Shown: positions 1-64,000 of the stretch, in pieces
How the letters are laid out: each line of letters starts with the position of its first letter
Numbering within the stretch: position 1 is the stretch's first letter
Source of the DNA: Sphingomonadales bacterium
GTDB lineage: Bacteria > Bacteroidota > Bacteroidia > Chitinophagales > Chitinophagaceae
Length of the DNA: 64,000 nt
Direction of reading: 5' to 3'
Assembly: GCA_016872155.1 (NCBI GenBank)
Contig: VHBB01000003.1
Coordinates: forward strand, 1-64,000
Notes under the pieces: model-generated
Database searches by the model: none
What the model was told of the DNA's origin: nothing
Seen by the model: only the letters and a program-made list of their open reading frames with translations
Position numbers and translations under genes: made by a program

Positions 1-187
1 TGCCGGCCCTCCTTATGCCCTCAATACCATCGATGAATTGCCCCGTCAACTCTTTAAGCGGCAACTGGTGGCTTCGGGCGGATTATTTGTGTTGGAGCAT
101 ACCCCGCGTAATGATTACCGTCAATTTCCTTTTTACCAACAGCAGCGAAATTATGGAACTACGGTCTTTAGCTTCTTCGTAAATTAG
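1..187 (+). CDS. rsmD: RsmD-like 16S rRNA guanine-N2 methyltransferase, C-terminal fragment
   Basis: This is the last 61 codons of a gene that begins before the window; the reading frame starts at base 2 and stops at TAG 185-187. The visible peptide starts AGPPYAL, continues with GGLFVLEHT and ends in YGTTVFSFFVN. That order (a PPY motif, then a strand ending in LEH, then a short YG..FSFF tail) matches the C-terminus of RsmD, which methylates G966 of 16S rRNA in the small subunit. The usual (D/N)PPY acidic or amide residue reads as Gly here. The lpxK start lies 10 bases downstream, so the two are probably co-transcribed. Only the end is visible, so the family call is moderate. Confidence 0.6.
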   Translation, partial: AGPPYALNTIDELPRQLFKRQLVASGGLFVLEHTPRNDYRQFPFYQQQRNYGTTVFSFFVN

Positions 188-197
188 CTGTTAACCG

Positions 198-1271
198 ATG
201 TTCTACCATTTTTTTTTACGCTCTTTCAGGATCTTCCTGTTACCTCTTTCGCTCCTGTATTGGTTGGTCGTTTACGTGCGTAACCTTCTTTTCGATAAAA
301 ATATACTGCGCTCGGCTTCTTTTGGAATGCCGCTCATAACCGTGGGCAATCTGGCCATTGGCGGAACCGGTAAATCACCACTTATCGAATACCTGGTGGG
401 ACTGCTGCATACCCGCTACCGAGTAGCGACCCTTAGCCGGGGATATCGAAGAAGGACGCTTGGCTATGCGTTGGCCACGGCTAGCTCTACCGCGCTAGAG
501 ATCGGAGACGAACCGCTGGCCTTACACAGAAAGTTTCCGACTATTCCCGTGGCAGTAGGCGAAGAGAGGCTACTGGCCATTCCCGAATTATTGCACGATC
601 ATCCCACTACAGAGGTAATTTTATTAGACGATGCCTTTCAGCATCGCTCTATTCGGGCAGGCTTTTCTGTGTTGCTAACGGAGTATTCTAATTTGTTTAC
701 CCGCGATTTTTATTTGCCTACCGGCGATCTTCGTGATCTGAAAAGCCGCTACCAAGAGGCCTCTGTACTGGTCGTGACCAAATGTCCGGCCGATCTAAGC
801 GAGCAGCAGCGAGCCGCCTTGATCAACGAGATGGCTCCCGCTCAGGGGCAACCTGTTTTTTTTACCACCCTTGCCTATGGCACGCCCTATCATCTTGTGG
901 ATAAAGAACCACAAGCGCTGTCCGGTCAACAGGAGATCTTGTTGGTAACGGGCATTTCGAATCCTCGCCCGCTTAAGCAGTACATAGAAGAACATTCCGC
1001 CACGTATCATCAGCTTACGTATAGAGATCATCATATATTTTCTATCGAAGACCTAAAAGACATACAGCGCGAGTTCGAAAAGATCTCTTCGCCTCATCGG
1101 CTCTTGATCACCACCGAAAAAGATGCCGTGCGGCTAGAGAAATTTAGTACCGAGATCGGAACGCTGCCTTGGTATGTACTGCCGGTAGAGCACCGGTTCT
1201 TATTTGGAGAAAAGGACCGTTTTGATCAATTGGTGATTGATTTTATTAAAAATTTTCAAAGACCCGCCTAG
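198..1271 (+). CDS. lpxK: Tetraacyldisaccharide 4'-kinase (lipid A biosynthesis)
   Basis: LpxK phosphorylates the 4' position of the tetraacyl-disaccharide 1-phosphate to make lipid IVA at the cytoplasmic face of the inner membrane. The 357-residue protein has a hydrophobic N-terminal anchor (about residues 9-28) and then the LpxK-type P-loop GNLAIGGTGKSPL, with GGTGKS at 55-60. LSRGYRR and the DDAFQH motif further on are also typical. Length fits the family (about 330-370). The ATG at 198 is the only sensible start before the membrane anchor. It sits between rsmD and rnr, with 5 bases to the next start, so a polycistronic unit is likely. It shows that the organism makes lipid A. Confidence 0.95.
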   Translation: MFYHFFLRSFRIFLLPLSLLYWLVVYVRNLLFDKNILRSASFGMPLITVGNLAIGGTGKSPLIEYLVGLLHTRYRVATLSRGYRRRTLGYALATASSTALEIGDEPLALHRKFPTIPVAVGEERLLAIPELLHDHPTTEVILLDDAFQHRSIRAGFSVLLTEYSNLFTRDFYLPTGDLRDLKSRYQEASVLVVTKCPADLSEQQRAALINEMAPAQGQPVFFTTLAYGTPYHLVDKEPQALSGQQEILLVTGISNPRPLKQYIEEHSATYHQLTYRDHHIFSIEDLKDIQREFEKISSPHRLLITTEKDAVRLEKFSTEIGTLPWYVLPVEHRFLFGEKDRFDQLVIDFIKNFQRPA

Positions 1272-1276
1272 CCTAT

Positions 1277-3295
1277 ATGGGAAGAAAGAACAGTAAGAGA
1301 AAACAGCAGCAGCGTAAACACCATCCTAGTGCAGTGGCGCAGGTCGTAAAGGGTACGCTCGAATTGACGCGCTCGGGAATGGGCTATGTGCTGGTCGATC
1401 AACTTGAGACTGATATTATGGTTCGCCCTGGTGATCTGCATAGTGCTTTGCATGGCGATCTGGTTAAAGTGGCCATTAAAGAGCGAAAGACCAATGGTCG
1501 GATGCAAGGGGTTGTCAAAGAGGTCATCAAACGTAAGCGAAGCGAATTTATCGGGCAACTGCAAGTGGGCAATGGATTTGCTTTTTTTGTGGCCGAGACC
1601 GATAAGCCCATGCCCGATATATTTATTCCTAAACAACTTTTGCAAGGGGCGATACAAGGCGACAGGGTCGTGGTAAAAGTAATTAAGTGGGAAGAAGGAG
1701 GCGACAAACGACCCATGGGAGAAGTAATTACGATCTTAAAAGAAGAAGACATGAACGACGCGGCCATGAAAGAGATCTTGCTCGAGGCCGGTTTTCCGTT
1801 GTCGTTTAGCGAAGAGGCATTCGAAGAGTCGGCCCGTATACCCGAGGTGATCGGCCAAGAAGAGATAGCGCAACGAAGAGATTGCCGCTCTATTCTCACT
1901 TTTACCATTGACCCCGTCGATGCCAAAGATTTTGACGATGCCATCTCTATACAGCAACTACCCAACGGTAATCTGGAGATCGGTGTTCATATTGCCGATG
2001 TAAGCCACTATGTAGTGCCAAAAACGGCGCTGGATGCCGAAGCGTATGCCAGGGCCACTTCGGTCTATTTGCCCGATAGGGTCAAACCCATGTTGCCCGA
2101 ACATATTTCGAATGTGCTTTGTTCGCTGCGTCCAAAAGAAGAAAAACTGACCTTCTCGGCTATTTTTATCATTACGCCGCAGGGGCAAATAAAAGATCAG
2201 TGGCTGGGCCGCACCGTTATTTATTCCGATCATCGCTTTACTTATGAAGAGGTGCAGGCTATTATCGAAGAGGGGAGCGGACTCTATGCCAAAGAGATCT
2301 TGCAGTTACATCAACTGGCCCGTCAGTTTCGGGCCCGGCGTTTCGAGCAAGGGGCCATCAATTTTTCTTCGCAAGAGGTTCGATTCAAGCTCAACGAAAA
2401 AGGAGACCCTGTAGGAATCATGGTCAAAGAGAGCAAAGAGTCACATCAGTTGATCGAAGAGTTTATGTTGCTGGCCAACCGAACCGTGGCTGCCTTTATT
2501 GCCCATAAAAAAATAGACAACAAGCCCATCCCTTTTCCGTACCGAATTCACGACGATCCCGACGAAGAAAAGCTAATTCCCTTTGTCGATTTTGCCCGCA
2601 AGTTCGGACACGGGTTTGACCGCTCCAGCCCAGCGGCCATCGCTGCTTCGTTCAATCAATTGTTGCAAGATGTCAAGGGTCGCCCCGAGCAACATGTGCT
2701 GGAGCAATTGGGTATCCGCACCATGGCCAAGGCCCGCTATACGGCCGATAACGTCGGTCACTATGGATTGGGTTTTGAGAATTACTGCCATTTTACCTCA
2801 CCCATTCGTCGCTATCCCGACATACAGGCGCATCGCATCTTGTGGGAGGTGTTGCAGCAAAAGATACAACCCGATAAAAAATTAGAGGAGAAATGCAAGC
2901 ATACCAGCGAGCGAGAGCGAGCCGCCATGGAGGCCGAGCGGGCTGCCAATAAGTACAAGCAGGTGCAATACATGAAAAACTTCTTGGCCGAAGAGTTCGA
3001 AGGAATCATCAGCGGCGTAGCCCACTTTGGATTTTGGGTCGAGACCATCGAACATAAGTGTGAGGGGTTGGTGAGTGTGGTCTCGTTGTCTGACTATGAT
3101 GACTTTCGGCATGTAGAGTCCGATTACTGCTTGTTGGGTATGCGCACCGGAAAAAAGTTTCGCATGGGCGATAAGGTGTGGATCAAGGTCGTGGCCGCAA
3201 ATCTCACCAAGCGCCAGCTCGATTACGAGTGGGTGGTGGCGGGCGAGTTGGCCGCTAAAAAATCAGTGCCCAAATTGCCCAAAACCAAGAAATGA
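1277..3295 (+). CDS. rnr: Ribonuclease R
   Basis: A processive 3'-5' exoribonuclease of the RNB (RNase II/R) family that degrades structured RNA in the cytoplasm. The 672-residue protein has a basic N-terminus, cold-shock-like OB folds (about 20-150), and the RNB catalytic centre DPVDAKDFDDA at 212-222, whose aspartates bind the metal ions. Conserved HIADVSHYV follows, and a C-terminal S1 RNA-binding domain begins near EGIISGVAHFGFWV (about 575-650), ending in a Lys-rich tail. It is shorter than the E. coli enzyme because the N-terminal helix-turn-helix region is missing, as is common in this phylum. The S1 domain separates it from RNase II only loosely, so 'RNase R' follows the usual naming for the phylum. 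Confidence 0.93.
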   Translation: MGRKNSKRKQQQRKHHPSAVAQVVKGTLELTRSGMGYVLVDQLETDIMVRPGDLHSALHGDLVKVAIKERKTNGRMQGVVKEVIKRKRSEFIGQLQVGNGFAFFVAETDKPMPDIFIPKQLLQGAIQGDRVVVKVIKWEEGGDKRPMGEVITILKEEDMNDAAMKEILLEAGFPLSFSEEAFEESARIPEVIGQEEIAQRRDCRSILTFTIDPVDAKDFDDAISIQQLPNGNLEIGVHIADVSHYVVPKTALDAEAYARATSVYLPDRVKPMLPEHISNVLCSLRPKEEKLTFSAIFIITPQGQIKDQWLGRTVIYSDHRFTYEEVQAIIEEGSGLYAKEILQLHQLARQFRARRFEQGAINFSSQEVRFKLNEKGDPVGIMVKESKESHQLIEEFMLLANRTVAAFIAHKKIDNKPIPFPYRIHDDPDEEKLIPFVDFARKFGHGFDRSSPAAIAASFNQLLQDVKGRPEQHVLEQLGIRTMAKARYTADNVGHYGLGFENYCHFTSPIRRYPDIQAHRILWEVLQQKIQPDKKLEEKCKHTSERERAAMEAERAANKYKQVQYMKNFLAEEFEGIISGVAHFGFWVETIEHKCEGLVSVVSLSDYDDFRHVESDYCLLGMRTGKKFRMGDKVWIKVVAANLTKRQLDYEWVVAGELAAKKSVPKLPKTKK

Positions 3296-3310
3296 GTCTT
3301 ATTTTGGGCT

Positions 3311-4276
3311 ATGCATTCGTTTAGCGATCTCTCGGCGCAGTTTAACCAGCAATTTTCAGCAAAACAGTTTCCGGATACACCTGCCAACCTTTACCAGGCC
3401 ACAGATTATTTTTTGCAGATCGGAGGTAAACGAATCAGGCCCGTGCTTTGCTTGTTGGGTAACGAACTTTTTGAACCCATTAAAGCCGATGCCTGGTCGG
3501 CAGCAACGGCCATTGAGCTTTTTCACAATTTTACCCTTATTCACGACGACATTATGGATAAGGCACCCCTACGCAGGGGTATGCAAACCGTACACACCCG
3601 CTATGGCGATAATACGGCCTTGCTGGCTGGCGATGTAATGATGATTCAAGCTTATCATTGGCTCAATAAGGTTAATGCTAACTATCTGCCTTCGTTGTTG
3701 CAGCTATTTAATCGTACGGCCACCGAGGTTTGCGAGGGCCAACAGCTCGATATGGATTTTGAAAGCCGTCAAGAGGTACAGCTAGACGAATACTTGCACA
3801 TGATTAAATTAAAAACCTCTGTGCTCCTGGCCTGTGCGTTGCAAATGGGGGCGCTGATCGGTGGGGCGGGTCAACGCAACCAAGAACTGATCTACTCGTT
3901 CGGATTACAGCTGGGGCTGGCCTTTCAGGTGCAAGATGATTATTTGGATGCCTTTGGCGACCCGCAAAAATTCGGAAAGCAAACCGGTGGCGATATTTTG
4001 GCCAATAAAAAAACCTTTTTGCTCATTCATGCGCTCGCATCGGTAAGCCCTACAGAAAAGCAAGAGCTTCAGACCTTGCTCGCGTCGACTGCTGCCGATA
4101 AGGTCGAGCGCGTGCTCAAGATCTATAAAAACTCGGGCGTAGATCAATGGGCCTTATCGCTCAAGCAGCAGTTACTAGATAAAGCCCTCGACAATTTAGA
4201 GCAGATCGCCGTTCTTTCTGCGCGCAAAGAGCCGTTGCGAGAGCTGGCCGCCTACCTAATTCAAAGAGAAGTGTAG
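3311..4276 (+). CDS. Trans-polyprenyl diphosphate synthase
   Basis: Condenses allylic diphosphates with isopentenyl diphosphate to make a linear prenyl diphosphate, used for quinone side chains or other isoprenoids. The 321-residue protein has GGKRIRPVL (38-46), the first Asp-rich motif DDIMD at 79-83 followed by the Arg pair RR (88-89), and the second motif DDYLD at 209-213. The first motif lacks the two-residue insertion of typical bacterial FPP synthases, and Phe lies five residues before it. A short- to medium-chain product (FPP/GGPP class) is therefore plausible, but chain length cannot be read safely. It starts 15 bases after rnr and is likely in the same transcript. Confidence 0.9.
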   Translation: MHSFSDLSAQFNQQFSAKQFPDTPANLYQATDYFLQIGGKRIRPVLCLLGNELFEPIKADAWSAATAIELFHNFTLIHDDIMDKAPLRRGMQTVHTRYGDNTALLAGDVMMIQAYHWLNKVNANYLPSLLQLFNRTATEVCEGQQLDMDFESRQEVQLDEYLHMIKLKTSVLLACALQMGALIGGAGQRNQELIYSFGLQLGLAFQVQDDYLDAFGDPQKFGKQTGGDILANKKTFLLIHALASVSPTEKQELQTLLASTAADKVERVLKIYKNSGVDQWALSLKQQLLDKALDNLEQIAVLSARKEPLRELAAYLIQREV

Positions 4277-4302
4277 TAGAATCATTATAAAATAATTTGC
4301 AT

Positions 4303-5994
4303 ATGTCTTCTTCGCTGTTTAGAAAAAAATCAATTGAGTCCATTCGAGCCGAGTACGAAAAAAGTAGCGCGCAGCAAGGGTCTCTAAAAAAAGTACTGGG
4401 GGTTCGCGATCTTACATTCTTAGGTATTGCGGCCGTTATTGGAGCGGGTGTTTTTTCTACCATCGGTGGAGCGGCCTATCACGGCGGACCCGGCATCTCG
4501 CTTCTTTTTGTTATTACGGCCATTACCTGCGGCTTCTCTGCACTTTGTTATGCGGAGTTCTCTAGCCGGGTACCGGTAGCGGGGAGTGCTTATACGTATT
4601 CGTATGTAACGTTCGGTGAGCTGGTGGCCTGGATTATCGGGTGGGCGCTAATTTTAGAATATGCCATTGGTAATATCGTGGTGGCTATTTCGTGGAGTGG
4701 TTATTTTAATAATCTACTGGTGCATGTTTTTAACATTCACCTGCCGGATTGGATGCTGGTAGACCCCGTTACGGCAGCCAATGCCTACCGTGAGGCTACC
4801 CAGGCCTTGGGGTCGGGTGTACCCCTTGATGAAAGGCAACTTCGATCGTATCAATTTGCCATTGAGGCCTACCGCCAAGCCCCACAGCTTGGATCGTTAA
4901 AAGTATTTTTTAATCTACCTGCTTTTGTAATTGTGGCCTTGATTACCTGGCTGGCCTATGTGGGCATCAATCAAAGTAAACGATCGGCCAATGCCATGGT
5001 AATTTTTAAAGTGTTGGTTATTTTGTTTGTAATCGGTGCCGGCGCTTTTTATGTAGATACCAATAACTGGAATCCTTTTATGCCCAATGGAATTACCGGT
5101 GTTTTAAAAGGAGTCTCCGCTGTTTTTTATGCCTACATTGGGTTTGATGCCATCTCTACTACCGCAGAAGAATGTAAAAACCCACAACGCGATATGCCCC
5201 GGGGAATGATCTACTCACTTTTAATTTGCACCGTACTCTATATTTTAATTGCGCTTGTGTTGACCGGCATGGAACACTACGAGGCCTTTAAAGGAGTCAG
5301 CGATCCGCTGGCTTTTGTCTTTGAGAACAGGGCCCCGTGGATCGAAAACATTGTTTCGGTGAGCGCGGTGGTGGCCACTACGTCGGTTTTATTGGTCTTT
5401 CAGATCGGTCAACCCCGCATATGGATGAGCATGAGCAGAGACGGATTGCTTCCGCGTCGTTTTGGAAAGATCAATGCCAAGTATCAAACTCCCGGCTTTG
5501 CCACTTTATTAACGGGTGTGATCGTTGGTGTAGGGGCCCTTTTCTTGCAAAGCGGATTGGTAACCGATCTGACCAGCATTGGAACCCTTTTTGCTTTTGT
5601 ATTAGTATCGGGTGGTGTGCTGTTATTGCCTCGTATCGAAAAGACGCCCGGGCAATTTCGATTGCCGTACATAAATGGGCAAGTATGGGCACCGCTTTTA
5701 GTGATTGGATTTTTTTATATGACCAGCGATCGCTTAGTAAGTGCTTTTGCCAATATTTTTAATGAGGGATACCAAGAGCTACTCTTTATAGGCTACTTTG
5801 TTTGTGCAGCTGTGCTGGCCTTTTTTTCGTTTACCAGAAAACTATCGCTTATTCCGGTGCTGGGCGTGCTTTCTTGTATGTATCTGATGATCGAAATTCC
5901 CTCGATTAGCTGGAGCTGGTTCTTTGCCTGGATGGCATTGGGGTTACTGATCTACTTTGGGTACGGCTATCGTAAAAGCCTGCTGAATAAATGA
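4303..5994 (+). CDS. APC-superfamily amino acid permease (cationic amino acid transporter type)
   Basis: An inner-membrane secondary transporter of the APC superfamily. From the ATG at 4303 the product is 563 residues; an in-frame TTG at 4297 adds only two residues and is less likely. The N-terminal soluble stretch leads into the APC signature (FLGIAAVIGAGVFSTIGGAA), and about 12 hydrophobic segments follow. SAVFYAYIGFDAISTTAEE is the typical CAT/YfnA-family helix 8 segment. A hydrophilic insertion of about 50 residues (near 145-200, containing ATQALGSGVPLDERQ) lies between membrane segments and is longer than in the standard family. The substrate is unknown; basic or neutral amino acids are the usual guess. 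A short AGTACT repeat after the stop is the only 3' structure seen. Confidence 0.88.
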   Translation: MSSSLFRKKSIESIRAEYEKSSAQQGSLKKVLGVRDLTFLGIAAVIGAGVFSTIGGAAYHGGPGISLLFVITAITCGFSALCYAEFSSRVPVAGSAYTYSYVTFGELVAWIIGWALILEYAIGNIVVAISWSGYFNNLLVHVFNIHLPDWMLVDPVTAANAYREATQALGSGVPLDERQLRSYQFAIEAYRQAPQLGSLKVFFNLPAFVIVALITWLAYVGINQSKRSANAMVIFKVLVILFVIGAGAFYVDTNNWNPFMPNGITGVLKGVSAVFYAYIGFDAISTTAEECKNPQRDMPRGMIYSLLICTVLYILIALVLTGMEHYEAFKGVSDPLAFVFENRAPWIENIVSVSAVVATTSVLLVFQIGQPRIWMSMSRDGLLPRRFGKINAKYQTPGFATLLTGVIVGVGALFLQSGLVTDLTSIGTLFAFVLVSGGVLLLPRIEKTPGQFRLPYINGQVWAPLLVIGFFYMTSDRLVSAFANIFNEGYQELLFIGYFVCAAVLAFFSFTRKLSLIPVLGVLSCMYLMIEIPSISWSWFFAWMALGLLIYFGYGYRKSLLNK

Positions 5995-6174
5995 GTACTA
6001 CCACAGTACTATTACGATAAGCATTTACACATAATGCAAAATCAATAAAAAACGACATCAGTTTCATTGCGTTTCTACAGCCTAAGAAAAATTGCTGTTG
6101 GAACTTTGTTAAGTATTGAAAATCGCTGATTCAAGTAATTCAGAATCAATTTTCAACTACTTAAAACCACTGCA
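5995..6174. other. Intergenic region between permease and GldL-like gene
   Basis: 180 bases with no gene. It holds an AGTACT...AGTACT repeat just after the permease stop and, at 6101-6108, GAACTTTG, a one-mismatch version of the TAnnTTTG -7 element. If used, that element would give a leader of about 60 nt for the GldL-like gene. Nothing else convincing is seen. Confidence 0.4.
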
Positions 6175-6990
6175 ATGATTTACTGGCTTAAGAAGATCGA
6201 TCGTTTCAATTTCCTTTACAGTATCGGTGCCGTCATTATCCTGGTTGGGGTAATTGCGAAATTTTTAGAGTGGGAATACGAAGATGAATTACTGATTTCC
6301 GGATTAATGATGGAGATCTTCGTATTTGCCACTTCGTCTATTCAGTATAAGAAAAAGCCATTTTATTATAAGTGGGAGAGGATCTTTCCTGACCTGCTAG
6401 ACACCAAGGCCGAAAATCCGCAAGACACCATTGCCGTTCACGACCGAATTGAGCAGGTGACAACCGGCTACATAGGAACCCTGCAAACTCATATTGTTCG
6501 TCTCGATAAACTCAACTACGATTTTTATAAGCTCAGCGACCAGATCAGGGACAGTATGAGCGCCATTGCAGTAAATGCCCAATCGGTATCAGAGAGTCTT
6601 AGCAAGATCAATGTCGGCACCGATTCCATTACCCAAGGTATACATGAATTCGAAAACTTGGGTCAAAGCTATTCGATGCTCGATGCAGAGATCTCGAAAT
6701 TGAGGGCCGTAACAGAATCGAATAGTGGCCGGCTGGCACAATTAGAAAAAGAATTGGAGGGGGCCGGAAAGTCGGTCAAGGAGTTGGGGTTTCAAAATAA
6801 CAATGGATACTACGGCATCCACTACGCCGAAACGACCGGCTTATTGGTAGAGGCTATCAAAGAACAACAGAAAATTATACAAGAGCTAAAGGCGAGTATG
6901 GCTACGTTGTCAGCTCAGCTACGGCAACTGCAAGCAGAGCTACCGGTTAAAAAAGACAACCCCGGTTCAAGTTCTAAGAGCAATCAATAA
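6175..6990 (+). CDS. Orphan GldL-like protein (T9SS/gliding motor family)
   Basis: A 271-residue protein with two closely spaced membrane helices (about 13-30 and 39-56), a short amphipathic stretch containing WERIFPDLL, then a long soluble region rich in heptad-like repeats (about 80-260), probably coiled coil. The N-terminus aligns well with GldL, the proton-channel subunit of the type IX secretion and gliding motor. FNFLYSIGAVIILVGVIAK ends in Lys29, and GLMMEIFVFA carries Glu47; these match the positions of Lys27 and Glu49 of Flavobacterium GldL as I recall that sequence. Canonical GldL sits in gldKLMN, but none of K, M or N is here. A 96-residue single-pass membrane protein follows 24 bases later. 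Family membership is well supported, whereas the role is inference. Confidence 0.75.
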   Translation: MIYWLKKIDRFNFLYSIGAVIILVGVIAKFLEWEYEDELLISGLMMEIFVFATSSIQYKKKPFYYKWERIFPDLLDTKAENPQDTIAVHDRIEQVTTGYIGTLQTHIVRLDKLNYDFYKLSDQIRDSMSAIAVNAQSVSESLSKINVGTDSITQGIHEFENLGQSYSMLDAEISKLRAVTESNSGRLAQLEKELEGAGKSVKELGFQNNNGYYGIHYAETTGLLVEAIKEQQKIIQELKASMATLSAQLRQLQAELPVKKDNPGSSSKSNQ

Positions 6991-7014
6991 CTTTATATTT
7001 TAAATTTCTACTAC

Positions 7015-7305
7015 ATGAAAAGTATGTCCCATCGCACCTTGCACACGCTACGCAACCTGTCTTTGTTACTAACCCTGGTACTTCTATTGGGTTTTACGGC
7101 ACAGCGCATCTACGTATTTAAAATGACCGAGGCACAGGCCCAGTACCACTGGCAAAACCTCGAGGTAATTAAAGTGGCCATGGATCAAAGCAACCTGCCC
7201 CACAACCAGGTAAAGCAGGTTATTGGTGCCATCGATTCGCTGCAAAAAGACCTGCAGCGCGGTCTAACCATCGATTCTACTTCTGCTGCTCCCAAACTTA
7301 AGTAG
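7015..7305 (+). CDS. Small single-pass membrane protein of unknown function
   Basis: A 96-residue protein I do not recognise. A basic N-terminus (MKSMSHRTLHTLRN) precedes one hydrophobic helix (about 15-32), so the C-terminal 60 residues probably face the periplasm. That part is polar, with predicted helix (QVIGAIDSLQKDLQ). The ATG lies 24 bases after the GldL-like gene on the same strand, so the two are probably co-transcribed. It could be a small partner of the GldL-like protein, by analogy with the single-helix GldM, but there is no sequence evidence for that. The RNase P RNA promoter begins 13 bases after its stop. Confidence 0.6.
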   Translation: MKSMSHRTLHTLRNLSLLLTLVLLLGFTAQRIYVFKMTEAQAQYHWQNLEVIKVAMDQSNLPHNQVKQVIGAIDSLQKDLQRGLTIDSTSAAPKLK

Positions 7306-7317
7306 TCGGGTTTGGCT

Positions 7318-7325
7318 TATCTTTG
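7318..7325 (+). promoter_or_regulatory. -7 promoter element for rnpB
   Basis: TATCTTTG is an exact match to the Bacteroidota housekeeping -7 consensus TAnnTTTG. Four bases separate it from the predicted 5' end of RNase P RNA at 7330, which calibrates the start-site spacing for other promoters in the window. No clear -33 TTTG is seen at the usual distance. Confidence 0.8.
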
Positions 7326-7329
7326 CCTC

Positions 7330-7703
7330 GCTACAGACCGGGCCGTCGATCCCTCGCTTCCAGAGGGGTAGGAAAGTCCGGACAGCACAGTGCCATGCAC
7401 CGGTTAAGAGCCGGGATTCGGGAAACCGAAGACAGATAGTGCCACAGAAAATAACTGCCCTTACCATTAACTTGTTAAGGGTGAGGATGAAAACGTGGGG
7501 TAAGAGCCCACGGCCCCGGATGGTAACATCCCGGGCGGGTAAACCTTGCATGCTGAAATGCCACGTATAGTAGCCCACAAGAGTGGCACACTCAAGCCTT
7601 GCGCAAGCAGGCGGGTTACAGGGTAGGCAGCTTGAGCCCCAGGGGTAACGCTGGGGACAGATAAATGACGCCCTCGACAGAATCCGGCTTACAGGTCTGT
7701 AGC
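7330..7703 (+). ncRNA. rnpB: RNase P RNA (class A)
   Basis: This is the catalytic RNA of RNase P, which removes the 5' leader of tRNA precursors. The ends pair perfectly to form helix P1 (GCTACAGACC at 7330-7339 with GGTCTGTAGC at 7694-7703). The conserved 5' core GGAAAGTCCGGAC is present near 7370, followed by ACAGATAGTGCCACAG, the internal GATGAAAACGTGGGGTAAGAGCCC block, and the 3' core ACAGAATCCGGCTTA near 7677. The length of about 374 nt fits the class. It has its own promoter and is followed by two T tracts (7704-7722) that could end transcription. Confidence 0.95.
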
Positions 7704-7722
7704 ATTTTTTTAAATTTTTTTT
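7704..7722 (+). terminator. T-rich tract after rnpB (possible terminator)
   Basis: Immediately after the P1 helix there are two runs of seven and eight T residues separated by AAA. The terminal helix plus U tract could act as a terminator. However, the Smr gene starts at 7723 with no promoter in between, so some read-through is implied. Confidence 0.4.
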
Positions 7723-8049
7723 ATGTTCTACAAGGCAGAAGAAGCGCGCGATAAAATGGAGGCTCCCCTCCATGTAGTCGATCTGCATATAGAAAAGCTT
7801 TGCACGCATTACCGCGATCTTTCGAATGCCGAGATTATTTTACTGCAACTGGAAACGCTAGAGAAATATTTTTATTTGGCTTGGGTGCATCACCTCGGCT
7901 CTCTTACCGTTATTCACGGCGTTGGCAAAGGAAAACTTAAAAGCGAAATACATCGCTGGCTAAAAGACAGACCTGAGGTGCGCAATTTCGAAAGCCGCTA
8001 TCATCCCCTTTATGGCAATGGCGCTACTGTTATTCAATTTGCGCTCTAA
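7723..8049 (+). CDS. Stand-alone Smr-domain protein
   Basis: A 108-residue protein made almost entirely of one Smr domain, the putative nuclease or nucleic-acid-binding module found at the C-terminus of MutS2. The signature is complete: VVDLHIEKL (18-26), then LTVIHGVGKGKLKSEI (about 61-76) and the end motif GATVIQF. It closely resembles the C-terminal part of Bacteroidota DUF2027 proteins, which carry a long N-terminal region absent here. The gene begins 19 bases after RNase P RNA with no room for its own promoter, so it probably depends on rnpB read-through. prfB follows 17 bases after the stop. Whether it cleaves RNA or DNA is unknown. Confidence 0.8.
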   Translation: MFYKAEEARDKMEAPLHVVDLHIEKLCTHYRDLSNAEIILLQLETLEKYFYLAWVHHLGSLTVIHGVGKGKLKSEIHRWLKDRPEVRNFESRYHPLYGNGATVIQFAL

Positions 8050-8054
8050 TTGCC

Positions 8055-8062
8055 TACCTTTG
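8055..8062 (+). promoter_or_regulatory. -7 promoter element for prfB (leaderless geometry)
   Basis: TACCTTTG matches TAnnTTTG exactly. Four bases separate it from the prfB ATG at 8067, the same spacing as at rnpB, so transcription should begin at or next to the start codon. Confidence 0.75.
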
Positions 8063-8066
8063 ACCT

Positions 8067-9162
8067 ATGACAATCGAGAAATTACAGGATATGCGGTCCC
8101 GCCTTGCCGGGATAAGGAGGTTTCTTTGACGTCGAGAACCGACTGCAAAAAATAGCCCAAGACAAACAACTTTCGCTCAGTTCCGGATTCTGGGACGACA
8201 ACAAGCGCGCCACCGAGATCATGAAGAGCATCAAGCTCAACGAATACTGGGTGGGTCTCTACGACATGGCTAACACCGGTGTAGAAGACTTTGCCGTGCT
8301 GTTCGAGTTCTGGAAAGCGGGCGATGCTACCGAAGAAGAAACGCAAGCGGCCTTTCAAAAGGCCATTCAGCTACTCGATGACGCCGAGTTTAAGGCTACG
8401 CTTAACGAGCCCGAAGATGAACTGCCCGCTGTACTGCAGATCAACTCCGGTGCGGGCGGTACCGAAAGCCAAGACTGGGCCGAAATGCTGGCCCGCATGT
8501 ACCGTATGTACGGCGAAAAGCAGGGCTATAAGGTTACCGAATTAGACTGGGTGTGGGGCGATGGGGCCGGTATTAAAACTTGCACCTTGCAATTCGAGGG
8601 GCCCTTTGCCTATGGATTTTTAAAGGCCGAAAGCGGGGTGCACAGATTGGTGCGCATCTCACCCTTCGATAGTAACGCACGTCGTCATACCTCTTTTGTA
8701 TCGGTCTTTGTCTATCCGCTGGTCGACGATACCATCCACATAGAAATTAAAGATGCCGATGTAAAAATGGAGACCGCGCGCAGTGGTGGAGCCGGCGGAC
8801 AAAACGTAAACAAGGTAGAGACCAAGGTAATGCTCACGCACTTGCCCACCGGTATTGTGGTGGTTTGCCAAACCGAGCGCTCGCAACTGGGCAACCGCGA
8901 AAAGGCCATGACCATGCTTAAAAGTCGGCTCTACGAAGAGGAGCTGCGCAAACGCAACGAGATTCGCGATGCGGTTAACAGTACCAAAAAGAAGATCGAG
9001 TGGGGCAGCCAGATTAGAAGCTATGTGTTTCATCCGTACAAGATGATCAAAGACCACCGCACCGATTACGAAGTAGGCAATATTCAACCTGTAATGGATG
9101 GCGAACTCGATGGATTTATTAAAGCCTATTTAATGAGCCAGAAAGAAACGCAGTCTTCGTAA
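8067..9162 (+). CDS. prfB: Peptide chain release factor 2, with programmed +1 frameshift
   Basis: RF2 recognises UGA and UAA stop codons and releases the peptide. Reading begins at ATG 8067 and meets TGA at 8127-8129 after 20 codons. The sequence AGGAGG TTT CTT TGA C is the classic RF2 recoding site, so the ribosome slips +1 on CTT and continues with GAC (8128) to the stop at 9162. The full product is about 364 residues, the standard RF2 length. The SPF stop-codon recognition motif ([11 protein letters not shown]) and the peptidyl-hydrolysis motif GGQ ([11 protein letters not shown]) are intact. A caller that ignores the frameshift would begin at an internal ATG (8221) and lose the first 50 or so residues. 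Synthesis is autoregulated by RF2 level. Confidence 0.95.
8115..8130 (+). promoter_or_regulatory. RF2 programmed frameshift signal
   Basis: An SD-like AGGAGG (8115-8120), a three-base spacer TTT, the slippery CTT (8124-8126) and the stop context TGAC (8127-8130) have the same arrangement and spacing as the E. coli prfB site. It is the clearest SD-like hexamer I noticed next to a translation signal in the window. Confidence 0.93.
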
Positions 9163-9175
9163 ATTTTCAAATTGC

Positions 9176-9183
9176 TACCTTTA
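9176..9183 (+). promoter_or_regulatory. Probable -7 element for pruA
   Basis: TACCTTTA differs from TAnnTTTG only in the last base. It lies 33 bases before the pruA ATG, which would give a leader of about 29 nt. Confidence 0.45.
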
Positions 9184-9216
9184 AAGAACTAACGCATCCT
9201 AGCTAAAATATACCCT

Positions 9217-10848
9217 ATGTCAATTGGAACCTTTTCGTATTTGCTTCCTGCCAACGAGCCGGTACTGGGCTACGCGCCCGGATCTGCCGAACGCAAACGC
9301 TTAAAAGAGACACTGGCCGAACTAAAGAGCCAGCAGGTTGATGTGCCCATGTACATTGGATCAAAAGAGGTTCGAACAGGAAAAAAGGTTTCCATGCATC
9401 CCCCGCACCAGCGCAAGCATGTGTTGGGGTATTTTCATCAGGGCGAAGAAAAGCACGTGCAGCAAGCCATTGATGCGGCGCTCGAGGCCCGCGCTGCCTG
9501 GGCGGCGATGAGTTGGGAAAGTCGCGCTGCTATTTTTTTAAAGGCCGCCGATCTAATGGCCACCAAGTATCGTCCCTATATGACGGGCACTACCATGCTG
9601 GGGCAAAGTAAAAATGCCTTTCAGGCAGAAATCGATGCGGCCTGCGAGCTCATCGACTTTTTACGCTTTAACGTACATTATCTCTCTGAGATCTATAAAC
9701 AACAACCGATAAGCTCGCCGGGTGTGCACAACCGCATGGAGTACCGTTCGCTCGAAGGCTTTGTGCTGGCCGTATCTCCTTTTAATTTTACGGCCATTGG
9801 AGGCAATCTTCCGGCGGCGCCCGCCCTTTGTGGCAACGTTGTCGTCTGGAAATGCGCCAATACGCAGGTGTACTCCGCACAAATGACCATGCGCATATTT
9901 AAAGAAGCCGGACTTCCCGACGGCGTTATCAATTTAATTTATGTAGATGGCGCTACCATTGGTCGCGTTTGTTTTAATCACCGCGACTTTGCCGGTGTGC
10001 ACTTTACCGGTTCTACCGGTGTCTTCAATAACATGTGGGAGACCATTGGCAAGAACATGGGCAAGTACCGCAGCTATCCTCGTATTGTGGGCGAAACCGG
10101 TGGAAAAGATTTTGTCTTGGCCCATCGCTCGGCCGATCCCGATGTATTGGTAACGGCCCTGCTGCGCGGCGCCTTCGAATACCAGGGTCAAAAATGTTCA
10201 GCTGCTTCGCGCGCCTACATTCCCTCTAACCTTGCAGAAGAGGTTAAAAAGAAACTGGTGGCCGGCCTCAAGAGTTTTAAGATGGGCTCGGTCGAGAACT
10301 TCTCGAATTTTATCAATGCGGTAATCGATCAAAAAAGTTTTGACTCGATTAAACGCTATATAGACCAGGCAAAAAAAGATCCTAAGTGTACTATTTTGGC
10401 GGGCGGTAAATGCGACGATAAAGAAGGCTACTTTGTTCAACCCACGCTCATAGAAACCAAGAATCCCCGCTCGCTGACCATGTGCGAAGAGATCTTTGGC
10501 CCCGTGCTTACGATCTATGTATACCCGGCGGGTGGTTTCGAAAAGGCGCTCGAACTAGTCGATACGACTTCGCCTTATGCGCTTACCGGTGCTATTATTG
10601 CACAAGACCGCGCAGCCATAGAAAGGGCCACCGAGCGGCTGCGCCATGCAGCGGGCAATTTTTACATTAACGATAAGCCCACCGGAGCGGTGGTAGGGCA
10701 GCAACCTTTTGGAGGCGGCAGGGCTTCGGGTACAAACGACAAGGCGGGTGCTATGCTCAATTTATATCGCTGGCTGAGTGCTCGTACCCTCAAAGAAACC
10801 TTGGCGCCACCCACCGATTACCGATATCCGTTTTTGGCAGAGGAGTAA
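9217..10848 (+). CDS. pruA: L-glutamate gamma-semialdehyde (1-pyrroline-5-carboxylate) dehydrogenase
   Basis: Oxidises glutamate semialdehyde, from proline or arginine breakdown, to glutamate with NAD+. The 543-residue protein belongs to the aldehyde dehydrogenase superfamily, P5C dehydrogenase group 1. The catalytic Cys327 lies in GQKCSAASRA, and the general base Glu293 lies in VGETGGKDF. The substrate-loop motif QPFGGGRASGTNDKAG near the C-terminus is typical. It is a single-enzyme form with no proline dehydrogenase (PutA) domain, and no proline dehydrogenase gene is in the window. pyrR follows 32 bases later, perhaps from a separate promoter. Confidence 0.93.
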   Translation: MSIGTFSYLLPANEPVLGYAPGSAERKRLKETLAELKSQQVDVPMYIGSKEVRTGKKVSMHPPHQRKHVLGYFHQGEEKHVQQAIDAALEARAAWAAMSWESRAAIFLKAADLMATKYRPYMTGTTMLGQSKNAFQAEIDAACELIDFLRFNVHYLSEIYKQQPISSPGVHNRMEYRSLEGFVLAVSPFNFTAIGGNLPAAPALCGNVVVWKCANTQVYSAQMTMRIFKEAGLPDGVINLIYVDGATIGRVCFNHRDFAGVHFTGSTGVFNNMWETIGKNMGKYRSYPRIVGETGGKDFVLAHRSADPDVLVTALLRGAFEYQGQKCSAASRAYIPSNLAEEVKKKLVAGLKSFKMGSVENFSNFINAVIDQKSFDSIKRYIDQAKKDPKCTILAGGKCDDKEGYFVQPTLIETKNPRSLTMCEEIFGPVLTIYVYPAGGFEKALELVDTTSPYALTGAIIAQDRAAIERATERLRHAAGNFYINDKPTGAVVGQQPFGGGRASGTNDKAGAMLNLYRWLSARTLKETLAPPTDYRYPFLAEE

Positions 10849-10880
10849 TGACTAATTTGCCACCTACAAAAAATTAATTT

Positions 10881-11405
10881 GTGAAGACCCTCATCAATAA
10901 CCAAGCCTTGTTAACCATCATTGACCGGCTGGCCGATCAATTGCTCATCGCTTATCCCGATGTTTCTACAACTGTTTTGGTGGGCATTCAACAGGGCGGG
11001 GTAGTGGTATCGAATCTACTTTACCAAGCCTTGCAAAAAAATAGTAAGGGTGCAATTGTTGAGCACGGTCAACTCGATATTACTTTTTACAGAGACGATG
11101 TGCGCCATAAGATCTTGGCCCCCGATACCATGCATCTTCCGTTTGCCATCGAAGGCAAAACAGTTATTTTGGTAGATGATGTGCTCTTTACAGGCCGCAC
11201 CATCAAAGCCGCTCTTGATGCGCTTTTCGATTATGGACGCCCCGACCGGGTTAAGCTTTGTGTACTGGCCGACCGCCCCGAGCACCGGCAGTTTCCCATA
11301 CAGGCCGATCATATTGGGCAGGTTATTTCTACCCAACGCAATGATAAACTGAAACTTAGGGTCAACGAAAAGGGCCAGGCCGAGCTGCTGCTGCTAAGTG
11401 CGTAA
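10881..11405 (+). CDS. pyrR: PyrR: uracil phosphoribosyltransferase / pyr regulator family
   Basis: A type I phosphoribosyltransferase-fold protein. In Firmicutes PyrR binds pyr mRNA leaders and attenuates transcription, and it also converts uracil and PRPP to UMP. The 174-residue product starts at GTG 10881 and carries the PRPP loop VILVDDVLFTGRT (95-107) and the conserved segment TFYRDD. pyrB begins 22 bases after the stop. No PyrR-type anti-antiterminator or terminator hairpin is visible before pyrR, pyrB or pyrE, so RNA-binding regulation is not supported here and the salvage enzyme role may dominate. A TAATTTG sequence just before the start is a weak promoter candidate. Confidence 0.88.
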   Translation: MKTLINNQALLTIIDRLADQLLIAYPDVSTTVLVGIQQGGVVVSNLLYQALQKNSKGAIVEHGQLDITFYRDDVRHKILAPDTMHLPFAIEGKTVILVDDVLFTGRTIKAALDALFDYGRPDRVKLCVLADRPEHRQFPIQADHIGQVISTQRNDKLKLRVNEKGQAELLLLSA

Positions 11406-11412
11406 AATGCAT

Positions 11413-11420
11413 TAGCTTTG
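11413..11420 (+). promoter_or_regulatory. -7 promoter element for pyrB
   Basis: TAGCTTTG, an exact TAnnTTTG match, lies 7 bases before the pyrB ATG. pyrB could therefore be transcribed separately from pyrR with a leader of about 3 nt. Confidence 0.6.
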
Positions 11421-11427
11421 CTTTTTA

Positions 11428-12360
11428 ATGCAACTATCCACCAAACACCTGCTGGGCATTAAAAATCTCTCCTCACAAGACATCTCTCTTATTTTATCGA
11501 CAGCCGAACAGTTCAAAGAAGTTTTGCAGCGTCCGGTCAAAAAGGTTCCTTCGCTGCGCGAGGTAACCATCGTTAATCTTTTTTACGAGAATTCTACCCG
11601 CACGCGCATCTCTTTTGAGCTGGCCGAAAAAAGACTAAGTGCCGATACCATCAATTTTGCCGCTTCTTCTTCTTCGGCTGCCAAAGGCGAGACCTTGCTC
11701 GACACGGTCAACAATATCTTATCGATGAAGGTCGATATGGTGGTGATGCGCCATAGCGCCAGCGGTGCCCCGCACTTTTTAGCCCAGCATATTCCGGCCG
11801 CCATTGTCAATGCCGGCGATGGCATCAACGAGCATCCTACCCAAGCATTACTCGATGCGTTTTCGATACAAGAAAAAACCGGTTCGCTGCAAGGAAGAAA
11901 AGTAGCGTTGATCGGCGATATTATGCACTCGCGCGTGGCGCAAAGCAATATCTACTTGCTTAAAAAAATGGGAGCCGAGGTGGTGGTCTGCGGCCCGCCC
12001 ACGTTAATTCCCAAACATATTGCATCTGCACTAGGTGTATCGGTTAGCTATAACATTAAAGAAACCCTGGCCTGGTGCGATGTGGCCAATGTGCTTCGCA
12101 TACAACTCGAAAGACAAAACCAGGTTCTGTTCTCTTCGCTTCGAGAGTACAATATTGCCTACGGCATCAGCCGCCAACTGCTCGATAGCCTAAATAAAGA
12201 GATCGTGATTATGCATCCCGGGCCCATTAACCGCGGCGTAGAATTAAACAGCGATGTGGCCGATAGCAAACAATCCATTATCTTACAGCAGGTAGAAAAT
12301 GGAGTAGCCGTACGAATGGCGGTCTTGTATTTACTCTCTGGCCGCACGGCGCAAGCCTGA
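11428..12360 (+). CDS. pyrB: Aspartate carbamoyltransferase, catalytic chain
   Basis: Second step of pyrimidine synthesis: carbamoyl phosphate plus aspartate gives N-carbamoyl-aspartate. The 310-residue length is normal for the catalytic chain. The carbamoyl-phosphate motif STRTR is at 56-60, HPTQALLDAF is near 135, and the C-terminal HPGPINRGVE segment is present. No regulatory chain (pyrI) gene is adjacent. It lies between pyrR and coaD, with pyrE 1.1 kb further on. Confidence 0.96.
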   Translation: MQLSTKHLLGIKNLSSQDISLILSTAEQFKEVLQRPVKKVPSLREVTIVNLFYENSTRTRISFELAEKRLSADTINFAASSSSAAKGETLLDTVNNILSMKVDMVVMRHSASGAPHFLAQHIPAAIVNAGDGINEHPTQALLDAFSIQEKTGSLQGRKVALIGDIMHSRVAQSNIYLLKKMGAEVVVCGPPTLIPKHIASALGVSVSYNIKETLAWCDVANVLRIQLERQNQVLFSSLREYNIAYGISRQLLDSLNKEIVIMHPGPINRGVELNSDVADSKQSIILQQVENGVAVRMAVLYLLSGRTAQA

Positions 12361-12372
12361 TAAACTGACCCT

Positions 12373-12846
12373 ATGCAACGCATCTGTCTTTTTCCCGGCA
12401 CCTTTGATCCGCTCACCCTGGGTCATGTCGATATCATTAACCGGGCCCTGCCGCTTTTTGACAAGATTATTGTAGGGATAGGCTTAAATGCAGCTAAAGC
12501 ACCCATGTTCTCTCCAGAACAACGCCTGCAATGGGTCAGCGAGATCTATGCCAACGACAGTCGGGTAGAGGGCGCGGTCTACGACGGTCTAACGGTTGAC
12601 TACTGCAAAAAGATCGGGGCTCATTTTATACTTCGTGGCATTCGTTACGTAAGCGATTTTGAATACGAAAAGACCATTGCCGACGCCAACCGTACGCTCG
12701 ATAAGACCATCGAGACCATCTTTTTGACCGGAGAACCCAAATACACTTCGGTTGCTTCTACCATTGTACGCGATATCCTCAGAAATAATGGGGATGCCTC
12801 TCCTTTTTTACCCGAGATCGTCTGGGCTTCGCTGCGCCAGCACTAA
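12373..12846 (+). CDS. coaD: Phosphopantetheine adenylyltransferase
   Basis: Catalyses the penultimate step of coenzyme A synthesis, transferring AMP from ATP to 4'-phosphopantetheine. The 157-residue protein has the nucleotidyltransferase signature GTFDPLTLGH (9-18), with His18 of the HxGH motif, the conserved ILRGIRYVSDFEYE region, and a variant of the ISSTxxR motif reading VASTIVRDIL. It starts 12 bases after pyrB. Its last 39 bases overlap the 3' end of the convergent Nudix gene. Confidence 0.95.
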   Translation: MQRICLFPGTFDPLTLGHVDIINRALPLFDKIIVGIGLNAAKAPMFSPEQRLQWVSEIYANDSRVEGAVYDGLTVDYCKKIGAHFILRGIRYVSDFEYEKTIADANRTLDKTIETIFLTGEPKYTSVASTIVRDILRNNGDASPFLPEIVWASLRQH

Positions 12847-13449
12847 CACATCCTTAATGGTGTGATAGGTGTTTTGCAAATAAGGATCCAGCTCATGGAT
12901 CGGCACCCACTTGAGATCGGTAATATCCTCTTCGCGTTGCGGGGTCAATGAATGGCTGTCGGATGTTTTCATTTTAAACCACTGTACAAGCTTAAAGATC
13001 GGCTGGCCGCTTTCTATGTAACAATAAGCCGAAGAACCTATTTTTTCTTGCAAGGTCAGGTTTTGAAGACCGGTTTCTTCCCTCACTTCTCGTAGTGCAC
13101 AATCGACGATCGATTCGCCCGCATCGAGTTTTCCTTTTGGAAGATCCCACATTCCGCGGCGAAAGATCAGCAAGAGTTCGTCGGCATCGTTAACGACTAC
13201 GCCACCCGCAGCCTCTATTGTAACAGTAGGGGAGAGTAAGGCCTTCATCAGTTTTTCTATGTCGTGGTAGAGATAAAAACAGGGGTAATCGCCGGGTTTT
13301 TCCAATAATTTCCAGCAGGCCGCAACAGAACTCGCAGAAAGATCCTTTAAAAAAATGGCATCGGGAAGATCAGCATAGTCTTCGCTGATCTCATCGAGAT
13401 TAGATGATAAAAAAACGGGGTGACCTCCAAAATATATCTTGTAAATCAT
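12808..13449 (-). CDS. Nudix hydrolase with N-terminal extension
   Basis: A 213-residue protein. The Nudix domain covers about 76-213, with the complete box G106-x5-E112-x7-REVREETGL that binds the divalent metal and pyrophosphate substrate. WDLPKGKLDAGES is typical of NUDIX enzymes that clean up nucleotide or nucleoside diphosphate derivatives. The first 75 residues are not part of the fold and I do not recognise them. The substrate cannot be read from the sequence. The stop overlaps the end of coaD on the opposite strand, and the start faces pyrE across a 49-base gap. Confidence 0.85.
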   Translation of the reverse strand: MIYKIYFGGHPVFLSSNLDEISEDYADLPDAIFLKDLSASSVAACWKLLEKPGDYPCFYLYHDIEKLMKALLSPTVTIEAAGGVVVNDADELLLIFRRGMWDLPKGKLDAGESIVDCALREVREETGLQNLTLQEKIGSSAYCYIESGQPIFKLVQWFKMKTSDSHSLTPQREEDITDLKWVPIHELDPYLQNTYHTIKDVLVLAQRSPDDLG

Positions 13450-13486
13450 AAGGGTAGATAATTAGTGATTTGAGAATAAGGTTTAC

Positions 13487-13494
13487 TATTTTTG
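13487..13494 (+). promoter_or_regulatory. -7 promoter element for pyrE (leaderless geometry)
   Basis: TATTTTTG matches TAnnTTTG, with four bases (AAAC) before the pyrE ATG at 13499. By comparison with rnpB, transcription should start at the A of the start codon. Confidence 0.75.
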
Positions 13495-13498
13495 AAAC

Positions 13499-14128
13499 AT
13501 GACGGATGCATCGATCATTGCCGAAAAACTATTACAAGTTAAAGCCGTGGCGCTTAAACCTCAAGGGTTTTTTACCTGGGCCAGCGGTTGGAAAAGCCCC
13601 ATCTATTGTGACAACCGAAAAGTGCTCTCCCATCCGTACGTGCGCGATTTTATTAAATCGGAGCTCTGCAATGTTGTTTTCGAACGCTTCGAAACAGCGC
13701 AGGGATTGGCCGGTGTTGCCACGGCGGGTATTCCCTGGGGGGCTATGGCGGCCGATCAGCTAAAGCTGCCCTTTATGTATGTTCGCCCTAAACCCAAAGA
13801 ACACGGCCTGGGCAACCAGATCGAGGGGGAGTACCAGCCCGGGCAAAGGGTGGTGGTGGTCGAAGACCTTGTGTCGACAGGCAAGAGCAGTTTACAGGCC
13901 GTAGATGCCCTTTTGGACAAGGGGTTGGATGTAATTGGAATGGTGTCTATCTTCAATTATGGGTTTCCAGTAGCTAAACAAGAAATTGAGAAAAAATCTA
14001 TAAACTATTATTCTTTAACAGATTATCCTACTCTTTTAGCGCTAGCCCGGTCTAAGGGCACTCTTTCGGAAGCTGAATTTTCGCTGCTTAATGAGTGGCA
14101 AAAAGACCCTGCGGGATGGGGGCGGTAG
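13499..14128 (+). CDS. pyrE: Orotate phosphoribosyltransferase
   Basis: Converts orotate and PRPP to orotidine 5'-phosphate in de novo pyrimidine synthesis. The 209-residue protein carries the PRPP-binding motif VVVVEDLVSTGKS (about 118-130) and the FTWASGWKSPIYCDNR substrate region near the N-terminus. It is divergent from the Nudix gene and grouped loosely with pyrR and pyrB. A T-rich stretch follows the stop (14161-14180) without a clear hairpin. Confidence 0.95.
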   Translation: MTDASIIAEKLLQVKAVALKPQGFFTWASGWKSPIYCDNRKVLSHPYVRDFIKSELCNVVFERFETAQGLAGVATAGIPWGAMAADQLKLPFMYVRPKPKEHGLGNQIEGEYQPGQRVVVVEDLVSTGKSSLQAVDALLDKGLDVIGMVSIFNYGFPVAKQEIEKKSINYYSLTDYPTLLALARSKGTLSEAEFSLLNEWQKDPAGWGR

Positions 14129-14313
14129 GCCACGTTTTTGACCTCCAGATTTTATTGAGAACCTTTTTTTAATTTTTTTCGAGCTTGTTTTTAAACGTTT
14201 AGTCTTTTCTTATCTCTAAACGGACAACAAAACCAAGATGTAAGACGTTATTTGTCAACAATTTTTAAGAATGTTTACTTACATTCGCAAGCCCTTTTAT
14301 CAAAAACTTCCCA
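14129..14313. other. Intergenic region upstream of the large PKD protein
   Basis: 185 bases, A/T rich. It holds T runs after pyrE (14161-14180) that may help termination, and TACATTCG at 14280-14287, a one-mismatch -7 element, with TTTG at 14251-14254 upstream at a longer spacing than usual. No gene is seen. Confidence 0.4.
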
Positions 14314-17300
14314 ATGCGCTCTTTCTGCAGTAGAAAATCCTTTTTTTTAATGCTTCTCTGCTGCTTTACTCTTGGGATACATGCACAAGATTTTTCTAAC
14401 AGGGGTAGGGAGTTTTGGGTGGCTTATAGTTACCATGTCGGGATGGTCAACGCGGGTGGCGCTCCTGCCATGACGCTCTATTTAACATCTCCCGTCGCAA
14501 CTACCTACACCGTTGAGGCATTTGGTGCTGCAGGGCCTCCGATTAGCACGGGCAACATCAATGCCAACCAGGTAATACCGGTTATTATTCCTAACACTTT
14601 TTTTATTAATGTAAATGGCCTAGCGCCAGCCGGCCGCGCCATTCGGGTAACCGCGGCAGAACCCATAGCGCTGTATTCTTTTATAACAAGAAGTTCTGCT
14701 AGTGCGGCCACCTTGTGTCTGCCTACCAATGTGCTGGGGCGTGAATATGTTGCTTCAAGTTTTACACAGGTTTCTAACGAAGCGAACGCCTGCTCCTATA
14801 TTACTATAGTTGGAGTAGAAGATAATACCAATGTTGATATTACGGTTACGGCAGCAACCCGTGGAAACTGGGCAGCGGGCTCCACCAACCGAATCACGTT
14901 GAACAAAGGAGATGTTTATCAAGTATTAGGAACAACCACGGGTAGTAATGGGGTAGATCTCTCCGGTTCAAAAATTGTATCGGTGGCATCGGGTACGTCT
15001 TCTTGCAAAAGAATCGCAGTTTTTTCCGGTTCCGGTAAACTAGGAATTGCCGCTGGTGGATGTAACAATCCCTCGGCAGACAATTTGTACCAACAGCTTT
15101 ATCCTGTATCTACATGGGGAAAAAGATTTCTTACAGCTCCATCATCGGGTCGTCCCTTCAATTACTATAGAGTCTACAGAAAAAGTAGCTCTACTGCACT
15201 ATCAGTAAATGGGGTAGCGGTGGCTCCCACCTCGTTTACCAATGATTATTATCAATTCTACAATAACACACTAAATCTCATTGAGTCGAACGAACCCGTC
15301 GCAGTTGCACAGTATTTTCCAAGTCAGAGCTGCCCTGCCGGGGCGGGAGGTAATCCGAATCCTTACGATCCCGAGATGATCATCTTAAGTCCCTTGGAAC
15401 AAAACATAAAGGATGTTACGCTGCAAAATAGCCCACTAACCAACAATACGATCACCCATCAACATTACATACAAGTTATAATGCCCAATACCGGAACGGC
15501 AATAAGTTCTTTTCGTTTTGATGGAAATCCGGTTACGGCAGCCTCTTGGATTCCCCATTCGCAAGATAATACCTACTCTTATCTCTACTTAAATAATGTG
15601 ACTGTTGGCAATCACCGAATCAGTTCTGATTCCGGTTTCGTGGCGCTGGCCTACGGTTACGGAGCCACTGAGTCGTATGGATATTCTGCCGGTGCCAATG
15701 TAAAGGACCTTTATCAATACTTGAGTGTTACCAGTAACGGAGTGCTAACGCCTACACCACGTTCTTGTGTCAATACCCCCATTAAGTTTGGTATTACTTT
15801 TCCTTACGAACCTCCTCAAATAAGATGGGTGTTTGGTTCTGCATTGAATGCTATTGGCATTGCCAATACTACCCTTCCAAACCCGACTTACACTTCTACC
15901 TCTGTTGTACAGGGTAGAACACTTTACTACTACGAATTGCCAAGCTTATATAACATTAGCACGACAGGAGTATATCCCATAACAGTCTTTGCGGTCAACA
16001 ATGGACCCGATGGTTGCGGAGGCGAGCAAGAGATCAAATACGATTTAACCATCGATCCAAAACCTCAAGCTTCATTTACCTATTCTGGATCTTGTCTAAA
16101 TTCTCCAATCACATTCACAGATAATTCAGCGGCCGGCAATTCTCCCATCACGGCCTATTCTTGGTCATTTGGTGATAATAATACTTCTACCCAGTTCAAT
16201 CCAACTTATACTTATTCCACAGCAGGTACGTACAGTGTATCTTATTCAATTTCCAATAATATCGGATGCATATCAGAACCCTTTGTCTTGCCGATCAATG
16301 TAGTTGCTCCGCCAACCGCTACGATTACCGGAGGAGGATTAACATGTATTAACTCGCCCCTTTCACCGCAAGTTACCTTTACAGGATCGGGAGGTACTGC
16401 ACCTTATATCTTCCAATATACGATCAATGGGACAGGTCCGCTTTCTGCCACCACATTATCTTCTACCAATTCAGTGACCATAAGTGCGCCCACCAACCAG
16501 CTGGGAATTTTTTCTTACACAATTTCTAGTGTAACAGAGTCAGGAGCTGGAGCTTGCAGCCAAGTACAAACCGGTACGGTGACGGTTACCATCAACACCA
16601 ACCCATCGGCCACCATTACCGGTACGACCGAAGTTTGTAAGGGGACGGCCTTCCCGCCGGTTACGTTTACCGGAAGCGATGGAACGCCTCCTTATACATT
16701 TACATATAACATCAATGGCGGTCCTTCGCTGGTCGCGAGTACACTTTCCAGCTCTTCTTCTACTGCACTGTTAATCTCTACGGTTACTCCGGGCACTTAT
16801 ACCTATAACTTAACAGGAGTAGTCGATGTAAACAATACGGTTTGCAGCGGATCTCCTACGGGCAGCGCCACGGTTATTGTAAACGACCTGCCTACTGCCA
16901 CTATTAGTGGAACCACCAGTGTTTGTTTGAGCGCCACAGAACCACAGATTAGTTTTACCGGTGCCAATGGAACAGCGCCCTATACTTTCTTTTACACCAT
17001 TAATGGGGCTGGGACCTTAAGTGTTACTAGCAATGGCAACACAGCCACCGTTCCGGTACCTACCACAACGGCAGGCACCTTTACCTATACGCTGCAAAGC
17101 GTAAGAGATGCCAGTGTTACCGCCTGTACGCAGCCCCAATCCGGTACTGCTGTGGTAACAGTTTGGCCACGTCCGCAAGCAGCTTATACGACCAGTTCTC
17201 CTGTCTGCCAGGCTGGGGTCATTAGTTTTACCGATCAGTCCATCGCTAACGTAGGTACAGTTACGGGTTGGTTGTGGAATTTTGGGGATCCCTTAAGTGG

Positions 17301-19563
17301 TGGTCAGAATACATCTACGCTGCAGAGTCCCTTACATTTTTATGCATCAGCAGGAACGTATACCATTACGCTCACGGTTACGACGAGCAATGGCTGTGTG
17401 AGTGTTAATGCCGTTACTCCGTTGGTGGTGCACCCCAAGCCCAGAGCCGGGTATATAATTCCTGAAGTCTGCCTGAGTGACACCTATGCGCAGTTTACCG
17501 ACACCAGCTCTGTAGCTAGTCCCTCTACCATTACTGCCTGGCAGTGGAATTTTGGTAATCAAAATGCTTCTCCGCCGGGCAACCCGAACACCGCTACCTT
17601 GCAAAATCCACAACATAGCTACACGGCTGTTGGCACCTATACCGTTACTTTAATTTCTACTAGTAGTGATGGATGCAGGGATACCATTATTCAACAACTT
17701 ACAGTAAACGGAAGTTTTCCGGTAGCCAGTTTTTCAGTTAATAACCCTACCACGCTTTGTGCTAATGATTCAGTTCGCATTACCAATAACTCAACGGTAC
17801 TTCCGGGCGTTATTACTAAAGTAGAGATCTGGTGGGATAATATTGGTGCTCCCGCTACTGTTTTTGTAGACGATAATCCGTTTTTTGGTAAGGTGTATAG
17901 TTATCGTTATCCGAATTTTCAATCGCCACTTACAAAGACGTATCAAATAAAATTCAGGGCTTATTCGGGCGGCGTTTGTATGCGAGAGGTTACGCAAACG
18001 ATTACGGTCAATGCGGCCCCCAAAGTACAATTCAATTCTATACCCAATATTTGCTTCGATGCGCCTGCCTACCAAATTACACAAGCATCCGAGATCGGTA
18101 ATGTGCCGGGGTCGGGTGTATTTTCAGGAAGCGGTGTTACCGCCGCCGGGGTATTTAGTCCTACACAAGTAGGGGCGGGCACGTTTAGCATTTCTTATCT
18201 CTTTACTTCTACTACCGGCGGATGCAAAGATAGCCTTACGCAAACGATCAAGGTATGGGAGCGAGCCATTGCTGACTTTACGGTTACGGCTGAACCTTTT
18301 TGCGAGAGACAACCTATTACTTTTACTTCTAATTCATCATCATCAGAAGGTACGCTTACCACCTGGAATTGGGACTTTGCAGATGGGGCAGGAGTGTTCA
18401 CCGCTACCTCAGCAGCAGCACTTACGCGTACCTATGTCACTTTTGGTACGTTTAATGTAAAGCTGAATGTGGTAACCAGCAACAATTGCGTAAGTGCCGA
18501 TAAAATTATTCCGGTGGTGGTAAAACCCTTGGCTCGTCCTAATTTTAGTTTCCCCGCCGTTAGTTGTCTGCCAAATGCCAATGTTGAATTTACCAACCTA
18601 TCAACCGTTCCCAACGCTGCTCCGAGTACGCTGACCTATCTATGGAATTTTGACGATCCGCCCAGCGGAACGGTCAACACTTCTACGGCCACCGATCCTT
18701 CGCATGTATATGTAAACCTTGGGCCCTACAATGTTAAGTTAACAGCAACGACATTGGATGGTTGTATACACGATACGACCATTGTGCTCAATACCATACA
18801 TCCGCAACCGATCGCTTCTTTTACGACTGATGCTATAGATGTTTGTATCGGAGCGCCTTTTTTGTTTACCAGCACTAGCGATCCGGCGGATGGTACTATA
18901 CAATCTTATAGTTGGGATATGGCCGATGGTGCAACGCGAACACTGGGTAGTTTTTCGTATACCTATGCCGATACGGGCACCTATACGGTAAGCCATTTTA
19001 TAATAAATAGTTTTGGTTGTAAGAGCACGATCGCTACAAAGACCATCTATGTAAATGGATATCCCGATGCCGATGCTGGTCCCGATAAATTAATGCTCGA
19101 AGGCGGTCAAGTACAACTAACCCCTCCTAATAATTACCCCATGCCGGTCAGCTTTGCATGGACACCTCCCACCTATTTGGATGATCCCACTCGAATAGAC
19201 CCCACAGCGCGCCCCCCAGATGATATTACCTATTTACTGACTGTTACTAGTAACAAAGGATGCAGTGATACCAGCAGTGTTTTTATTAGGGTATTGAAAG
19301 ATCCGCCGGTGCCTAATATTTTCTCTCCCAATGGTGATGGGGTGCATGACACATGGATTATCCCTTATCTGGATAGTTATCCGGGCTGTACGGTCGAGGT
19401 TGTAAACCGCTATGGAAACCTGGTGTTCCGTTCGGTCGGCTATGCCACACCCTGGGATGGAAAGGTAAAAGGTAAGGATGTACCGGTGGGTACCTATTAC
19501 TTCGTGATCGATCCTAAGAACGGCCGCAAAAAGAAAGCGGGCTATGTAGACATAATTAGATAA
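14314..19563 (+). CDS. Giant PKD-repeat surface protein with type B T9SS sorting domain
   Basis: A 1749-residue secreted, adhesin-like protein. Order of parts: signal peptide ending near HAQ (residue 25); an IgGFc-binding-like N-terminal domain (about 26-460, GREFWVAYSYH...); a first PKD domain near 583-660; three similar SprB-like repeats of about 95 residues (near 665, 762 and 859, each opening with ATI.G); then PKD or PKD-like domains near 952, 1042, 1134, 1316, 1406 and 1497; an Ig-like segment near 1582; and the gliding-motility-associated C-terminal domain from about 1663 (PNIFSPNGDGVHDTW...WDGKVKGKDVPVGTYYFVI). That last domain is the type B signal for export by the type IX secretion system and surface attachment. 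A PorP/SprF gene follows 3 bases later. Its binding target is unknown. Confidence 0.92.
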   Translation: MRSFCSRKSFFLMLLCCFTLGIHAQDFSNRGREFWVAYSYHVGMVNAGGAPAMTLYLTSPVATTYTVEAFGAAGPPISTGNINANQVIPVIIPNTFFINVNGLAPAGRAIRVTAAEPIALYSFITRSSASAATLCLPTNVLGREYVASSFTQVSNEANACSYITIVGVEDNTNVDITVTAATRGNWAAGSTNRITLNKGDVYQVLGTTTGSNGVDLSGSKIVSVASGTSSCKRIAVFSGSGKLGIAAGGCNNPSADNLYQQLYPVSTWGKRFLTAPSSGRPFNYYRVYRKSSSTALSVNGVAVAPTSFTNDYYQFYNNTLNLIESNEPVAVAQYFPSQSCPAGAGGNPNPYDPEMIILSPLEQNIKDVTLQNSPLTNNTITHQHYIQVIMPNTGTAISSFRFDGNPVTAASWIPHSQDNTYSYLYLNNVTVGNHRISSDSGFVALAYGYGATESYGYSAGANVKDLYQYLSVTSNGVLTPTPRSCVNTPIKFGITFPYEPPQIRWVFGSALNAIGIANTTLPNPTYTSTSVVQGRTLYYYELPSLYNISTTGVYPITVFAVNNGPDGCGGEQEIKYDLTIDPKPQASFTYSGSCLNSPITFTDNSAAGNSPITAYSWSFGDNNTSTQFNPTYTYSTAGTYSVSYSISNNIGCISEPFVLPINVVAPPTATITGGGLTCINSPLSPQVTFTGSGGTAPYIFQYTINGTGPLSATTLSSTNSVTISAPTNQLGIFSYTISSVTESGAGACSQVQTGTVTVTINTNPSATITGTTEVCKGTAFPPVTFTGSDGTPPYTFTYNINGGPSLVASTLSSSSSTALLISTVTPGTYTYNLTGVVDVNNTVCSGSPTGSATVIVNDLPTATISGTTSVCLSATEPQISFTGANGTAPYTFFYTINGAGTLSVTSNGNTATVPVPTTTAGTFTYTLQSVRDASVTACTQPQSGTAVVTVWPRPQAAYTTSSPVCQAGVISFTDQSIANVGTVTGWLWNFGDPLSGGQNTSTLQSPLHFYASAGTYTITLTVTTSNGCVSVNAVTPLVVHPKPRAGYIIPEVCLSDTYAQFTDTSSVASPSTITAWQWNFGNQNASPPGNPNTATLQNPQHSYTAVGTYTVTLISTSSDGCRDTIIQQLTVNGSFPVASFSVNNPTTLCANDSVRITNNSTVLPGVITKVEIWWDNIGAPATVFVDDNPFFGKVYSYRYPNFQSPLTKTYQIKFRAYSGGVCMREVTQTITVNAAPKVQFNSIPNICFDAPAYQITQASEIGNVPGSGVFSGSGVTAAGVFSPTQVGAGTFSISYLFTSTTGGCKDSLTQTIKVWERAIADFTVTAEPFCERQPITFTSNSSSSEGTLTTWNWDFADGAGVFTATSAAALTRTYVTFGTFNVKLNVVTSNNCVSADKIIPVVVKPLARPNFSFPAVSCLPNANVEFTNLSTVPNAAPSTLTYLWNFDDPPSGTVNTSTATDPSHVYVNLGPYNVKLTATTLDGCIHDTTIVLNTIHPQPIASFTTDAIDVCIGAPFLFTSTSDPADGTIQSYSWDMADGATRTLGSFSYTYADTGTYTVSHFIINSFGCKSTIATKTIYVNGYPDADAGPDKLMLEGGQVQLTPPNNYPMPVSFAWTPPTYLDDPTRIDPTARPPDDITYLLTVTSNKGCSDTSSVFIRVLKDPPVPNIFSPNGDGVHDTWIIPYLDSYPGCTVEVVNRYGNLVFRSVGYATPWDGKVKGKDVPVGTYYFVIDPKNGRKKKAGYVDIIR
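16308..17165 (+). repeat. Three tandem SprB-like repeats inside the PKD protein
   Basis: Three consecutive protein repeats of about 95 residues, each starting with P[ST]ATI.G, a Cys eight or so residues later, then P.[VI][ST]FTG..GT.PY.F.Y.ING and a closing Cys before TVTV or AVVTV. They begin near 16308, 16600 and 16890. The repeats are diverged at DNA level, so this is protein-level tandem duplication rather than a recent DNA repeat. Confidence 0.75.
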
Positions 19564-19566
19564 CAC

Positions 19567-20646
19567 ATGAACAGACGTTTTTTACATAGCTGTTTCTTAG
19601 TTGGTTTAATGAGCCTTGCGTTGTTAGTTGGCGGGCTGCAATTACAAGCACAACAGCGTCCTCATTATACGCAGTATGTGATCAATCCTTTTATCATCAA
19701 TCCGGCCATTGCCGGTATCGATAACTACGGAGATCTTAAGATATCCGGAAGAGACCAGTGGACCGGACTTACCGGCGCACCCCGTACCACATATCTAACA
19801 CTGCATGCACCGATCGGTAAAAACGATTACAGAACCTCGTCTACCTCGTTTGGTGTACCCGGAAACAACCCCCGTGGCAGAGCCTATTGGGAGAACTACA
19901 CCGCGGCCGAACCGCATCATGGGGCCGGTGTGAGCATCATCAACGACAGAACCGGTAGCTTTAATTTTTTGTCGGCCAGTGCCAGCTATGCCTATCATAT
20001 TGGATTAAACCCCACCACCAATCTTTCTGCCGGACTCTCGGCCGGTATTACCACTGTTCGTATCGATAGAACCAATCACGATTTTACCGGGTTTGGTGAT
20101 GCTTCTGATCCCGCGTTTGGATCTGTTACCACCGGAGAGCTTCGCAAGTTGCGCCCCCAAATGGCAGCCGGGCTATGGCTGTACTCGCGTAATTATTTTG
20201 TGGGATTGGCCGCACAAAATGTAATACCGCAAACACTCAGTTTTGTAGATGATAACCCATCGATCTTACAAAAGAGCAAACTGATCCCACATCTCTTTTT
20301 AACGGCCGGGTATCGATTTATGATAGGCGAAGATTTTAATGTAACGCCTTCGATCATGACCAAATACATTCAGGGAAGCGCCACGGCCGCCATGGGTATA
20401 CAGCCCGAAGTGAACCTTAAGGTTCAGTACAGAGATGCACTTTGGCTGGGCGGAAGTTATCGCTATCAAGATGGGTTTGCCGGTATGCTGGGCCTTAATG
20501 TAAGTAATGCCGTAACGATCAGCTACGCCTTCGAAAAATCGTTTAGCACCAATATTCTTCGCGACTTTAATACGGGCACCCACGAACTTGTTATTGGGTT
20601 CTTGCTCGGCAATAAGTACAGCGAAGCCTGTCCGCGCTGCTACTAA
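19567..20646 (+). CDS. PorP/SprF family outer-membrane protein
   Basis: A 359-residue beta-barrel protein of the PorP/SprF family, which partners surface proteins exported by T9SS and is needed for their secretion or attachment. A signal peptide (cleaved near LQAQ) is followed by the family hallmark QRPHYTQYVINPFIINPAIAG, and alternating aromatic or hydrophobic strands fill the rest. It starts 3 bases after the large PKD protein, a usual substrate-partner arrangement for type B substrates. It probably shares the same transcript. Confidence 0.92.
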   Translation: MNRRFLHSCFLVGLMSLALLVGGLQLQAQQRPHYTQYVINPFIINPAIAGIDNYGDLKISGRDQWTGLTGAPRTTYLTLHAPIGKNDYRTSSTSFGVPGNNPRGRAYWENYTAAEPHHGAGVSIINDRTGSFNFLSASASYAYHIGLNPTTNLSAGLSAGITTVRIDRTNHDFTGFGDASDPAFGSVTTGELRKLRPQMAAGLWLYSRNYFVGLAAQNVIPQTLSFVDDNPSILQKSKLIPHLFLTAGYRFMIGEDFNVTPSIMTKYIQGSATAAMGIQPEVNLKVQYRDALWLGGSYRYQDGFAGMLGLNVSNAVTISYAFEKSFSTNILRDFNTGTHELVIGFLLGNKYSEACPRCY

Positions 20647-20660
20647 GCGTTCACTTTTCT

Positions 20661-21038
20661 CTATAAGGCCGCTACGATCTTTTTTAATTCACTCAACTCT
20701 TCTGCACTAGCACGGTAATAAGACGAGCGTAAGGCTTGTAGTGCCAGTTGCACCGGAGAGCCCTCGAACAAATGTCCGATCAATCGGTTAGTCTGTTGCT
20801 CGCGCAAGGCGCCACGATCGATGCGCGATCTGTACATATGTTTTCTGCCATTTTCGATTCTACTGACCATTCCTTTGTCGAACATAAGCTGTAGTAACTT
20901 AAGGGTGGTCGTGTAGCCCGTTTGTTTGTAGGCCGATAATTGTTGATGCACATCTTTTACAGAAGCCTCTTCTCGCTCCCAAAGAACGCTGAGAATTTCA
21001 AGTTCTCCTTCGGTGGGCTTATGAATTTTTGCATACAT
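20661..21038 (-). CDS. BlaI/MecI-family winged-helix repressor (orphan)
   Basis: A 125-residue protein of the BlaI/MecI/CopY family: an N-terminal winged helix (about 1-75, PTEGELEILSVLWE, TTTLKLLQLMFDKGMV) and a helical dimerisation tail. Such repressors bind short palindromes, and partners of the BlaR1 type normally inactivate them. No BlaR1 metalloprotease gene or beta-lactamase gene lies beside it. A perfect 7-2-7 palindrome lies over its own putative promoter 40-55 bases upstream, so autoregulation is likely. Other targets, and the inducing signal, cannot be seen. Confidence 0.88.
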   Translation of the reverse strand: MYAKIHKPTEGELEILSVLWEREEASVKDVHQQLSAYKQTGYTTTLKLLQLMFDKGMVSRIENGRKHMYRSRIDRGALREQQTNRLIGHLFEGSPVQLALQALRSSYYRASAEELSELKKIVAAL

Positions 21039-21071
21039 GGGGTAGGGTTTCAGTGTTTGTATGGATGGGGC

Positions 21072-21079
21072 TAAATCTA
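21072..21079 (-). promoter_or_regulatory. Probable -7 element of the BlaI-family gene
   Basis: On the minus strand TAGATTTA is a one-mismatch TAnnTTTG. It overlaps the palindromic operator by two bases, so repressor binding would block the promoter. Confidence 0.5.
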
Positions 21080-21093
21080 CGAATCAATTCGTA
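21078..21093. promoter_or_regulatory. Palindromic operator upstream of the BlaI-family gene
   Basis: TACGAATCAATTCGTA is a perfect inverted repeat with 7-base arms and a 2-base centre, the size and form expected for BlaI/MecI-type operators (known examples carry TACA...TGTA arms). It overlaps the probable promoter of the adjacent repressor gene. Confidence 0.7.
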
Positions 21094-21103
21094 TTCTTAG
21101 CCC

Positions 21104-21133
21104 AAAAAAAAGCCCCGCTGTAGAAACAGCGGG
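21104..21133 (-). terminator. Intrinsic terminator after the membrane pyrophosphatase gene
   Basis: Read on the minus strand: a perfect 8-bp stem CCCGCTGT/ACAGCGGG with a 4-base loop, followed by GC and a run of eight T. It lies 20 bases after the hppA stop and separates it from the BlaI-family gene. Confidence 0.92.
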
Positions 21134-21152
21134 ACAATTGTAATGGTTATGA

Positions 21153-23402
21153 TTAGCAATTTGGGGCTTTCTCTGCATTGACCGCTTCTTGCCAATGAAG
21201 ATAATTGCCGGGGTAGTCATTTAACATTCCACCGGGCTGTGAGACAGGCGGTGGAGGAGGTGGTATTTTTTCGCTTTCCAACTGCGCCAGTGTGGGAGCG
21301 ATAACTAAAGATACGATAGACATCAATTTAATCAAAATATTCATCGAAGGGCCTGAGGTGTCTTTAAAGGGATCTCCCACGGTATCTCCGGTTACAGAGG
21401 CCTTATGGGGTTCCGATTTTTTATAATAGGTCTCTCCGTTAATCTCGACTCCTTTTTCGAACGACTTCTTGGCATTGTCCCAAGCACCGCCTGCATTGTT
21501 TTGGAACATACCCATGAGCACACCACTCACCGTGGCGCCGGCTAAAAATCCTCCCAATGCCTCGGGGCCGAGTATAAATCCAACCAGTAGCGGAGAGACG
21601 ATCGTAATGGCTCCGGGCAACATCATCTTTTTAATGGAGGCCTGGGTAGAAATGGCTACACACTTATCGTATTCGGGTTTGCCGGTTCCTTCCATAATAC
21701 CAGGGATGGTACGAAACTGACGACGCACTTCTTCTACCATGCTCATGGCGGCTTCTCCTACGGCACGAATAGCGAGAGAAGAGAACAGCAGCGGAATCAT
21801 TCCTCCTACAAAAAGGGCAGCCAGTACATCGGCCTTGTAAATATCAATGTGTTGATTATTGGGCATGGCCACGCCAACGAAAGCCGCGAATAAAGCAAGG
21901 GCAGTTAGGGCGGCAGAGGCAATGGCAAATCCTTTTCCGGTGGCAGCAGTCGTGTTACCGACGGCGTCGAGTACATCGGTTTTTTCGCGTACTTCTTTGG
22001 GCAGCTCGCTCATTTCTGCAATACCGCCCGCGTTATCGGCAATAGGACCAAAGGCATCAATGGCCAACTGCATTGCCGTGGTGGCCATCATACCGGCTGC
22101 GGCAATAGCCACCCCATAGAGACCGGCAAATTGATACGAGCCATAGATACCACCGGCCAACACCAAAATGGGTAAGAAGGTAGATTCCATTCCAACGGCT
22201 AGTCCACCGATTACATTGGTAGCATGACCTGTAGAAGATTGACGAATAATAGAGAGCACAGGGCGTTTACCCATGGCAGTATAGTATTCGGTAATAATGC
22301 TCATAAGCGCTCCAACCAGCAGACCTACGCCAATGGCGCCGAGCACCCCCCATTTAGTAAAGATCACACCGCGAAGCTCCATCGCCTCGGGCAATATAAA
22401 ATAGACAAGGGCAGCAGAGGCAATGGCGGTCAACACGATCGATCCCCAGTTACCCATGTTGAGCGCTTTTTGTACCGTATCGGTACTAATGCCGGCTTGC
22501 TCGCTAATGCTCACAAACCAAGTACCTACAATAGAAAAAAGAATTCCCACACCTGCAATAAGCATAGGAAGTACAATGGGGGCGTATCCGCCCAAGATAT
22601 CTTGTCCGAATACAACGGTCGTTTGCTGGCCCAGTACGATGGTGGCAAGCACGGTGGCCACATACGAACCAAAAAGATCGGCGCCCATACCGGCCACATC
22701 ACCCACATTATCGCCCACATTATCGGCAATGGTGGCAGGGTTGCGAGGATCGTCTTCGGGAATACCGGCCTCAACTTTACCGACCAGGTCGGCGCCCACA
22801 TCGGCGGCTTTAGTATAGATACCGCCACCTACACGAGCAAAAAGAGCAATCGATTCGGCACCCAGCGAAAACCCGGTAAGTACTTCGATGGTCTTGATCA
22901 TCTCATCGGAATTAACCGGAGCACCGGGCGCAAAAACTTGTTTTAAGATAATATAGAGTCCGCCTAAACCGAGCACGGCCAATCCCGATACACCCAGCCC
23001 CATAACGGCTCCTCCGGTAAACGAAACATTGAGGGCTTTACTAAGGCTGGTGCGGGCCGCTTGTGCAGTTCTTACGTTGGCCAGGGTTGCGATCTTCATT
23101 CCAATATAACCCGCCGTGGCGCTAAAGACCGCGCCTACTACGAAAGAAACGGCGATCATCCAATGGGAGTGAGGGTTAGAGCTAGACATCAGCGCGAGCA
23201 ACATACCCACGACCACTACAAAATAGCCCAGGATCTTCCACTCGGCCTTTAAAAAGGCCATGGCCCCTTCGGCAATGTAGGTGCTGATCTCTTTCATACG
23301 ATCGGTGCCGGCGTCTTGCTTGGCAACCCAATTAAACTTAACCAGGGTGTAAAGGAGTCCGATAACACCGGACAGGGGAACCAGATAAATTAGCTTGTCC
23401 AT
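21153..23402 (-). CDS. hppA: Membrane-bound ion-translocating pyrophosphatase, K+-dependent type
   Basis: Hydrolyses pyrophosphate and pumps H+ or Na+ across the inner membrane. The 749-residue protein has about 16 hydrophobic helices and the diagnostic catalytic segments [20 protein letters not shown] and [30 protein letters not shown] carries Ala where K+-independent enzymes have Lys, so the enzyme should be K+-dependent; the pumped ion is not certain. Unusual is a Pro-rich, probably soluble C-terminal tail of about 40 residues ([15 protein letters not shown] ... ending in Cys). It is a single gene with a terminator and a probable promoter (23470-23477). Confidence 0.95.
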
Positions 23403-23469
23403 AATTGTATTTTCTGCAGTTCAGTTTTTGACAGAAATAGCCCCTAAAATAGGGGGGTTGTTCGGGCGG

Positions 23470-23477
23470 TAAAGATA
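23470..23477 (-). promoter_or_regulatory. Probable -7 element for hppA
   Basis: TATCTTTA on the minus strand (one mismatch to TAnnTTTG) lies 67 bases before the hppA ATG. The predicted leader contains a small CCCCTA/TAGGGG hairpin. Confidence 0.45.
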
Positions 23478-23492
23478 GGGGGTCAGCGCCTA

Positions 23493-24998
23493 TTAATCAA
23501 GGGCTAACCAGGCACCTCCCAGGTGGTCTATAAGGTCGCTTGGCAGTAGGGCCGGCTCCGATACCGAACGGGCGGCCAAATTGCCTGCCAACCCGTGTAA
23601 ATAAACTCCCAAACGTACGGCCTGCTGTGTAGGTAATCGTTGCGCCAAAAGTCCGGTAAGGATGCCGGTTAGCACATCGCCCATACCCCCGGTGGCCATG
23701 CCGGGATTGCCACTGCCATTAAAGAAAACGGTACCGTCCGGACAAACGATCTGGGTGTGATGTCCTTTTATGACCAAATAAACTTGATGCCGGGTCGCTT
23801 TATCGATAGCCTTATGCAGGCGTTCAACATCGTTAGCACTGTTGCCGAAGAGTCGTGCAAATTCTTTGGGATGCGGGGTCAGCACACTGCTGTTCGGTAT
23901 CCGGTCAATTAAAGAGGGCCGCATCGCCAGACAGTTTAAGGCATCGGCGTCTAGCACCAGGGGTTGCGTAGAAGAGGACAGTAGCTTTTCCAGAAGGGCC
24001 AACACGTTGGGGTGCGTACCCATGCCAGGGCCAATGCCAATGGCACTATAGACAGAGAGGTCATCGGGAAAACGACTAATGTGATCTTGTTGATCGTCTA
24101 CTATACACATCGCCTCTGGAACGGCGGTCTGTAGAATGATAGTTCCCGCACTGGGAACCTGGCAGCTGAGTAAGCCCAAGCCCGATCGTAAGGCGCCTTT
24201 GGCGGCCAGCACCGCTGCACCCATTTTGCCGAGTTGACCGCATAATAAAAGTGCATGACCAAAATTTCCTTTGTGCGCATGGCGAGCGCGTTGAGGACGC
24301 AGGGTCTTGATGTCTTCTAGTAACTGTAAATAGTAGGGGGTATCGGTATGGGTATAGAAACCCGGGTGCAGGCCAATAGAAAGCAAATGCACTTGCCCCA
24401 AATAAGGTTCGTTTTCGTCTAGCAACATGGCTAGCTTATACGATTGTAAACAAAGGGTATGAGTGGCCCTCACCACCGGATACAAAACAGATGAGCCATC
24501 GGCCAGTAGTCCGCTCGGCAGATCAATTGAAATACAAGTGCATCTCGATTGATTGATCGTTTCTACCATAGCGGCGCTAAGAGATTCGAGTCCGCGATTA
24601 AGCCCCGATCCGTACAAGGCATCGATTACCATACTGCTTTCGGGCAGACTTGGTAATTGATCGGGCTGTTGTACAAAGCGAATGGTTACTTGCGGATATC
24701 GATGAAGGCGAGACAGATTTAATTGAAAATCGGGGGTGCCCAACGAACCAAATTCAAGTACGTATACCTGAATCGATTTACCCTGATGGGCTAACAGACG
24801 AGCAATGGCAAGACCGTCCCCTCCGTTATTGCCCTTGCCACAGCATACGACAAATTCGTTTTGCTCGGGGTACTGCGCCACGATCCACGCAAAACAACGG
24901 TGAGCCGCACGCTCCATGAGCTGTTCGGAGCTGATCGGCTCTTCTCGAAGGGTATATTCATCCCAAGCCCTGATCTGATCGGCACTAAAGATCTTCAT
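23493..24998 (-). CDS. nnr: Bifunctional NAD(P)H-hydrate epimerase / ADP-dependent dehydratase
   Basis: Repairs NAD(P)HX, the hydrated damage product of NADH and NADPH. The 501-residue protein fuses two domains. The N-terminal YjeF_N epimerase (about 1-215) has FVVCCGKGNNGGDGLAIARLL, and the C-terminal ribokinase-like dehydratase (about 225-501) has LVLDADALN, LTPHPKEFARL, VIKGHHT and GNPGMATGGMGDVLTG, the nucleotide-binding and catalytic Asp segment. Length matches other bifunctional Nnr proteins. It stands alone between hppA and the serine hydrolase, transcribed in the same direction as both. Confidence 0.95.
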   Translation of the reverse strand: MKIFSADQIRAWDEYTLREEPISSEQLMERAAHRCFAWIVAQYPEQNEFVVCCGKGNNGGDGLAIARLLAHQGKSIQVYVLEFGSLGTPDFQLNLSRLHRYPQVTIRFVQQPDQLPSLPESSMVIDALYGSGLNRGLESLSAAMVETINQSRCTCISIDLPSGLLADGSSVLYPVVRATHTLCLQSYKLAMLLDENEPYLGQVHLLSIGLHPGFYTHTDTPYYLQLLEDIKTLRPQRARHAHKGNFGHALLLCGQLGKMGAAVLAAKGALRSGLGLLSCQVPSAGTIILQTAVPEAMCIVDDQQDHISRFPDDLSVYSAIGIGPGMGTHPNVLALLEKLLSSSTQPLVLDADALNCLAMRPSLIDRIPNSSVLTPHPKEFARLFGNSANDVERLHKAIDKATRHQVYLVIKGHHTQIVCPDGTVFFNGSGNPGMATGGMGDVLTGILTGLLAQRLPTQQAVRLGVYLHGLAGNLAARSVSEPALLPSDLIDHLGGAWLALD

Positions 24999-25065
24999 AA
25001 ATCGAAAGTTCTGTATTTAATTTGAAAGCAACAATGAGTAGAACGGCTTATCGCTTTAAGAAAGG

Positions 25066-26244
25066 CTACAGATCTTCTTCTCGCTCATCTTGGTTGTAGT
25101 AATTGCCAAATAGATCGTAGCTGTGATGGGCGGCCGAATAGATACCTCGGTTAAAGCGATTGCCCAAAATGATAATCACTACTTTTTCTTCGACCAATCG
25201 GGTAAAGACGGCATTGTTGCCATGCCATCTTCCAAAGTGATAAATAACTTTTTTTCCATTGGGCAAGAACTCCAATCGAAATCCCAGTCCGTAGTGATGG
25301 GTGCCGGGTCTTTCAAAGCTGTACCCCTGAAACGCTTGTTGCAAAAGAGTTGTATCGATTAGCTGATCGGTATAGAGCGCCTGATCCCAAACCAAGAGGT
25401 CTTGGGGTGTGCTATAGATATTTTTATCGCCATAGGTTAGATCGAGATAATCAAGCGGCCAAGGTTTACCATTGGGTTGGTAAGAAGCCACCGCGCGTTT
25501 GGCATGTTGTGGCTGGTAGACGAACGTGTTTTTCATGCCCAGCCGTTTAAATAAATGCTGGTGCAGATAGTCGGGATACGTTTTGGAACTGATCTTTTCT
25601 ATCAGCAGTGCCAGCAAAATATAATTGGTATTGCAGTACTCGAACCGTCGGTTGGGAGCCGCATGACGAATGGGCTTTTCTGCGATCATTACATTCAATA
25701 CATCTTGGTTGGTGGCCATGCGCTCTTTATTCCAAGAAGAGGCCTCCATAAAGTAGAGATAGTTAGGAAGACCACTGCGATGCGAAAGCAGATCGCGAAC
25801 CGTAATGCCAGGGTAGGGAAGGGTCGGAAAAAATTTTGAGATCGTATCTGTTAGTGAAAGATGGCCTTGTTGGATTAACTGCAGCGTGGCAATGGCCGTA
25901 AAGGGTTTGCTGGTAGAGGCAATGTGCAACGGGCTGCCGGCCGTAAGGGGGCGGGTGCGCTCCGGAAGATCCTCGTAGCCCCTGTATTGCTCGTAGATGA
26001 TCGTACCCCCTTTGGCCACCAAAATTCCTCCGTTAAAATTTCGGTAGGGACCCAGCAGGGTGCTATCAAAGTAGGCCGTTAACAGGGTTTGATAGTGGGC
26101 TTTTTCGTTTTCCGAGAGTGACTGTGGAGTAGGGGCCTTGTAGTTGCTTACCGTTTCTTTTGAGCGTTGCAATAACTCACAAGACAAACAACCATTCATT
26201 AGTGTCAGGAAGAGAAAAAGATGGTATACCGTGTAGTTTTTCAA
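25066..26244 (-). CDS. Serine hydrolase, class C beta-lactamase / DD-peptidase fold
   Basis: A 392-residue envelope protein. The hydrophobic N-terminus ends in LMNGC, a weak lipobox, so it may be a lipoprotein. The serine beta-lactamase-like fold is shown by the SxxK motif STSK in HIASTSKPFTA (about residue 110), a YxN-type motif YCNTNY near 203, and the family segment LLSHRSGLPNY. Members include DD-peptidases, esterases and D-aminopeptidases. Nothing points to true antibiotic resistance, and the BlaI gene is 4 kb away behind two other genes. It is divergent from serA, and each gene has its own -7 element in the shared gap. Confidence 0.88.
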   Translation of the reverse strand: MKNYTVYHLFLFLTLMNGCLSCELLQRSKETVSNYKAPTPQSLSENEKAHYQTLLTAYFDSTLLGPYRNFNGGILVAKGGTIIYEQYRGYEDLPERTRPLTAGSPLHIASTSKPFTAIATLQLIQQGHLSLTDTISKFFPTLPYPGITVRDLLSHRSGLPNYLYFMEASSWNKERMATNQDVLNVMIAEKPIRHAAPNRRFEYCNTNYILLALLIEKISSKTYPDYLHQHLFKRLGMKNTFVYQPQHAKRAVASYQPNGKPWPLDYLDLTYGDKNIYSTPQDLLVWDQALYTDQLIDTTLLQQAFQGYSFERPGTHHYGLGFRLEFLPNGKKVIYHFGRWHGNNAVFTRLVEEKVVIIILGNRFNRGIYSAAHHSYDLFGNYYNQDEREEDL

Positions 26245-26251
26245 GGGTGCC

Positions 26252-26259
26252 CAAAGATA
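26252..26259 (-). promoter_or_regulatory. -7 promoter element for the serine hydrolase
   Basis: TATCTTTG on the minus strand matches TAnnTTTG exactly and ends 7 bases before the ATG at 26244, giving an almost leaderless mRNA. Confidence 0.7.
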
Positions 26260-26280
26260 GGGTTCCTGTTTATTTACAGC

Positions 26281-26288
26281 TATATTTG
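26281..26288 (+). promoter_or_regulatory. -7 promoter element for serA
   Basis: TATATTTG matches TAnnTTTG exactly. It lies 31 bases before the serA ATG at 26320 and so rules out the upstream in-frame ATG at 26221 as the normal start. Confidence 0.75.
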
Positions 26289-26319
26289 CGAAGCTACTTT
26301 ACAATTTATCGACACGGTA

Positions 26320-27552
26320 ATGCAAACGACCACCAGTTATCCCAAAGAAAAGATCAAGATCCTTTTTTTGGAAAATATTAGTGATGCAGCGGTCAAAAAA
26401 TTTCGATCGCACGGCTATACACAAATAGAGAAGATCAACCGTGCCCTTAGTGAACAACAACTTATCGATGCCGTAAAGGATGTACATATTCTAGGCATCC
26501 GCTCTAAGACCTCAATTACCCAGCCGGTACTGGCGGCCGCCAAAAAGCTCCAGGCCATTGGGTGTTTTTGCATTGGGGTCAACCAGATCGATCTTAAGGC
26601 GGCCACCCAAAAAGGAGTGGCCGTATTCAATGCTCCTTATTCGAATACACGATCGGTAGCCGAGTTGGTCATTGGTTCTTCTATAATGTTGCTACGCGGC
26701 ATTCCCGATAAGAACTTGGCGGCGCACCAGGGTAGTTGGCAAAAAGATGCCAAGGGAAGCCGAGAGATGCGCGGCAAGACCATGGGTATAGTAGGATATG
26801 GCAATATCGGAAGCCAGGTAAGTGTAATGGCCGAGGCCCTGGGCATGCGGGTCGTATTTTATGACATAGAGAATAAATTGCCATTGGGTAATGCAACGGC
26901 TTGCCGCACGCTAAAAGAATTGCTGGCTGCAGCAGATATAATAACATTACATGTACCGGAGACTCCGCTTACACATCATCTTATTAATAAGCAAACCCTT
27001 CGACAATGTAAAAAAGGAGCCTTGCTTATTAATTATGCAAGAGGCCATGTGGTCGATCTAGATGCGGTTCGTTATGCCCTGGAAAAAGGTCATGTTGCCG
27101 GGGCTGCTATAGATGTATACCCCTGGGAGCCCGAAAAGAACGGCGATCCCTTTTCTTGTCCGCTTCAACAACAACCCAATGTGTTGCTGACCCCGCATAT
27201 TGGCGGCAGTACCGAAGAGGCCCAGCAAAATATTGGCGAGGACGTAAGCGTAAAGCTCTTTCAGTACCTCGAAACAGGCTTTAGCGACGGCTCTCATACC
27301 ATTCCGCCCATTTCGCTGCCGCGCCAAACCGGGGCGCATCGCATTTTGCATATTCATAAGAATGTTCCGGGCGTACTGTCAGCGATCAATGCTGCCCTTT
27401 CAAGTAATAATATAAATATCCTTGGTCAATATTTGAAAACCAATGAGATGATAGGATATGTTATACTTGATATTGATCATAAGCTTTCGACCAGGGCGCT
27501 ATCGATCTTACGGGATATACCCGGCTCGATCAAAGTGCGGGTGCTTTATTAA
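26320..27552 (+). CDS. serA: D-3-phosphoglycerate dehydrogenase
   Basis: First step of serine synthesis: oxidises 3-phosphoglycerate with NAD+. From ATG 26320 the product is 410 residues, the same as the E. coli enzyme. The in-frame ATG at 26221 would add 33 residues overlapping the divergent hydrolase gene and upstream of the promoter. The NAD-binding motif GYGNIGSQ is at 159-166, the catalytic region includes INYARGHVVD and a His in LTPHIGGST, and a C-terminal ACT domain (about 340-410, LHIHKNVPGVLSAIN) suggests serine feedback. serB and serC are not in the window. Confidence 0.95.
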   Translation: MQTTTSYPKEKIKILFLENISDAAVKKFRSHGYTQIEKINRALSEQQLIDAVKDVHILGIRSKTSITQPVLAAAKKLQAIGCFCIGVNQIDLKAATQKGVAVFNAPYSNTRSVAELVIGSSIMLLRGIPDKNLAAHQGSWQKDAKGSREMRGKTMGIVGYGNIGSQVSVMAEALGMRVVFYDIENKLPLGNATACRTLKELLAAADIITLHVPETPLTHHLINKQTLRQCKKGALLINYARGHVVDLDAVRYALEKGHVAGAAIDVYPWEPEKNGDPFSCPLQQQPNVLLTPHIGGSTEEAQQNIGEDVSVKLFQYLETGFSDGSHTIPPISLPRQTGAHRILHIHKNVPGVLSAINAALSSNNINILGQYLKTNEMIGYVILDIDHKLSTRALSILRDIPGSIKVRVLY

Positions 27553-27601
27553 GCATCTTTTATTCCTATAATTTATATTATGTTAAGTATGTGATGCAAA
27601 G

Positions 27602-27625
27602 AAAAAGCCGTCTGTTTAAGATGGC
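27602..27625 (-). terminator. Intrinsic terminator of the TPR protein gene
   Basis: On the minus strand, GCCATCT pairs with AGACGGC (one G-T pair) around a 5-base loop and is followed by TTTTTC. It lies 20 bases after the TPR gene stop, between convergent genes, and may also slow serA transcripts. Confidence 0.75.
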
Positions 27626-27644
27626 CTTCCCCGATTCGATCAGA

Positions 27645-28991
27645 TTAGTTCTTTATGGATTCGTATCGATCATTCCACTTCTTCTCTTCTGCCGCCCACT
27701 TGGCCTGATCGGCCGTGTTTTTGGCCTTGGCCGCCATCGCCTTTTTAAAGGCGAATATATCGGCCAGATAACTGGTGGCTTTCTTATACTGTTGTTTATC
27801 GCGGGTATCGAGTTCTCCCCTGGCTGCAAAAATGCCGGCGGCCGCTTCGTAAGGCTCTTTGGCACCTTCTAGGGTTTCGCCGTATTCTTTATCGAGTGCG
27901 TCTCTTTTGGCAATATCCTCTTTTGAGGCCATGGTACCGGGTTTGGTACGCGCCTTCATGTCTTTGGCATGCTGGTCTCTTTTTTCGCTTACTACGGACG
28001 CTTTATTAATAAAATGATCTCCGATATAGAGATAAGGAATCTCATAGCCGGGTCTTGCCTTAGCAGCCCGGTTAAAGGCGCCTATCATCTTCTTTTCTAG
28101 CTCAGCATTATAGGCAGGCAACACAGCCTCTGTATCGCGAGGATCGAGTGTGTCGTATAGGATCTCTCCGAGCACTTGGTTAGCCTTAAAATTATCGGGA
28201 TCAGTGGCCAGCAATTCATCGATGGCTTTTAGCTTCTCTTCGAATCCGTTTGCCAAGCCCACGGCAAAATCCACTTTGTCGTAATCGAAATAATCACTTT
28301 TGGGAAACACCTCTTTGCCTAGCGCTTTATAGCGCTCAAAGGCTTCCATGTCTTTTTTTCCAAAGGAGTATGTAATTAGGTAACGATAAACACCCTCAAA
28401 TCCATCTCCACCTACTTTAGCATTAGCTAATTTTTGATAATACACCAAGGCATCGTCTTTGAATCCACCTGATTCGGCCGTTATACCGGCCAAAATTAGC
28501 ACGTTAGTGTCTAGTGAAGAGCTGAGTAATTTAAATTTGGTTAGAATATCGGAGTAGCCGATCGCTTTTTTTAACTTAACAAGCGCATCTCCCCAATTTT
28601 TTTTGCTGTAATCGTTATATCCGCTCGTATAAAAAGTAGAATAAAGATTGACCGCCCCATTTTGATACATGGGTTCGCTTAGCAAGGCCATGGCAGGATC
28701 CATCTCTCTGAACTTGGCAAAGGCGGCATCGGCATCAGCGATCAGTTGTTCCGCTTCGGGGGTTCCTTTTTTGCTGTCTGTGTTGGCCAGCGACGAATAG
28801 ATGATCGACTTTAAAATAAAGGCCTCGGGTTTGGCGGTATATTTAGCATTGTTAAAGGCTTTGTCGATGTCGGTCTTGGCCTTATCGAATTGATTAAGCA
28901 TGACCAGTGTCTTTACAGGGTCATAATTCTGTGCCACCAACGAGGTAGCGGCCATAAGTAATACTGCAAGTGTTAAAAAATACGATTTCAT
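27645..28991 (-). CDS. Secreted tetratricopeptide-type repeat protein
   Basis: A 448-residue protein with a clear signal peptide (MKSYFLTLAVLLMAATSLVAQ), so it is probably periplasmic. The mature part is helical with degenerate TPR-like repeats (for example NWGDALVKLKKAIGY, DDALVYYQKLANA, NFKANQVLGEILYDTLD) and ends in a Lys/Ala-rich helix. Proteins of this type are common in Bacteroidota, and I know no defined function. It starts 47 bases after gyrA on the same strand and has its own terminator, so it may be co-transcribed with gyrA. Confidence 0.8.
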   Translation of the reverse strand: MKSYFLTLAVLLMAATSLVAQNYDPVKTLVMLNQFDKAKTDIDKAFNNAKYTAKPEAFILKSIIYSSLANTDSKKGTPEAEQLIADADAAFAKFREMDPAMALLSEPMYQNGAVNLYSTFYTSGYNDYSKKNWGDALVKLKKAIGYSDILTKFKLLSSSLDTNVLILAGITAESGGFKDDALVYYQKLANAKVGGDGFEGVYRYLITYSFGKKDMEAFERYKALGKEVFPKSDYFDYDKVDFAVGLANGFEEKLKAIDELLATDPDNFKANQVLGEILYDTLDPRDTEAVLPAYNAELEKKMIGAFNRAAKARPGYEIPYLYIGDHFINKASVVSEKRDQHAKDMKARTKPGTMASKEDIAKRDALDKEYGETLEGAKEPYEAAAGIFAARGELDTRDKQQYKKATSYLADIFAFKKAMAAKAKNTADQAKWAAEEKKWNDRYESIKN

Positions 28992-29038
28992 GTTTGTGGG
29001 TTGATAGGTCTAAAATACAATTATACCAGTGTCTAGTG

Positions 29039-31606
29039 TTATTCAGTTTTAGGAGATTCATTACCATCAGGTAAGGCATCGCCTGTTGAAGGCAAGTTCG
29101 ATTCCTCGGTTTCTTCCTCTGCTTGTTGATCATCTAAATTGGTGATGGCGGCAATATCATCGCCCTCGTCAATGCGAATCAGTTTTACGCCCTGCGTAGC
29201 ACGCCCCTGCTCGCTAATACCGCTTACAGGCATGCGAATGGTTACCCCGCTTTTGCAGGTGATCATAATATCCTCATTGGGTGATACGTCGAGCATGCCG
29301 ACCAGTGAACCGGTCTTATCGGTCACATTGATGGTCTTGACTCCTTTGCCACCGCGGTTGGTAAAGCGGTATTCATCTACTGCCGTGCGTTTGCCGAATC
29401 CCTTTTCACTTACGACCAGCACCGTGCGCTGCATCTCTGCATTGGGATTAACACAGATCATACCCACCACCTCATCATCTTGCTCTTCTACCTCTATGCC
29501 GGCCACACCGATGGCACCGCGACCAGTGGCACGAACCTTTTCTTCTGAAAAGCGAATGGCGCGCCCGCTTTTTACAGCCATCATAATCTCGCTGGTGCCA
29601 TCGGTTAGTCGGGCTTGCAATAGTTCATCGCCCTCAACGATAGTAATGGCATTCACTCCGGTTTGACGTGGTCTACTAAAATCTTCGAGCGCGGTTTTTT
29701 TAATGATGCCCTTTTTGGTACAGAGCACGATGTTGTGCGTATTAACAAAAGCCTCATCTTTCAAATCCTTTACATCTAAAATGGCGCGCACCTTATCGTC
29801 TGGTGGCAGTTGCATTAGATTTTGAATGGCTCTTCCTTTAGAGGTTTTTTCTCCCTCGGGAATTTCATAGACGTTGAGCCAATAGACCCTGCCTTTTTCG
29901 GAAAAGAAAAGCATGGTATGATGCGTAGAGGCCACAAATAAATGTTCGATGTAATCCTCTTCTCTGGTCTTTCCTCCGATCACGCCCCGACCCCCTCTGC
30001 GCTGCGATCGATATTCGTCGGCCGGTGTTCGTTTAATATAGCCTAAATGAGAAATGGTAATGACCACATCTTCTTCTTTGATCAGATCTTTTATCTTGAC
30101 CTCGTCGTCGAGGTAAGTGATCTCGGTCTTGCGGGCATCTCCGTATTTTTCTTTGATCTCGAGGAGTTCTGTTTTTATGATCTCAAAACGTTTGCCCTCG
30201 TTGCTCAACAATTCTTGCAACCAGGCAATCAGCTTCATCAACTCATCGTATTCCTCACGGATCTTGTCTCGCTCCATGCCGGTAAGACGCTGCAAGCGTA
30301 GCTCGAGAATAGCCTTGGCCTGCACTTCGTCGAGCCCCCAGCCTGCTCCGATCAGGCTTTCCTTGGCAAGCTCCGGTGTGGCCGATTGACGAATAAGTGC
30401 AATTACTTCGTCGAGATGATCGAGTGCGATCAAATAGCCTTTTAAAATATGCGCTCTTTTTTCGGCTTCCTTTAATTCATAGCGGGTTCTGCGCACCACC
30501 ACGTCGTGACGAAACTCTACGAACTCTTGAACCAATTGCTTTACATGCAAGGTGCGGGGTCTTCCTTTTACGATCGCCACATTGTTAATGCCATAAGAGG
30601 TCTGCAGATCGGTATGCTTGTAAAGCTGGTTAATGATTACATTGGCAATGGCATCTTTTCTGATGTCTATTACAATACGGGTGCCTTCTTTTTGATTTGA
30701 TTCGTTGTTAACGTGGGTAATTCCTTCGATCACTTTTTCGTTGACCAATTCGCCAATGCGGTTGGTAAGCGCATCCCTGTTAACTTGGTAAGGAACTTCG
30801 GTGATGACCAGTTGTTCTTTGCCACCGGCCTTGGTATCGACGATGACTTTTCCGCGCACCACTACCCTGCCCCTGCCAAAATGCATCGCAGCCTTTACAC
30901 CCTCCATTCCGTAGATAACACCACCGGTCGGGAAATCGGGTGCCTTGATATGCTGCATCAGTTCGTCGATGGTTATCTCACGATTGTCAATATACGCCAC
31001 ACACCCATCGATCACTTCGCTCAGGTTATGCGGCATCATGTTGGTCGCCATCCCTACGGCAATACCGCTCGATCCATTGATCAGCAGCTGCGGAATACGG
31101 GTAGGTAGCACCGTTGGTTCTGTTTCGGAATCGTCGAAATTGAGTTGAAAATCGACCGTTTCTTTTTCGATGTCATCGAGCATATGCTCCGACAACTTCT
31201 CTAGTCTCGCCTCGGTATATCGCATGGCGGCCGGGCCGTCTCCATCTTGGTTACCAAAGTTTCCCTGCCCGTCAACAAGGGTATATCGCATGCTCCACTC
31301 CTGGGCCATTCTAACCATGGCATCGTAGACAGAAGAATCTCCATGCGGGTGATATTTACCGAGTACCTCTCCCACGATACGAGCCGATTTTTTATAGGCT
31401 TTATTGTGATTGAGTCCAAGTTCATTCATAGCATATAGCACCCGGCGATGCACCGGCTTTAATCCATCGCGCACATCCGGTAAGGCGCGACCCACGATTA
31501 CCGACATAGAATAATCGATATAGGCGGTCTTCATTTGCTCTTCGATCTGCACAGGAGTGATCCTGTTAAAATCGCTTGTTTCCTGGGGGTTCAGCTGTTC
31601 GTCCAT
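29039..31606 (-). CDS. gyrA: DNA gyrase subunit A
   Basis: The breakage-reunion subunit of DNA gyrase. The 855-residue protein has the catalytic Tyr130 in RYTEARL, and the quinolone-determining region [12 protein letters not shown] keeps Ser91 and Asp95, the residues equivalent to E. coli Ser83 and Asp87. The GyrA box QRRGGRG in the C-terminal pinwheel separates it from topoisomerase IV ParC. It ends in an acidic tail (EEETEES...). A -7 element (31638-31645) precedes a leader of about 28 nt. The TPR gene follows on the same strand. Confidence 0.97.
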
Positions 31607-31637
31607 GATCGTAAAAAAGCCCTTTTTTCGGGGTATG

Positions 31638-31645
31638 CAAATCTA
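31638..31645 (-). promoter_or_regulatory. -7 promoter element for gyrA
   Basis: TAGATTTG on the minus strand matches TAnnTTTG exactly and lies 31 bases before the gyrA ATG. Confidence 0.7.
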
Positions 31646-31737
31646 GTTTTTTAGGGGCTGATTTCCTTGTAAATTCAGGCTTTTTTGAGGCTATTTTATC
31701 CACCCTTGTTAATTAAAAAAATGGAGATATTTGCCCT

Positions 31738-33060
31738 ATGAAAACCATCCTTTTATTCGGGGCAGGCAAGTCTTCTTCGGTACTTATTGACTACCTGTTG
31801 AAAAAGGCCCCCGAGCATGGTTATCTGCTACGGGTCGTTGATGCCAATGCCGATTTGGCAACGGCGAAGATCGCGGGCTCTCCCCATGGGGTGGCGCTGA
31901 GCTTTGACAGTACCGACCATGCCCGTAGATCGCTCGAGATCGAGGGGGCCGATCTGGTCATTTCATTGCTGCCTCCGCAACTTCATCAGCTGGTAGCCAA
32001 CGATTGCCTGCGGTTAAAAAAGCATCTTCTGACCGCCTCGTATGTAACCGATGAGCTCAAGTCGATGGACGCCGCCTTGCGATCGAGCGGTCTTCTTTTT
32101 CTCTGCGAGATGGGGCTCGATCCGGGTATTGATCATATGAGCGCTATGGCCATTATTGACGCCATTCATCAAAAAGGCGGACAGGTATTTTCTTTTGTTT
32201 CTCATTGTGGAGGATTGGTGGCTCCTGAATCGGATAATAACCCCTGGCATTACAAGATTAGCTGGAACCCTCGCAACGTGGTAACGGCCGGACAGGCGGG
32301 CGCACTCTATCGACAAAACGGAGAGTCGGTATCCCTTTCTTACGAAGAGATATTTGCCCGCGACCATAGTGTCGACATAGACAAACTGGGTACGTATGCC
32401 TGGTATCCCAACCGCGATTCGCTATCGTACTTATCGCTATATGGACTTCAGACAGCCCATACGTTTATACGCACCACCTTGCGTCACCCCGATTTTATAC
32501 AGGGTTGGAAAAAATTAATTCAATTATCTCTTACCAGCGACCAACCGCTCTATCAGTTACCGGGCGCCACACTTAGTTCTGCTTTCTCTTATCATTTTAC
32601 AAAAAGTGGATGGATGCAAAAAATGCAGCAAAGCGTAGCGCAAGATTCGCTCTTTGCCCAACAACTTCAATTTTTAGGGGTCGATCAAGATTTAACTCCG
32701 CTTGGCACAGCTAGCTTTACGCCTGCCCTTCTTTTGCAACTAGCTCTAGAGAAAAAACTTGCGCTGTCGCAAAACGACCGAGACATGATTATTATGCGCC
32801 ACGAGATCGGCTACGATCTGTCTGGAACATCGCGCCAAGTAGTTAGTCAATTGATCGTAAAGGGAGAAGATCCGCTTCGTACGGCCATGGCTAAGACCGT
32901 CGGCCTGCCGCTGGCTATGGCAGCGCTACTTATACTGCAAGACAAGATCTCGCTACGCGGTCTACAAATACCTACACATTCCGAGATCTACCAGCCGGTA
33001 TTGCAATCGCTAAAAGAAGAGAAAATAGAATTTTCAGAGACAGACCTTGCTGTGCTATAG
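31738..33060 (+). CDS. Saccharopine dehydrogenase-family protein
   Basis: A 440-residue oxidoreductase with an N-terminal Rossmann fold (MKTILLFGAGKSSSVLIDYL, GAGKSS at 8-13) and a saccharopine dehydrogenase C-terminal domain (GLDPGIDHMSAM onward, about 125-430). The family includes saccharopine reductases of lysine metabolism and related amino-acid reductases. No lysine-degradation partner (for example LKR or aminoadipate semialdehyde dehydrogenase) is next to it, so the substrate stays open. GATATTTG at 31726-31733, one mismatch from the -7 element and 4 bases before the ATG, with TTG at 31706, is a possible promoter. Its last 6 bases overlap the convergent EVE gene. Confidence 0.85.
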   Translation: MKTILLFGAGKSSSVLIDYLLKKAPEHGYLLRVVDANADLATAKIAGSPHGVALSFDSTDHARRSLEIEGADLVISLLPPQLHQLVANDCLRLKKHLLTASYVTDELKSMDAALRSSGLLFLCEMGLDPGIDHMSAMAIIDAIHQKGGQVFSFVSHCGGLVAPESDNNPWHYKISWNPRNVVTAGQAGALYRQNGESVSLSYEEIFARDHSVDIDKLGTYAWYPNRDSLSYLSLYGLQTAHTFIRTTLRHPDFIQGWKKLIQLSLTSDQPLYQLPGATLSSAFSYHFTKSGWMQKMQQSVAQDSLFAQQLQFLGVDQDLTPLGTASFTPALLLQLALEKKLALSQNDRDMIIMRHEIGYDLSGTSRQVVSQLIVKGEDPLRTAMAKTVGLPLAMAALLILQDKISLRGLQIPTHSEIYQPVLQSLKEEKIEFSETDLAVL

Positions 33061-33468
33061 TTTGTGACCCGCTAACTCCAACACGATCTTCCATTCTTTA
33101 TCTGTAACCGGTTGCACCGACAACCGTCCTAGTTTGACCAGTGCCATTTCGGCCAGTCTTTTATCGGCCTTAATGGTAGCTAATGAAACAGGTTTTTTAA
33201 GAGTCTGAAACGGCTTTACATCAACGGCCACCCATGCGGTCTCTTCCGTAGTGGGATCTTGATAAGCCTCTTTGACGATCTCTGCAATCCCTACGATCTC
33301 TACCCCCTCGTTGGAATGATAAAAGAAGGCCAGATCGCCTTTTTTCATAGCGCGCAAATTATTACGAGCCGCATAATTACGTACCCCGTCCCAAAAGGTT
33401 CTTTTATCGTTGAGAAATTGCTCCCACGAGTATTTAAAGGGTTCTGACTTTAGTAACCAATAGGCCAT
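33055..33468 (-). CDS. EVE-domain protein
   Basis: A 137-residue protein that is one complete EVE domain, a PUA-like fold believed to bind modified bases in RNA or DNA (related to human THYN1). Motifs: MAYWLLKSEP at the start, FWDGVRNYAARNNLRAMKKGDLAFFYHS in the pocket region (given here as two adjoining parts, FWDGVRNYAARNN and LRAMKKGDLAFFYHS), and AWVAVDV later. It begins 9 bases after the lutA-like gene and is probably the last gene of a four-gene run. Which modified base it reads is unknown. Confidence 0.9.
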   Translation of the reverse strand: MAYWLLKSEPFKYSWEQFLNDKRTFWDGVRNYAARNNLRAMKKGDLAFFYHSNEGVEIVGIAEIVKEAYQDPTTEETAWVAVDVKPFQTLKKPVSLATIKADKRLAEMALVKLGRLSVQPVTDKEWKIVLELAGHKL

Positions 33469-33477
33469 AAAAAAAAT

Positions 33478-34197
33478 TTACCAGCCGGCTGCCAAGACAT
33501 CGGCCAGGTGTAGCGTGGTGATCGAATATCCTTTCTGATTGATGTAGCCTTGCTGGTGCATTAAACAAGACAGATCGGTGGAGATTAGATAACGAGCACC
33601 GGTGGCAAGCGCGTTCTCTACTTTTTGTTCTCCCATGGCAACCGATATATTGTCGTACTTAACGGCAAAGGTGCCCCCAAATCCGCAGCAGGTCTCGGCA
33701 TCGGCCATCTCTACCAACGACAGCCCCTTGACCTTGGCAAGTAGTGTTCGCGGTTCTTGTCGAATCTTGCACTCGCGCAGGGCGGCGCAAGAATCATGAT
33801 AAGTGCCTACCCCACTTAGCTGAGCACCAAACTCTACCTTGCCTAACACATTGACCAAAAAATCAGAAAACTCATAGGTGCGTTGCTTAAGATCTTGAAC
33901 CTCGTGATGCAACGATGAATTGTCGAAGAGCCGACTGTAATAGTTCTTAACAAAACCCGCGCAACTGGCACTGGGCGTTACGATGGGGTCGGTTCCCTGT
34001 AAATCTTTAATGAATTTTTGACAGACCGATTTGGATTCTTCCCAAAAGCCGGCATTAAAGGCCGCCTGTCCGCAACAAGTTTGCTTTGTGTTATACGAAA
34101 CGGTGCAGCCTGCTTTTTCTAATACCCGCACCATGTTGAAAGCCGTATCCGGAAACAGCTGATCTACAAAACAGGGTATAAAAAGCTGTACGTTCAA
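33478..34197 (-). CDS. LutA/YkgE-type (Fe-S)-binding cysteine-rich domain protein
   Basis: A 239-residue protein with two cysteine-rich (CCG) domains: CCG at 41-43 (TKQTCCGQAAFNAGF) and CCG at 170-172 (AETCCGFGGTFAVK), plus SASCAGF and HDSCAALREC. This layout matches LutA/YkgE, a subunit of the L-lactate oxidation complex LutABC, and heterodisulfide-reductase-like electron carriers. lutB and lutC are not adjacent here, so the lactate role is tentative. It lies 14 bases after the TPR gene and 9 before the EVE gene. Confidence 0.87.
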   Translation of the reverse strand: MNVQLFIPCFVDQLFPDTAFNMVRVLEKAGCTVSYNTKQTCCGQAAFNAGFWEESKSVCQKFIKDLQGTDPIVTPSASCAGFVKNYYSRLFDNSSLHHEVQDLKQRTYEFSDFLVNVLGKVEFGAQLSGVGTYHDSCAALRECKIRQEPRTLLAKVKGLSLVEMADAETCCGFGGTFAVKYDNISVAMGEQKVENALATGARYLISTDLSCLMHQQGYINQKGYSITTLHLADVLAAGW

Positions 34198-34211
34198 CGC
34201 TGGCGGTGGGG

Positions 34212-34904
34212 TTAGTTGGCAGATTGATAGACACCCAAACGAGCCAGGTATTTTTCGGCATCATAAGACTGCTGGCTGCGGGGGTATTTTTCACGCACCT
34301 CTTCGTATAGAGCGATCGCTTCTTTGGTATTGTTCATTACCTGATCTGCAAAGTAGGCGGCCGTAAATAAATAATCAGGCGAGTTGACCTCGTCTTTTTT
34401 AAAATGATAGGCTGCTTTTTTATAGGCAGCAAGGGCATCGCTATTCTTACCGCTGTCTGCGTAGGCGTCTCCAAGCAGTTTGTAAGCGCGGGCTTGTACC
34501 CCCTTAGACGAGGTGCTGAATTTCTCGAGCATAGCAATGGCGCTTGTATTATCACCCAGCTTTATATAGCAACTTCCTGCATAAAAGTGAGCCAGATTGG
34601 CGGCATCTGTACCGCTAAAGCGATCGATCACCTTTAAAAACCCCAGGTTCTGTCCGTCTCCATTGAGTGCCAGAGCGGCTGAATCTTTTCTGTAATACTC
34701 CTCGGCCCGAAACATAGCTTCCAGCGCCTTGTTCTCGCGAGGTTGTTGGTACAATTGCTGGTAGGCGAACCAGCCGGCTACTGCCACTACAAGCACTAAC
34801 GAAACAATAGACAGGTGTTTGCTGTAGGCAGCCCAGAAGGCCTGTAACTTTTCTAGTACACCTGCGTTGGTCTCTTCGGTAAGGGGATTTTTTTGCTCAG
34901 CCAT
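34212..34904 (-). CDS. Membrane-anchored TPR protein
   Basis: A 230-residue protein: a cytoplasmic N-terminus of about 30 residues, one membrane helix (about 31-52, LSIVSLVLVVAVAGWFAY), then periplasmic TPR repeats (FYAGSCYIKLGDNTSAIAMLEK, AYKLLGDAYADSGKNSDAL, each shown in part). The layout resembles YfgM-like ancillary proteins that work with periplasmic chaperones, but sequence alone does not prove this. It begins 23 bases after pdhA. Confidence 0.8.
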   Translation of the reverse strand: MAEQKNPLTEETNAGVLEKLQAFWAAYSKHLSIVSLVLVVAVAGWFAYQQLYQQPRENKALEAMFRAEEYYRKDSAALALNGDGQNLGFLKVIDRFSGTDAANLAHFYAGSCYIKLGDNTSAIAMLEKFSTSSKGVQARAYKLLGDAYADSGKNSDALAAYKKAAYHFKKDEVNSPDYLFTAAYFADQVMNNTKEAIALYEEVREKYPRSQQSYDAEKYLARLGVYQSAN

Positions 34905-34927
34905 ATCGGTTTAATTGATCGGTAAAA

Positions 34928-35923
34928 TTAATCGATTATAAAAGGGTAATGAGGATCTACATAAACATCTTTCAGTACTTCGCTATCATCGGGCCAAGGA
35001 CTTTCTTCGGCAAAACGAACAGAGGCCGATACCATAGCATTGACTCGGTTATTGATGATCTCAATATCGGCCTCGGTGGCAAATTGATTTTCGTAAATGG
35101 TATGCAACACTTGCTGAATGGGATCTTTGCCTCTGTAATCATCCACCTCTTCTTTGCTGCGGTATTTTTGGGGGTCACTAATGGAGTGCCCTTTGTAGCG
35201 ATAAGTTTTGATCTCGATTAGTGTGGGGCCGCCCTTCTCACGAGCCCGGTTAACGGCACGGCTAATGCCATTGTGCACGGCCTCGGCGCTCATTCCATCG
35301 ATGGTATCGGCAGGCATTTCGTAGGCGTCTGCCAGTTTATAGATGTCAACTACGTTCGACGTACGTTGAATCGAAGTACCCATGGCGTAGTTGTTGTTCT
35401 CGCAAATAAAGACAACCGGCAGTTTCCAGAGCATGGCCAGATTGAAGGTCTCGTGCAGCATACCCTGACGGGCGGCACCATCCCCAAAAAAGGTCAGCAC
35501 AACATTTTCACTATTGCGATATTGTTCGGCAAAGGCTAGTCCGGCACCGGTGCCGATCTGCGCACCCACAATACCGTGCCCCCCATAGAAATTATTTTCT
35601 TTGCTAAAGAAGTGCATGCTTCCTCCCTTACCCTTGGCACAGCCCGTGGCCTTACCGTATAGTTCGGCCATACAGCTGTTTACCGTTACCCCTTTTGCAA
35701 TAGCCAGTCCATGGTCGCGGTAGGCGGTAATAAACAGGTCTTCGGGACGAGTGGCCGTCATACAGCCGGCGGCGATCGCCTCTTGGCCTACATAGGCATG
35801 AAAAAAACCCCGGATCTTACCCTCCATTTTGTACTTCTCTTCTGCCATCAGCTCGAACTGTCTGATCAGCTGCATTAACTCGTACCAGTACAGATAGGTT
35901 TCTTTCGAAAATTTAGCTGTCAA
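34928..35923 (-). CDS. pdhA: Pyruvate dehydrogenase E1 component, alpha subunit
   Basis: The thiamine-diphosphate-dependent subunit that decarboxylates pyruvate. The TPP motif GDGAARQGMLHETFNLA and ENNNYAMGTS are intact, and the N-terminal region has KIRGFFHAYVGQEA. I choose the TTG at 35923 (TAKFSKETYLYW), giving 331 residues, the usual length. The only upstream ATGs (36025 and two later ones) lie before the -7 element and would overlap recF. The beta subunit is not adjacent. Downstream are a TPR gene, the lutA-like gene and the EVE gene, each within 25 bases. Confidence 0.92.
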   Translation of the reverse strand: MTAKFSKETYLYWYELMQLIRQFELMAEEKYKMEGKIRGFFHAYVGQEAIAAGCMTATRPEDLFITAYRDHGLAIAKGVTVNSCMAELYGKATGCAKGKGGSMHFFSKENNFYGGHGIVGAQIGTGAGLAFAEQYRNSENVVLTFFGDGAARQGMLHETFNLAMLWKLPVVFICENNNYAMGTSIQRTSNVVDIYKLADAYEMPADTIDGMSAEAVHNGISRAVNRAREKGGPTLIEIKTYRYKGHSISDPQKYRSKEEVDDYRGKDPIQQVLHTIYENQFATEADIEIINNRVNAMVSASVRFAEESPWPDDSEVLKDVYVDPHYPFIID

Positions 35924-35942
35924 GGGTATCAATTTTGAGTCG

Positions 35943-35950
35943 CAAAAATA
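35943..35950 (-). promoter_or_regulatory. -7 promoter element for pdhA
   Basis: TATTTTTG on the minus strand matches TAnnTTTG exactly. It lies 19 bases before the proposed TTG start at 35923 and downstream of the ATG at 36025, which decides the start. Confidence 0.7.
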
Positions 35951-35987
35951 AGGGAAAGGGCCCATATTAGGTAAATTGCAGCCTACC

Positions 35988-37100
35988 ATGCTTCGGATAC
36001 AAAAAATAGCGCTGCTGCAGTTCAAGAATTACTCGCGTTTCGAGGCAAATTTTGAACAACGGGTCGTAGGTATCTGTGGTGCCAATGGGGTCGGCAAAAC
36101 CAGCTTGTTGGACGCTATTCATTACCTGGGACTGACCAAAAGTTACTTTAGCCGGCAAGACCAATTGGTGGTTCAATCGGGCCAGGAAGGGTTTAGAATA
36201 GAGGGCAGTGTAGAGCTTAACGGATTGTCTTCTGCCGTAGCCTGCGTGGTAAGAGAAGCCGGAAAAAAAGAGTTCTATTTAAACGGCGCGCCCTACGAAA
36301 AGCTGTCGACCCATATTGGTAAATTTCCGGTGGTAGTAATCGCTCCCGACGATGTGTTGCTGGTAACGGGAGACAGTAAAGAACGAAGATCATTTATCGA
36401 TCAACTTTTGGCGCAGGTCAACCCTGTCTATTTACAATCCCTCATTCGCTATAACCGTGTTTTGTTGCAACGCAATGCACTGCTTAAGCAATCCGATTTT
36501 TTTGCCAATTCCGAGCTTTCGCTGCTCGATGTGCTCGATGAACAATTATCAAAAGAGGGACATACTATCTACGAGACCAGGGCAGAATTTCTAGGTCCAT
36601 TTATTAAACTTGTAGAAGAAAACTACCGATCCATTGCAGCTACAACCAGTAATGGAGCTACTACTCCACCCGTTACCGAATCGGTTTCTATCGAGTATCA
36701 AAGTCAGTTAAAGGATCGTCCTTTAAGCGAATTGCTTCGGCAAAGCCGGCCGGCCGATCAGGCGGCCCAACGAACGACCCGGGGTGTTCACCGCGACGAG
36801 CTTCAGTTTACCTTGCTGCAACAACCCTTTCGACAAATGGCCTCACAGGGTCAGCGCAAGAGCCTGCTCTTTGCGCTAAAGCTGGCCCAGGTTCAAGTGA
36901 TCAAAGAAATAAAAGGATTCTCTCCTCTTCTACTGCTCGATGATGTCTTCGAAAAGTTAGATGAAATGCGAATCCAAAATCTGCTGCAAAAGGTCTGCTC
37001 CGACACGGATGGTCAGCTCTTTATTACCGATACCAGCGCCGAGCGCCTTGGGCTTCAGTTGTCTGCGCTCGGGGTTCCTTTTCAGCTCGTTTCGCTCTAA
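35988..37100 (+). CDS. recF: DNA replication and repair protein RecF
   Basis: A RecF-family ATPase that helps load RecA at gaps. From ATG 35988 (MLRIQKIALLQFKNY) the protein is 370 residues; an in-frame ATG 12 bases earlier is less typical. The Walker A motif GANGVGKT is at 31-38, the signature-like SQGQRKSL is near 290, and the Walker B LLLLDDVFEKLDEMR follows. It is followed 20 bases later by a DUF721 (DciA-like) gene, a common Bacteroidota arrangement, and is divergent from pdhA. Confidence 0.95.
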   Translation: MLRIQKIALLQFKNYSRFEANFEQRVVGICGANGVGKTSLLDAIHYLGLTKSYFSRQDQLVVQSGQEGFRIEGSVELNGLSSAVACVVREAGKKEFYLNGAPYEKLSTHIGKFPVVVIAPDDVLLVTGDSKERRSFIDQLLAQVNPVYLQSLIRYNRVLLQRNALLKQSDFFANSELSLLDVLDEQLSKEGHTIYETRAEFLGPFIKLVEENYRSIAATTSNGATTPPVTESVSIEYQSQLKDRPLSELLRQSRPADQAAQRTTRGVHRDELQFTLLQQPFRQMASQGQRKSLLFALKLAQVQVIKEIKGFSPLLLLDDVFEKLDEMRIQNLLQKVCSDTDGQLFITDTSAERLGLQLSALGVPFQLVSL

Positions 37101-37108
37101 GGGTACCC

Positions 37109-37116
37109 TATCTTTG
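37109..37116 (+). promoter_or_regulatory. -7 promoter element for the DUF721 gene (leaderless geometry)
   Basis: TATCTTTG matches TAnnTTTG, with four bases (CCAT) before the ATG at 37121, so transcription should begin at the start codon. Confidence 0.75.
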
Positions 37117-37120
37117 CCAT

Positions 37121-37402
37121 ATGGCACAGTATTCGATGGCCGAGGCCCTGCAACAATTTTTAAATGAGAGTCGCATTAAAGGAGACGTACAGGCTTTTCA
37201 GATTCAAGAAGCCTGGGAATCTATTATGGGAAAGACCGTTGCCCGCTATACCGATTCGATCAAGATTTTTGGGGATCGTCTGATTATCTCTACGACAGTA
37301 GGTCCTCTAAAAAATGAGTTGCATTTTCAAAAGGAATCCATCATCAAACGTGTCAACGAGGCCATGGGGGCCGAGATCGTGAAAGAGGTGCTTATTCAAT
37401 AA
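37121..37402 (+). CDS. DUF721 / DciA-like protein
   Basis: A 93-residue protein of the DUF721 family, related to the N-terminal part of DciA, the ancestral replicative helicase (DnaB) operator. Motifs typical of the family are AWESIMGKTVARYTDSIKIF and LIISTTVGPLKNELHF, the latter with the usual conserved Leu/His pattern. It follows recF, so a link with replication fits. It also has an exact promoter element of its own. The last 11 bases overlap the convergent BT_3928-family gene. Confidence 0.85.
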   Translation: MAQYSMAEALQQFLNESRIKGDVQAFQIQEAWESIMGKTVARYTDSIKIFGDRLIISTTVGPLKNELHFQKESIIKRVNEAMGAEIVKEVLIQ

Positions 37403-38492
37403 CTGACAGGGCGCACCCTATACTTCTCTTTTTTCGTATTGTTCCACGATCTACCAACATAATGGTTGGCTCTACCCTTGCCGCCGTTTGGATCGCTTTA
37501 AGATCACAGCTGAATACAGGTAGATCAGTAAGTGCGAGTGCGGAGAGTCGAAGAGCGGCTTCGTTGGGCTGTGCGGTAATCAATAGCACAGGTAGATTCT
37601 TTTTTCGCGCTTCTTTTTCAAGGGCCAAGAACGATGCTTTCCAACGATCGAAAGATCGCATCGAGGCGGCCCAGATCCAAATGGCAGGCCCTGTATTTAA
37701 GATCGCATCGGTAGAATCAGCACCCGAAATTCCTTGTAGGGCGAAACCTTTAATGGGAGCTTCGTTATTACTTCCCTTTCGTATAAGCCTATCTTCTCTG
37801 CCTACGAACTCATACGCAGCAGAAAAATCGGCCGGAAAATCACTGGCCGGAAAACGAATCTCACGTCCATTTTTTCGGTAGGTAAACTCAATCACAAAAC
37901 TATCGGCAATGGCATTGGACGGAATTTTCATTGCTTCGGGTATGCTGGCCATTTCTTTGTAGGGCAGGCAATCTACCAAGGGTAGATATCGCAACGCGTA
38001 TAGCTGAAACCCGAATGCAAAAAAGGTCGATAGCAAAATGGGGAGACGCTGGCGAAACGAAAAAACGAATGAATCGGTTTTGCTTGCGTTTAGCAATAAA
38101 AACCCGATCAAAACGGTCAGCACAACATCTTTGCCAAAGGAGACGCCCGAAGAAATAGGAAGACAATCGCCAAAGCACCCACAGTTCTTGGGCATGCCCG
38201 TAAAAAAAGTATAACCGGTCAGAACGGTAAAAAGCAAGATCAATGCCAGCAACAGCCAATTGATGTAGCGAAGCGCCCACCCCATAAGTAAAGCCACGCC
38301 CGCGACGATCTCTACACTGTTAAGTACTATCGATGCGGTAAGTGTGTAGGGCTCGAACCCATGCCATTTCCATACTTCGAAGAATTCTTGCATCTTATAG
38401 CTAAGACCCAAGGGGTCATTGGCTTTGACCAGTCCCGAGAAAATAAACAGCAACCCCACTGCCCACCGTACGAGTAGCAAGACGACTTTCAT
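37392..38492 (-). CDS. BT_3928 family membrane protein (DoxX/MauE-like)
   Basis: A 366-residue inner-membrane protein. The first 140 residues form a DoxX/MauE-like four-helix bundle (LVRWAVGLLFIFSGLVKAND at the start) with the Cys motif NCGCFGDCLP in a loop. A fifth helix near 150-170 leads to a soluble C-terminal part of about 190 residues. The CGCFGDC motif suggests a thiol-redox role, as in MauE/VKOR-like proteins, but this is inference. Its start overlaps the DUF1599 stop by 4 bases, so translation is probably coupled, and this neighbourhood with folP is, as I recall, conserved in Bacteroidota. Confidence 0.85.
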   Translation of the reverse strand: MKVVLLLVRWAVGLLFIFSGLVKANDPLGLSYKMQEFFEVWKWHGFEPYTLTASIVLNSVEIVAGVALLMGWALRYINWLLLALILLFTVLTGYTFFTGMPKNCGCFGDCLPISSGVSFGKDVVLTVLIGFLLLNASKTDSFVFSFRQRLPILLSTFFAFGFQLYALRYLPLVDCLPYKEMASIPEAMKIPSNAIADSFVIEFTYRKNGREIRFPASDFPADFSAAYEFVGREDRLIRKGSNNEAPIKGFALQGISGADSTDAILNTGPAIWIWAASMRSFDRWKASFLALEKEARKKNLPVLLITAQPNEAALRLSALALTDLPVFSCDLKAIQTAARVEPTIMLVDRGTIRKKRSIGCALSVIE

Positions 38493-39019
38493 AGCAGAAT
38501 AAGGGCAAAGACAGCGTAATTGATAATATCTTGGTAGTTGGCATCGATCCCTTCGCTGATCAGTGTCTTTCCATCGTTTTCCAAGATCTGCCGAATGCGC
38601 TGCAGCTTCATAAGAATTAAGTCTACAAAACTTTCTTGGCTCATACTTCGCCAGGCCTCTCCATAGTCGTGATTCTTATCTTGCATCAGCGATTTGGTCT
38701 TCGAGATCTCGCGATCATACAGTTGCTCCAGCAACGGTAATGCCAGCTCTTGTTCTTCTTCTTCGGGCAGTTGTAGCTGCAAAAGACCTATGACCGCGTA
38801 GTTGATGATTCCCTTAAACTCGGCTGCTACCCCCTCTTCTATCTTTTGCTGCCCTTTTTGTTGTATGGTACGAATTCGCTGGGCCTTAATAAAGATCTGA
38901 TCGACGATCGAGATCGTGCGCAGCACTCGCCATGCCGTTCCGTAATCGGCGGCCTTTTTTAAAAAAATATCTTTACACGTCTGAATGGTTTCGTCGTACT
39001 GTTGTGATGTATTGACCAT
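38489..39019 (-). CDS. DUF1599 protein with two tandem repeats
   Basis: A 176-residue protein made of two similar halves. Half one has KKAADYGTAWRVLR and GIINYAVIGLLQL; half two has DKNHDYGEAWRSMS and DIINYAVFALILL. Each half is thus DYGxAWR, then KxQRIR, then IINYAV. This is DUF1599, all-alpha and perhaps related to nucleotide-modifying or MazG-like folds; no activity is known to me. It is divergent from folP, 50 bases between the starts, and coupled to the BT_3928-family gene downstream. Confidence 0.85.
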   Translation of the reverse strand: MVNTSQQYDETIQTCKDIFLKKAADYGTAWRVLRTISIVDQIFIKAQRIRTIQQKGQQKIEEGVAAEFKGIINYAVIGLLQLQLPEEEEQELALPLLEQLYDREISKTKSLMQDKNHDYGEAWRSMSQESFVDLILMKLQRIRQILENDGKTLISEGIDANYQDIINYAVFALILL

Positions 39020-39036
39020 AGCGAAATCGGCTTTCT

Positions 39037-39044
39037 TACCTTTG
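39037..39044 (+). promoter_or_regulatory. -7 promoter element for folP
   Basis: TACCTTTG matches TAnnTTTG exactly and lies 25 bases before the folP ATG. Confidence 0.7.
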
Positions 39045-39069
39045 CTCCAAAAGTAACAAACGAAAACGA

Positions 39070-39894
39070 ATGTTTACCCTTCGTAACAAAGAACGCACCC
39101 TTTCTGTGGATAAGCCCGTGGTGATGGGGATACTCAACATTACCCCCGATTCATTCTTTGTGGGAAGCCGCTACGAACAGCTCGACCATGTACTCGAGAA
39201 AGCAGAGCAAATGCTGCAAAATGGGGCCACGATCTTAGATATTGGGGGGCAAAGCACCAGACCCGGCAGCACAAGAATAGATGCCGCTTCCGAATGGGCA
39301 CGCATTGAAAATCCATTACGCGAATTGGTCAAACGATTTCCTGAAGCTTTTATTTCGATCGACACCTATCATGCGGCCGTAGCCACCCATGCGCTTAATG
39401 AGGGGGCCTTTATGATCAACGATATCTCGGCAGGAGAAATGGATAAGAATATGATCGATACCGTTGCCCGGGCGGGCGCCCCTTATGTAATTATGCATAT
39501 GCGGGGTACCCCTGCTACCATGCAGGAGCAAACGCAATACGATGATCTCACCCAAGAAGTGATCGCCTATCTAAAGGCCAAAAAAGACAGCTGCATACAA
39601 CGGGGCATTACCGATCTGGTGGTAGATCCTGGCTTTGGGTTTGCCAAAACCATCGCACAAAATTTTCAATTACTCGCGCAGTTAGAAAAGTTTTCGGTGC
39701 TGCAAAGCCCGTTGCTGCTGGGCATCTCAAGAAAATCTTTTATATACAAGACCCTCGGATGCTTACCCGAACAGGCCTTAAACGGAAGCACCTTTCTGCA
39801 TGCCATTGGGCTGCAAAAAGGTGCTGCTATCTTGCGGGTGCACGATGTAAAAGAAGCCGTTGAGGCTATTCGTCTCTTTGAACGAATGCGCTAA
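39070..39894 (+). CDS. folP: Dihydropteroate synthase
   Basis: Joins p-aminobenzoate to dihydropterin pyrophosphate in folate synthesis and is the target of sulfonamides. The 274-residue TIM-barrel protein has both family signatures: VMGILNITPDSFFVG near residue 18 and ILDIGGQSTRPGST near 57. Later FGFAKTIAQNFQLL and LLLGISRKSFI are also typical. It ends directly against the stop of the convergent FKBP gene, with no bases between. Confidence 0.96.
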   Translation: MFTLRNKERTLSVDKPVVMGILNITPDSFFVGSRYEQLDHVLEKAEQMLQNGATILDIGGQSTRPGSTRIDAASEWARIENPLRELVKRFPEAFISIDTYHAAVATHALNEGAFMINDISAGEMDKNMIDTVARAGAPYVIMHMRGTPATMQEQTQYDDLTQEVIAYLKAKKDSCIQRGITDLVVDPGFGFAKTIAQNFQLLAQLEKFSVLQSPLLLGISRKSFIYKTLGCLPEQALNGSTFLHAIGLQKGAAILRVHDVKEAVEAIRLFERMR

Positions 39895-40788
39895 TTACTT
39901 CTTTTGCGCAGGCTGCGAAGCCTGTACATCTAACACGGTAAAATCAAATATCAAATGCTCGTAAGGTTTGATGGGCGCACCGGGAGGAGGAGCTGCACCA
40001 TACCCCAAAGTAGAGGGAATATAGACCTTGGCTTTACCTCCTTTGCGCATAAAGGGCATGGCTTCGTCAAAACCCTTGATCATTTGCCCAACACCCACAC
40101 TAAAACGGAGGGGCTCTACATGCTTAAAGGTCGTATCGGTATTGCTGTCAAAAACCTTGCCCGCAAAGGTCGATCCGGTATAATTGACCGAAACAAAATT
40201 GCCGGCCTGAATCAATTCACCGCTACCGGGGGTAATGATCTCTACAAAGGCACCCGATGGAGTGCGCTGTAATCCGGCCAATTTTTTACCCAAAAAGGCC
40301 TCTACCTCTTTTGATTCCCGCACCGCATAAGCCTTTGTCTCTTTCTCTTCGTCCAAACGCTTTAAGCTATCATTGGCCAAGATGCCCAACACCTTGAACT
40401 TGGTAATAATGCGGTCTCCGTTTTTAAATTGAGGAGGCAAATTACCCGGAGGCATTCTTTTGATAAAAGTATCCATCATTTGAGTGGCAATAACCGAGTC
40501 GCCAACATGCAACTTACCCCACAGCTCAGAGATGTCATAAGGCTGCGACTGGCCACCCATGGGTACATACAAAGGAATTTTATTGCCCGTTGTAAAGTAG
40601 ACACTGTCATTGATCTGTTGCAACAAGTGAAGCTTTAGGTATTCGCCCGATTTGGCTACTTGGGTATCTTTTCCAGGAAAAAGTTGATAAGGCATACCGC
40701 CGGCCGTTTTCTGATAAGAGGGGCCGCCACAAGAGGCAAGCAGCAATGCTCCTGCCAATACGACCAGTACAGCGTTGAAAAGTTTCAT
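39895..40788 (-). CDS. FKBP-type peptidyl-prolyl isomerase lipoprotein
   Basis: A 297-residue lipoprotein: the signal peptide ends in the lipobox LASC (Cys20). The C-terminal FKBP domain (about 178-290) has VSVNYTGSTFAGKVFDSN, FSVGVGQMIKGFDEAMPFM and YGAAPPPGAPIKPYEHLIFD, which form the usual prolyl-isomerase pocket. The middle part (about 45-150, HVGDSVIATQ, NGDRIITKFKVL) looks like a second, degenerate FKBP-like domain. It folds or helps proteins in the periplasm or outer envelope. GldI is a member of this general class, but nothing here shows that this is GldI. Confidence 0.88.
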   Translation of the reverse strand: MKLFNAVLVVLAGALLLASCGGPSYQKTAGGMPYQLFPGKDTQVAKSGEYLKLHLLQQINDSVYFTTGNKIPLYVPMGGQSQPYDISELWGKLHVGDSVIATQMMDTFIKRMPPGNLPPQFKNGDRIITKFKVLGILANDSLKRLDEEKETKAYAVRESKEVEAFLGKKLAGLQRTPSGAFVEIITPGSGELIQAGNFVSVNYTGSTFAGKVFDSNTDTTFKHVEPLRFSVGVGQMIKGFDEAMPFMRKGGKAKVYIPSTLGYGAAPPPGAPIKPYEHLIFDFTVLDVQASQPAQKK

Positions 40789-40797
40789 AGATGTGTT

Positions 40798-41805
40798 TTA
40801 TTGAGTAAGAGATAATTGATGCGGTAATGCTGCTTTAAACGCAGCTACGGCCTCTTCAAGTGACTGACCACTGCGGCCTCCGGCAGCATTGTAGTGACCA
40901 CCCCCTTCAAAGTAGGTTCGGGCAAAGGTATTGCAATCGAACTGCCCTTTGCTTCGAAAGCTCCATTTTCTTTCTTCGCTCCTGTCTATGACCAAGGCTG
41001 CAAAGCGAATCCCCTGAATGGATTGGGGATAGTTGACCAATCCTTCGGTGTCGCCGGTTTTGATATTGAACTGTACCAGATCGGCCTTGGGAATCGCAAT
41101 AAGCGCCGTATTATACTCGTACAAGATCTCCATGCGGTGCAACAGTACATGGCCGGTAAAACGTAATCGATTCTCCAAGAAATTATCGTATAAACCCTCG
41201 TGAACTTTACCATGATCCAACCCGCGTCTTTTAAGATCGGCCACCAGGGTATGTACAGCTGCATGGGTCGAAGAAAAACGAAACGACCCCGTATCGCCAA
41301 CCACTCCTGCATATATGCAAGTGGCAATATCTTGGTCAATAAGATCGGCGTCTCTTGCGGCAACGATAAAATCGTAGATCATTTCGCATGTAGAACTCTT
41401 TTGGGTATCGCTAACACCAAATGTAAACGAGGCCGTATCGGGTTCTTGGTGATGGTCGATCAGCACCTTGGTGCAGGTCAAGGCCCGTAGCGAATCAGTC
41501 ATTGATTTAGTGCGATAAAAGATATTGAAATCCAGACAAAATAAAATATCGGCCTCTCTCAACAGCTTCTCAGCGCTGATGGTCTCTTGTTCGTAATTGA
41601 TCACTTGCGCCGTGCCGGGCATCCAATCCACAAATCCGGCCCAGTTGGTCGGCGATAGCACAGAAACCTGGTGTCCCTTTTTGCGCAGGTAATGACCCAG
41701 TGCCAGCGAAGACCCCATGGCATCCGCATCGGGTTTTTGATGCGTGGTAATGACCATCTTTTGGGGTTGTTGCAGCAGCGAAAAAAGATCGTGAATCGGT
41801 TTCAT
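40798..41805 (-). CDS. nrnA: NrnA-type DHH phosphoesterase (nanoRNase / pAp phosphatase)
   Basis: A 335-residue DHH/DHHA1 protein that degrades very short RNAs and 3'-phosphoadenosine 5'-phosphate. Metal-binding motifs: THQKPDADAMG (His22, Asp26, Asp28), FCLD near 90, LIDHH (117-119) and VVGDTGSFRF; the DHHA1 domain ends in GGHYNAAGG. I choose ATG 41805 because the longer frame from 41865 would begin upstream of the -7-like element at 41817-41824. It lies 9 bases before the FKBP gene on the same strand and is divergent from ndk. Confidence 0.92.
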   Translation of the reverse strand: MKPIHDLFSLLQQPQKMVITTHQKPDADAMGSSLALGHYLRKKGHQVSVLSPTNWAGFVDWMPGTAQVINYEQETISAEKLLREADILFCLDFNIFYRTKSMTDSLRALTCTKVLIDHHQEPDTASFTFGVSDTQKSSTCEMIYDFIVAARDADLIDQDIATCIYAGVVGDTGSFRFSSTHAAVHTLVADLKRRGLDHGKVHEGLYDNFLENRLRFTGHVLLHRMEILYEYNTALIAIPKADLVQFNIKTGDTEGLVNYPQSIQGIRFAALVIDRSEERKWSFRSKGQFDCNTFARTYFEGGGHYNAAGGRSGQSLEEAVAAFKAALPHQLSLTQ

Positions 41806-41816
41806 AAAGATGATGG

Positions 41817-41824
41817 CGAAGGTA
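41817..41824 (-). promoter_or_regulatory. Probable -7 element for nrnA (TTCG variant)
   Basis: TACCTTCG on the minus strand is TAnnTTTG with C for T in the third tract position. It lies 11 bases before the nrnA ATG. Confidence 0.5.
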
Positions 41825-41838
41825 TGAAATAAAGGCCG

Positions 41839-41846
41839 TAACTTCG
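41839..41846 (+). promoter_or_regulatory. Probable -7 element for ndk (TTCG variant)
   Basis: TAACTTCG on the plus strand lies 21 bases before the ndk ATG. It and the nrnA element form a divergent promoter pair 14 bases apart. Confidence 0.5.
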
Positions 41847-41867
41847 CGGCGCAAAACCTCCACACCC

Positions 41868-42284
41868 ATGAGCAACAGAACCTTTACCATGATCAAGCCC
41901 GATGCCTTCCGTAACGGTCACAGCGGTGCTATTTTGGATCGTATTACCAAAGAGGGCTTTTCGATCAAAGCCCTTAAAATGGTGAAACTCTCTGCCGAGA
42001 AAGCCGGCGAATTCTATGCCATTCACAAAGAAAGACCCTTCTATGGCGAGCTGGTTGCTTTTATGAGTAGCGGTCCTATTATTGCAGCCATTTTAGAAAA
42101 AGAAAATGCCGTAGAAAGTTTTCGTACGCTGATCGGTGCTACCAATCCTGCGCAAGCCGCTGAGGGTACTATTCGCAAATTGTTTGCCACTTCGGTAGGA
42201 GAAAACGCGGTACATGGCAGCGACAGCAACGAGAATGCGGCCATCGAGGGCGCTTTTTTCTTTGCTGGTCTCGATCAATTCTAA
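41868..42284 (+). CDS. ndk: Nucleoside diphosphate kinase
   Basis: Balances nucleoside triphosphate pools by transferring phosphate from ATP to NDPs. The 138-residue length is standard. The catalytic His116 lies in NAVHGSDS, and TMIKPDAF at the N-terminus and [14 protein letters not shown] are family motifs. The gene stands alone between divergent nrnA and the convergent DUF2141 gene, with 12 bases to the latter's stop. Confidence 0.97.
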
Positions 42285-42296
42285 GCCGATATCTTT

Positions 42297-42764
42297 TTAG
42301 TAACGCACGTTAATTCGGACCCATTTTCTCTCTCCCTTTTTTAGGGATATGGAAGCTTTTGTAAACGACGGCGGACCAAAGAGTCCCATTACATTATTCG
42401 AAAATCCATAACCCTCTTTGGGTAGTCCCAGGGCCGATGTATTCATCTTATTATCGCCATTTTCGTCGTGCAATAAAGCGATCGCATATTGTCCGGGTAA
42501 CAGAGAATCGATCTCAACTTGCACCTTTCCCTCTTTTCCCAGCGCAACACGACCTTTGTAATAGGCCAGTGCAGGTTGATCGGGATATCCCTTTCCGTCT
42601 TTAAACAGACTATACAGAATCGCACCTGTAGAATTTCTGGTGCCACCGACACTCAGTTGAATGGAGCCGTATCCGTATGCGGACTGTGCATAAAGGGATG
42701 CGTTCAAGGCGAATGCCAACAAGGCACATTGACTACTTATTATCAACGACGGCTTCTTGGCCAT
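42297..42764 (-). CDS. DUF2141 secreted protein
   Basis: A 155-residue protein with a signal peptide (KKPSLIISSQCALLAFALN..., cleaved near LYAQ) and a single beta-rich DUF2141 domain. The diagnostic parts are ALLHDENGDNKMNT and GLPKEGYGFSNN. The function is unknown; the family is frequent in Bacteroidota envelopes. The ATG lies inside the last 32 bases of ubiD in another frame. The signal peptide begins there directly, so the overlap appears genuine and suggests coupled translation. Confidence 0.85.
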   Translation of the reverse strand: MAKKPSLIISSQCALLAFALNASLYAQSAYGYGSIQLSVGGTRNSTGAILYSLFKDGKGYPDQPALAYYKGRVALGKEGKVQVEIDSLLPGQYAIALLHDENGDNKMNTSALGLPKEGYGFSNNVMGLFGPPSFTKASISLKKGERKWVRINVRY

Positions 42765-44658
42765 AAAGTTGTTCTTTATACTTTAGCGAGGGCGATGTTA
42801 AAAAAGGACCTACTCCCAATTGATTCCATTTTGCATCGACCGCTTGAATGGTTTTATCATCGGCCACGATAATATTGGGCCAGTCACGCTGAAAATTATC
42901 CAGCTCTTTTGTTTTGCGAGTTCCATCCAAACCCAGACAACCTATAGTACCGGTGGCAAGTACTGTTTGGTATAAATATTGATCGCGTTTAGGGTCCAGG
43001 TTATTACAAAAACGCCAGAGCGCCGTGGGTAGATCGTTAGGATCAACGGTATGCTCCACATAAAGGATCATCTTGATTCCGCGACAGATCTCGAGTGAAG
43101 AGACAGCACTATGCAAGTCACGAATATGTCCGGGCCGCTCTTTTTTAACTGCAATGAGTAAGCAAGGGATCTGATCGTCGAGCAAGCTGGCGTTGACCGA
43201 TTTGATCGCTGCGAATTCTGCTAACAAAGAGGCCGTTAGCAAGGCAGGTGTCGTCGCAGGCAACATAAAAAGCGCACCATCTTCGGTCTCTTCCGGAAAT
43301 TTAGCGGTGCCATCAATGCACATCTTTCCACCAAATCCCAATTTGCTACAGCTATGATCTAATACATCCATAGGGCCGCTCGAAAAGAAAACATCGGTTA
43401 CCGGATTAAGATGCTTAAATACATAGCGGGCCAGGGCCTTGTAATCTTGTATACGAACACCCTGATCGGCGAGCACTAAGATCTTATTGAACATCATTTG
43501 ACCCGCCCCCCACATAGCGTTCATCACCTTTTGTCCTTGTCCGGCATACTCTTTGTTGATCTTGGTGATGACCAGATTATGAAAGACTCCCTCTACCGGC
43601 ATATCCATATCCATGATCTCGGGCACCATGGTCATTTTAATAGGAGCTAAAAAGATCCGCTCGGTGGCTTTACCCAACCAAGCATCCTCTTGCGGCGGAA
43701 TACCGACAATGGTAGCAGGATAAACGGCATTGCGGCGATGCGTAATGGCCGTAATATGAAAACGAGGATACCAATCAGGAAGCGAGTAGTAACCGGTGTG
43801 ATCGCCAAAGGGTCCTTCCCAAATAAGTTCATCGTTGGGGTCCACATAGCCCTCTATAATGAAGTCAGCATCGGCCGGAACTTCGATCTCGGGTTGCGTG
43901 AGGCACTTGACTAGTTCAACTTTCTTTTTTCTCAAAAAACCCGCCAGCATGTATTCGTCCACATTCTCCGGCAATGGCGCTGTAGCACTGTAGGCATAGA
44001 CCGGATCTCCACCCAAGGCTACGGCCACCGGCATTTTCTTGCCTAGTTTTTTATACTCGGCAAAATGCTTGGCACTTACTTTATGCTTATGCCAGTGCAT
44101 ACCGGTAAGAGTAGGGCCAAAGACTTGCATACGGTACATGCCCACATTACGACTTTGTGTTACTGGGTCCTTGGTATGAATAACCGGAAGGGTTACAAAA
44201 GGACCTCCGTCTTTTGGCCAGCAGGTGATAACAGGAACCTTTGTGATATCGGGTTCTGCCATTATAACTTCTTGACAAGCGCCCCTACCCTTTTTTACGG
44301 CAGGCATCCAACTGGCAAAGGCTCCCAGCTTGGGTAGCAGTTTTAACTTATCGAGCATCGACTCCTTGGGGGCCGAGATCATCTTAAAAAGTTCTTCGAT
44401 CTCACGGGCGGTCTCGTCCAGATCTGAAACGCCCAAGGCCATACACATTCTACGCTCACTCCCGTAGGCGTTCATTAAAACAGGAAAATCATACCCGGTA
44501 TTCTCAAACAAAAGGGCCTTTCCACCTTCACCCGACTTACTAATACGGTCGGTGATCTCGGCAATTTCGAGATGAGGGTCGACAAAGGTTTTGATCCGCA
44601 CCAGTTCGTTTGCTTTTTCGAGTGCCTCAATAAAAGCTTGTTGATCTTTCCAGGCCAT
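42733..44658 (-). CDS. UbiD-family decarboxylase
   Basis: A 641-residue prenyl-FMN-dependent decarboxylase. Family markers are MYRMQVFGPTLTGMHWHKHK, LGGDPVYAYSATAPLPE and EGPFGDHTGYYS, the last near the active-site Glu/His region. Long UbiD proteins in Bacteroidota are usually annotated as menaquinone biosynthesis decarboxylases, consistent with a respiratory quinone role. A ubiX (prenyl-FMN synthase) gene is not in the window. It is flanked upstream by the epimerase gene (35-base gap) and overlaps DUF2141 at its end. Confidence 0.9.
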   Translation of the reverse strand: MAWKDQQAFIEALEKANELVRIKTFVDPHLEIAEITDRISKSGEGGKALLFENTGYDFPVLMNAYGSERRMCMALGVSDLDETAREIEELFKMISAPKESMLDKLKLLPKLGAFASWMPAVKKGRGACQEVIMAEPDITKVPVITCWPKDGGPFVTLPVIHTKDPVTQSRNVGMYRMQVFGPTLTGMHWHKHKVSAKHFAEYKKLGKKMPVAVALGGDPVYAYSATAPLPENVDEYMLAGFLRKKKVELVKCLTQPEIEVPADADFIIEGYVDPNDELIWEGPFGDHTGYYSLPDWYPRFHITAITHRRNAVYPATIVGIPPQEDAWLGKATERIFLAPIKMTMVPEIMDMDMPVEGVFHNLVITKINKEYAGQGQKVMNAMWGAGQMMFNKILVLADQGVRIQDYKALARYVFKHLNPVTDVFFSSGPMDVLDHSCSKLGFGGKMCIDGTAKFPEETEDGALFMLPATTPALLTASLLAEFAAIKSVNASLLDDQIPCLLIAVKKERPGHIRDLHSAVSSLEICRGIKMILYVEHTVDPNDLPTALWRFCNNLDPKRDQYLYQTVLATGTIGCLGLDGTRKTKELDNFQRDWPNIIVADDKTIQAVDAKWNQLGVGPFLTSPSLKYKEQLYGQEAVVDNK

Positions 44659-44693
44659 AGATTACTAATTGATCATTATAACAAAAGCTATGT

Positions 44694-45707
44694 TTAAAGG
44701 TTTACCCGAACGCCCAGCCCCGGCAGCTGCGAGCCCATTACTTTTCCATTGTTATACGAAAGGCCAGTGGCCAGGTCTTCTTCTAAAAGCAGTGGACCAT
44801 CCAGGTCGGCGAAGTCTGCGAAAGGAAGTAAATGAAACAAAGCCGCCGTTCCCACGGTCGACTCATTCATGGAACCCAGCATAATTTTTAGATTCAATTC
44901 ATGGGCCTTGTCGATCATACGTCGGGCGGGCGTTATACCACTGCACTTTGTGAGTTTAATGTTAATACCATGAAAGAAATGCACACATCGCTCTACATCG
45001 TGTTCACCCACGCAACTCTCATCGGCAATCAGCGGCAAGGGCGATTGCTGATAGAGCACCCTCATCCCTTCCCAATCATCTTTGGCAAGGGGTTGTTCAA
45101 CCAACTCGACCCCCAACTCTTGTAAAGCAGGCAACAATTGAAGGGCCGTTTCTAGCGACCATCCGGCATTGGCATCTACACGTAGACGCGCCTTGGTATG
45201 TGCGCGCAGTGCTCTTATCTTTTCTAGGTCGTCGGGGGTTCCCACCTTTATTTTATAGAGGGGCCAGGGGGTAGCCAGCATTTTTTCTACCATCCGCTCT
45301 TGGGTATCGATGCCAATGGTATAATCGGTGTGGGGCTCTTCGGTGTTGGGCGCCTTAAACAAAGTACGCAAAGGACAATTTTTTAGTTGGCCATATAAGT
45401 CCCAGCCAGCCATATCGAGAGCGCAAACCAAAAAGGGATTATGAGGAAATAGATGATGCAGATAATGCCAATAGCGCTCGGGGTCCGTAAAGGCAAACTT
45501 TTCTACACTCGATTTCTTTTTTTCCAAATCAGCGATCATTTGCTCTACCGATATATCGTAATACGCAATGGCCGGTGCCTCGCCAAATCCGGTCCATTGG
45601 CCCATCGATAAAGAGACCAACAAGGTGGGCTGGTGTGTTTTTGTTCCTTTAGAGATCGTAAAGGGGTATCGAAATTTTAACCGATGAGGCCAATAGCGAA
45701 GCTGCAT
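44694..45707 (-). CDS. Dipeptide epimerase (L-Ala-D/L-Glu epimerase type)
   Basis: An enolase-superfamily enzyme that probably epimerises L-Ala-D-Glu from recycled peptidoglycan. From ATG 45707 it has 337 residues. Catalytic and metal residues are visible in order: the Lys pair in YKIKVG, Asp in RVDANAGW, Glu in VEQPL, Asp in IADESC and Lys in IKLTKCSG. An in-frame ATG at 45743 overlaps the malQ stop (TGATG) and would add 12 residues. I prefer 45707 because an exact -7 element lies between the two starts, though coupling from malQ remains possible. Confidence 0.88.
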   Translation of the reverse strand: MQLRYWPHRLKFRYPFTISKGTKTHQPTLLVSLSMGQWTGFGEAPAIAYYDISVEQMIADLEKKKSSVEKFAFTDPERYWHYLHHLFPHNPFLVCALDMAGWDLYGQLKNCPLRTLFKAPNTEEPHTDYTIGIDTQERMVEKMLATPWPLYKIKVGTPDDLEKIRALRAHTKARLRVDANAGWSLETALQLLPALQELGVELVEQPLAKDDWEGMRVLYQQSPLPLIADESCVGEHDVERCVHFFHGINIKLTKCSGITPARRMIDKAHELNLKIMLGSMNESTVGTAALFHLLPFADFADLDGPLLLEEDLATGLSYNNGKVMGSQLPGLGVRVNL

Positions 45708-45720
45708 GGAGTCGTTTGCG

Positions 45721-45728
45721 CAAAGATA
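45721..45728 (-). promoter_or_regulatory. -7 promoter element for the dipeptide epimerase
   Basis: TATCTTTG on the minus strand matches TAnnTTTG exactly and lies 13 bases before the ATG at 45707. Confidence 0.65.
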
Positions 45729-45742
45729 TAGCACGCGCGCCA

Positions 45743-48439
45743 TCAGGCACGTCCGGCCGAAACGATCATCTCGCGAAGGGTTTCGTTAAAAGCGGTTTGC
45801 GTTAATAAGGCTTCGAGGCTGATGTGCATTCGGTACTGCCAGTAATTTTTTGGATTGGCCGGATCGTTGATTCGCTCTTCGCGCGGATCTTGTCTGCGAA
45901 TGCTGTCGCTAATACCCAGTAGATCTTGCAGCTGAAAGATGCTCCACATGGCCGGAGACTGCAAGTGTTGCTGAACAATAGAACGGTTAATCCAGGCTTC
46001 GCAATAATAAGGAGCTTCGCCCCATTGCTTCATCTCTTGATGATAGAAGGACTGGGTTCGCTCCCGGTTCTCTTCCCACCATCCTCTAATGGTGCTCATA
46101 TCGTGCGTAGAAGGCGTAACCACCGAGAGGTAAGGCGCATCGGCCGGGTTAAAAAAGGCCTTGTTTGGATCTTTAGGCATCCGTTGAATTTCGAGACTTA
46201 AAATTCCATTTTGATTCATTACATCGGGCACACAGTGAGGCACCATGCCAAGGTCTTCGCCACAGACCAGCATATTGGTGGCTGCTTTGAGCTTCGGCAA
46301 CTTTTGCATGGCTTCGTGGTACCAACAGCTGTCTTGCCGGTAGTAGAAGTAATCGTGGTATAAGGGCAACAGGGCCTCTTGCGTTTTTTTATCTAAGTAG
46401 CGAAACGATGTGGTCTTTTCTATCGAGATCCTGAAATGAAATTTTGTATGCGCCGAGCCGGGCTCTTCGAATAGCAGCACATTGGCAATTAGCTGTAGCA
46501 ATCCCGACTTTACCTTTTCGTGAACGGGATCGAACGGTAACGCCTCGAAATACTGAGCCACTTTTTGCTGCGTGTCGTAAAGCGAAGAGAGTTTCAAGCC
46601 CTGATGCGAATCTTGGAGTAAAAATTGTTCACGCACCCAAAAACGATCCTCTCCGAACAGATCGAGCAAGATCTCTTCGTTAATAAAGGGCGCACAAAAG
46701 CGATGGGCATCGAAGGAAATACCCTTTTGCCAAAATTCCTCAACCGACACCGGTAAGCAGGGTACAAATCGACCCAGTAATCCTTGAACGGCGTGCGTGG
46801 GTATACTCCAGATTCTAAAAAAACCTAAGATATGGTCTATGCGAAAGGCATCAAAGTAATTGCTCATTTGCTCAAAACGAAGCCGCCACCATAAAAAATC
46901 ATCTTGTTGCATGCTGGCCCAGTTGTAGGTAGGAAATCCCCAGTTCTGTCCTATGGCGGTAAAATCATCGGGAGGGGCACCCGCTTGCCAATTCATATTA
47001 TAGAGATCGGGGGCCACCCAAGCATCTACCGAGTAGCGATAGATACCGATAGGAATATCTCCTTTCAACACTACCCCTTTTTTATGTGCATGGCTAACGG
47101 CTTCTACCAACTGACGGTGCAAATGAAACTGTACAAAGCAATAAAATCCGAGCGGGCCATTGGTTTTTCGAGAAGAAAACAATTGATCGATCGCGGCTTC
47201 GTTATATTCAGCGAAATGAGGCCATTGATCGTAAACGCAGGTTCCATAGAGGTCTCTGCATTCGCAAAAGACCGCATAGGGCTTTAACCAATGTTTATTC
47301 TTGGCAAAAAAGAGCTGATACTCGCTGGTGGCAAAGCAGTCAGTACCCATCGACTCGTACAACTCGCGCAGGGTATTGAGCTTTACCTTAATGACCGTTT
47401 CGTAATCGACCACCGAACGTGCGTTGAGCTGCTCCTGTAGTTTTCGAAGCGTGCGCAGTTGCTTGGCATGCGAGGTTCCGGCTACCGCTGCCAAGTTGAT
47501 GTAAAGTGGATGCAGCGCAAAGGCCGAGATGGCGGCATAGGGATAAGAATCGATCCACGAATGAGTGGCGATGGTATCGTTGATGGGCAACAGTTGTATC
47601 ATCCGAAGACCCGAATGGGCTGCCCAATCGGCCAGTAACTTTATATCTGCGAATTCTCCTACCCCAAAGCTGTTGTTAGATCGCAAACTAAAAACAGGAA
47701 TGGCGACTCCGGTCCCTTTCCATGTGCTATTTGGAAGACGGGCAAACCCATCGTGTAAAACAACTAGCCCTTTCAATAAAGGATGATCGGGCAATTCTCT
47801 ATTTTCTCCGTCTTCGTAGCGAACAAAACTATTGGCTAGTAGATCCCAGACGCCATACTTATAGGCAACGGGGGTACTCGGTTCTTGTAAGGGCAGCACT
47901 AATTCGTACCAGCCATTTTCTTTTTGCAGCAAGTGAGGCGCCACTGTATTCCAATTACCCAGGGATGCTGAACTGCCTAGCAAACAAAGGGTTTGCCCGG
48001 GCTCAAGCAAGGGAGCCTTTACCCGAAAATGATGCGTGGGTTGCGCTGCTACGACAGGCTTTGGCCTTTTACGTTTCTTATGTTTAAACAGCACCTGATC
48101 GAAAGGAGCCGTATAAAAAGCATTTTCGAACTCCCCCGCATAATTCCAAGTATCGATCAATACCACATCTTGCTGCTGATTGACTTGTAAGACGCGGTCA
48201 TGGCCACACTCTTCTACGTATTGCCCATCCTCTCCTTTTAAAAGGTAGCGGTATTGTAATTTGATCTGCGAGGATGTAAACGAAACGGGCACCTCGAGTT
48301 GCCAAAATTGCTCATTTACATACGTAAGGCATAGAGCCCCCTGGGGTTGATGCTTACCTAACTCGGAGAGGTTTCCAGACACCCAAAGCGTTTGCCCCAA
48401 CTGGGTTTTATAACGGATATTGAACTGAAGCAATGGCAC
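45743..48439 (-). CDS. malQ: 4-alpha-glucanotransferase (GH77) with two CBM20 domains
   Basis: Transfers alpha-1,4-glucan segments in starch, glycogen or maltose metabolism. The 898-residue protein starts at GTG 48439. Two starch-binding CBM20 domains come first: about 1-110 (QLGQTLWVSGNLSELGKH) and about 135-235 (GQTLCLLGSSASLGNWNT). The GH77 catalytic domain (about 255-890) has FDAFRIDHILGFFRIW with the nucleophile Asp, VCGEDLGMVP with the acid/base Glu, and PSTHDMSTIRGWW with the third Asp. The same domain order occurs in plant DPE2. No signal peptide is present, so it should be cytoplasmic. Confidence 0.93.
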   Translation of the reverse strand: MPLLQFNIRYKTQLGQTLWVSGNLSELGKHQPQGALCLTYVNEQFWQLEVPVSFTSSQIKLQYRYLLKGEDGQYVEECGHDRVLQVNQQQDVVLIDTWNYAGEFENAFYTAPFDQVLFKHKKRKRPKPVVAAQPTHHFRVKAPLLEPGQTLCLLGSSASLGNWNTVAPHLLQKENGWYELVLPLQEPSTPVAYKYGVWDLLANSFVRYEDGENRELPDHPLLKGLVVLHDGFARLPNSTWKGTGVAIPVFSLRSNNSFGVGEFADIKLLADWAAHSGLRMIQLLPINDTIATHSWIDSYPYAAISAFALHPLYINLAAVAGTSHAKQLRTLRKLQEQLNARSVVDYETVIKVKLNTLRELYESMGTDCFATSEYQLFFAKNKHWLKPYAVFCECRDLYGTCVYDQWPHFAEYNEAAIDQLFSSRKTNGPLGFYCFVQFHLHRQLVEAVSHAHKKGVVLKGDIPIGIYRYSVDAWVAPDLYNMNWQAGAPPDDFTAIGQNWGFPTYNWASMQQDDFLWWRLRFEQMSNYFDAFRIDHILGFFRIWSIPTHAVQGLLGRFVPCLPVSVEEFWQKGISFDAHRFCAPFINEEILLDLFGEDRFWVREQFLLQDSHQGLKLSSLYDTQQKVAQYFEALPFDPVHEKVKSGLLQLIANVLLFEEPGSAHTKFHFRISIEKTTSFRYLDKKTQEALLPLYHDYFYYRQDSCWYHEAMQKLPKLKAATNMLVCGEDLGMVPHCVPDVMNQNGILSLEIQRMPKDPNKAFFNPADAPYLSVVTPSTHDMSTIRGWWEENRERTQSFYHQEMKQWGEAPYYCEAWINRSIVQQHLQSPAMWSIFQLQDLLGISDSIRRQDPREERINDPANPKNYWQYRMHISLEALLTQTAFNETLREMIVSAGRA

Positions 48440-48486
48440 AATCGAGAGAGTTGGCGTGGTTTAATGTGTCTACTCCACACAATGAA

Positions 48487-48494
48487 CGAAAATA
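48487..48494 (-). promoter_or_regulatory. Possible -7 element for malQ (TTCG variant)
   Basis: TATTTTCG on the minus strand lies 47 bases before the GTG start and would give a leader of about 43 nt. Support is weak. Confidence 0.35.
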
Positions 48495-48587
48495 GGCAAA
48501 AAATCGATTTCAGTAAATCGGCCAATACCAAAAATTAACTGATAAAGTATTTATTGTGAAAGGTTTCGGCAATTGCCTCCGCCTTAT

Positions 48588-48595
48588 TACTTTTG
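48588..48595 (+). promoter_or_regulatory. -7 promoter element for the 51-residue membrane protein
   Basis: TACTTTTG matches TAnnTTTG exactly and lies 16 bases before the ATG at 48612. Confidence 0.65.
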
Positions 48596-48611
48596 TACAA
48601 AATTTATCGTA

Positions 48612-48767
48612 ATGGAATCATCTAAAAAGAACCGGGCCATTTGGTGGGCCGTCTTTTTTGCGTCGACCGCCGCCCTTCTTTGGGCCATTGGCGCGCATTG
48701 GGAATGGCTTACATTGATCCTGCCTTTTCAGACCACGTCGTTGGTAAAGGCAATGGATATCATGTAA
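48612..48767 (+). CDS. Small membrane protein, unknown function
   Basis: A 51-residue protein starting at ATG 48612 (MESSKKNRAIWW). A polar basic N-terminus is followed by one or two hydrophobic segments (about 9-40, AIWWAVFFASTAALLWAIG), rich in Trp, so it is probably an inner-membrane protein. An exact promoter element upstream and a strong hairpin terminator downstream make a real gene likely despite the short length. I recognise no family. It is divergent from malQ. Confidence 0.6.
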   Translation: MESSKKNRAIWWAVFFASTAALLWAIGAHWEWLTLILPFQTTSLVKAMDIM

Positions 48768-48794
48768 TCGACATTCTTATAAACGGTATTGCAT

Positions 48795-48824
48795 AAAAAA
48801 GCCCTCCGATTGGAAGGCTTTTTT
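48795..48824. terminator. Bidirectional intrinsic terminator
   Basis: AAAAAAGCCCTCC pairs with GGAAGGCTTTTTT (one mismatch) around GATT. A runs on one side and T runs on the other let it end both the small membrane protein gene (+) and rplT (-), whose stop codons flank it. Confidence 0.9.
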
Positions 48825-48847
48825 AGTAGTGAGGGTCTCTATAGATT

Positions 48848-49192
48848 TTACTTGACCGAAGCCACCAGACTCTTGAAGGTCTCTGGGTTGTTCATTGCCA
48901 GATCGGCCAGCACCTTACGATCGAGTTCAATTCCTTTTTTCTGTAAGCGGTTGATGAACTCTGAATAGGTTAATCCTTCGGCGCGAACGGCAGCATTGAT
49001 ACGGGCAATCCACAGCGAACGATATTCTCTTTTCTTGAGTTTACGACCTACGAACATGTAGGTCATTCCTTTCTCGACCACATTCTTGGCTACGGTCAGA
49101 ACATTTTTGCGCTTACCATAGAAACCTTTGGCTTGCTTTAGTATTTTTTTACGGCGGGCTTTGGAGGCCACGGCATTTTTTGAACGAGGCAT
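48848..49192 (-). CDS. rplT: 50S ribosomal protein L20
   Basis: A 114-residue 23S rRNA-binding protein needed early in large-subunit assembly. The basic N-terminus ([19 protein letters not shown]) and [19 protein letters not shown] are diagnostic. It follows rpmI by 44 bases and ends just before the bidirectional terminator. In other bacteria L20 represses its own operon by binding the mRNA leader. Confidence 0.97.
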
Positions 49193-49236
49193 AGTAGATA
49201 AATTAGATGGTTAGATACTTGAGTTTCGATAAATCC

Positions 49237-49434
49237 TTACTTGAGGCGAAGCAAACGTTTTACAAAATCAACGTGTGATTTTGCCACTGTGCCATCGAGG
49301 CGCATGTTGCGTTTACGTTTTTTTGATTTTTTGGTAAGGATGTGACGCTTGAAACTCTTCTGATGCATGATCTTTCCGGTGCCGGTCACTTTAAAGCGCT
49401 TTTTGGCACTCGAATTGGTCTTTACTTTAGGCAT
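49237..49434 (-). CDS. rpmI: 50S ribosomal protein L35
   Basis: A 65-residue basic ribosomal protein: [20 protein letters not shown] at the start and [17 protein letters not shown] later. The ATG at 49434 gives the family length. An in-frame ATG at 49533 would lie within the promoter and is not used. It is the first gene of a two-gene rpmI-rplT unit with its own promoter (49531-49538) and a leader of about 90 nt. Confidence 0.96.
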
Positions 49435-49526
49435 GGTACCCAATATTAATATTACACCCTGGAGGCATTCCCCACGGGGGGACCTTTGTCGAACCTCTTT
49501 AGGCAATGACCCACCCTTTCGAGCGG
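49435..49526 (-). promoter_or_regulatory. Predicted 5' leader of rpmI-rplT with hairpin
   Basis: Transcription predicted from the -7 element begins near 49526, leaving about 92 nt before rpmI. On the minus strand the part at 49464-49484 folds as TCCCC/GGGGA with a 4-base loop and flanking GG/CC pairs. L20 autoregulates through leader RNA in other phyla, so this is a candidate ribosomal-protein leader, but the structure does not match one I know. Confidence 0.35.
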
Positions 49527-49530
49527 GGTG

Positions 49531-49538
49531 CAAAGATA
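49531..49538 (-). promoter_or_regulatory. -7 promoter element for rpmI-rplT
   Basis: TATCTTTG on the minus strand matches TAnnTTTG exactly, about 96 bases before the rpmI ATG. It shows that L35 and L20 are transcribed separately from infC. Confidence 0.7.
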
Positions 49539-49571
49539 GGGTATTTCGGTAGGAAAGAGAAGCTTGGGTAC

Positions 49572-49605
49572 TACAAAAATGGGAGACCTTGATGGCCTCC
49601 CATTT
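49572..49605 (-). terminator. Intrinsic terminator after the metalloprotease gene
   Basis: On the minus strand AAATGGGAGGCC pairs with GGTCTCCCATTT (one G-T pair) around a 5-base loop, followed by TTG. It lies 28 bases after the metalloprotease stop and before the rpmI promoter. Confidence 0.88.
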
Positions 49606-49632
49606 CTAATTTAAATATCGAAATAACTATTA

Positions 49633-52203
49633 CTAATATCTGGGATTCAATGCTTTTTCTATTCTAAAACTAAGATCTTGCAGATGATACTTGCTCAAGC
49701 GATCGACATACAGTGTCTGGGCGGCATTGAGTTCTGCGCGCAGCGACTGTAAATGAGCCCGCACAATTGATCGTAGATCGGATTTGTCGGCACCGGTCGA
49801 GGCTATTGAAATACTGATGCCGGGGCCAAAGGCGCTGGCAGCGGGTGCAGGCGGATTTAGCAAATTGGTCATCGTATTGACATAGGTCTTTTGAAGATTG
49901 CGACGGTAGGCATCGATCGGCTTTTTGGTAGTCAGTTCAGACCAGATACCCGACTTTAGATCGGCAAGTAATTCAAGAGCGCTATAGGCCTTGCTGCCGG
50001 CTACGGCCTCTGCCTCGATCAATTTAGAAAGATTTCTGGAGCCTAGCAATCGGTTGAGCATATTGTCTTGCACATTACCAATCACGACCAGTCCTGATTG
50101 ACCGGTGCGATCAAAAATTGACTGATCGATGAGCCAAGTAGGCGTTGCGAATAACTGTTTGTTTAAAAAGGCAACGGCCTCTTTTTGTTTGGCCTTGCTA
50201 ACAAGTTCGTAAACGGGTCCGCTTTGTTCTTGCGTCTTGGGGGTTTCCATAATTCCACCCACAAATTTGGCCACGTGCCCATTGTAGCGAGCGAATTGGC
50301 CCACCACCTCTTGATAAATCGTACGCAGTCCTTCAAAATCTTCATTGGGCTCTTTGGTCCATTTCAAAAGATTGGGCACGATGCGTTGCAGATTTTTTAT
50401 GCCGTAGGCGCTCCCCTTCATGGGATCGTCTCCTACTTGTTCACTTTGAGAGCGAGGATCGTCGGGGTTGGTCTCGGTACCAAACCACAATCGATTGTCT
50501 TTTAACTTCTCAATAACCCAGCGATTGAGCATCGACTGCTCTTGCTCGGCAGATGTAAATTGAGGAAATAACTTGTATCCCCACTCAATGGCCCAATTGT
50601 CGTAGTCACCAATTCTTGGAAAGAGCCCTTTTTCAGCAATGCCATCTTCGGGTTGTGCCACATAGTTAAAACGGGCATAATCCATAATGGAGGGGGTGTG
50701 GCCGTTGGCCTCTACCCATGCTTTATTACGAAGATTATCAACGGGCACGCTCGAGCTCGATCCGTAGTTATGGCGCAGCCCCAGGGTATGCCCCACTTCG
50801 TGCGAAGAAACAAAACGAATCAACTGCCCCATAAGTGAATCGGGAAAAACCATTTGTTGAGCACGAACATCGAGGGGTCCGCACTGAATCATGTACCAAT
50901 TACGCAGCAATGCCATTACATTATGATACCAGTTGATATGGCTTTCCATGATCTCGCCGCTACGAGGATCCGAGATGCTCGGTCCGCTGGCGTTTGGAAT
51001 GTCGGAGGGCTTGTAAACGATAGCGGAGTTGCGCGCATCATCAAGGCTCCAAGTGCTGTCCTCTTGACGAGAAGGCGCTCTTTTGGCCATGATGGCATTT
51101 TTAAAACCGGCTTTTTCGAAAGCCCCTTTCCAATCATCAACACCCTGCATTAAAAAAGGTATCCATTTTTCGGGGGTAGCCGGATCGATATAGAATACAA
51201 TTGGTTTAGCAGGCTCTACCAGTTCTCCTTTTTTATATTTTTCTACGTCTTGTGGCTTGGGCTCCAATCTCCATCTTTTGACCAACGAAAGAGATTTTAC
51301 ACCCTGCGGGTTCGCATCAAAGTCGGTGTAACCAACGGCGAAGTACCCTACTCTGGCATCATAAAAGCGAGGCTGCATAGGAACTTTGGGCAAAATAACG
51401 ATAGAGCTGTTGAGCTCCATGGTCATGTTACCACCACCGGCTGCACCACCCATCGAAGGCCCAGCGCCGGGAACGCCACTTGGCGCACCACCCCGCAAAT
51501 AGGTTTTGATGGCTTTGATCTCTACGTTGATCGGAAAGGATTTCACCGATACGACATACGACTTGTCGGCTTGCAGGGCTGTCAATCGAAGCGAAGATTT
51601 TAGCGAAGAGCCAAAATGAAGTACATCGTTATCGCCCGAAATAAAATCAGTAATGTCAAGCACCACCGATGCTGAGTCTTTGCCAAATGCCTTTACATCG
51701 AACGACTGCGCAATGGGTTGAATATTGGAGTTGTTGACGGTGGTAAACATTGGAGAAGTGGAATCCTTTGCATATTCAGCATACGATATCGTGCGCAAAA
51801 AGACCTTGTTGTTGGGCCCCTTCTCAAACCGAATTACATTTTGCCCGATCTGATCACCGGCATATCCAAAGAAACTTCCTCCGGCGCGAAGACCGGCGGG
51901 AGCTTTTGAGATACGGTTAACGACCAACATGTCGCGCAATAACAACGAATCGGGAACTTCAATAAAAAAACGATCCTCGACCTTATGTACCCAAAACAGG
52001 CCTTTGGTGGTAACTGCTTTGGCAGTAATTACTTCTTTATAGGCTTTGGGGCCGGTGGCAGGAGGCGCTCCGCCGGGACCTCTGCGGATAGAATCGGCGG
52101 GTCTGGCACCGGCGGCGGCAGGGGCGGAGGGTGCGGGCGGTTGTTGTGCCATCGCCATCACAGCGGCGAACAGCAGCGAAGCAAGCATAGGTAAGCGTAA
52201 CAT
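49633..52203 (-). CDS. Secreted zinc metalloprotease (metzincin-like, DUF5117/DUF5118 type)
   Basis: An 856-residue exported protein from ATG 52203; its signal peptide MLRLPMLASLLFAAVMAMAQ is followed by a Pro/Ala-rich stretch. An in-frame ATG at 52350 would put about 50 residues, overlapping infC, before the signal peptide and is rejected. The middle has the extended zinc site HEVGHTLGLRHNYG (HExxHxxGxxH) and a Met-turn candidate SIMDYARFNY, as in metzincins. The N-terminal third resembles DUF5117/DUF5118, and the C-terminal part the DUF4953 group. It is placed between infC and rpmI. Its substrate is unknown. Confidence 0.88.
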   Translation of the reverse strand: MLRLPMLASLLFAAVMAMAQQPPAPSAPAAAGARPADSIRRGPGGAPPATGPKAYKEVITAKAVTTKGLFWVHKVEDRFFIEVPDSLLLRDMLVVNRISKAPAGLRAGGSFFGYAGDQIGQNVIRFEKGPNNKVFLRTISYAEYAKDSTSPMFTTVNNSNIQPIAQSFDVKAFGKDSASVVLDITDFISGDNDVLHFGSSLKSSLRLTALQADKSYVVSVKSFPINVEIKAIKTYLRGGAPSGVPGAGPSMGGAAGGGNMTMELNSSIVILPKVPMQPRFYDARVGYFAVGYTDFDANPQGVKSLSLVKRWRLEPKPQDVEKYKKGELVEPAKPIVFYIDPATPEKWIPFLMQGVDDWKGAFEKAGFKNAIMAKRAPSRQEDSTWSLDDARNSAIVYKPSDIPNASGPSISDPRSGEIMESHINWYHNVMALLRNWYMIQCGPLDVRAQQMVFPDSLMGQLIRFVSSHEVGHTLGLRHNYGSSSSVPVDNLRNKAWVEANGHTPSIMDYARFNYVAQPEDGIAEKGLFPRIGDYDNWAIEWGYKLFPQFTSAEQEQSMLNRWVIEKLKDNRLWFGTETNPDDPRSQSEQVGDDPMKGSAYGIKNLQRIVPNLLKWTKEPNEDFEGLRTIYQEVVGQFARYNGHVAKFVGGIMETPKTQEQSGPVYELVSKAKQKEAVAFLNKQLFATPTWLIDQSIFDRTGQSGLVVIGNVQDNMLNRLLGSRNLSKLIEAEAVAGSKAYSALELLADLKSGIWSELTTKKPIDAYRRNLQKTYVNTMTNLLNPPAPAASAFGPGISISIASTGADKSDLRSIVRAHLQSLRAELNAAQTLYVDRLSKYHLQDLSFRIEKALNPRY

Positions 52204-52246
52204 AAAAATCAAGGGGGTTATCTTAAAAAATTGAAAAGAAAAAGGA

Positions 52247-52888
52247 TCAACCTTTCTTTTTTCCTTTGGGTGCAAACATGGCAAGCATACGGCGCCCTTC
52301 CATCTTGGGCAAGTTTTCGAGAACACCGATCTCGGCCAAACGCTCGGCAAACTTTAACAGTAAGAGCTGACCCCGGTCCTGAAACTGGATGGCTCTTCCT
52401 TTAAATTGAACGTACGCTTTGACCTTGTTGCCATCCTTTAAGAACTCGATGGCATGCTTGGCCTTAAAATCAAAATCATGATCGTCGGTGTTGGGCGTAA
52501 AGCGAATCTCCTTAACCTCGGAGACCTTGCTTTTGGCCTTCATCTCTTTTTCTTTCTTCTTCTTATCGTACAAAAACTTATTGTAATCAATAATCTTGCA
52601 TACGGGTGGATCGACTGTGGGAGAGATCTCTACCAAATCGAGCCCTTGCTCTTGAGACATACGAAGGGCATCTTGCAACGAATAAATGCCCACCTCTACA
52701 TTGTCGCCCACGAGCCTGACCTGTGGAACCCTAATAAAATGGTTGATGCGATGTTCGGGCTCCTTGCGTGGGGCAAATCGCCCCCTGTTAAAACCGCCCT
52801 TGTTAAAACCTCCGGGGCCACCGGGTCTGGGGCCGCCTGCGCCGGGAGGACGATTAAATCCGCCTCCGGGTCTTTGTGGTACTGCCAT
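52247..52888 (-). CDS. infC: Translation initiation factor IF-3 with Gly/Pro-rich N-terminal extension
   Basis: IF-3 binds the 30S subunit and checks start-codon pairing. The 213-residue product has the usual two domains: the N-domain with HRINHFIRVPQVRLVG and the C-domain with EIRFTPNTDDHDFDFK and VKAYVQFKGR. Before them is a 45-residue low-complexity extension rich in Gly, Pro, Arg, Asn and Phe (GGPRPGGPGGFNKGGFNRGR). The start is a plain ATG, not the rare AUU/AUC seen in many bacteria. It lies 27 bases after thrS and 43 before the metalloprotease. Confidence 0.94.
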   Translation of the reverse strand: MAVPQRPGGGFNRPPGAGGPRPGGPGGFNKGGFNRGRFAPRKEPEHRINHFIRVPQVRLVGDNVEVGIYSLQDALRMSQEQGLDLVEISPTVDPPVCKIIDYNKFLYDKKKKEKEMKAKSKVSEVKEIRFTPNTDDHDFDFKAKHAIEFLKDGNKVKAYVQFKGRAIQFQDRGQLLLLKFAERLAEIGVLENLPKMEGRRMLAMFAPKGKKKG

Positions 52889-52915
52889 TTATTGAATTTA
52901 GGTTACTAAAATACA

Positions 52916-54850
52916 CTATTCTGATTTTCTGCTGCCAATTTCTTCCAGGGCCAATTCTATGAAGGTATTTACCGGTTGGGCTCCCAAATCGCCTTTACCC
53001 TGGCGACGAACCGCCACTTTTTCTTCGCTCATCTCTTTTTCTCCGACCACCAACATGTAGGGGATCTTCATCAGCTCGGTGTCGCGGATCTTCTTGCCGA
53101 TCTTTTCACCCCGATCGTCAGTCTCGGCACGAATACCCGCCTCTTTTAACTGACGTTGTACCTGATGGGCATAATCGAGAAACTTATCGCTGATCGGCAG
53201 GACCTTTACTTGTACCGGAGCAAGCCACAGAGGGAACTTTCCGGCATAGTGCTCTAGCAAGAACCCAATAAAACGCTCGTGCGTGCCCAAGGGTGCACGG
53301 TGGATGATCAGCGGTACCTCGGGGGTATTGTCTCGGTTGGTATACGAAAGTTTGAATTTAAGACCAGAATTAAAATCGACCTGGTTGGTAGCCAACGTAA
53401 ATTCTCGACCAATGGCGCTCCAGATCTGCACATCGATCTTGGGTCCATAGAAAGCAGCCTCGTCTTGCACTTCAACAAATGGAGTGTTGGTCTCTATGAG
53501 TACTTTTCGAACCATCGCTTCTGTCTCTAGCCAAAGAGCAGGTTCATTTACATATTTCTGTCCCAGTTTGGCCGGATCGTGCAAGCTAAGACGCATTACA
53601 TATTTGTCGATACCAAAGATCTTAAAGTACTTAAGATACATGTCGTTGACAGCCTTGAACTCGTCGAAGAACTGTTCTTTGCTGCAGTAAATATGCGCAT
53701 CGTTCATGTGCAAACAGCGAACGCGCATTAATCCAAATAGCTCCCCACTTTGTTCGTAGCGATAGCAAGTACCGTATTCTGCAATACGAAAGGGAAGCTC
53801 GCGATAACTTTTAGGTTCGGCATCGAATATCTTATGATGATGCGGACAGTTCATGGCTTTGAGGTAGTACTTCTCGCCGTCCATTTCCATGGGAGGAAAC
53901 ATACTGTCGGCATAGTAAGGCAAGTGGCCACTGGTCAGATACATGCTTTCTTTGGCAATATGCGGCGTTACCACGCGCTTGTATCCGGCAGCACTCTCTG
54001 TTTCTTTTGCTAGTTGTTCCAGCTCTTCTATAATAACGGTACCATTAGGCAACCATAACGGAAGCCCCGGGCCTACATCATCATCCATAGTGTAGATACC
54101 CAGCTCTTTTCCCAGCTTTCGGTGGTCGCGTTTCTTGGCCTCTTCGAGCATCAGCAGATATTCATCGAGCTCTTTTTGATTAGGAAAACTGATTCCGTAT
54201 ACACGGGTCAGCATTTTATTCTTTTCATTTCCTTTCCAGTACGCACCCGCCAAGCTGGTCAGTTTGATGGCCTTAATGGGGGCTGTGCTGGGAATATGAG
54301 GTCCTCTACACAGATCGGTAAACTCCCCTTGTTTGTAAAAAGTAATAGAGCCATCGCTAAGCCCCTGCAACAGGTCAAGTTTGTACTCATCGCCTTTTGC
54401 TGTAAAATAATTGATCGCCTCTTGCTTGCTGATCTCGATACGTTGATACGAATTGTCTTTTTTGGCCAGCTCTGCCATTTTCTTTTCGAGCTGCGCCAGA
54501 TCGTCTTCGGTCATCTTGCGATCACCCAGATCCATGTCGTAGTAGAAACCTTGATCGACGGCCGGGCCTACCCAAAACTTTACACCCGGAAAATGGGCTT
54601 CGACCGCCTCGGCCAGCAAATGGGCAGAAGAATGCCAAAAAGTAGATTTGGCTTCGGCATCATTCCAAGTGAGCAAACGAAGCTGAGCATCTTCTTCGAT
54701 GGGGCGATGTGCATCGCGTACCTCTCCATTAACAGCGGCTGCCAATACTTTTTTGGCTAAGCCCTCCGAAATGGAACGGGCAATGGAAAGCGCGGTACTC
54801 CCCTTTTCGAAACTGCGAACCGCTCCGTCTGGAAATGTAATGTTGATCAT
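52916..54850 (-). CDS. thrS: Threonine--tRNA ligase
   Basis: Charges tRNA-Thr. From ATG 54850 (MINITFPDGAV) it has 644 residues: a TGS domain (1-60), an editing domain with HSSAHLLAEAV near 75-80, the class II core with YLKAMNCPHHHKIF holding the zinc Cys, motif 2 YRYEQSGELFGLMRVR, and a C-terminal anticodon domain starting near LAPVQVKVLPIS. An in-frame ATG at 54877 lies inside the -7 element and is therefore not used. It heads thrS-infC, a widely conserved pairing. Confidence 0.96.
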   Translation of the reverse strand: MINITFPDGAVRSFEKGSTALSIARSISEGLAKKVLAAAVNGEVRDAHRPIEEDAQLRLLTWNDAEAKSTFWHSSAHLLAEAVEAHFPGVKFWVGPAVDQGFYYDMDLGDRKMTEDDLAQLEKKMAELAKKDNSYQRIEISKQEAINYFTAKGDEYKLDLLQGLSDGSITFYKQGEFTDLCRGPHIPSTAPIKAIKLTSLAGAYWKGNEKNKMLTRVYGISFPNQKELDEYLLMLEEAKKRDHRKLGKELGIYTMDDDVGPGLPLWLPNGTVIIEELEQLAKETESAAGYKRVVTPHIAKESMYLTSGHLPYYADSMFPPMEMDGEKYYLKAMNCPHHHKIFDAEPKSYRELPFRIAEYGTCYRYEQSGELFGLMRVRCLHMNDAHIYCSKEQFFDEFKAVNDMYLKYFKIFGIDKYVMRLSLHDPAKLGQKYVNEPALWLETEAMVRKVLIETNTPFVEVQDEAAFYGPKIDVQIWSAIGREFTLATNQVDFNSGLKFKLSYTNRDNTPEVPLIIHRAPLGTHERFIGFLLEHYAGKFPLWLAPVQVKVLPISDKFLDYAHQVQRQLKEAGIRAETDDRGEKIGKKIRDTELMKIPYMLVVGEKEMSEEKVAVRRQGKGDLGAQPVNTFIELALEEIGSRKSE

Positions 54851-54874
54851 GCAAATAGCTTTGTGCAAGGCCTG

Positions 54875-54882
54875 CAAATTTA
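54875..54882 (-). promoter_or_regulatory. -7 promoter element for thrS
   Basis: TAAATTTG on the minus strand matches TAnnTTTG exactly and overlaps the upstream in-frame ATG (54877), so the start at 54850 follows with a leader of about 20 nt. Confidence 0.7.
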
Positions 54883-54973
54883 ACGAAATAAGGGCAATTT
54901 GACTAGCCTATAAAGAGCTTGTTAAAATTGAAGGGGCCGGGGTGTAGCCGGTGCATGCATTCCTTGTTTCGCC

Positions 54974-54981
54974 TACATTTG
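54974..54981 (+). promoter_or_regulatory. -7 promoter element of the first secreted paralogue gene
   Basis: TACATTTG matches TAnnTTTG exactly and lies 8 bases before the ATG at 54990. Confidence 0.7.
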
Positions 54982-54989
54982 TGCAGCCC

Positions 54990-56120
54990 ATGAATTGCCC
55001 TCGTTTTATAGTCGTTTTTGTCGCCCTTTTCGCCATCAACTTTCAATTACCGGCCCAGCAACTGACCGGCATCTGGAAGGGCTATTTTATTACCAAAGAT
55101 CAAAATCAGTACAAAGTAGAGGTCCAGATTAAAGAAAAGGGAGGAAAACTCACCGGCGTTACCTATTCGTACCTCGATATTCGGTTCTATGGAAAGGCCT
55201 CTATGACCGGCAATGCCGATAAGAAGCTAGGCAAGGTCTCGATGCAAGAGATCAAAACCGTAGAGGTTAGATCGGCCGACAGCTCCGAAACTTGTATCAT
55301 GAACTATCAGCTTTCGTATAGTCGATCGGGCCAAGAAGAATACCTCGAAGGGGACTATTCTGCTACATATGAGAAAAACGGAACTAAGACCAAAAAGGGA
55401 CAAGACTGCGGAGGTGGTATCGTCTTTTTAAGAAGAGTAAGCAGCTCTGACTTCAATAACAAGGCGGAAGCTATGCCACCACCAGTTGCCAAAAAGATAT
55501 TCTATAACGAAGCGCCCCCTGCCAAACAGAAAAGCACAACTACAACAGTTTCTCCCGTCAAGAAGCCTGTAACGGTTACTAAAACGGTCCTTCCTACAAA
55601 AGCCGGCACAGCAAACAAGCCCGCTACTGCTGGCAAAACCCTGGCTAAATCGGTAGATAAAGAAGAATTCGCAGTTACCCCCAGCAACGAAAATAAGGTT
55701 GGCGAAATAACGAACCACGCTCCAAAAGAAGCTTCCTCTCCGGACAAGGCTTTACCCTTGCCTGTAGACAACGACCGACAAAATGAGTTGGTCAAAGAGA
55801 TCGCAATTTCGTCTAAGCAGCTTGTTATTTCTGTGTACGACAACGGAGAAATCGATGGCGATACGGTATCTGTTTATTTGAACGGAGAGGTCGTGTTGCC
55901 TAAAAAACGACTTGGCTCTACCCCGCTGCAATTACGCATCTCACTGAGCGAAGAAAAAGACCTGCAAGAACTCACATTCGTAGCCGACAACCTGGGGCGC
56001 ATTCCTCCGAATACGGCCCTGATGATCGTGGACACGGGTCAGCAGCAATACCGATTGCAAGTGCTGTCGACCGACAAAAAAAATGCGGTGTTTCGGTTTC
56101 GATACCAGCCTGCTCGATAA
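54990..56120 (+). CDS. Uncharacterised two-domain secreted protein A
   Basis: A 376-residue exported protein (signal peptide ends near LPAQ) that I cannot assign. The N-terminal beta-rich domain (about 25-150) opens with LTGIWKGYF and has two Cys shared with its neighbour (SSETC.., KGQDCGGGIVFLRR). A low-complexity linker rich in Thr, Lys, Pro and Ala (about 155-260) follows. The C-terminal domain (about 266-376) carries VYDNGEIDGDTVSVYLNGE, DNLGRIPPNTALMIV and NAVFRFRY. The in-frame ATG at 54951 precedes the promoter and is not used. The gene at 56145 has the same architecture with a short linker. A beta-sandwich C-terminal fold is a guess. Confidence 0.7.
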   Translation: MNCPRFIVVFVALFAINFQLPAQQLTGIWKGYFITKDQNQYKVEVQIKEKGGKLTGVTYSYLDIRFYGKASMTGNADKKLGKVSMQEIKTVEVRSADSSETCIMNYQLSYSRSGQEEYLEGDYSATYEKNGTKTKKGQDCGGGIVFLRRVSSSDFNNKAEAMPPPVAKKIFYNEAPPAKQKSTTTTVSPVKKPVTVTKTVLPTKAGTANKPATAGKTLAKSVDKEEFAVTPSNENKVGEITNHAPKEASSPDKALPLPVDNDRQNELVKEIAISSKQLVISVYDNGEIDGDTVSVYLNGEVVLPKKRLGSTPLQLRISLSEEKDLQELTFVADNLGRIPPNTALMIVDTGQQQYRLQVLSTDKKNAVFRFRYQPAR

Positions 56121-56132
56121 AGATCCTTTTGT

Positions 56133-56140
56133 TACCTTCG
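56133..56140 (+). promoter_or_regulatory. -7 element (TTCG variant) of the second secreted paralogue gene
   Basis: TACCTTCG lies four bases before the ATG at 56145, the same spacing as at rnpB, so a leaderless mRNA is predicted. Confidence 0.55.
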
Positions 56141-56144
56141 GTAC

Positions 56145-57008
56145 ATGTCGCGACCGCTGGTATCCTTTCTCATTATTTTAGCAACCTATTCTGTGTTGCC
56201 GGCGCAAGACCTTTCGGGCAGCTGGAAAGGGAGATTAGTGATGGCCCCCAGTGGTTGTTTTCCTGTTTATAATTTGCAGTTCGATATTCAGGTGAGTGAT
56301 TCGGTGGTGCGGGGTACCGCTTGGCATTTTTCTGATTCGTTCAATTTTGTAAAACAAAATTTACAAGGTATATACCGAGCCGATAGCCAAGTTCTTTTGT
56401 TGCGCGAAACCTCCCTTATTAGCCAACAATTAAAACCCGATTGCATTCCCTGTACCAAGCAGTACAGACTTACTTATCATAAAGCCAGCGGCATTAATAC
56501 GACCGATGAACAGATTAGAGGCACTTGGTTTACCGCGGGTGGCCGGGCGCAAGATGGAAAGACCCTTTGCGAACCGGGTACAGTGGTATTGAACCGATTT
56601 AGCGTAAAACCCACTGCAACAACGAAGCGCGCGCCTTCGCTTCGCAATAAGACCAATACCCTTTTTAAAGAGATCGTTGTCGATAGCGGGCTGGTGCAAA
56701 TTGAGCTCTACGACAATGGCCAAATAGACGGTGACACCATCTCTGTATATGTTAACGAAAAACCGGTGGTTTACCGACAGATGCTAAAAACAGTGGCTGT
56801 CTCACTCTCTGTCTTGGTCGATCGGCAAAAGCCCCTGCAAGATGTGGTGATGGTGGGTGAGAATCTGGGCACCATTCCTCCCAACACAGCGCTCATGGTC
56901 GTTTTGGCCGGCAAAGATCGCTACCAGCTACACCTAAAGGCCGATGAGAAACAAAATGCATTGGTGCGCTTTATTTACAAAGGGTCGGCCGCTGCTTCTA
57001 AAAACTAA
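56145..57008 (+). CDS. Uncharacterised two-domain secreted protein B (paralogue of A)
   Basis: A 287-residue exported protein (signal peptide ends near LPAQ), paralogous to its upstream neighbour. The N-terminal domain opens with LSGSWKGRL and has PDCIPCTKQYRLTYHKA and CEPGTVVLNRF, lining up with the neighbour's two Cys segments. The C-terminal domain (about 173-283) has LYDNGQIDGDTISVYVNEK, ENLGTIPPNTALMVV and NALVRFIY. The long Thr/Lys linker of the neighbour is reduced to about 15 residues. Its last 11 bases overlap the convergent TonB receptor gene. Function unknown. Confidence 0.7.
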   Translation: MSRPLVSFLIILATYSVLPAQDLSGSWKGRLVMAPSGCFPVYNLQFDIQVSDSVVRGTAWHFSDSFNFVKQNLQGIYRADSQVLLLRETSLISQQLKPDCIPCTKQYRLTYHKASGINTTDEQIRGTWFTAGGRAQDGKTLCEPGTVVLNRFSVKPTATTKRAPSLRNKTNTLFKEIVVDSGLVQIELYDNGQIDGDTISVYVNEKPVVYRQMLKTVAVSLSVLVDRQKPLQDVVMVGENLGTIPPNTALMVVLAGKDRYQLHLKADEKQNALVRFIYKGSAAASKN

Positions 57009-59355
57009 AGTTCCAGGTAACAGAGGGCAGCACCGGAAATAAGGACACCTGCTTGGCCGACACCTTTAGATCTCCACCGGCGATCGTACCTTCTTGATCA
57101 AAATAAATAAAATAGGGATTAAAACGACTGTACAGGTTGTAGATACTAAACACCCAAGAACTTTTTACCTTTCGGAGCTTCTTAGGAACCGGTGTATAGG
57201 TCATGGAGACGTCCATTCGATGGTAAGAGCGCATTCTGTATTGATTGATGCGACTATATTCTTGATTAAGTACCCCATTCATAACATAAAAACGTTCGGG
57301 CAGTGTAATGGCGTTGCCTGTTCCGTAAACAAAGACCGCACCCATCTTCCATTTTTTAGTAAGGGTGTAATTGCCAACCACCGACAGATCATGTCGACGA
57401 TCAAAGCGAGCCGGATATTTTTTTCCTTCGTTAAGGTCTGGGAATTTTCTCCACGTCCACGAGAGCGTATACCCCACCCAACCGGTCAACTGTCCCCTAA
57501 CTTTATTAATGAACCACTCGGCCCCATAACTCCAGCCACGACCAAAAACAAACTCCGACTCTGGATCGCTGATCGATGGCGTGTAGCCCTCTCGGTATTC
57601 AATCTGGTTTTGCATATCCTTGTAATAGACCTCAACGGATGTTTCCAGGGCGTTATCCATAAAATTCTTGAAGACCCCGGCCGCATAGAGCCAACTACGT
57701 TGCGGACTTACCCGGTACGTACTGGGCACCCATAGATCGGTGGGCAGTGTGGTGCCTGCGTTCGAGACAAGATGTATGTATTGAATATTGCGACTGGCCG
57801 AAGCTTTAAAAGAAAGATCTTGGCGAACCACATAGCGAAACGAAATGCGGGGCTCAAATCCACCATAGCTGATCACGGGCGTAAGCGAACCATACAAGGT
57901 GCTGTCGGTCTTGTTTCCAAAAGCATCTCGCTCGTAACGGGTAAAGGGCCCCACCTGCGAAAAACGGCTGTACCGGACTCCGTAATTGATCTGCCAGCGA
58001 TCGTTCAGTTCCCAATCATCTTGCAAATAAAGGGCGGTTTCAACGGCGTACTTAGCCGATTCGTTATTGGGAGCAAAGACCACGGAGTCTTGTTGTCCGG
58101 ATGCTACATTCGGAAGAAAGCGGTGATGAGTAGCTAGTACCCCAAACTTAAGTTTATGTCCGGGTAAAGGATAATAATCAAAATCGGATTTGATAGACCC
58201 ATCTCGAATGCCCGAATTTAAGCCAACAGAAAAATTATCTTGACGAGCCGAAAACTGAAATCGATAATTATTAAAGACTGCCGTCGTGTTCGAAAATAAA
58301 CGAGGACCAAAGACATGGTTCCAACGTACGGTGGCGGTAGCATTGCCCCATGGGATATTGGTGCTAAAGGAGCGTTTGTTATTATTAAAATCAAAAACAT
58401 CCCTTCCAAAATAGCCGCTTATAAAAAGTCTGTCTTTTTTTGAGAACCGGTGGTTGAATTTGGCATTGAGATCGTAGAAATAATAGCCGGATCCGTAAAA
58501 ACTACTGTTTTTACTTACAAAGGGAGTAACCAGCGCATCAATGTACGTTCTTCTGCCCGATAGAATAAAAGAGGATTTTCCTTTCTCGACAGGCCCTTGT
58601 GCCGCGAATCGAGAGGCAATAAGCCCTATGCCCCCGTCGAATTGATAGTCGTTGGCATTCCCTTCTTTCATCGATACGTCTAACACCGACGAGAGTCTTC
58701 CTCCGTACTGAGCCGGCATGCCTCCTTTAATCAATGTAAGGTTGCGAATGGCATCCCCGTTAAAGATGGAGAAGAATCCAAATAAATGACCGGTATTATA
58801 TACGACCGCATCATCTAAAAGAATCAGGTTTTGATCGGGGCCACCGCCGCGAACATAAAACCCGGCATTTCCTTCTCCGGCGTTTCGCACACCGGGTAAA
58901 AGCTGTATCGTCTTTAAAATATCTACCTCCCCTAGCAAAACAGGCAGCGACTTGATCTGCCCTACCGACAGGTCGATCTTACCTAATTGCGCAGCCGTAA
59001 TATTGCCATCTCTTTTTTTACTAAATACTACGACCTCTTGAATAGCGGCCGATCGAGGAACCAGATCGATGTTACGGGTCTGGTTCGTAGCAAGAGAGAG
59101 ACTGAGCGATTGTACTTGATAGGAGATATGCGAAAAACTAAGCACATAGGTGCCGGGAGAAAGGGTCAAGGAATAAAACCCAAATTGATTGCTTAAAATA
59201 CCCCTGGACTGCCCGTTGATCTTGATGGAGGCACCCGCCACCACCTCTCCGGTCAGTGAGTCTTTAATGTACCCATTGAGCGTAAAGCGTTCTTGCCCGG
59301 TTGCCATAAAACAGACAGAAAATACGATCGCGGCCAGTACAGATCTGATCATCAT
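56998..59355 (-). CDS. TonB-dependent outer-membrane receptor
   Basis: A 785-residue outer-membrane receptor. Order: signal peptide (ending near ATGQ), a carboxypeptidase-like regulatory domain (about 25-110, GYIKDSLTGEVVAGASIKING), a plug (about 120-230, LLPGVRNAGEGNAGFYVRGG, DQNLILLDDAVVYN), and a 22-strand type barrel ending in an aromatic residue (VTWNFSF). Proteins with this N-terminal domain import siderophores, vitamins or oligomers; the ligand cannot be read. No SusD-like gene is adjacent, so a polysaccharide utilisation locus is not indicated. Its ends face a secreted protein pair and the ABC-F gene. Confidence 0.92.
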   Translation of the reverse strand: MMIRSVLAAIVFSVCFMATGQERFTLNGYIKDSLTGEVVAGASIKINGQSRGILSNQFGFYSLTLSPGTYVLSFSHISYQVQSLSLSLATNQTRNIDLVPRSAAIQEVVVFSKKRDGNITAAQLGKIDLSVGQIKSLPVLLGEVDILKTIQLLPGVRNAGEGNAGFYVRGGGPDQNLILLDDAVVYNTGHLFGFFSIFNGDAIRNLTLIKGGMPAQYGGRLSSVLDVSMKEGNANDYQFDGGIGLIASRFAAQGPVEKGKSSFILSGRRTYIDALVTPFVSKNSSFYGSGYYFYDLNAKFNHRFSKKDRLFISGYFGRDVFDFNNNKRSFSTNIPWGNATATVRWNHVFGPRLFSNTTAVFNNYRFQFSARQDNFSVGLNSGIRDGSIKSDFDYYPLPGHKLKFGVLATHHRFLPNVASGQQDSVVFAPNNESAKYAVETALYLQDDWELNDRWQINYGVRYSRFSQVGPFTRYERDAFGNKTDSTLYGSLTPVISYGGFEPRISFRYVVRQDLSFKASASRNIQYIHLVSNAGTTLPTDLWVPSTYRVSPQRSWLYAAGVFKNFMDNALETSVEVYYKDMQNQIEYREGYTPSISDPESEFVFGRGWSYGAEWFINKVRGQLTGWVGYTLSWTWRKFPDLNEGKKYPARFDRRHDLSVVGNYTLTKKWKMGAVFVYGTGNAITLPERFYVMNGVLNQEYSRINQYRMRSYHRMDVSMTYTPVPKKLRKVKSSWVFSIYNLYSRFNPYFIYFDQEGTIAGGDLKVSAKQVSLFPVLPSVTWNFSF

Positions 59356-59365
59356 ATTGCCAAAA

Positions 59366-59373
59366 CAAAATTA
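59366..59373 (-). promoter_or_regulatory. -7 promoter element for the TonB-dependent receptor
   Basis: TAATTTTG on the minus strand matches TAnnTTTG and lies 10 bases before the ATG at 59355. Confidence 0.65.
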
Positions 59374-59408
59374 CTGTAAAATGGTTGTATCACACCAGCT
59401 TGTCTGCG

Positions 59409-59416
59409 TACCTTTG
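59409..59416 (+). promoter_or_regulatory. -7 promoter element for the ABC-F gene
   Basis: TACCTTTG matches TAnnTTTG exactly and lies 13 bases before the ATG at 59430. The divergent TonB receptor element is 35 bases away. Confidence 0.7.
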
Positions 59417-59429
59417 CGCCCGTTAAACG

Positions 59430-61394
59430 ATGTTAGCAGGTTTACAAAATATAGACTTCGAGTTTGGTGCCAGAACCATCCTTCGCGATGCTTCCTGGCA
59501 TATTCAGCCCGGAGAGCGAATTGGACTGATCGGCTATAACGGAACCGGAAAATCAACCTTACTCAAATTGCTGGTGGGCGAATATCAGCCCAGCAAAGGA
59601 ACCGTAGAAAGAAGTCGAGGCACCACCATCGGCTACCTTCACCAAGACCTGCTGAGTTTTGACACCAACGAATCGATAGCGGCGGTTGCGCTCGGGGCTT
59701 TTGCCCGAGTGCTGGAACTAGAAAAATTAATTGAGACGCTGGGCCAAGAATTAGAGAAGACCGGAGACGAAAAAGTATTGCATCAATACAGCGACTGCTT
59801 GCAAGAAATGGACGCTCTAGACGGCTACAGCATCCATCACCGAACCGAAGAGGTACTGCAGGGACTTGGCTTTAGCAACGAAGATCTGCAACGGCCCTAT
59901 AAAGAATTTAGTGGAGGATGGAGAATGCGGGTACTACTTGCCAAGATGATCTTACAACAACCCGACCTGCTCTTGTTGGACGAGCCGACCAACCACCTTG
60001 ACCTCCCCTCGATCGAATGGCTCGAAAAGTATTTGTTGCATTACAAAGGTTCGGTGGTCATGGTCAGTCATGACAAGTATTTTTTAAACCGGATGGTCAA
60101 TAAGATCGTAGAGCTCTACCAGCAAGAATTGCACAGCTATAGCGGCAACTATGACTTCTATGAAAAAGAAAAGGCCGTTCGAATGGAATTACAACAAAAG
60201 GCCTTCGAAAATCAGCAAGACTACATTCGGCAACAAGAGCGGATCGTAGAACGGTTCAGGGCCAAAGCCAGTAAAGCCGCCATGGCCCAAAGTATTATCA
60301 AGAAACTAGACAAGCTGGAGCGAATTGATGCAGCTGAGCTTATTCGACCCAACATCAAGATCAATTTCAGGGTCGATAAGACGCCGGGCAAAGTATTGGC
60401 CGAATTAAAGGGTATCAAAAAATCATTTGGCAAGAATTGTATACTCAAAAATGGAGTGGCCGAGATTGAACGAGGCGATAAGATCGCGCTGATCGGCGCC
60501 AATGGAAAAGGAAAATCGACACTATTGCGCATTATTGCGGGCACAGAACCCTTTGACGGCGGGGTGCGAAAATGGGGACATAATGTCTCGGAAAGCTTCT
60601 ATGCCCAACATCAATTAGAGTCGCTTCGACTCGATCATACAATTTTAGGCGAGATGAAGGAATGCGGCAGCCAACTAAACGATTTAGAGCTGCGAGGCCT
60701 GTTGGGATGCTTTTTATTTAGCGGCGATGATGCCGACAAAAAAATCAGTGTACTAAGCGGCGGAGAGAAAGCCCGGGTGGCACTCGCCAAAGTGATCGTG
60801 AGCAAGGCAAACTTTTTATTGCTCGACGAGCCGACCAATCACCTTGACCTGCATAGCTGCGAGCTGCTCATCGAAGCGCTCAATAATTACCAAGGCACCC
60901 TGATGTTAGTTAGCCACGATCGGCATTTTATTGCTAAAACCGCCAACAAGATCTGGGAGATCGTAGACCAAGAGATCAAAGAGTTTAAAGGAGGATACGA
61001 AGAATGGGTAGCCTGGAAAGAGCGGATGGCTCGCCAAAAGACAATCACTTCTCTGTCGCCAACACCTGCCACTGCAATGGCCGCTGTTGCACAAAAACCA
61101 ACATCTGTCCCTGCCACTTCGCCCACCCCTACCGCTTCGACCGGTGCAGTAGATAAAGAGAAGAAAAAAGAAACGCAACGACTGCAAAAAAGATTCGAGC
61201 AAGTCGAGCGTTCGCTAGCCGAATGGCAAGAGAAAAAACAACAACTCGAAACGCAGCTAGGAGACCCGGGCATCTATGCCAGTAAAGAACTCTTTTTAAA
61301 GACCGAAACCGCTTTTACACAAGCCACCCAACAGCTCGAATTGCTCAACAAAGAATATGAGGAGCTTTTTGAAAAGCTTATGACTGCATCATAA
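59430..61394 (+). CDS. ABC-F family ATPase
   Basis: A 654-residue soluble protein with two ABC ATPase cassettes and no membrane domain, the form of ABC-F translation factors that act on the ribosome. Cassette 1: GYNGTGKS (35-42), FSGGWRMRV and LLLLDEPTNHLDL. A linker with charged helices (EKAVRMELQQKAFENQQDY) follows, then cassette 2 with GANGKGKS near 350, LSGGEKARVALAK and LLLDEPTNHLDL. A Thr/Pro/Ala linker (near 540-575) leads to a C-terminal coiled coil (QKRFEQVERSLAEWQEKKQQ), as in Uup/YdiF types. It could act in translation quality control or antibiotic protection. Its end overlaps ftcD by 17 bases. Confidence 0.93.
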   Translation: MLAGLQNIDFEFGARTILRDASWHIQPGERIGLIGYNGTGKSTLLKLLVGEYQPSKGTVERSRGTTIGYLHQDLLSFDTNESIAAVALGAFARVLELEKLIETLGQELEKTGDEKVLHQYSDCLQEMDALDGYSIHHRTEEVLQGLGFSNEDLQRPYKEFSGGWRMRVLLAKMILQQPDLLLLDEPTNHLDLPSIEWLEKYLLHYKGSVVMVSHDKYFLNRMVNKIVELYQQELHSYSGNYDFYEKEKAVRMELQQKAFENQQDYIRQQERIVERFRAKASKAAMAQSIIKKLDKLERIDAAELIRPNIKINFRVDKTPGKVLAELKGIKKSFGKNCILKNGVAEIERGDKIALIGANGKGKSTLLRIIAGTEPFDGGVRKWGHNVSESFYAQHQLESLRLDHTILGEMKECGSQLNDLELRGLLGCFLFSGDDADKKISVLSGGEKARVALAKVIVSKANFLLLDEPTNHLDLHSCELLIEALNNYQGTLMLVSHDRHFIAKTANKIWEIVDQEIKEFKGGYEEWVAWKERMARQKTITSLSPTPATAMAAVAQKPTSVPATSPTPTASTGAVDKEKKKETQRLQKRFEQVERSLAEWQEKKQQLETQLGDPGIYASKELFLKTETAFTQATQQLELLNKEYEELFEKLMTAS

Positions 61395-63033
61395 CATCGG
61401 CGACAAGCTTTAAGATCGAGGCTTCTTTTTCGATGGCCTGCTGCTCCATCTCTTTTACTTGTTGCAATAAATCAACTACGAAATTCTTGTCGTCATAACC
61501 CGATACGTTGATCTTTACATTAAGTGCAGCCCCCAATACGGCACTGCGGGCACAAAGCGCCCCTACCCCTGCATCGCTCACAGAATTTGGGTTGCCCTGC
61601 TTGGCCATGGCCATGATCAATTCCATGCTTTGCAACGAACACTCCATGACCCGAAAGGGAATATCGATCGCCTTTCGGGTAGCGAGTTGAAGAGCGGCCT
61701 TACGCGATTGCTTATCTTCTTCGGTCGCTTTGGGTAGCGACATGGCTTGCATAATACCATTAAAAGCAGCTGTATCGGCATCGACAAGCCCTAATAACTC
61801 ATCTTTTAATTGTTGCCCTTTATCGGCCCAGTCGCTGAATTCTTTCCAGCGGTCGTCCCACCCTTTTTTATGTGACGATAAATTGGCGACCATGGTACCC
61901 AGCGACACGCCCAGTGCACCCAAATAAGCCGCCACCGATCCTCCGCCCGGGGCCGGCGACTCGCTGGCCGTTTCGTTGGCAAAATCCAGCAGAGAGTTAT
62001 ATACTAATTTTCTATCGGCTTTGTCTCTTAATAAATATTCGATCACTCTTTTTTCGGGATCAAAGGGTGCCAATTCGTCGAGCCCCAGTGACCGTACCGC
62101 AATTTTGATCAACTCGGCCTCAGCAACGCCGGTAGACCTTTTTTGCTTTTCCAAAAAATAGCGACCCGCATCGGTGAGCGCCTTGAGCGGCACCAAACCT
62201 ACCAACTCACTACCGGTAACCCGAAGCCCTCTTTCGGTGGCTTTTTTGCAAGCCTCGTCAAAAGCCACATGTACCGGTGTTGTTCTAATGTCGGTCAGAT
62301 TAATCGAGATCTGTGCGATTCCATACTCTTCGATATACCAACCAATGGCTTTTACGGCTTTGAGCGATCCGGGAACATGAATGGTCTTTCCATTCTCTAT
62401 CTTGTTACGTCCGGCCTCCCGAATATCGAAGGCCACGGCATTCGCCCTACGCGTCGATGTTGTATTTAGATTGATATTATAGGCCACTAAAAAATCTCTG
62501 GCGCCAATTACGGTCGCTCCTCTTTTTGCATCGAAACTCGAGGGGCCAAAGTCGGGTTTCCACGCGGGCTTCTTGATCTTTTTAAAAAAGCCTTCGTACT
62601 CTCCGGCTCTAATCACCGATAAATTAGACCTGGCGGGGTCAGGTTGTGCGGCTTCGTAGCAATAGACCGGAAGGTCAAGCTCGGTGCCCACCCGCTGCGC
62701 TAACTTTCTTGCATACTGAGCCGTTTCTTCTAAGGTAATACCGGCTATAGGAATCAGCGGACAAACATCGGTGGCTCCCATACGGGGATGCGCCCCTGTA
62801 TGCGAGCGCATATCAATAAGTTCACCCGCCTTTTTTATGGCACAAAAGGCGGCCTCGCAGACGGCCTCGGGCTCTCCTACAAACGTAACTACGGTGCGGT
62901 TTGTTGCTTTACCCGGATCAACATTGAGCAATCGCACACCCTCTACCGATTCGATCGAATCGGTGATCTGCTTAATTACAGAGAGGTTAACGCCTTCACT
63001 AAAATTTGGAACACATTCAATGATACGTTTCAT
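61378..63033 (-). CDS. ftcD: Glutamate formimidoyltransferase / formimidotetrahydrofolate cyclodeaminase fusion
   Basis: Acts late in histidine degradation: transfers the formimino group from formiminoglutamate to tetrahydrofolate and then releases ammonia. The 551-residue protein fuses a formiminotransferase (about 1-300, IIECVPNFSEGVNLSVI and MRSHTGAHPRMGATDVCPLI) with a cyclodeaminase domain (about 340-551, SPAPGGGSVAAYLGALGVSL). The fusion matches the mammalian enzyme layout. The gene begins 21 bases after hutI on the same strand, so the two form an operon. hutH and hutU are not visible. Confidence 0.94.
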   Translation of the reverse strand: MKRIIECVPNFSEGVNLSVIKQITDSIESVEGVRLLNVDPGKATNRTVVTFVGEPEAVCEAAFCAIKKAGELIDMRSHTGAHPRMGATDVCPLIPIAGITLEETAQYARKLAQRVGTELDLPVYCYEAAQPDPARSNLSVIRAGEYEGFFKKIKKPAWKPDFGPSSFDAKRGATVIGARDFLVAYNINLNTTSTRRANAVAFDIREAGRNKIENGKTIHVPGSLKAVKAIGWYIEEYGIAQISINLTDIRTTPVHVAFDEACKKATERGLRVTGSELVGLVPLKALTDAGRYFLEKQKRSTGVAEAELIKIAVRSLGLDELAPFDPEKRVIEYLLRDKADRKLVYNSLLDFANETASESPAPGGGSVAAYLGALGVSLGTMVANLSSHKKGWDDRWKEFSDWADKGQQLKDELLGLVDADTAAFNGIMQAMSLPKATEEDKQSRKAALQLATRKAIDIPFRVMECSLQSMELIMAMAKQGNPNSVSDAGVGALCARSAVLGAALNVKINVSGYDDKNFVVDLLQQVKEMEQQAIEKEASILKLVADVMMQS

Positions 63034-63054
63034 GGCAAGAGTTGATTTCTTTTC

Positions 63055-64000
63055 TCAATTAAGGGGCAATCCGTTTACCAGCACCTGGGCTATGCAAGGT
63101 TGTCCAAAGGCATACGGAAGATACGAAAGCGAAGAAACAGGATGGGTTACAATAAGATCGGCCCGCTTACCGATTCGAATGCTCCCGCAGTTCGCTTGTA
63201 GCTGCAAGGCGCAGGCTCCATTTATAGTGGCAGCATTGATGGCCTCTTCGGGAAGCATACGCATACGAATACAGGCCTGCGATACAACGAAGTTCATATT
63301 GCCAGAGGGGGCAGAACCCGGATTATAATCAGAGGCCAGCGCAATAGCGGCCCCCGCATCGATAAGTTGGCGAGCCGGCGGATCGGACATACGCAAGAAA
63401 AAGGCCGCGTTGGGAAGTAAGGTGCCAATGGTATCAGAACCCGCCAGGCATTCTATGGCGGCTGCATTCATGGTCTCTACATGATCGACGCTAATTGCAT
63501 GTAGTTTGACCGCCGTTTGCACCCCTCCCGATAACGAAAGTTGATTACCGTGAATTTTGGCAGGTAACCCGATCGCTTTACCGGCCAAGCAGATCTGCTC
63601 GGTTTGTTCGGGCGAAAAAAATCCTTTTTCGCAAAACACATCTATAAAATCAGCCAGTTGCTCGGCAGCGATACGTGGAAGCATTTCCTCTACGATCAAC
63701 TGAATGTAGCCAGCATGATCTTCTTTGTACGCTAGCGGAAAAGCATGCGCGCCTAAGAAGGTCGCTTTGATCTGCAGCGAGGAACGCTCCTTTAATTTTT
63801 TGATAACGCGCAGCATCTTTATCTCTGCCTCAACGCTAAGCCCATAGCCGCTTTTGATCTCTACGGTGGTCGTACCCATCTTGCTGATCTCTTGCAGTCG
63901 CTGCCAGGCAGTATTGAACAACGCATCTTCACTGGCCTCGGCCACTTTGCGGGCAGAGTTAAGAATGCCCCCGCCATTTGCTGCGATCTCTTGATAGGTG
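63055..64000 (-). CDS. hutI: Imidazolonepropionase, partial (5' end outside the window)
   Basis: Hydrolyses imidazolonepropionate to formiminoglutamate, the step before FtcD. About 314 residues are visible; the frame is open to the window edge (first complete codon at 63999 reads TYQEIAANGGGILNSARK). The amidohydrolase-fold motifs VEIKSGYGLS, FLGAHAFP, KIHGNQLS, SVDHVE and IALASDYNPGSAPS contain the metal and substrate residues expected for HutI. The true start lies upstream, outside the window; the internal GTG at 63945 is not the start. It is transcribed ahead of ftcD, with 21 bases between them. Confidence 0.93.
   Translation of the reverse strand, partial: TYQEIAANGGGILNSARKVAEASEDALFNTAWQRLQEISKMGTTTVEIKSGYGLSVEAEIKMLRVIKKLKERSSLQIKATFLGAHAFPLAYKEDHAGYIQLIVEEMLPRIAAEQLADFIDVFCEKGFFSPEQTEQICLAGKAIGLPAKIHGNQLSLSGGVQTAVKLHAISVDHVETMNAAAIECLAGSDTIGTLLPNAAFFLRMSDPPARQLIDAGAAIALASDYNPGSAPSGNMNFVVSQACIRMRMLPEEAINAATINGACALQLQANCGSIRIGKRADLIVTHPVSSLSYLPYAFGQPCIAQVLVNGLPLN

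Follow-up and report, generated by a model that had tools for sequence, protein, structure and literature searches.

The GldL-like gene of the window, by which we mean the whole stretch of 64 000 nucleotides analyzed here, is a chimera: residues 1 to ~203 of its product come from a divergent paralogue, gldL2, and the remainder is the 3′ end of a Peptidase_S74-type fibre gene. A conserved GldL-GldM-PorG-like triplet, made up of gldL2, a second gldM (gldM2) and a gene for a protein called X, occurs in at least 13 genomes related to the source of the window, with neither GldK nor GldN coded beside it. The window gene is very probably the surviving first subunit of such a gldL2-gldM2-X operon, fused by a deletion to the end of the S74 fibre gene, a vestige here of what would be a GldL2/GldM2/X motor in relatives.

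A gldL paralogue joined to a fibre gene end

The fused gene and its landmarks are collected in Table 1. The fused gldL2 ORF and the 96-aa ORF share a common orientation and are separated by 24 bases, and the right flank of the pair consists of rnpB, an Smr-domain gene and prfB (protein gene names by eye). The permease-like gene on the left also adjoins gldL2 in G013 and G016, two genomes of the genus, and adjoins a fibre operon in G003, G017, G042 and G011. Two other features of the window can be mentioned. The start of prfB (8067-8129) shows an in-frame TGA after CTT, as in the usual RF2 frameshift, with the main ORF at 8221-9162, and positions 14314-19563 encode a secreted 1749-aa PKD-repeat protein with a C-terminus of the gliding-motility type, by eye a likely T9SS substrate.

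Table 1. Coordinates of the fused gene, its parts and its neighbours in the window.
Feature	Positions	Strand	Basis or remark
Amino-acid permease-like gene (name by eye), left landmark	4297..5994	+	ORF
Fused gldL2 ORF	6175-6990	+	271 aa
gldL2-derived portion (residues 1 to ~203)	6175..6783	+	GldL_N match, identity to relatives, tree
Likely fusion point, GAGTTGG	6781..6787	+	Overlap of parental DNA matches
Peptidase_S74-type fibre gene 3′ end, in-frame	6784..6990	+	Coiled coil behind S74 domain
96-aa protein ORF, small exported or single-span	7015..7305	+	Usual last gene of fibre operon
RNase P RNA (rnpB), right landmark	7330..7707	+	Rfam RF00010, 226 bits

The GldL-like N-terminus claimed in the original prediction is borne out by Pfam, in which window protein residues 14-76 match GldL_N (PF22827; E 1.4e-14, 54.4 bits, cut-off 24). 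The NCBIfam GldL model (TIGR03513) spans residues 11-252 (E 1.8e-16) with 60.8 bits, below its curated equivalog cut-off of 68.3, and the gldL2 copy of G016 obtains 52.5 bits against the same model. The best PDB matches of the window protein are solved GldL/PorL structures (phmmer to 7sat chain C, E 4.9e-8), and the protein is similar to the GldL/PorL of 7sat, 7sau and 6ys8 in its two-helix N-domain, helix-1 lysine, helix-2 glutamate and coiled-coil tail. The gldL2 part comprises two predicted membrane helices with K29 and E47, a strongly conserved cytoplasmic stretch (57-128) and a coiled coil; an AlphaFold prediction of the fused protein with one relative (two sequences) had a mean pLDDT of 52 and was set aside.

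Helix 1 of GldL/PorL has a conserved lysine that plays a role alongside the helix-2 glutamate. The membrane residues Lys29 and Glu47, correctly predicted to be kept, align with a K and an E that are invariant in 13/13 paralogue and 39/39 canonical GldLs. The place of GldL E59, the gliding-only glutamate, follows no rule, being occupied by E (7), Q (4), K (1) or L (1) in the triplet proteins and mostly by L in the canonical ones. The essential helix-2 glutamate of GldL is E49 in F. johnsoniae (PMC8986121). A branch with 100/99 support splits the GldL tree into 13 triplet and 39 canonical sequences, and the window GldL is found on the triplet side, nearest to G016 and G013 (fork support 81/94, drawn open). 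The order inside the triplet group is unsure because several triplet rows lie on long branches flagged by the program. A quick GldM tree search with 12 triplet and 52 canonical rows, some of which correspond to the same gene from two loci, recovered the same split (SH-aLRT 95).

The source genome carries a complete canonical gldK-gldL-gldM-gldN cluster on contig C11, where gldL, gldM and gldN were called by model and gldK by its position and its resemblance to a gldK from a different canonical cluster. This makes the window gene a paralogue, one of the options initially put forward, and the possibility that it is the only gldL of the genome is rejected on the same ground. The reported absence of gldK, gldM and gldN consequently describes the window but not the genome: blastx found neither gldK, gldN nor X in the window and its ORFs include no gldM2, while the canonical set is complete elsewhere. 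The sole gldM above its model's cut-off in the genome is the canonical copy, on a different contig from the window, and gldM2 was not found in this genome with either the gldM2 of G013 as query (E 1e-10) or the GldM model. The X profile has two matches in the genome (best 3.9e-23, positions not listed), which are taken as barrel-only because full-length X scores 1.7e-154 or better. A third, weak GldL_N match on C23 (18.6 bits) corresponds to a 99-aa ORF adjoining a UvrB-like gene (by eye). Compared with GldL/PorL, the window protein belongs to a lineage separate from the canonical one and its last ~68 residues are fibre-derived; its gene lies outside gldKLMN, with permease-like and 96-aa genes as neighbours, in a genome whose only GldM found is canonical.

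The dual origin of the gene emerges from both protein and DNA comparisons. When the window protein was searched against 42 genomes of the genus, matches beginning at residue 1 or 2 were obtained, besides the source genome, only in G016 (64% identity over window residues 1-214) and in G013 (68% over 2-205, cut by the contig end; a second G013 contig carries 147-211). Tail-only matches near residues 199-256, of up to 60% identity, are located at the ends of other ORFs, and one of these, a 394-aa ORF of G055 that is 60% identical at its end to this segment, carries Peptidase_S74 (E 4.8e-17). The fused tail resembles the coiled coil that comes after the S74 domain in Peptidase_S74 (chaperone of endosialidase) fibres, and the fusion differs from these fibres in being without the domain itself: Peptidase_S74 was not seen among the best 25 of 50 Pfam rows for the window protein, and no second S74 tail was found in this genome at E 1e-3. 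The long coiled coil (about 80-260) of the original prediction accordingly resolves into the tail of this GldL paralogue up to ~203 and the tail of another gene thereafter.

At the DNA level, the window was compared with 14 loci of relatives. Positions 6101-6788 and 6637-6802 match gldL2 of G013 and positions 6147-6753 match gldL2 of G016, the gldL2 matches stopping at 6753-6802; from 6769, 6781 or 6790 onward, the window matches S74 fibre genes and the 96-aa gene. The matches of the two parents overlap within 6769-6802. The crossover likely occurred at or near GAGTTGG, a heptamer that gldL2 of G013 shares at the corresponding position and for which G002 and G042 have GAATTGG in their S74 fibre genes. 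Neither form is found in gldL2 of G016 or in the S74 genes of G055 and G017, and the fact that the short similarity is not shared by all relatives counts against the explanation by deletion.

The gldL2-gldM2-X triplet in relatives

In G013, gldL2 precedes gldM2 (455 aa; GldM end domain, E 1.3e-5), after which comes X; gldL2 and gldM2 are joined through two contig ends on which the overlapping stretches of gldL2 disagree at one residue. In G016, gldM2 is a 79-aa stub before rnpB that keeps its transmembrane start (L073, G016:C14, 7077-7978), a case of the same operon decaying independently. Profiles of gldM2 (A1) and of X (A2) were used to find triplets beyond the genus. The order L-M-X was encountered in G420, G296 and G034, and in G131 a 255-aa protein and then a PorP/SprF-like protein separate L from M and the beginning of X (E 2e-9). 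X occurs at full length (E 1.7e-154 or better) in 11 genomes, out of 396 drawn evenly from the order (G034, G420, G296, G447, G460, G510, G494, G504, G472, G036 and G484). GldM lies directly upstream of X in 11/11 of them and GldL before GldM in 9/9 readable cases, the contigs of G504 and G036 ending before the GldL position. Together with G131 and G013, these genomes form the triplet set of 13. Neither GldK nor GldN was found by blastx in 14 triplet stretches from the 13 genomes, and both were found in 4/4 canonical controls.

Several of these loci have peculiarities of their own. The two proteins coded between gldL2 and gldM2 in G131 (L084, G131:C44, 1838-3537) are one of unknown family and the PorP/SprF-like protein (PF11751, E 1.8e-10), which is an extra T9SS-type outer-membrane carrier inside the triplet operon; another contig of this genome, G131:C149 (L213/L216), carries two neighbouring GldN matches over the cut-off (contig 23247-24074 and 25130-25924). 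The GldL2 of G420 (L083, G420:C2, 6702-8255) is 517 aa long and has two helices, then a long cytoplasmic part without a Pfam match.

The second component of the triplet is recognizable as a GldM. GldM domains were detected in 5/5 triplet M proteins scanned, and the N-terminal arginine and tyrosine are kept in 12/12 aligned. The GldM2 of relatives is therefore similar to GldM/PorM in its end domain, in some cases also in the first and third domains, and in these two residues; it differs in having diverged in G013 (32 bits against the T9SS GldM model, cut-off 180) and in being coded beside X instead of gldN.

The third component combines a PorG-like barrel with a large N-terminal part. The C-terminus of X matches NCBIfam T9SS_PorG (NF052316) in 5/5 proteins scanned (E 4.8e-16 to 1.5e-29), with 59 to 103 bits, all below the equivalog cut-off of 130. 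DUF6089 is matched in 6/7 scanned, X of G296 matching a general barrel model only. X is thus similar to PorG in its C-terminal barrel and differs from it by about 450 extra residues before the barrel, for which no confident family match was obtained. This N-terminal part contains asparagine-rich repeats that suggest a beta-helix (by eye; Pfam Beta_helix at only E 0.81, in one of four), and PDB searches with X returned nothing convincing. A further difference from PorG is that no cysteine is found in the last 60 residues of X in 10/12 full-length copies, all of them outside G484. That genome has two copies in tandem (L176, G484:C1, 6989-13056), which end in thrombospondin-type repeats that hold cysteines and are absent from the other X proteins scanned.

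The distribution of the triplet depends on how it is searched. The X profile matched 391/396 genomes of the order; the matches listed outside the 11 named genomes cover only about X positions 439-746, the barrel, and are not counted as X. The GldM2 profile had matches in 22/396 genomes of the order, and 20 regions were read from 19 of these 22, leaving out G470, G571 and the already known G420. Two of the 20 regions are new triplets, those of G296 and G034. Five others (G476, G513, G458, G453 and G463) were rejected as triplets, their neighbours identifying canonical GldM, and the rest contain mainly a GldM end domain with no GldL adjoining. Two membrane-anchored proteins of about 520-555 aa, L119 (G538, 1398-3065) and L125 (G554, 6059-7615), have a basic N-terminus and a GldM end domain as C-end, again without an adjoining GldL, and possibly represent another use of this domain. 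A search of the family with a single GldM2 sequence matched 2/394 genomes and missed G296, later found positive, so that the triplet frequencies are lower bounds. The count of 0/395 in a sample of the phylum, run with no positive control, says only that the triplet was not found in that sample. No relatives of X were found on viral contigs. A survey of the literature on paralogues, second copies and GldLM-like systems, covering titles and abstract openings and leaving subscription papers largely uncovered, yielded no published description of the triplet.

In G420, a T9SS-tail-like protein and a fibre-type protein, with 23% and 39% identity to fibre-operon proteins of the genus, are coded about 1.8 kb after X, which makes an ancestral order of motor triplet, then fibre operon, plausible. 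The full order gldL2-gldM2-X-fibre-96aa-rnpB is a plausible reconstruction from G013, the fibre loci and G420, and is present on no single contig of the genus.

The triplet seems to constitute a second GldLM-type motor that bypasses the GldK/N ring, apparently an undescribed relative of the T9SS motor. A GldL-type motor with another output, an idea initially attached to the window pair, is more tenable for the intact triplet of relatives, in which the partner is a real GldM together with a PorG-like protein. We tentatively consider this triplet as a proton-driven trans-envelope machine that descends from the T9SS motor but is separate from it; having lost the GldK/N ring, it would drive the PorG-like barrel directly and perhaps move or export the fibres that adjoin it in some genomes, the window recording its decay by fusion to the fibre operon. 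It is rather unlikely that the triplet is instead a spare part of the ordinary T9SS, with its GldLM driving the same GldK/N ring and X replacing PorG. Such an arrangement would suit the kinship of X with PorG and the presence of a canonical gldL above the model cut-off elsewhere in 11/13 triplet genomes (the G447 copy being read through three stop codons; G494 has a weak extra match only, and G036, which is 57% complete, has none), as well as that of gldN in 11/13, where G494 and G036 are again those in which it was not found. It fits poorly, however, with triplet stretches in which GldK and GldN were not found and with the C-tail of X, since PorG bonds GldK through a C-tail cysteine (PMC12635249) and X lacks such a residue outside G484.

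Probable decay of the window copy, and its 96-aa neighbour

We call the window locus a relic because gldM2 and X are not adjacent to the fused gene and because the searches of the genome for gldM2, within their limits, found none. A three-way comparison over the ~203 codons of the gldL2 part counted 37 unique amino-acid changes in the window, 10 in G013 and 14 in G016. The corresponding numbers are 34, 15 and 48 for the permease and 25, 14 and 18 for the prenyltransferase. Against both flanking genes summed (59 in the window vs 95 in the others), the excess in the window gldL2 has a Fisher p of 0.004; the value is 0.002 against the permease alone and 0.10, not significant, against the prenyltransferase alone. 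The excess is found at residues 129-205, next to the fusion (25 vs 3 and 6), and residues 57-128 hardly vary, with 2, 2 and 2 unique changes of 72 in the window, G013 and G016. The saturation of silent sites made dN/dS not computable for gldL2. In all likelihood the window pair is a vestige on which constraint has relaxed. Since the ORF is open, K29 and E47 are kept and residues 57-128 are little changed, some use of the fused protein, namely of its membrane part, may remain.

A more specific use, that of a regulator or decoy, would suppose that the fused GldL2 owes its retention to joining the canonical GldLM motor or to binding the canonical GldM. The genome does encode a canonical GldLM, and the membrane part, the Lys/Glu pair and the 57-128 stretch have been preserved in an open frame, but the long, well-supported branch separating GldL2 from canonical GldL and the fast-changed tail speak against this proposal, which we regard as improbable. 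An artefact of assembly or binning, by which the gldL2 of one strain was joined to the fibre gene of another, is less probable still: the draft has 35 contigs and the fibre genes are multi-copy in some relatives, which invites misjoins, but the junction lies within a 192-kb contig, between both expected flanks (permease; rnpB-Smr-prfB), the frame is open across the join and neither parent was found intact in the genome.

Eleven other genomes of the genus together encode 17 strong homologues of the 96-aa protein, one weak match in G018 having been dropped. Two of the 17 loci are cut at a contig end with their upstream side unread (G055:C66 and G013:C122). Among the 15 readable loci, 11 have fibre-type genes upstream on the same strand within about 1.2 kb; the other four have a lipoprotein-gene remnant (G006:C35, G054:C301), a lipoprotein gene (G016:C22) or, in G044, nothing, the 96-aa gene alone remaining there between permease and rnpB. 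The pair, whose conservation was to be checked according to the original prediction, is not conserved, as gldL2 was not seen upstream of the 96-aa gene in any of the 17 other loci (two cut at the contig end). In 12 loci searched, rnpB comes after the 96-aa gene in nine, as in the window, and a tenth rnpB follows the gldM2 stub of G016. Loci of relatives that include the permease and rnpB contain a fibre operon whose last gene is the 96-aa one, and in G002 the S74 gene is still there, though frameshifted, together with the 96-aa gene (83% identical) and rnpB. The 96-aa gene is the usual last gene of the fibre operon and no substitute for GldM.

Concerning the protein itself, the original prediction of a 96-residue neighbour 24 bases on with one membrane helix was right about the ORF and the spacing, but the single hydrophobic N-terminal stretch (alignment, by eye) may represent a signal peptide and not a helix that stays in the membrane. 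The further proposal of a reduced motor, in which this protein would replace GldM as the single-helix partner of the fused GldL2, can draw on the close, co-directional genes, on K29 and E47 and on the hydrophobic stretch, but it is rejected as highly improbable because the pair is not conserved, the 96-aa gene comes after fibre genes, its product lacks the Arg-then-Tyr spacing of the GldM helix (by eye), and gldL2 adjoins gldM2 in G013 and its stub in G016.

Proposed mechanism and meaning

A single deletion, probably at a short similar sequence, would account for the fusion in the window. It would have taken away the end of gldL2, the whole of gldM2 and X, and the fibre genes as far as the last ~68 codons of the S74-type gene. 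What was left would be a single fused ORF, in frame, and behind it the gene that closes the fibre operon; the window copy presumably no longer works. In relatives, GldL2 would form a membrane ring using proton flow through the conserved Lys/Glu pair. GldM2 would be a dimeric axle whose end domain reaches across the periplasm and acts on X, the PorG-like outer-membrane barrel with a large N-terminal part, in replacement of the GldK/N ring.

The window therefore presents a clear route of decay and gene fusion, and it carries a warning that a GldL domain match beside a small membrane protein need not be a working motor. Its value is that of a lead to the GldL-GldM-PorG-like triplet. The GldK/N ring and PorG are assigned a central part in turning the proton flow of GldLM into outer-membrane movement, and a motor with GldL, GldM and a PorG-like barrel whose locus encodes neither GldK nor GldN would offer a simplified test case for the transfer of force by GldM.
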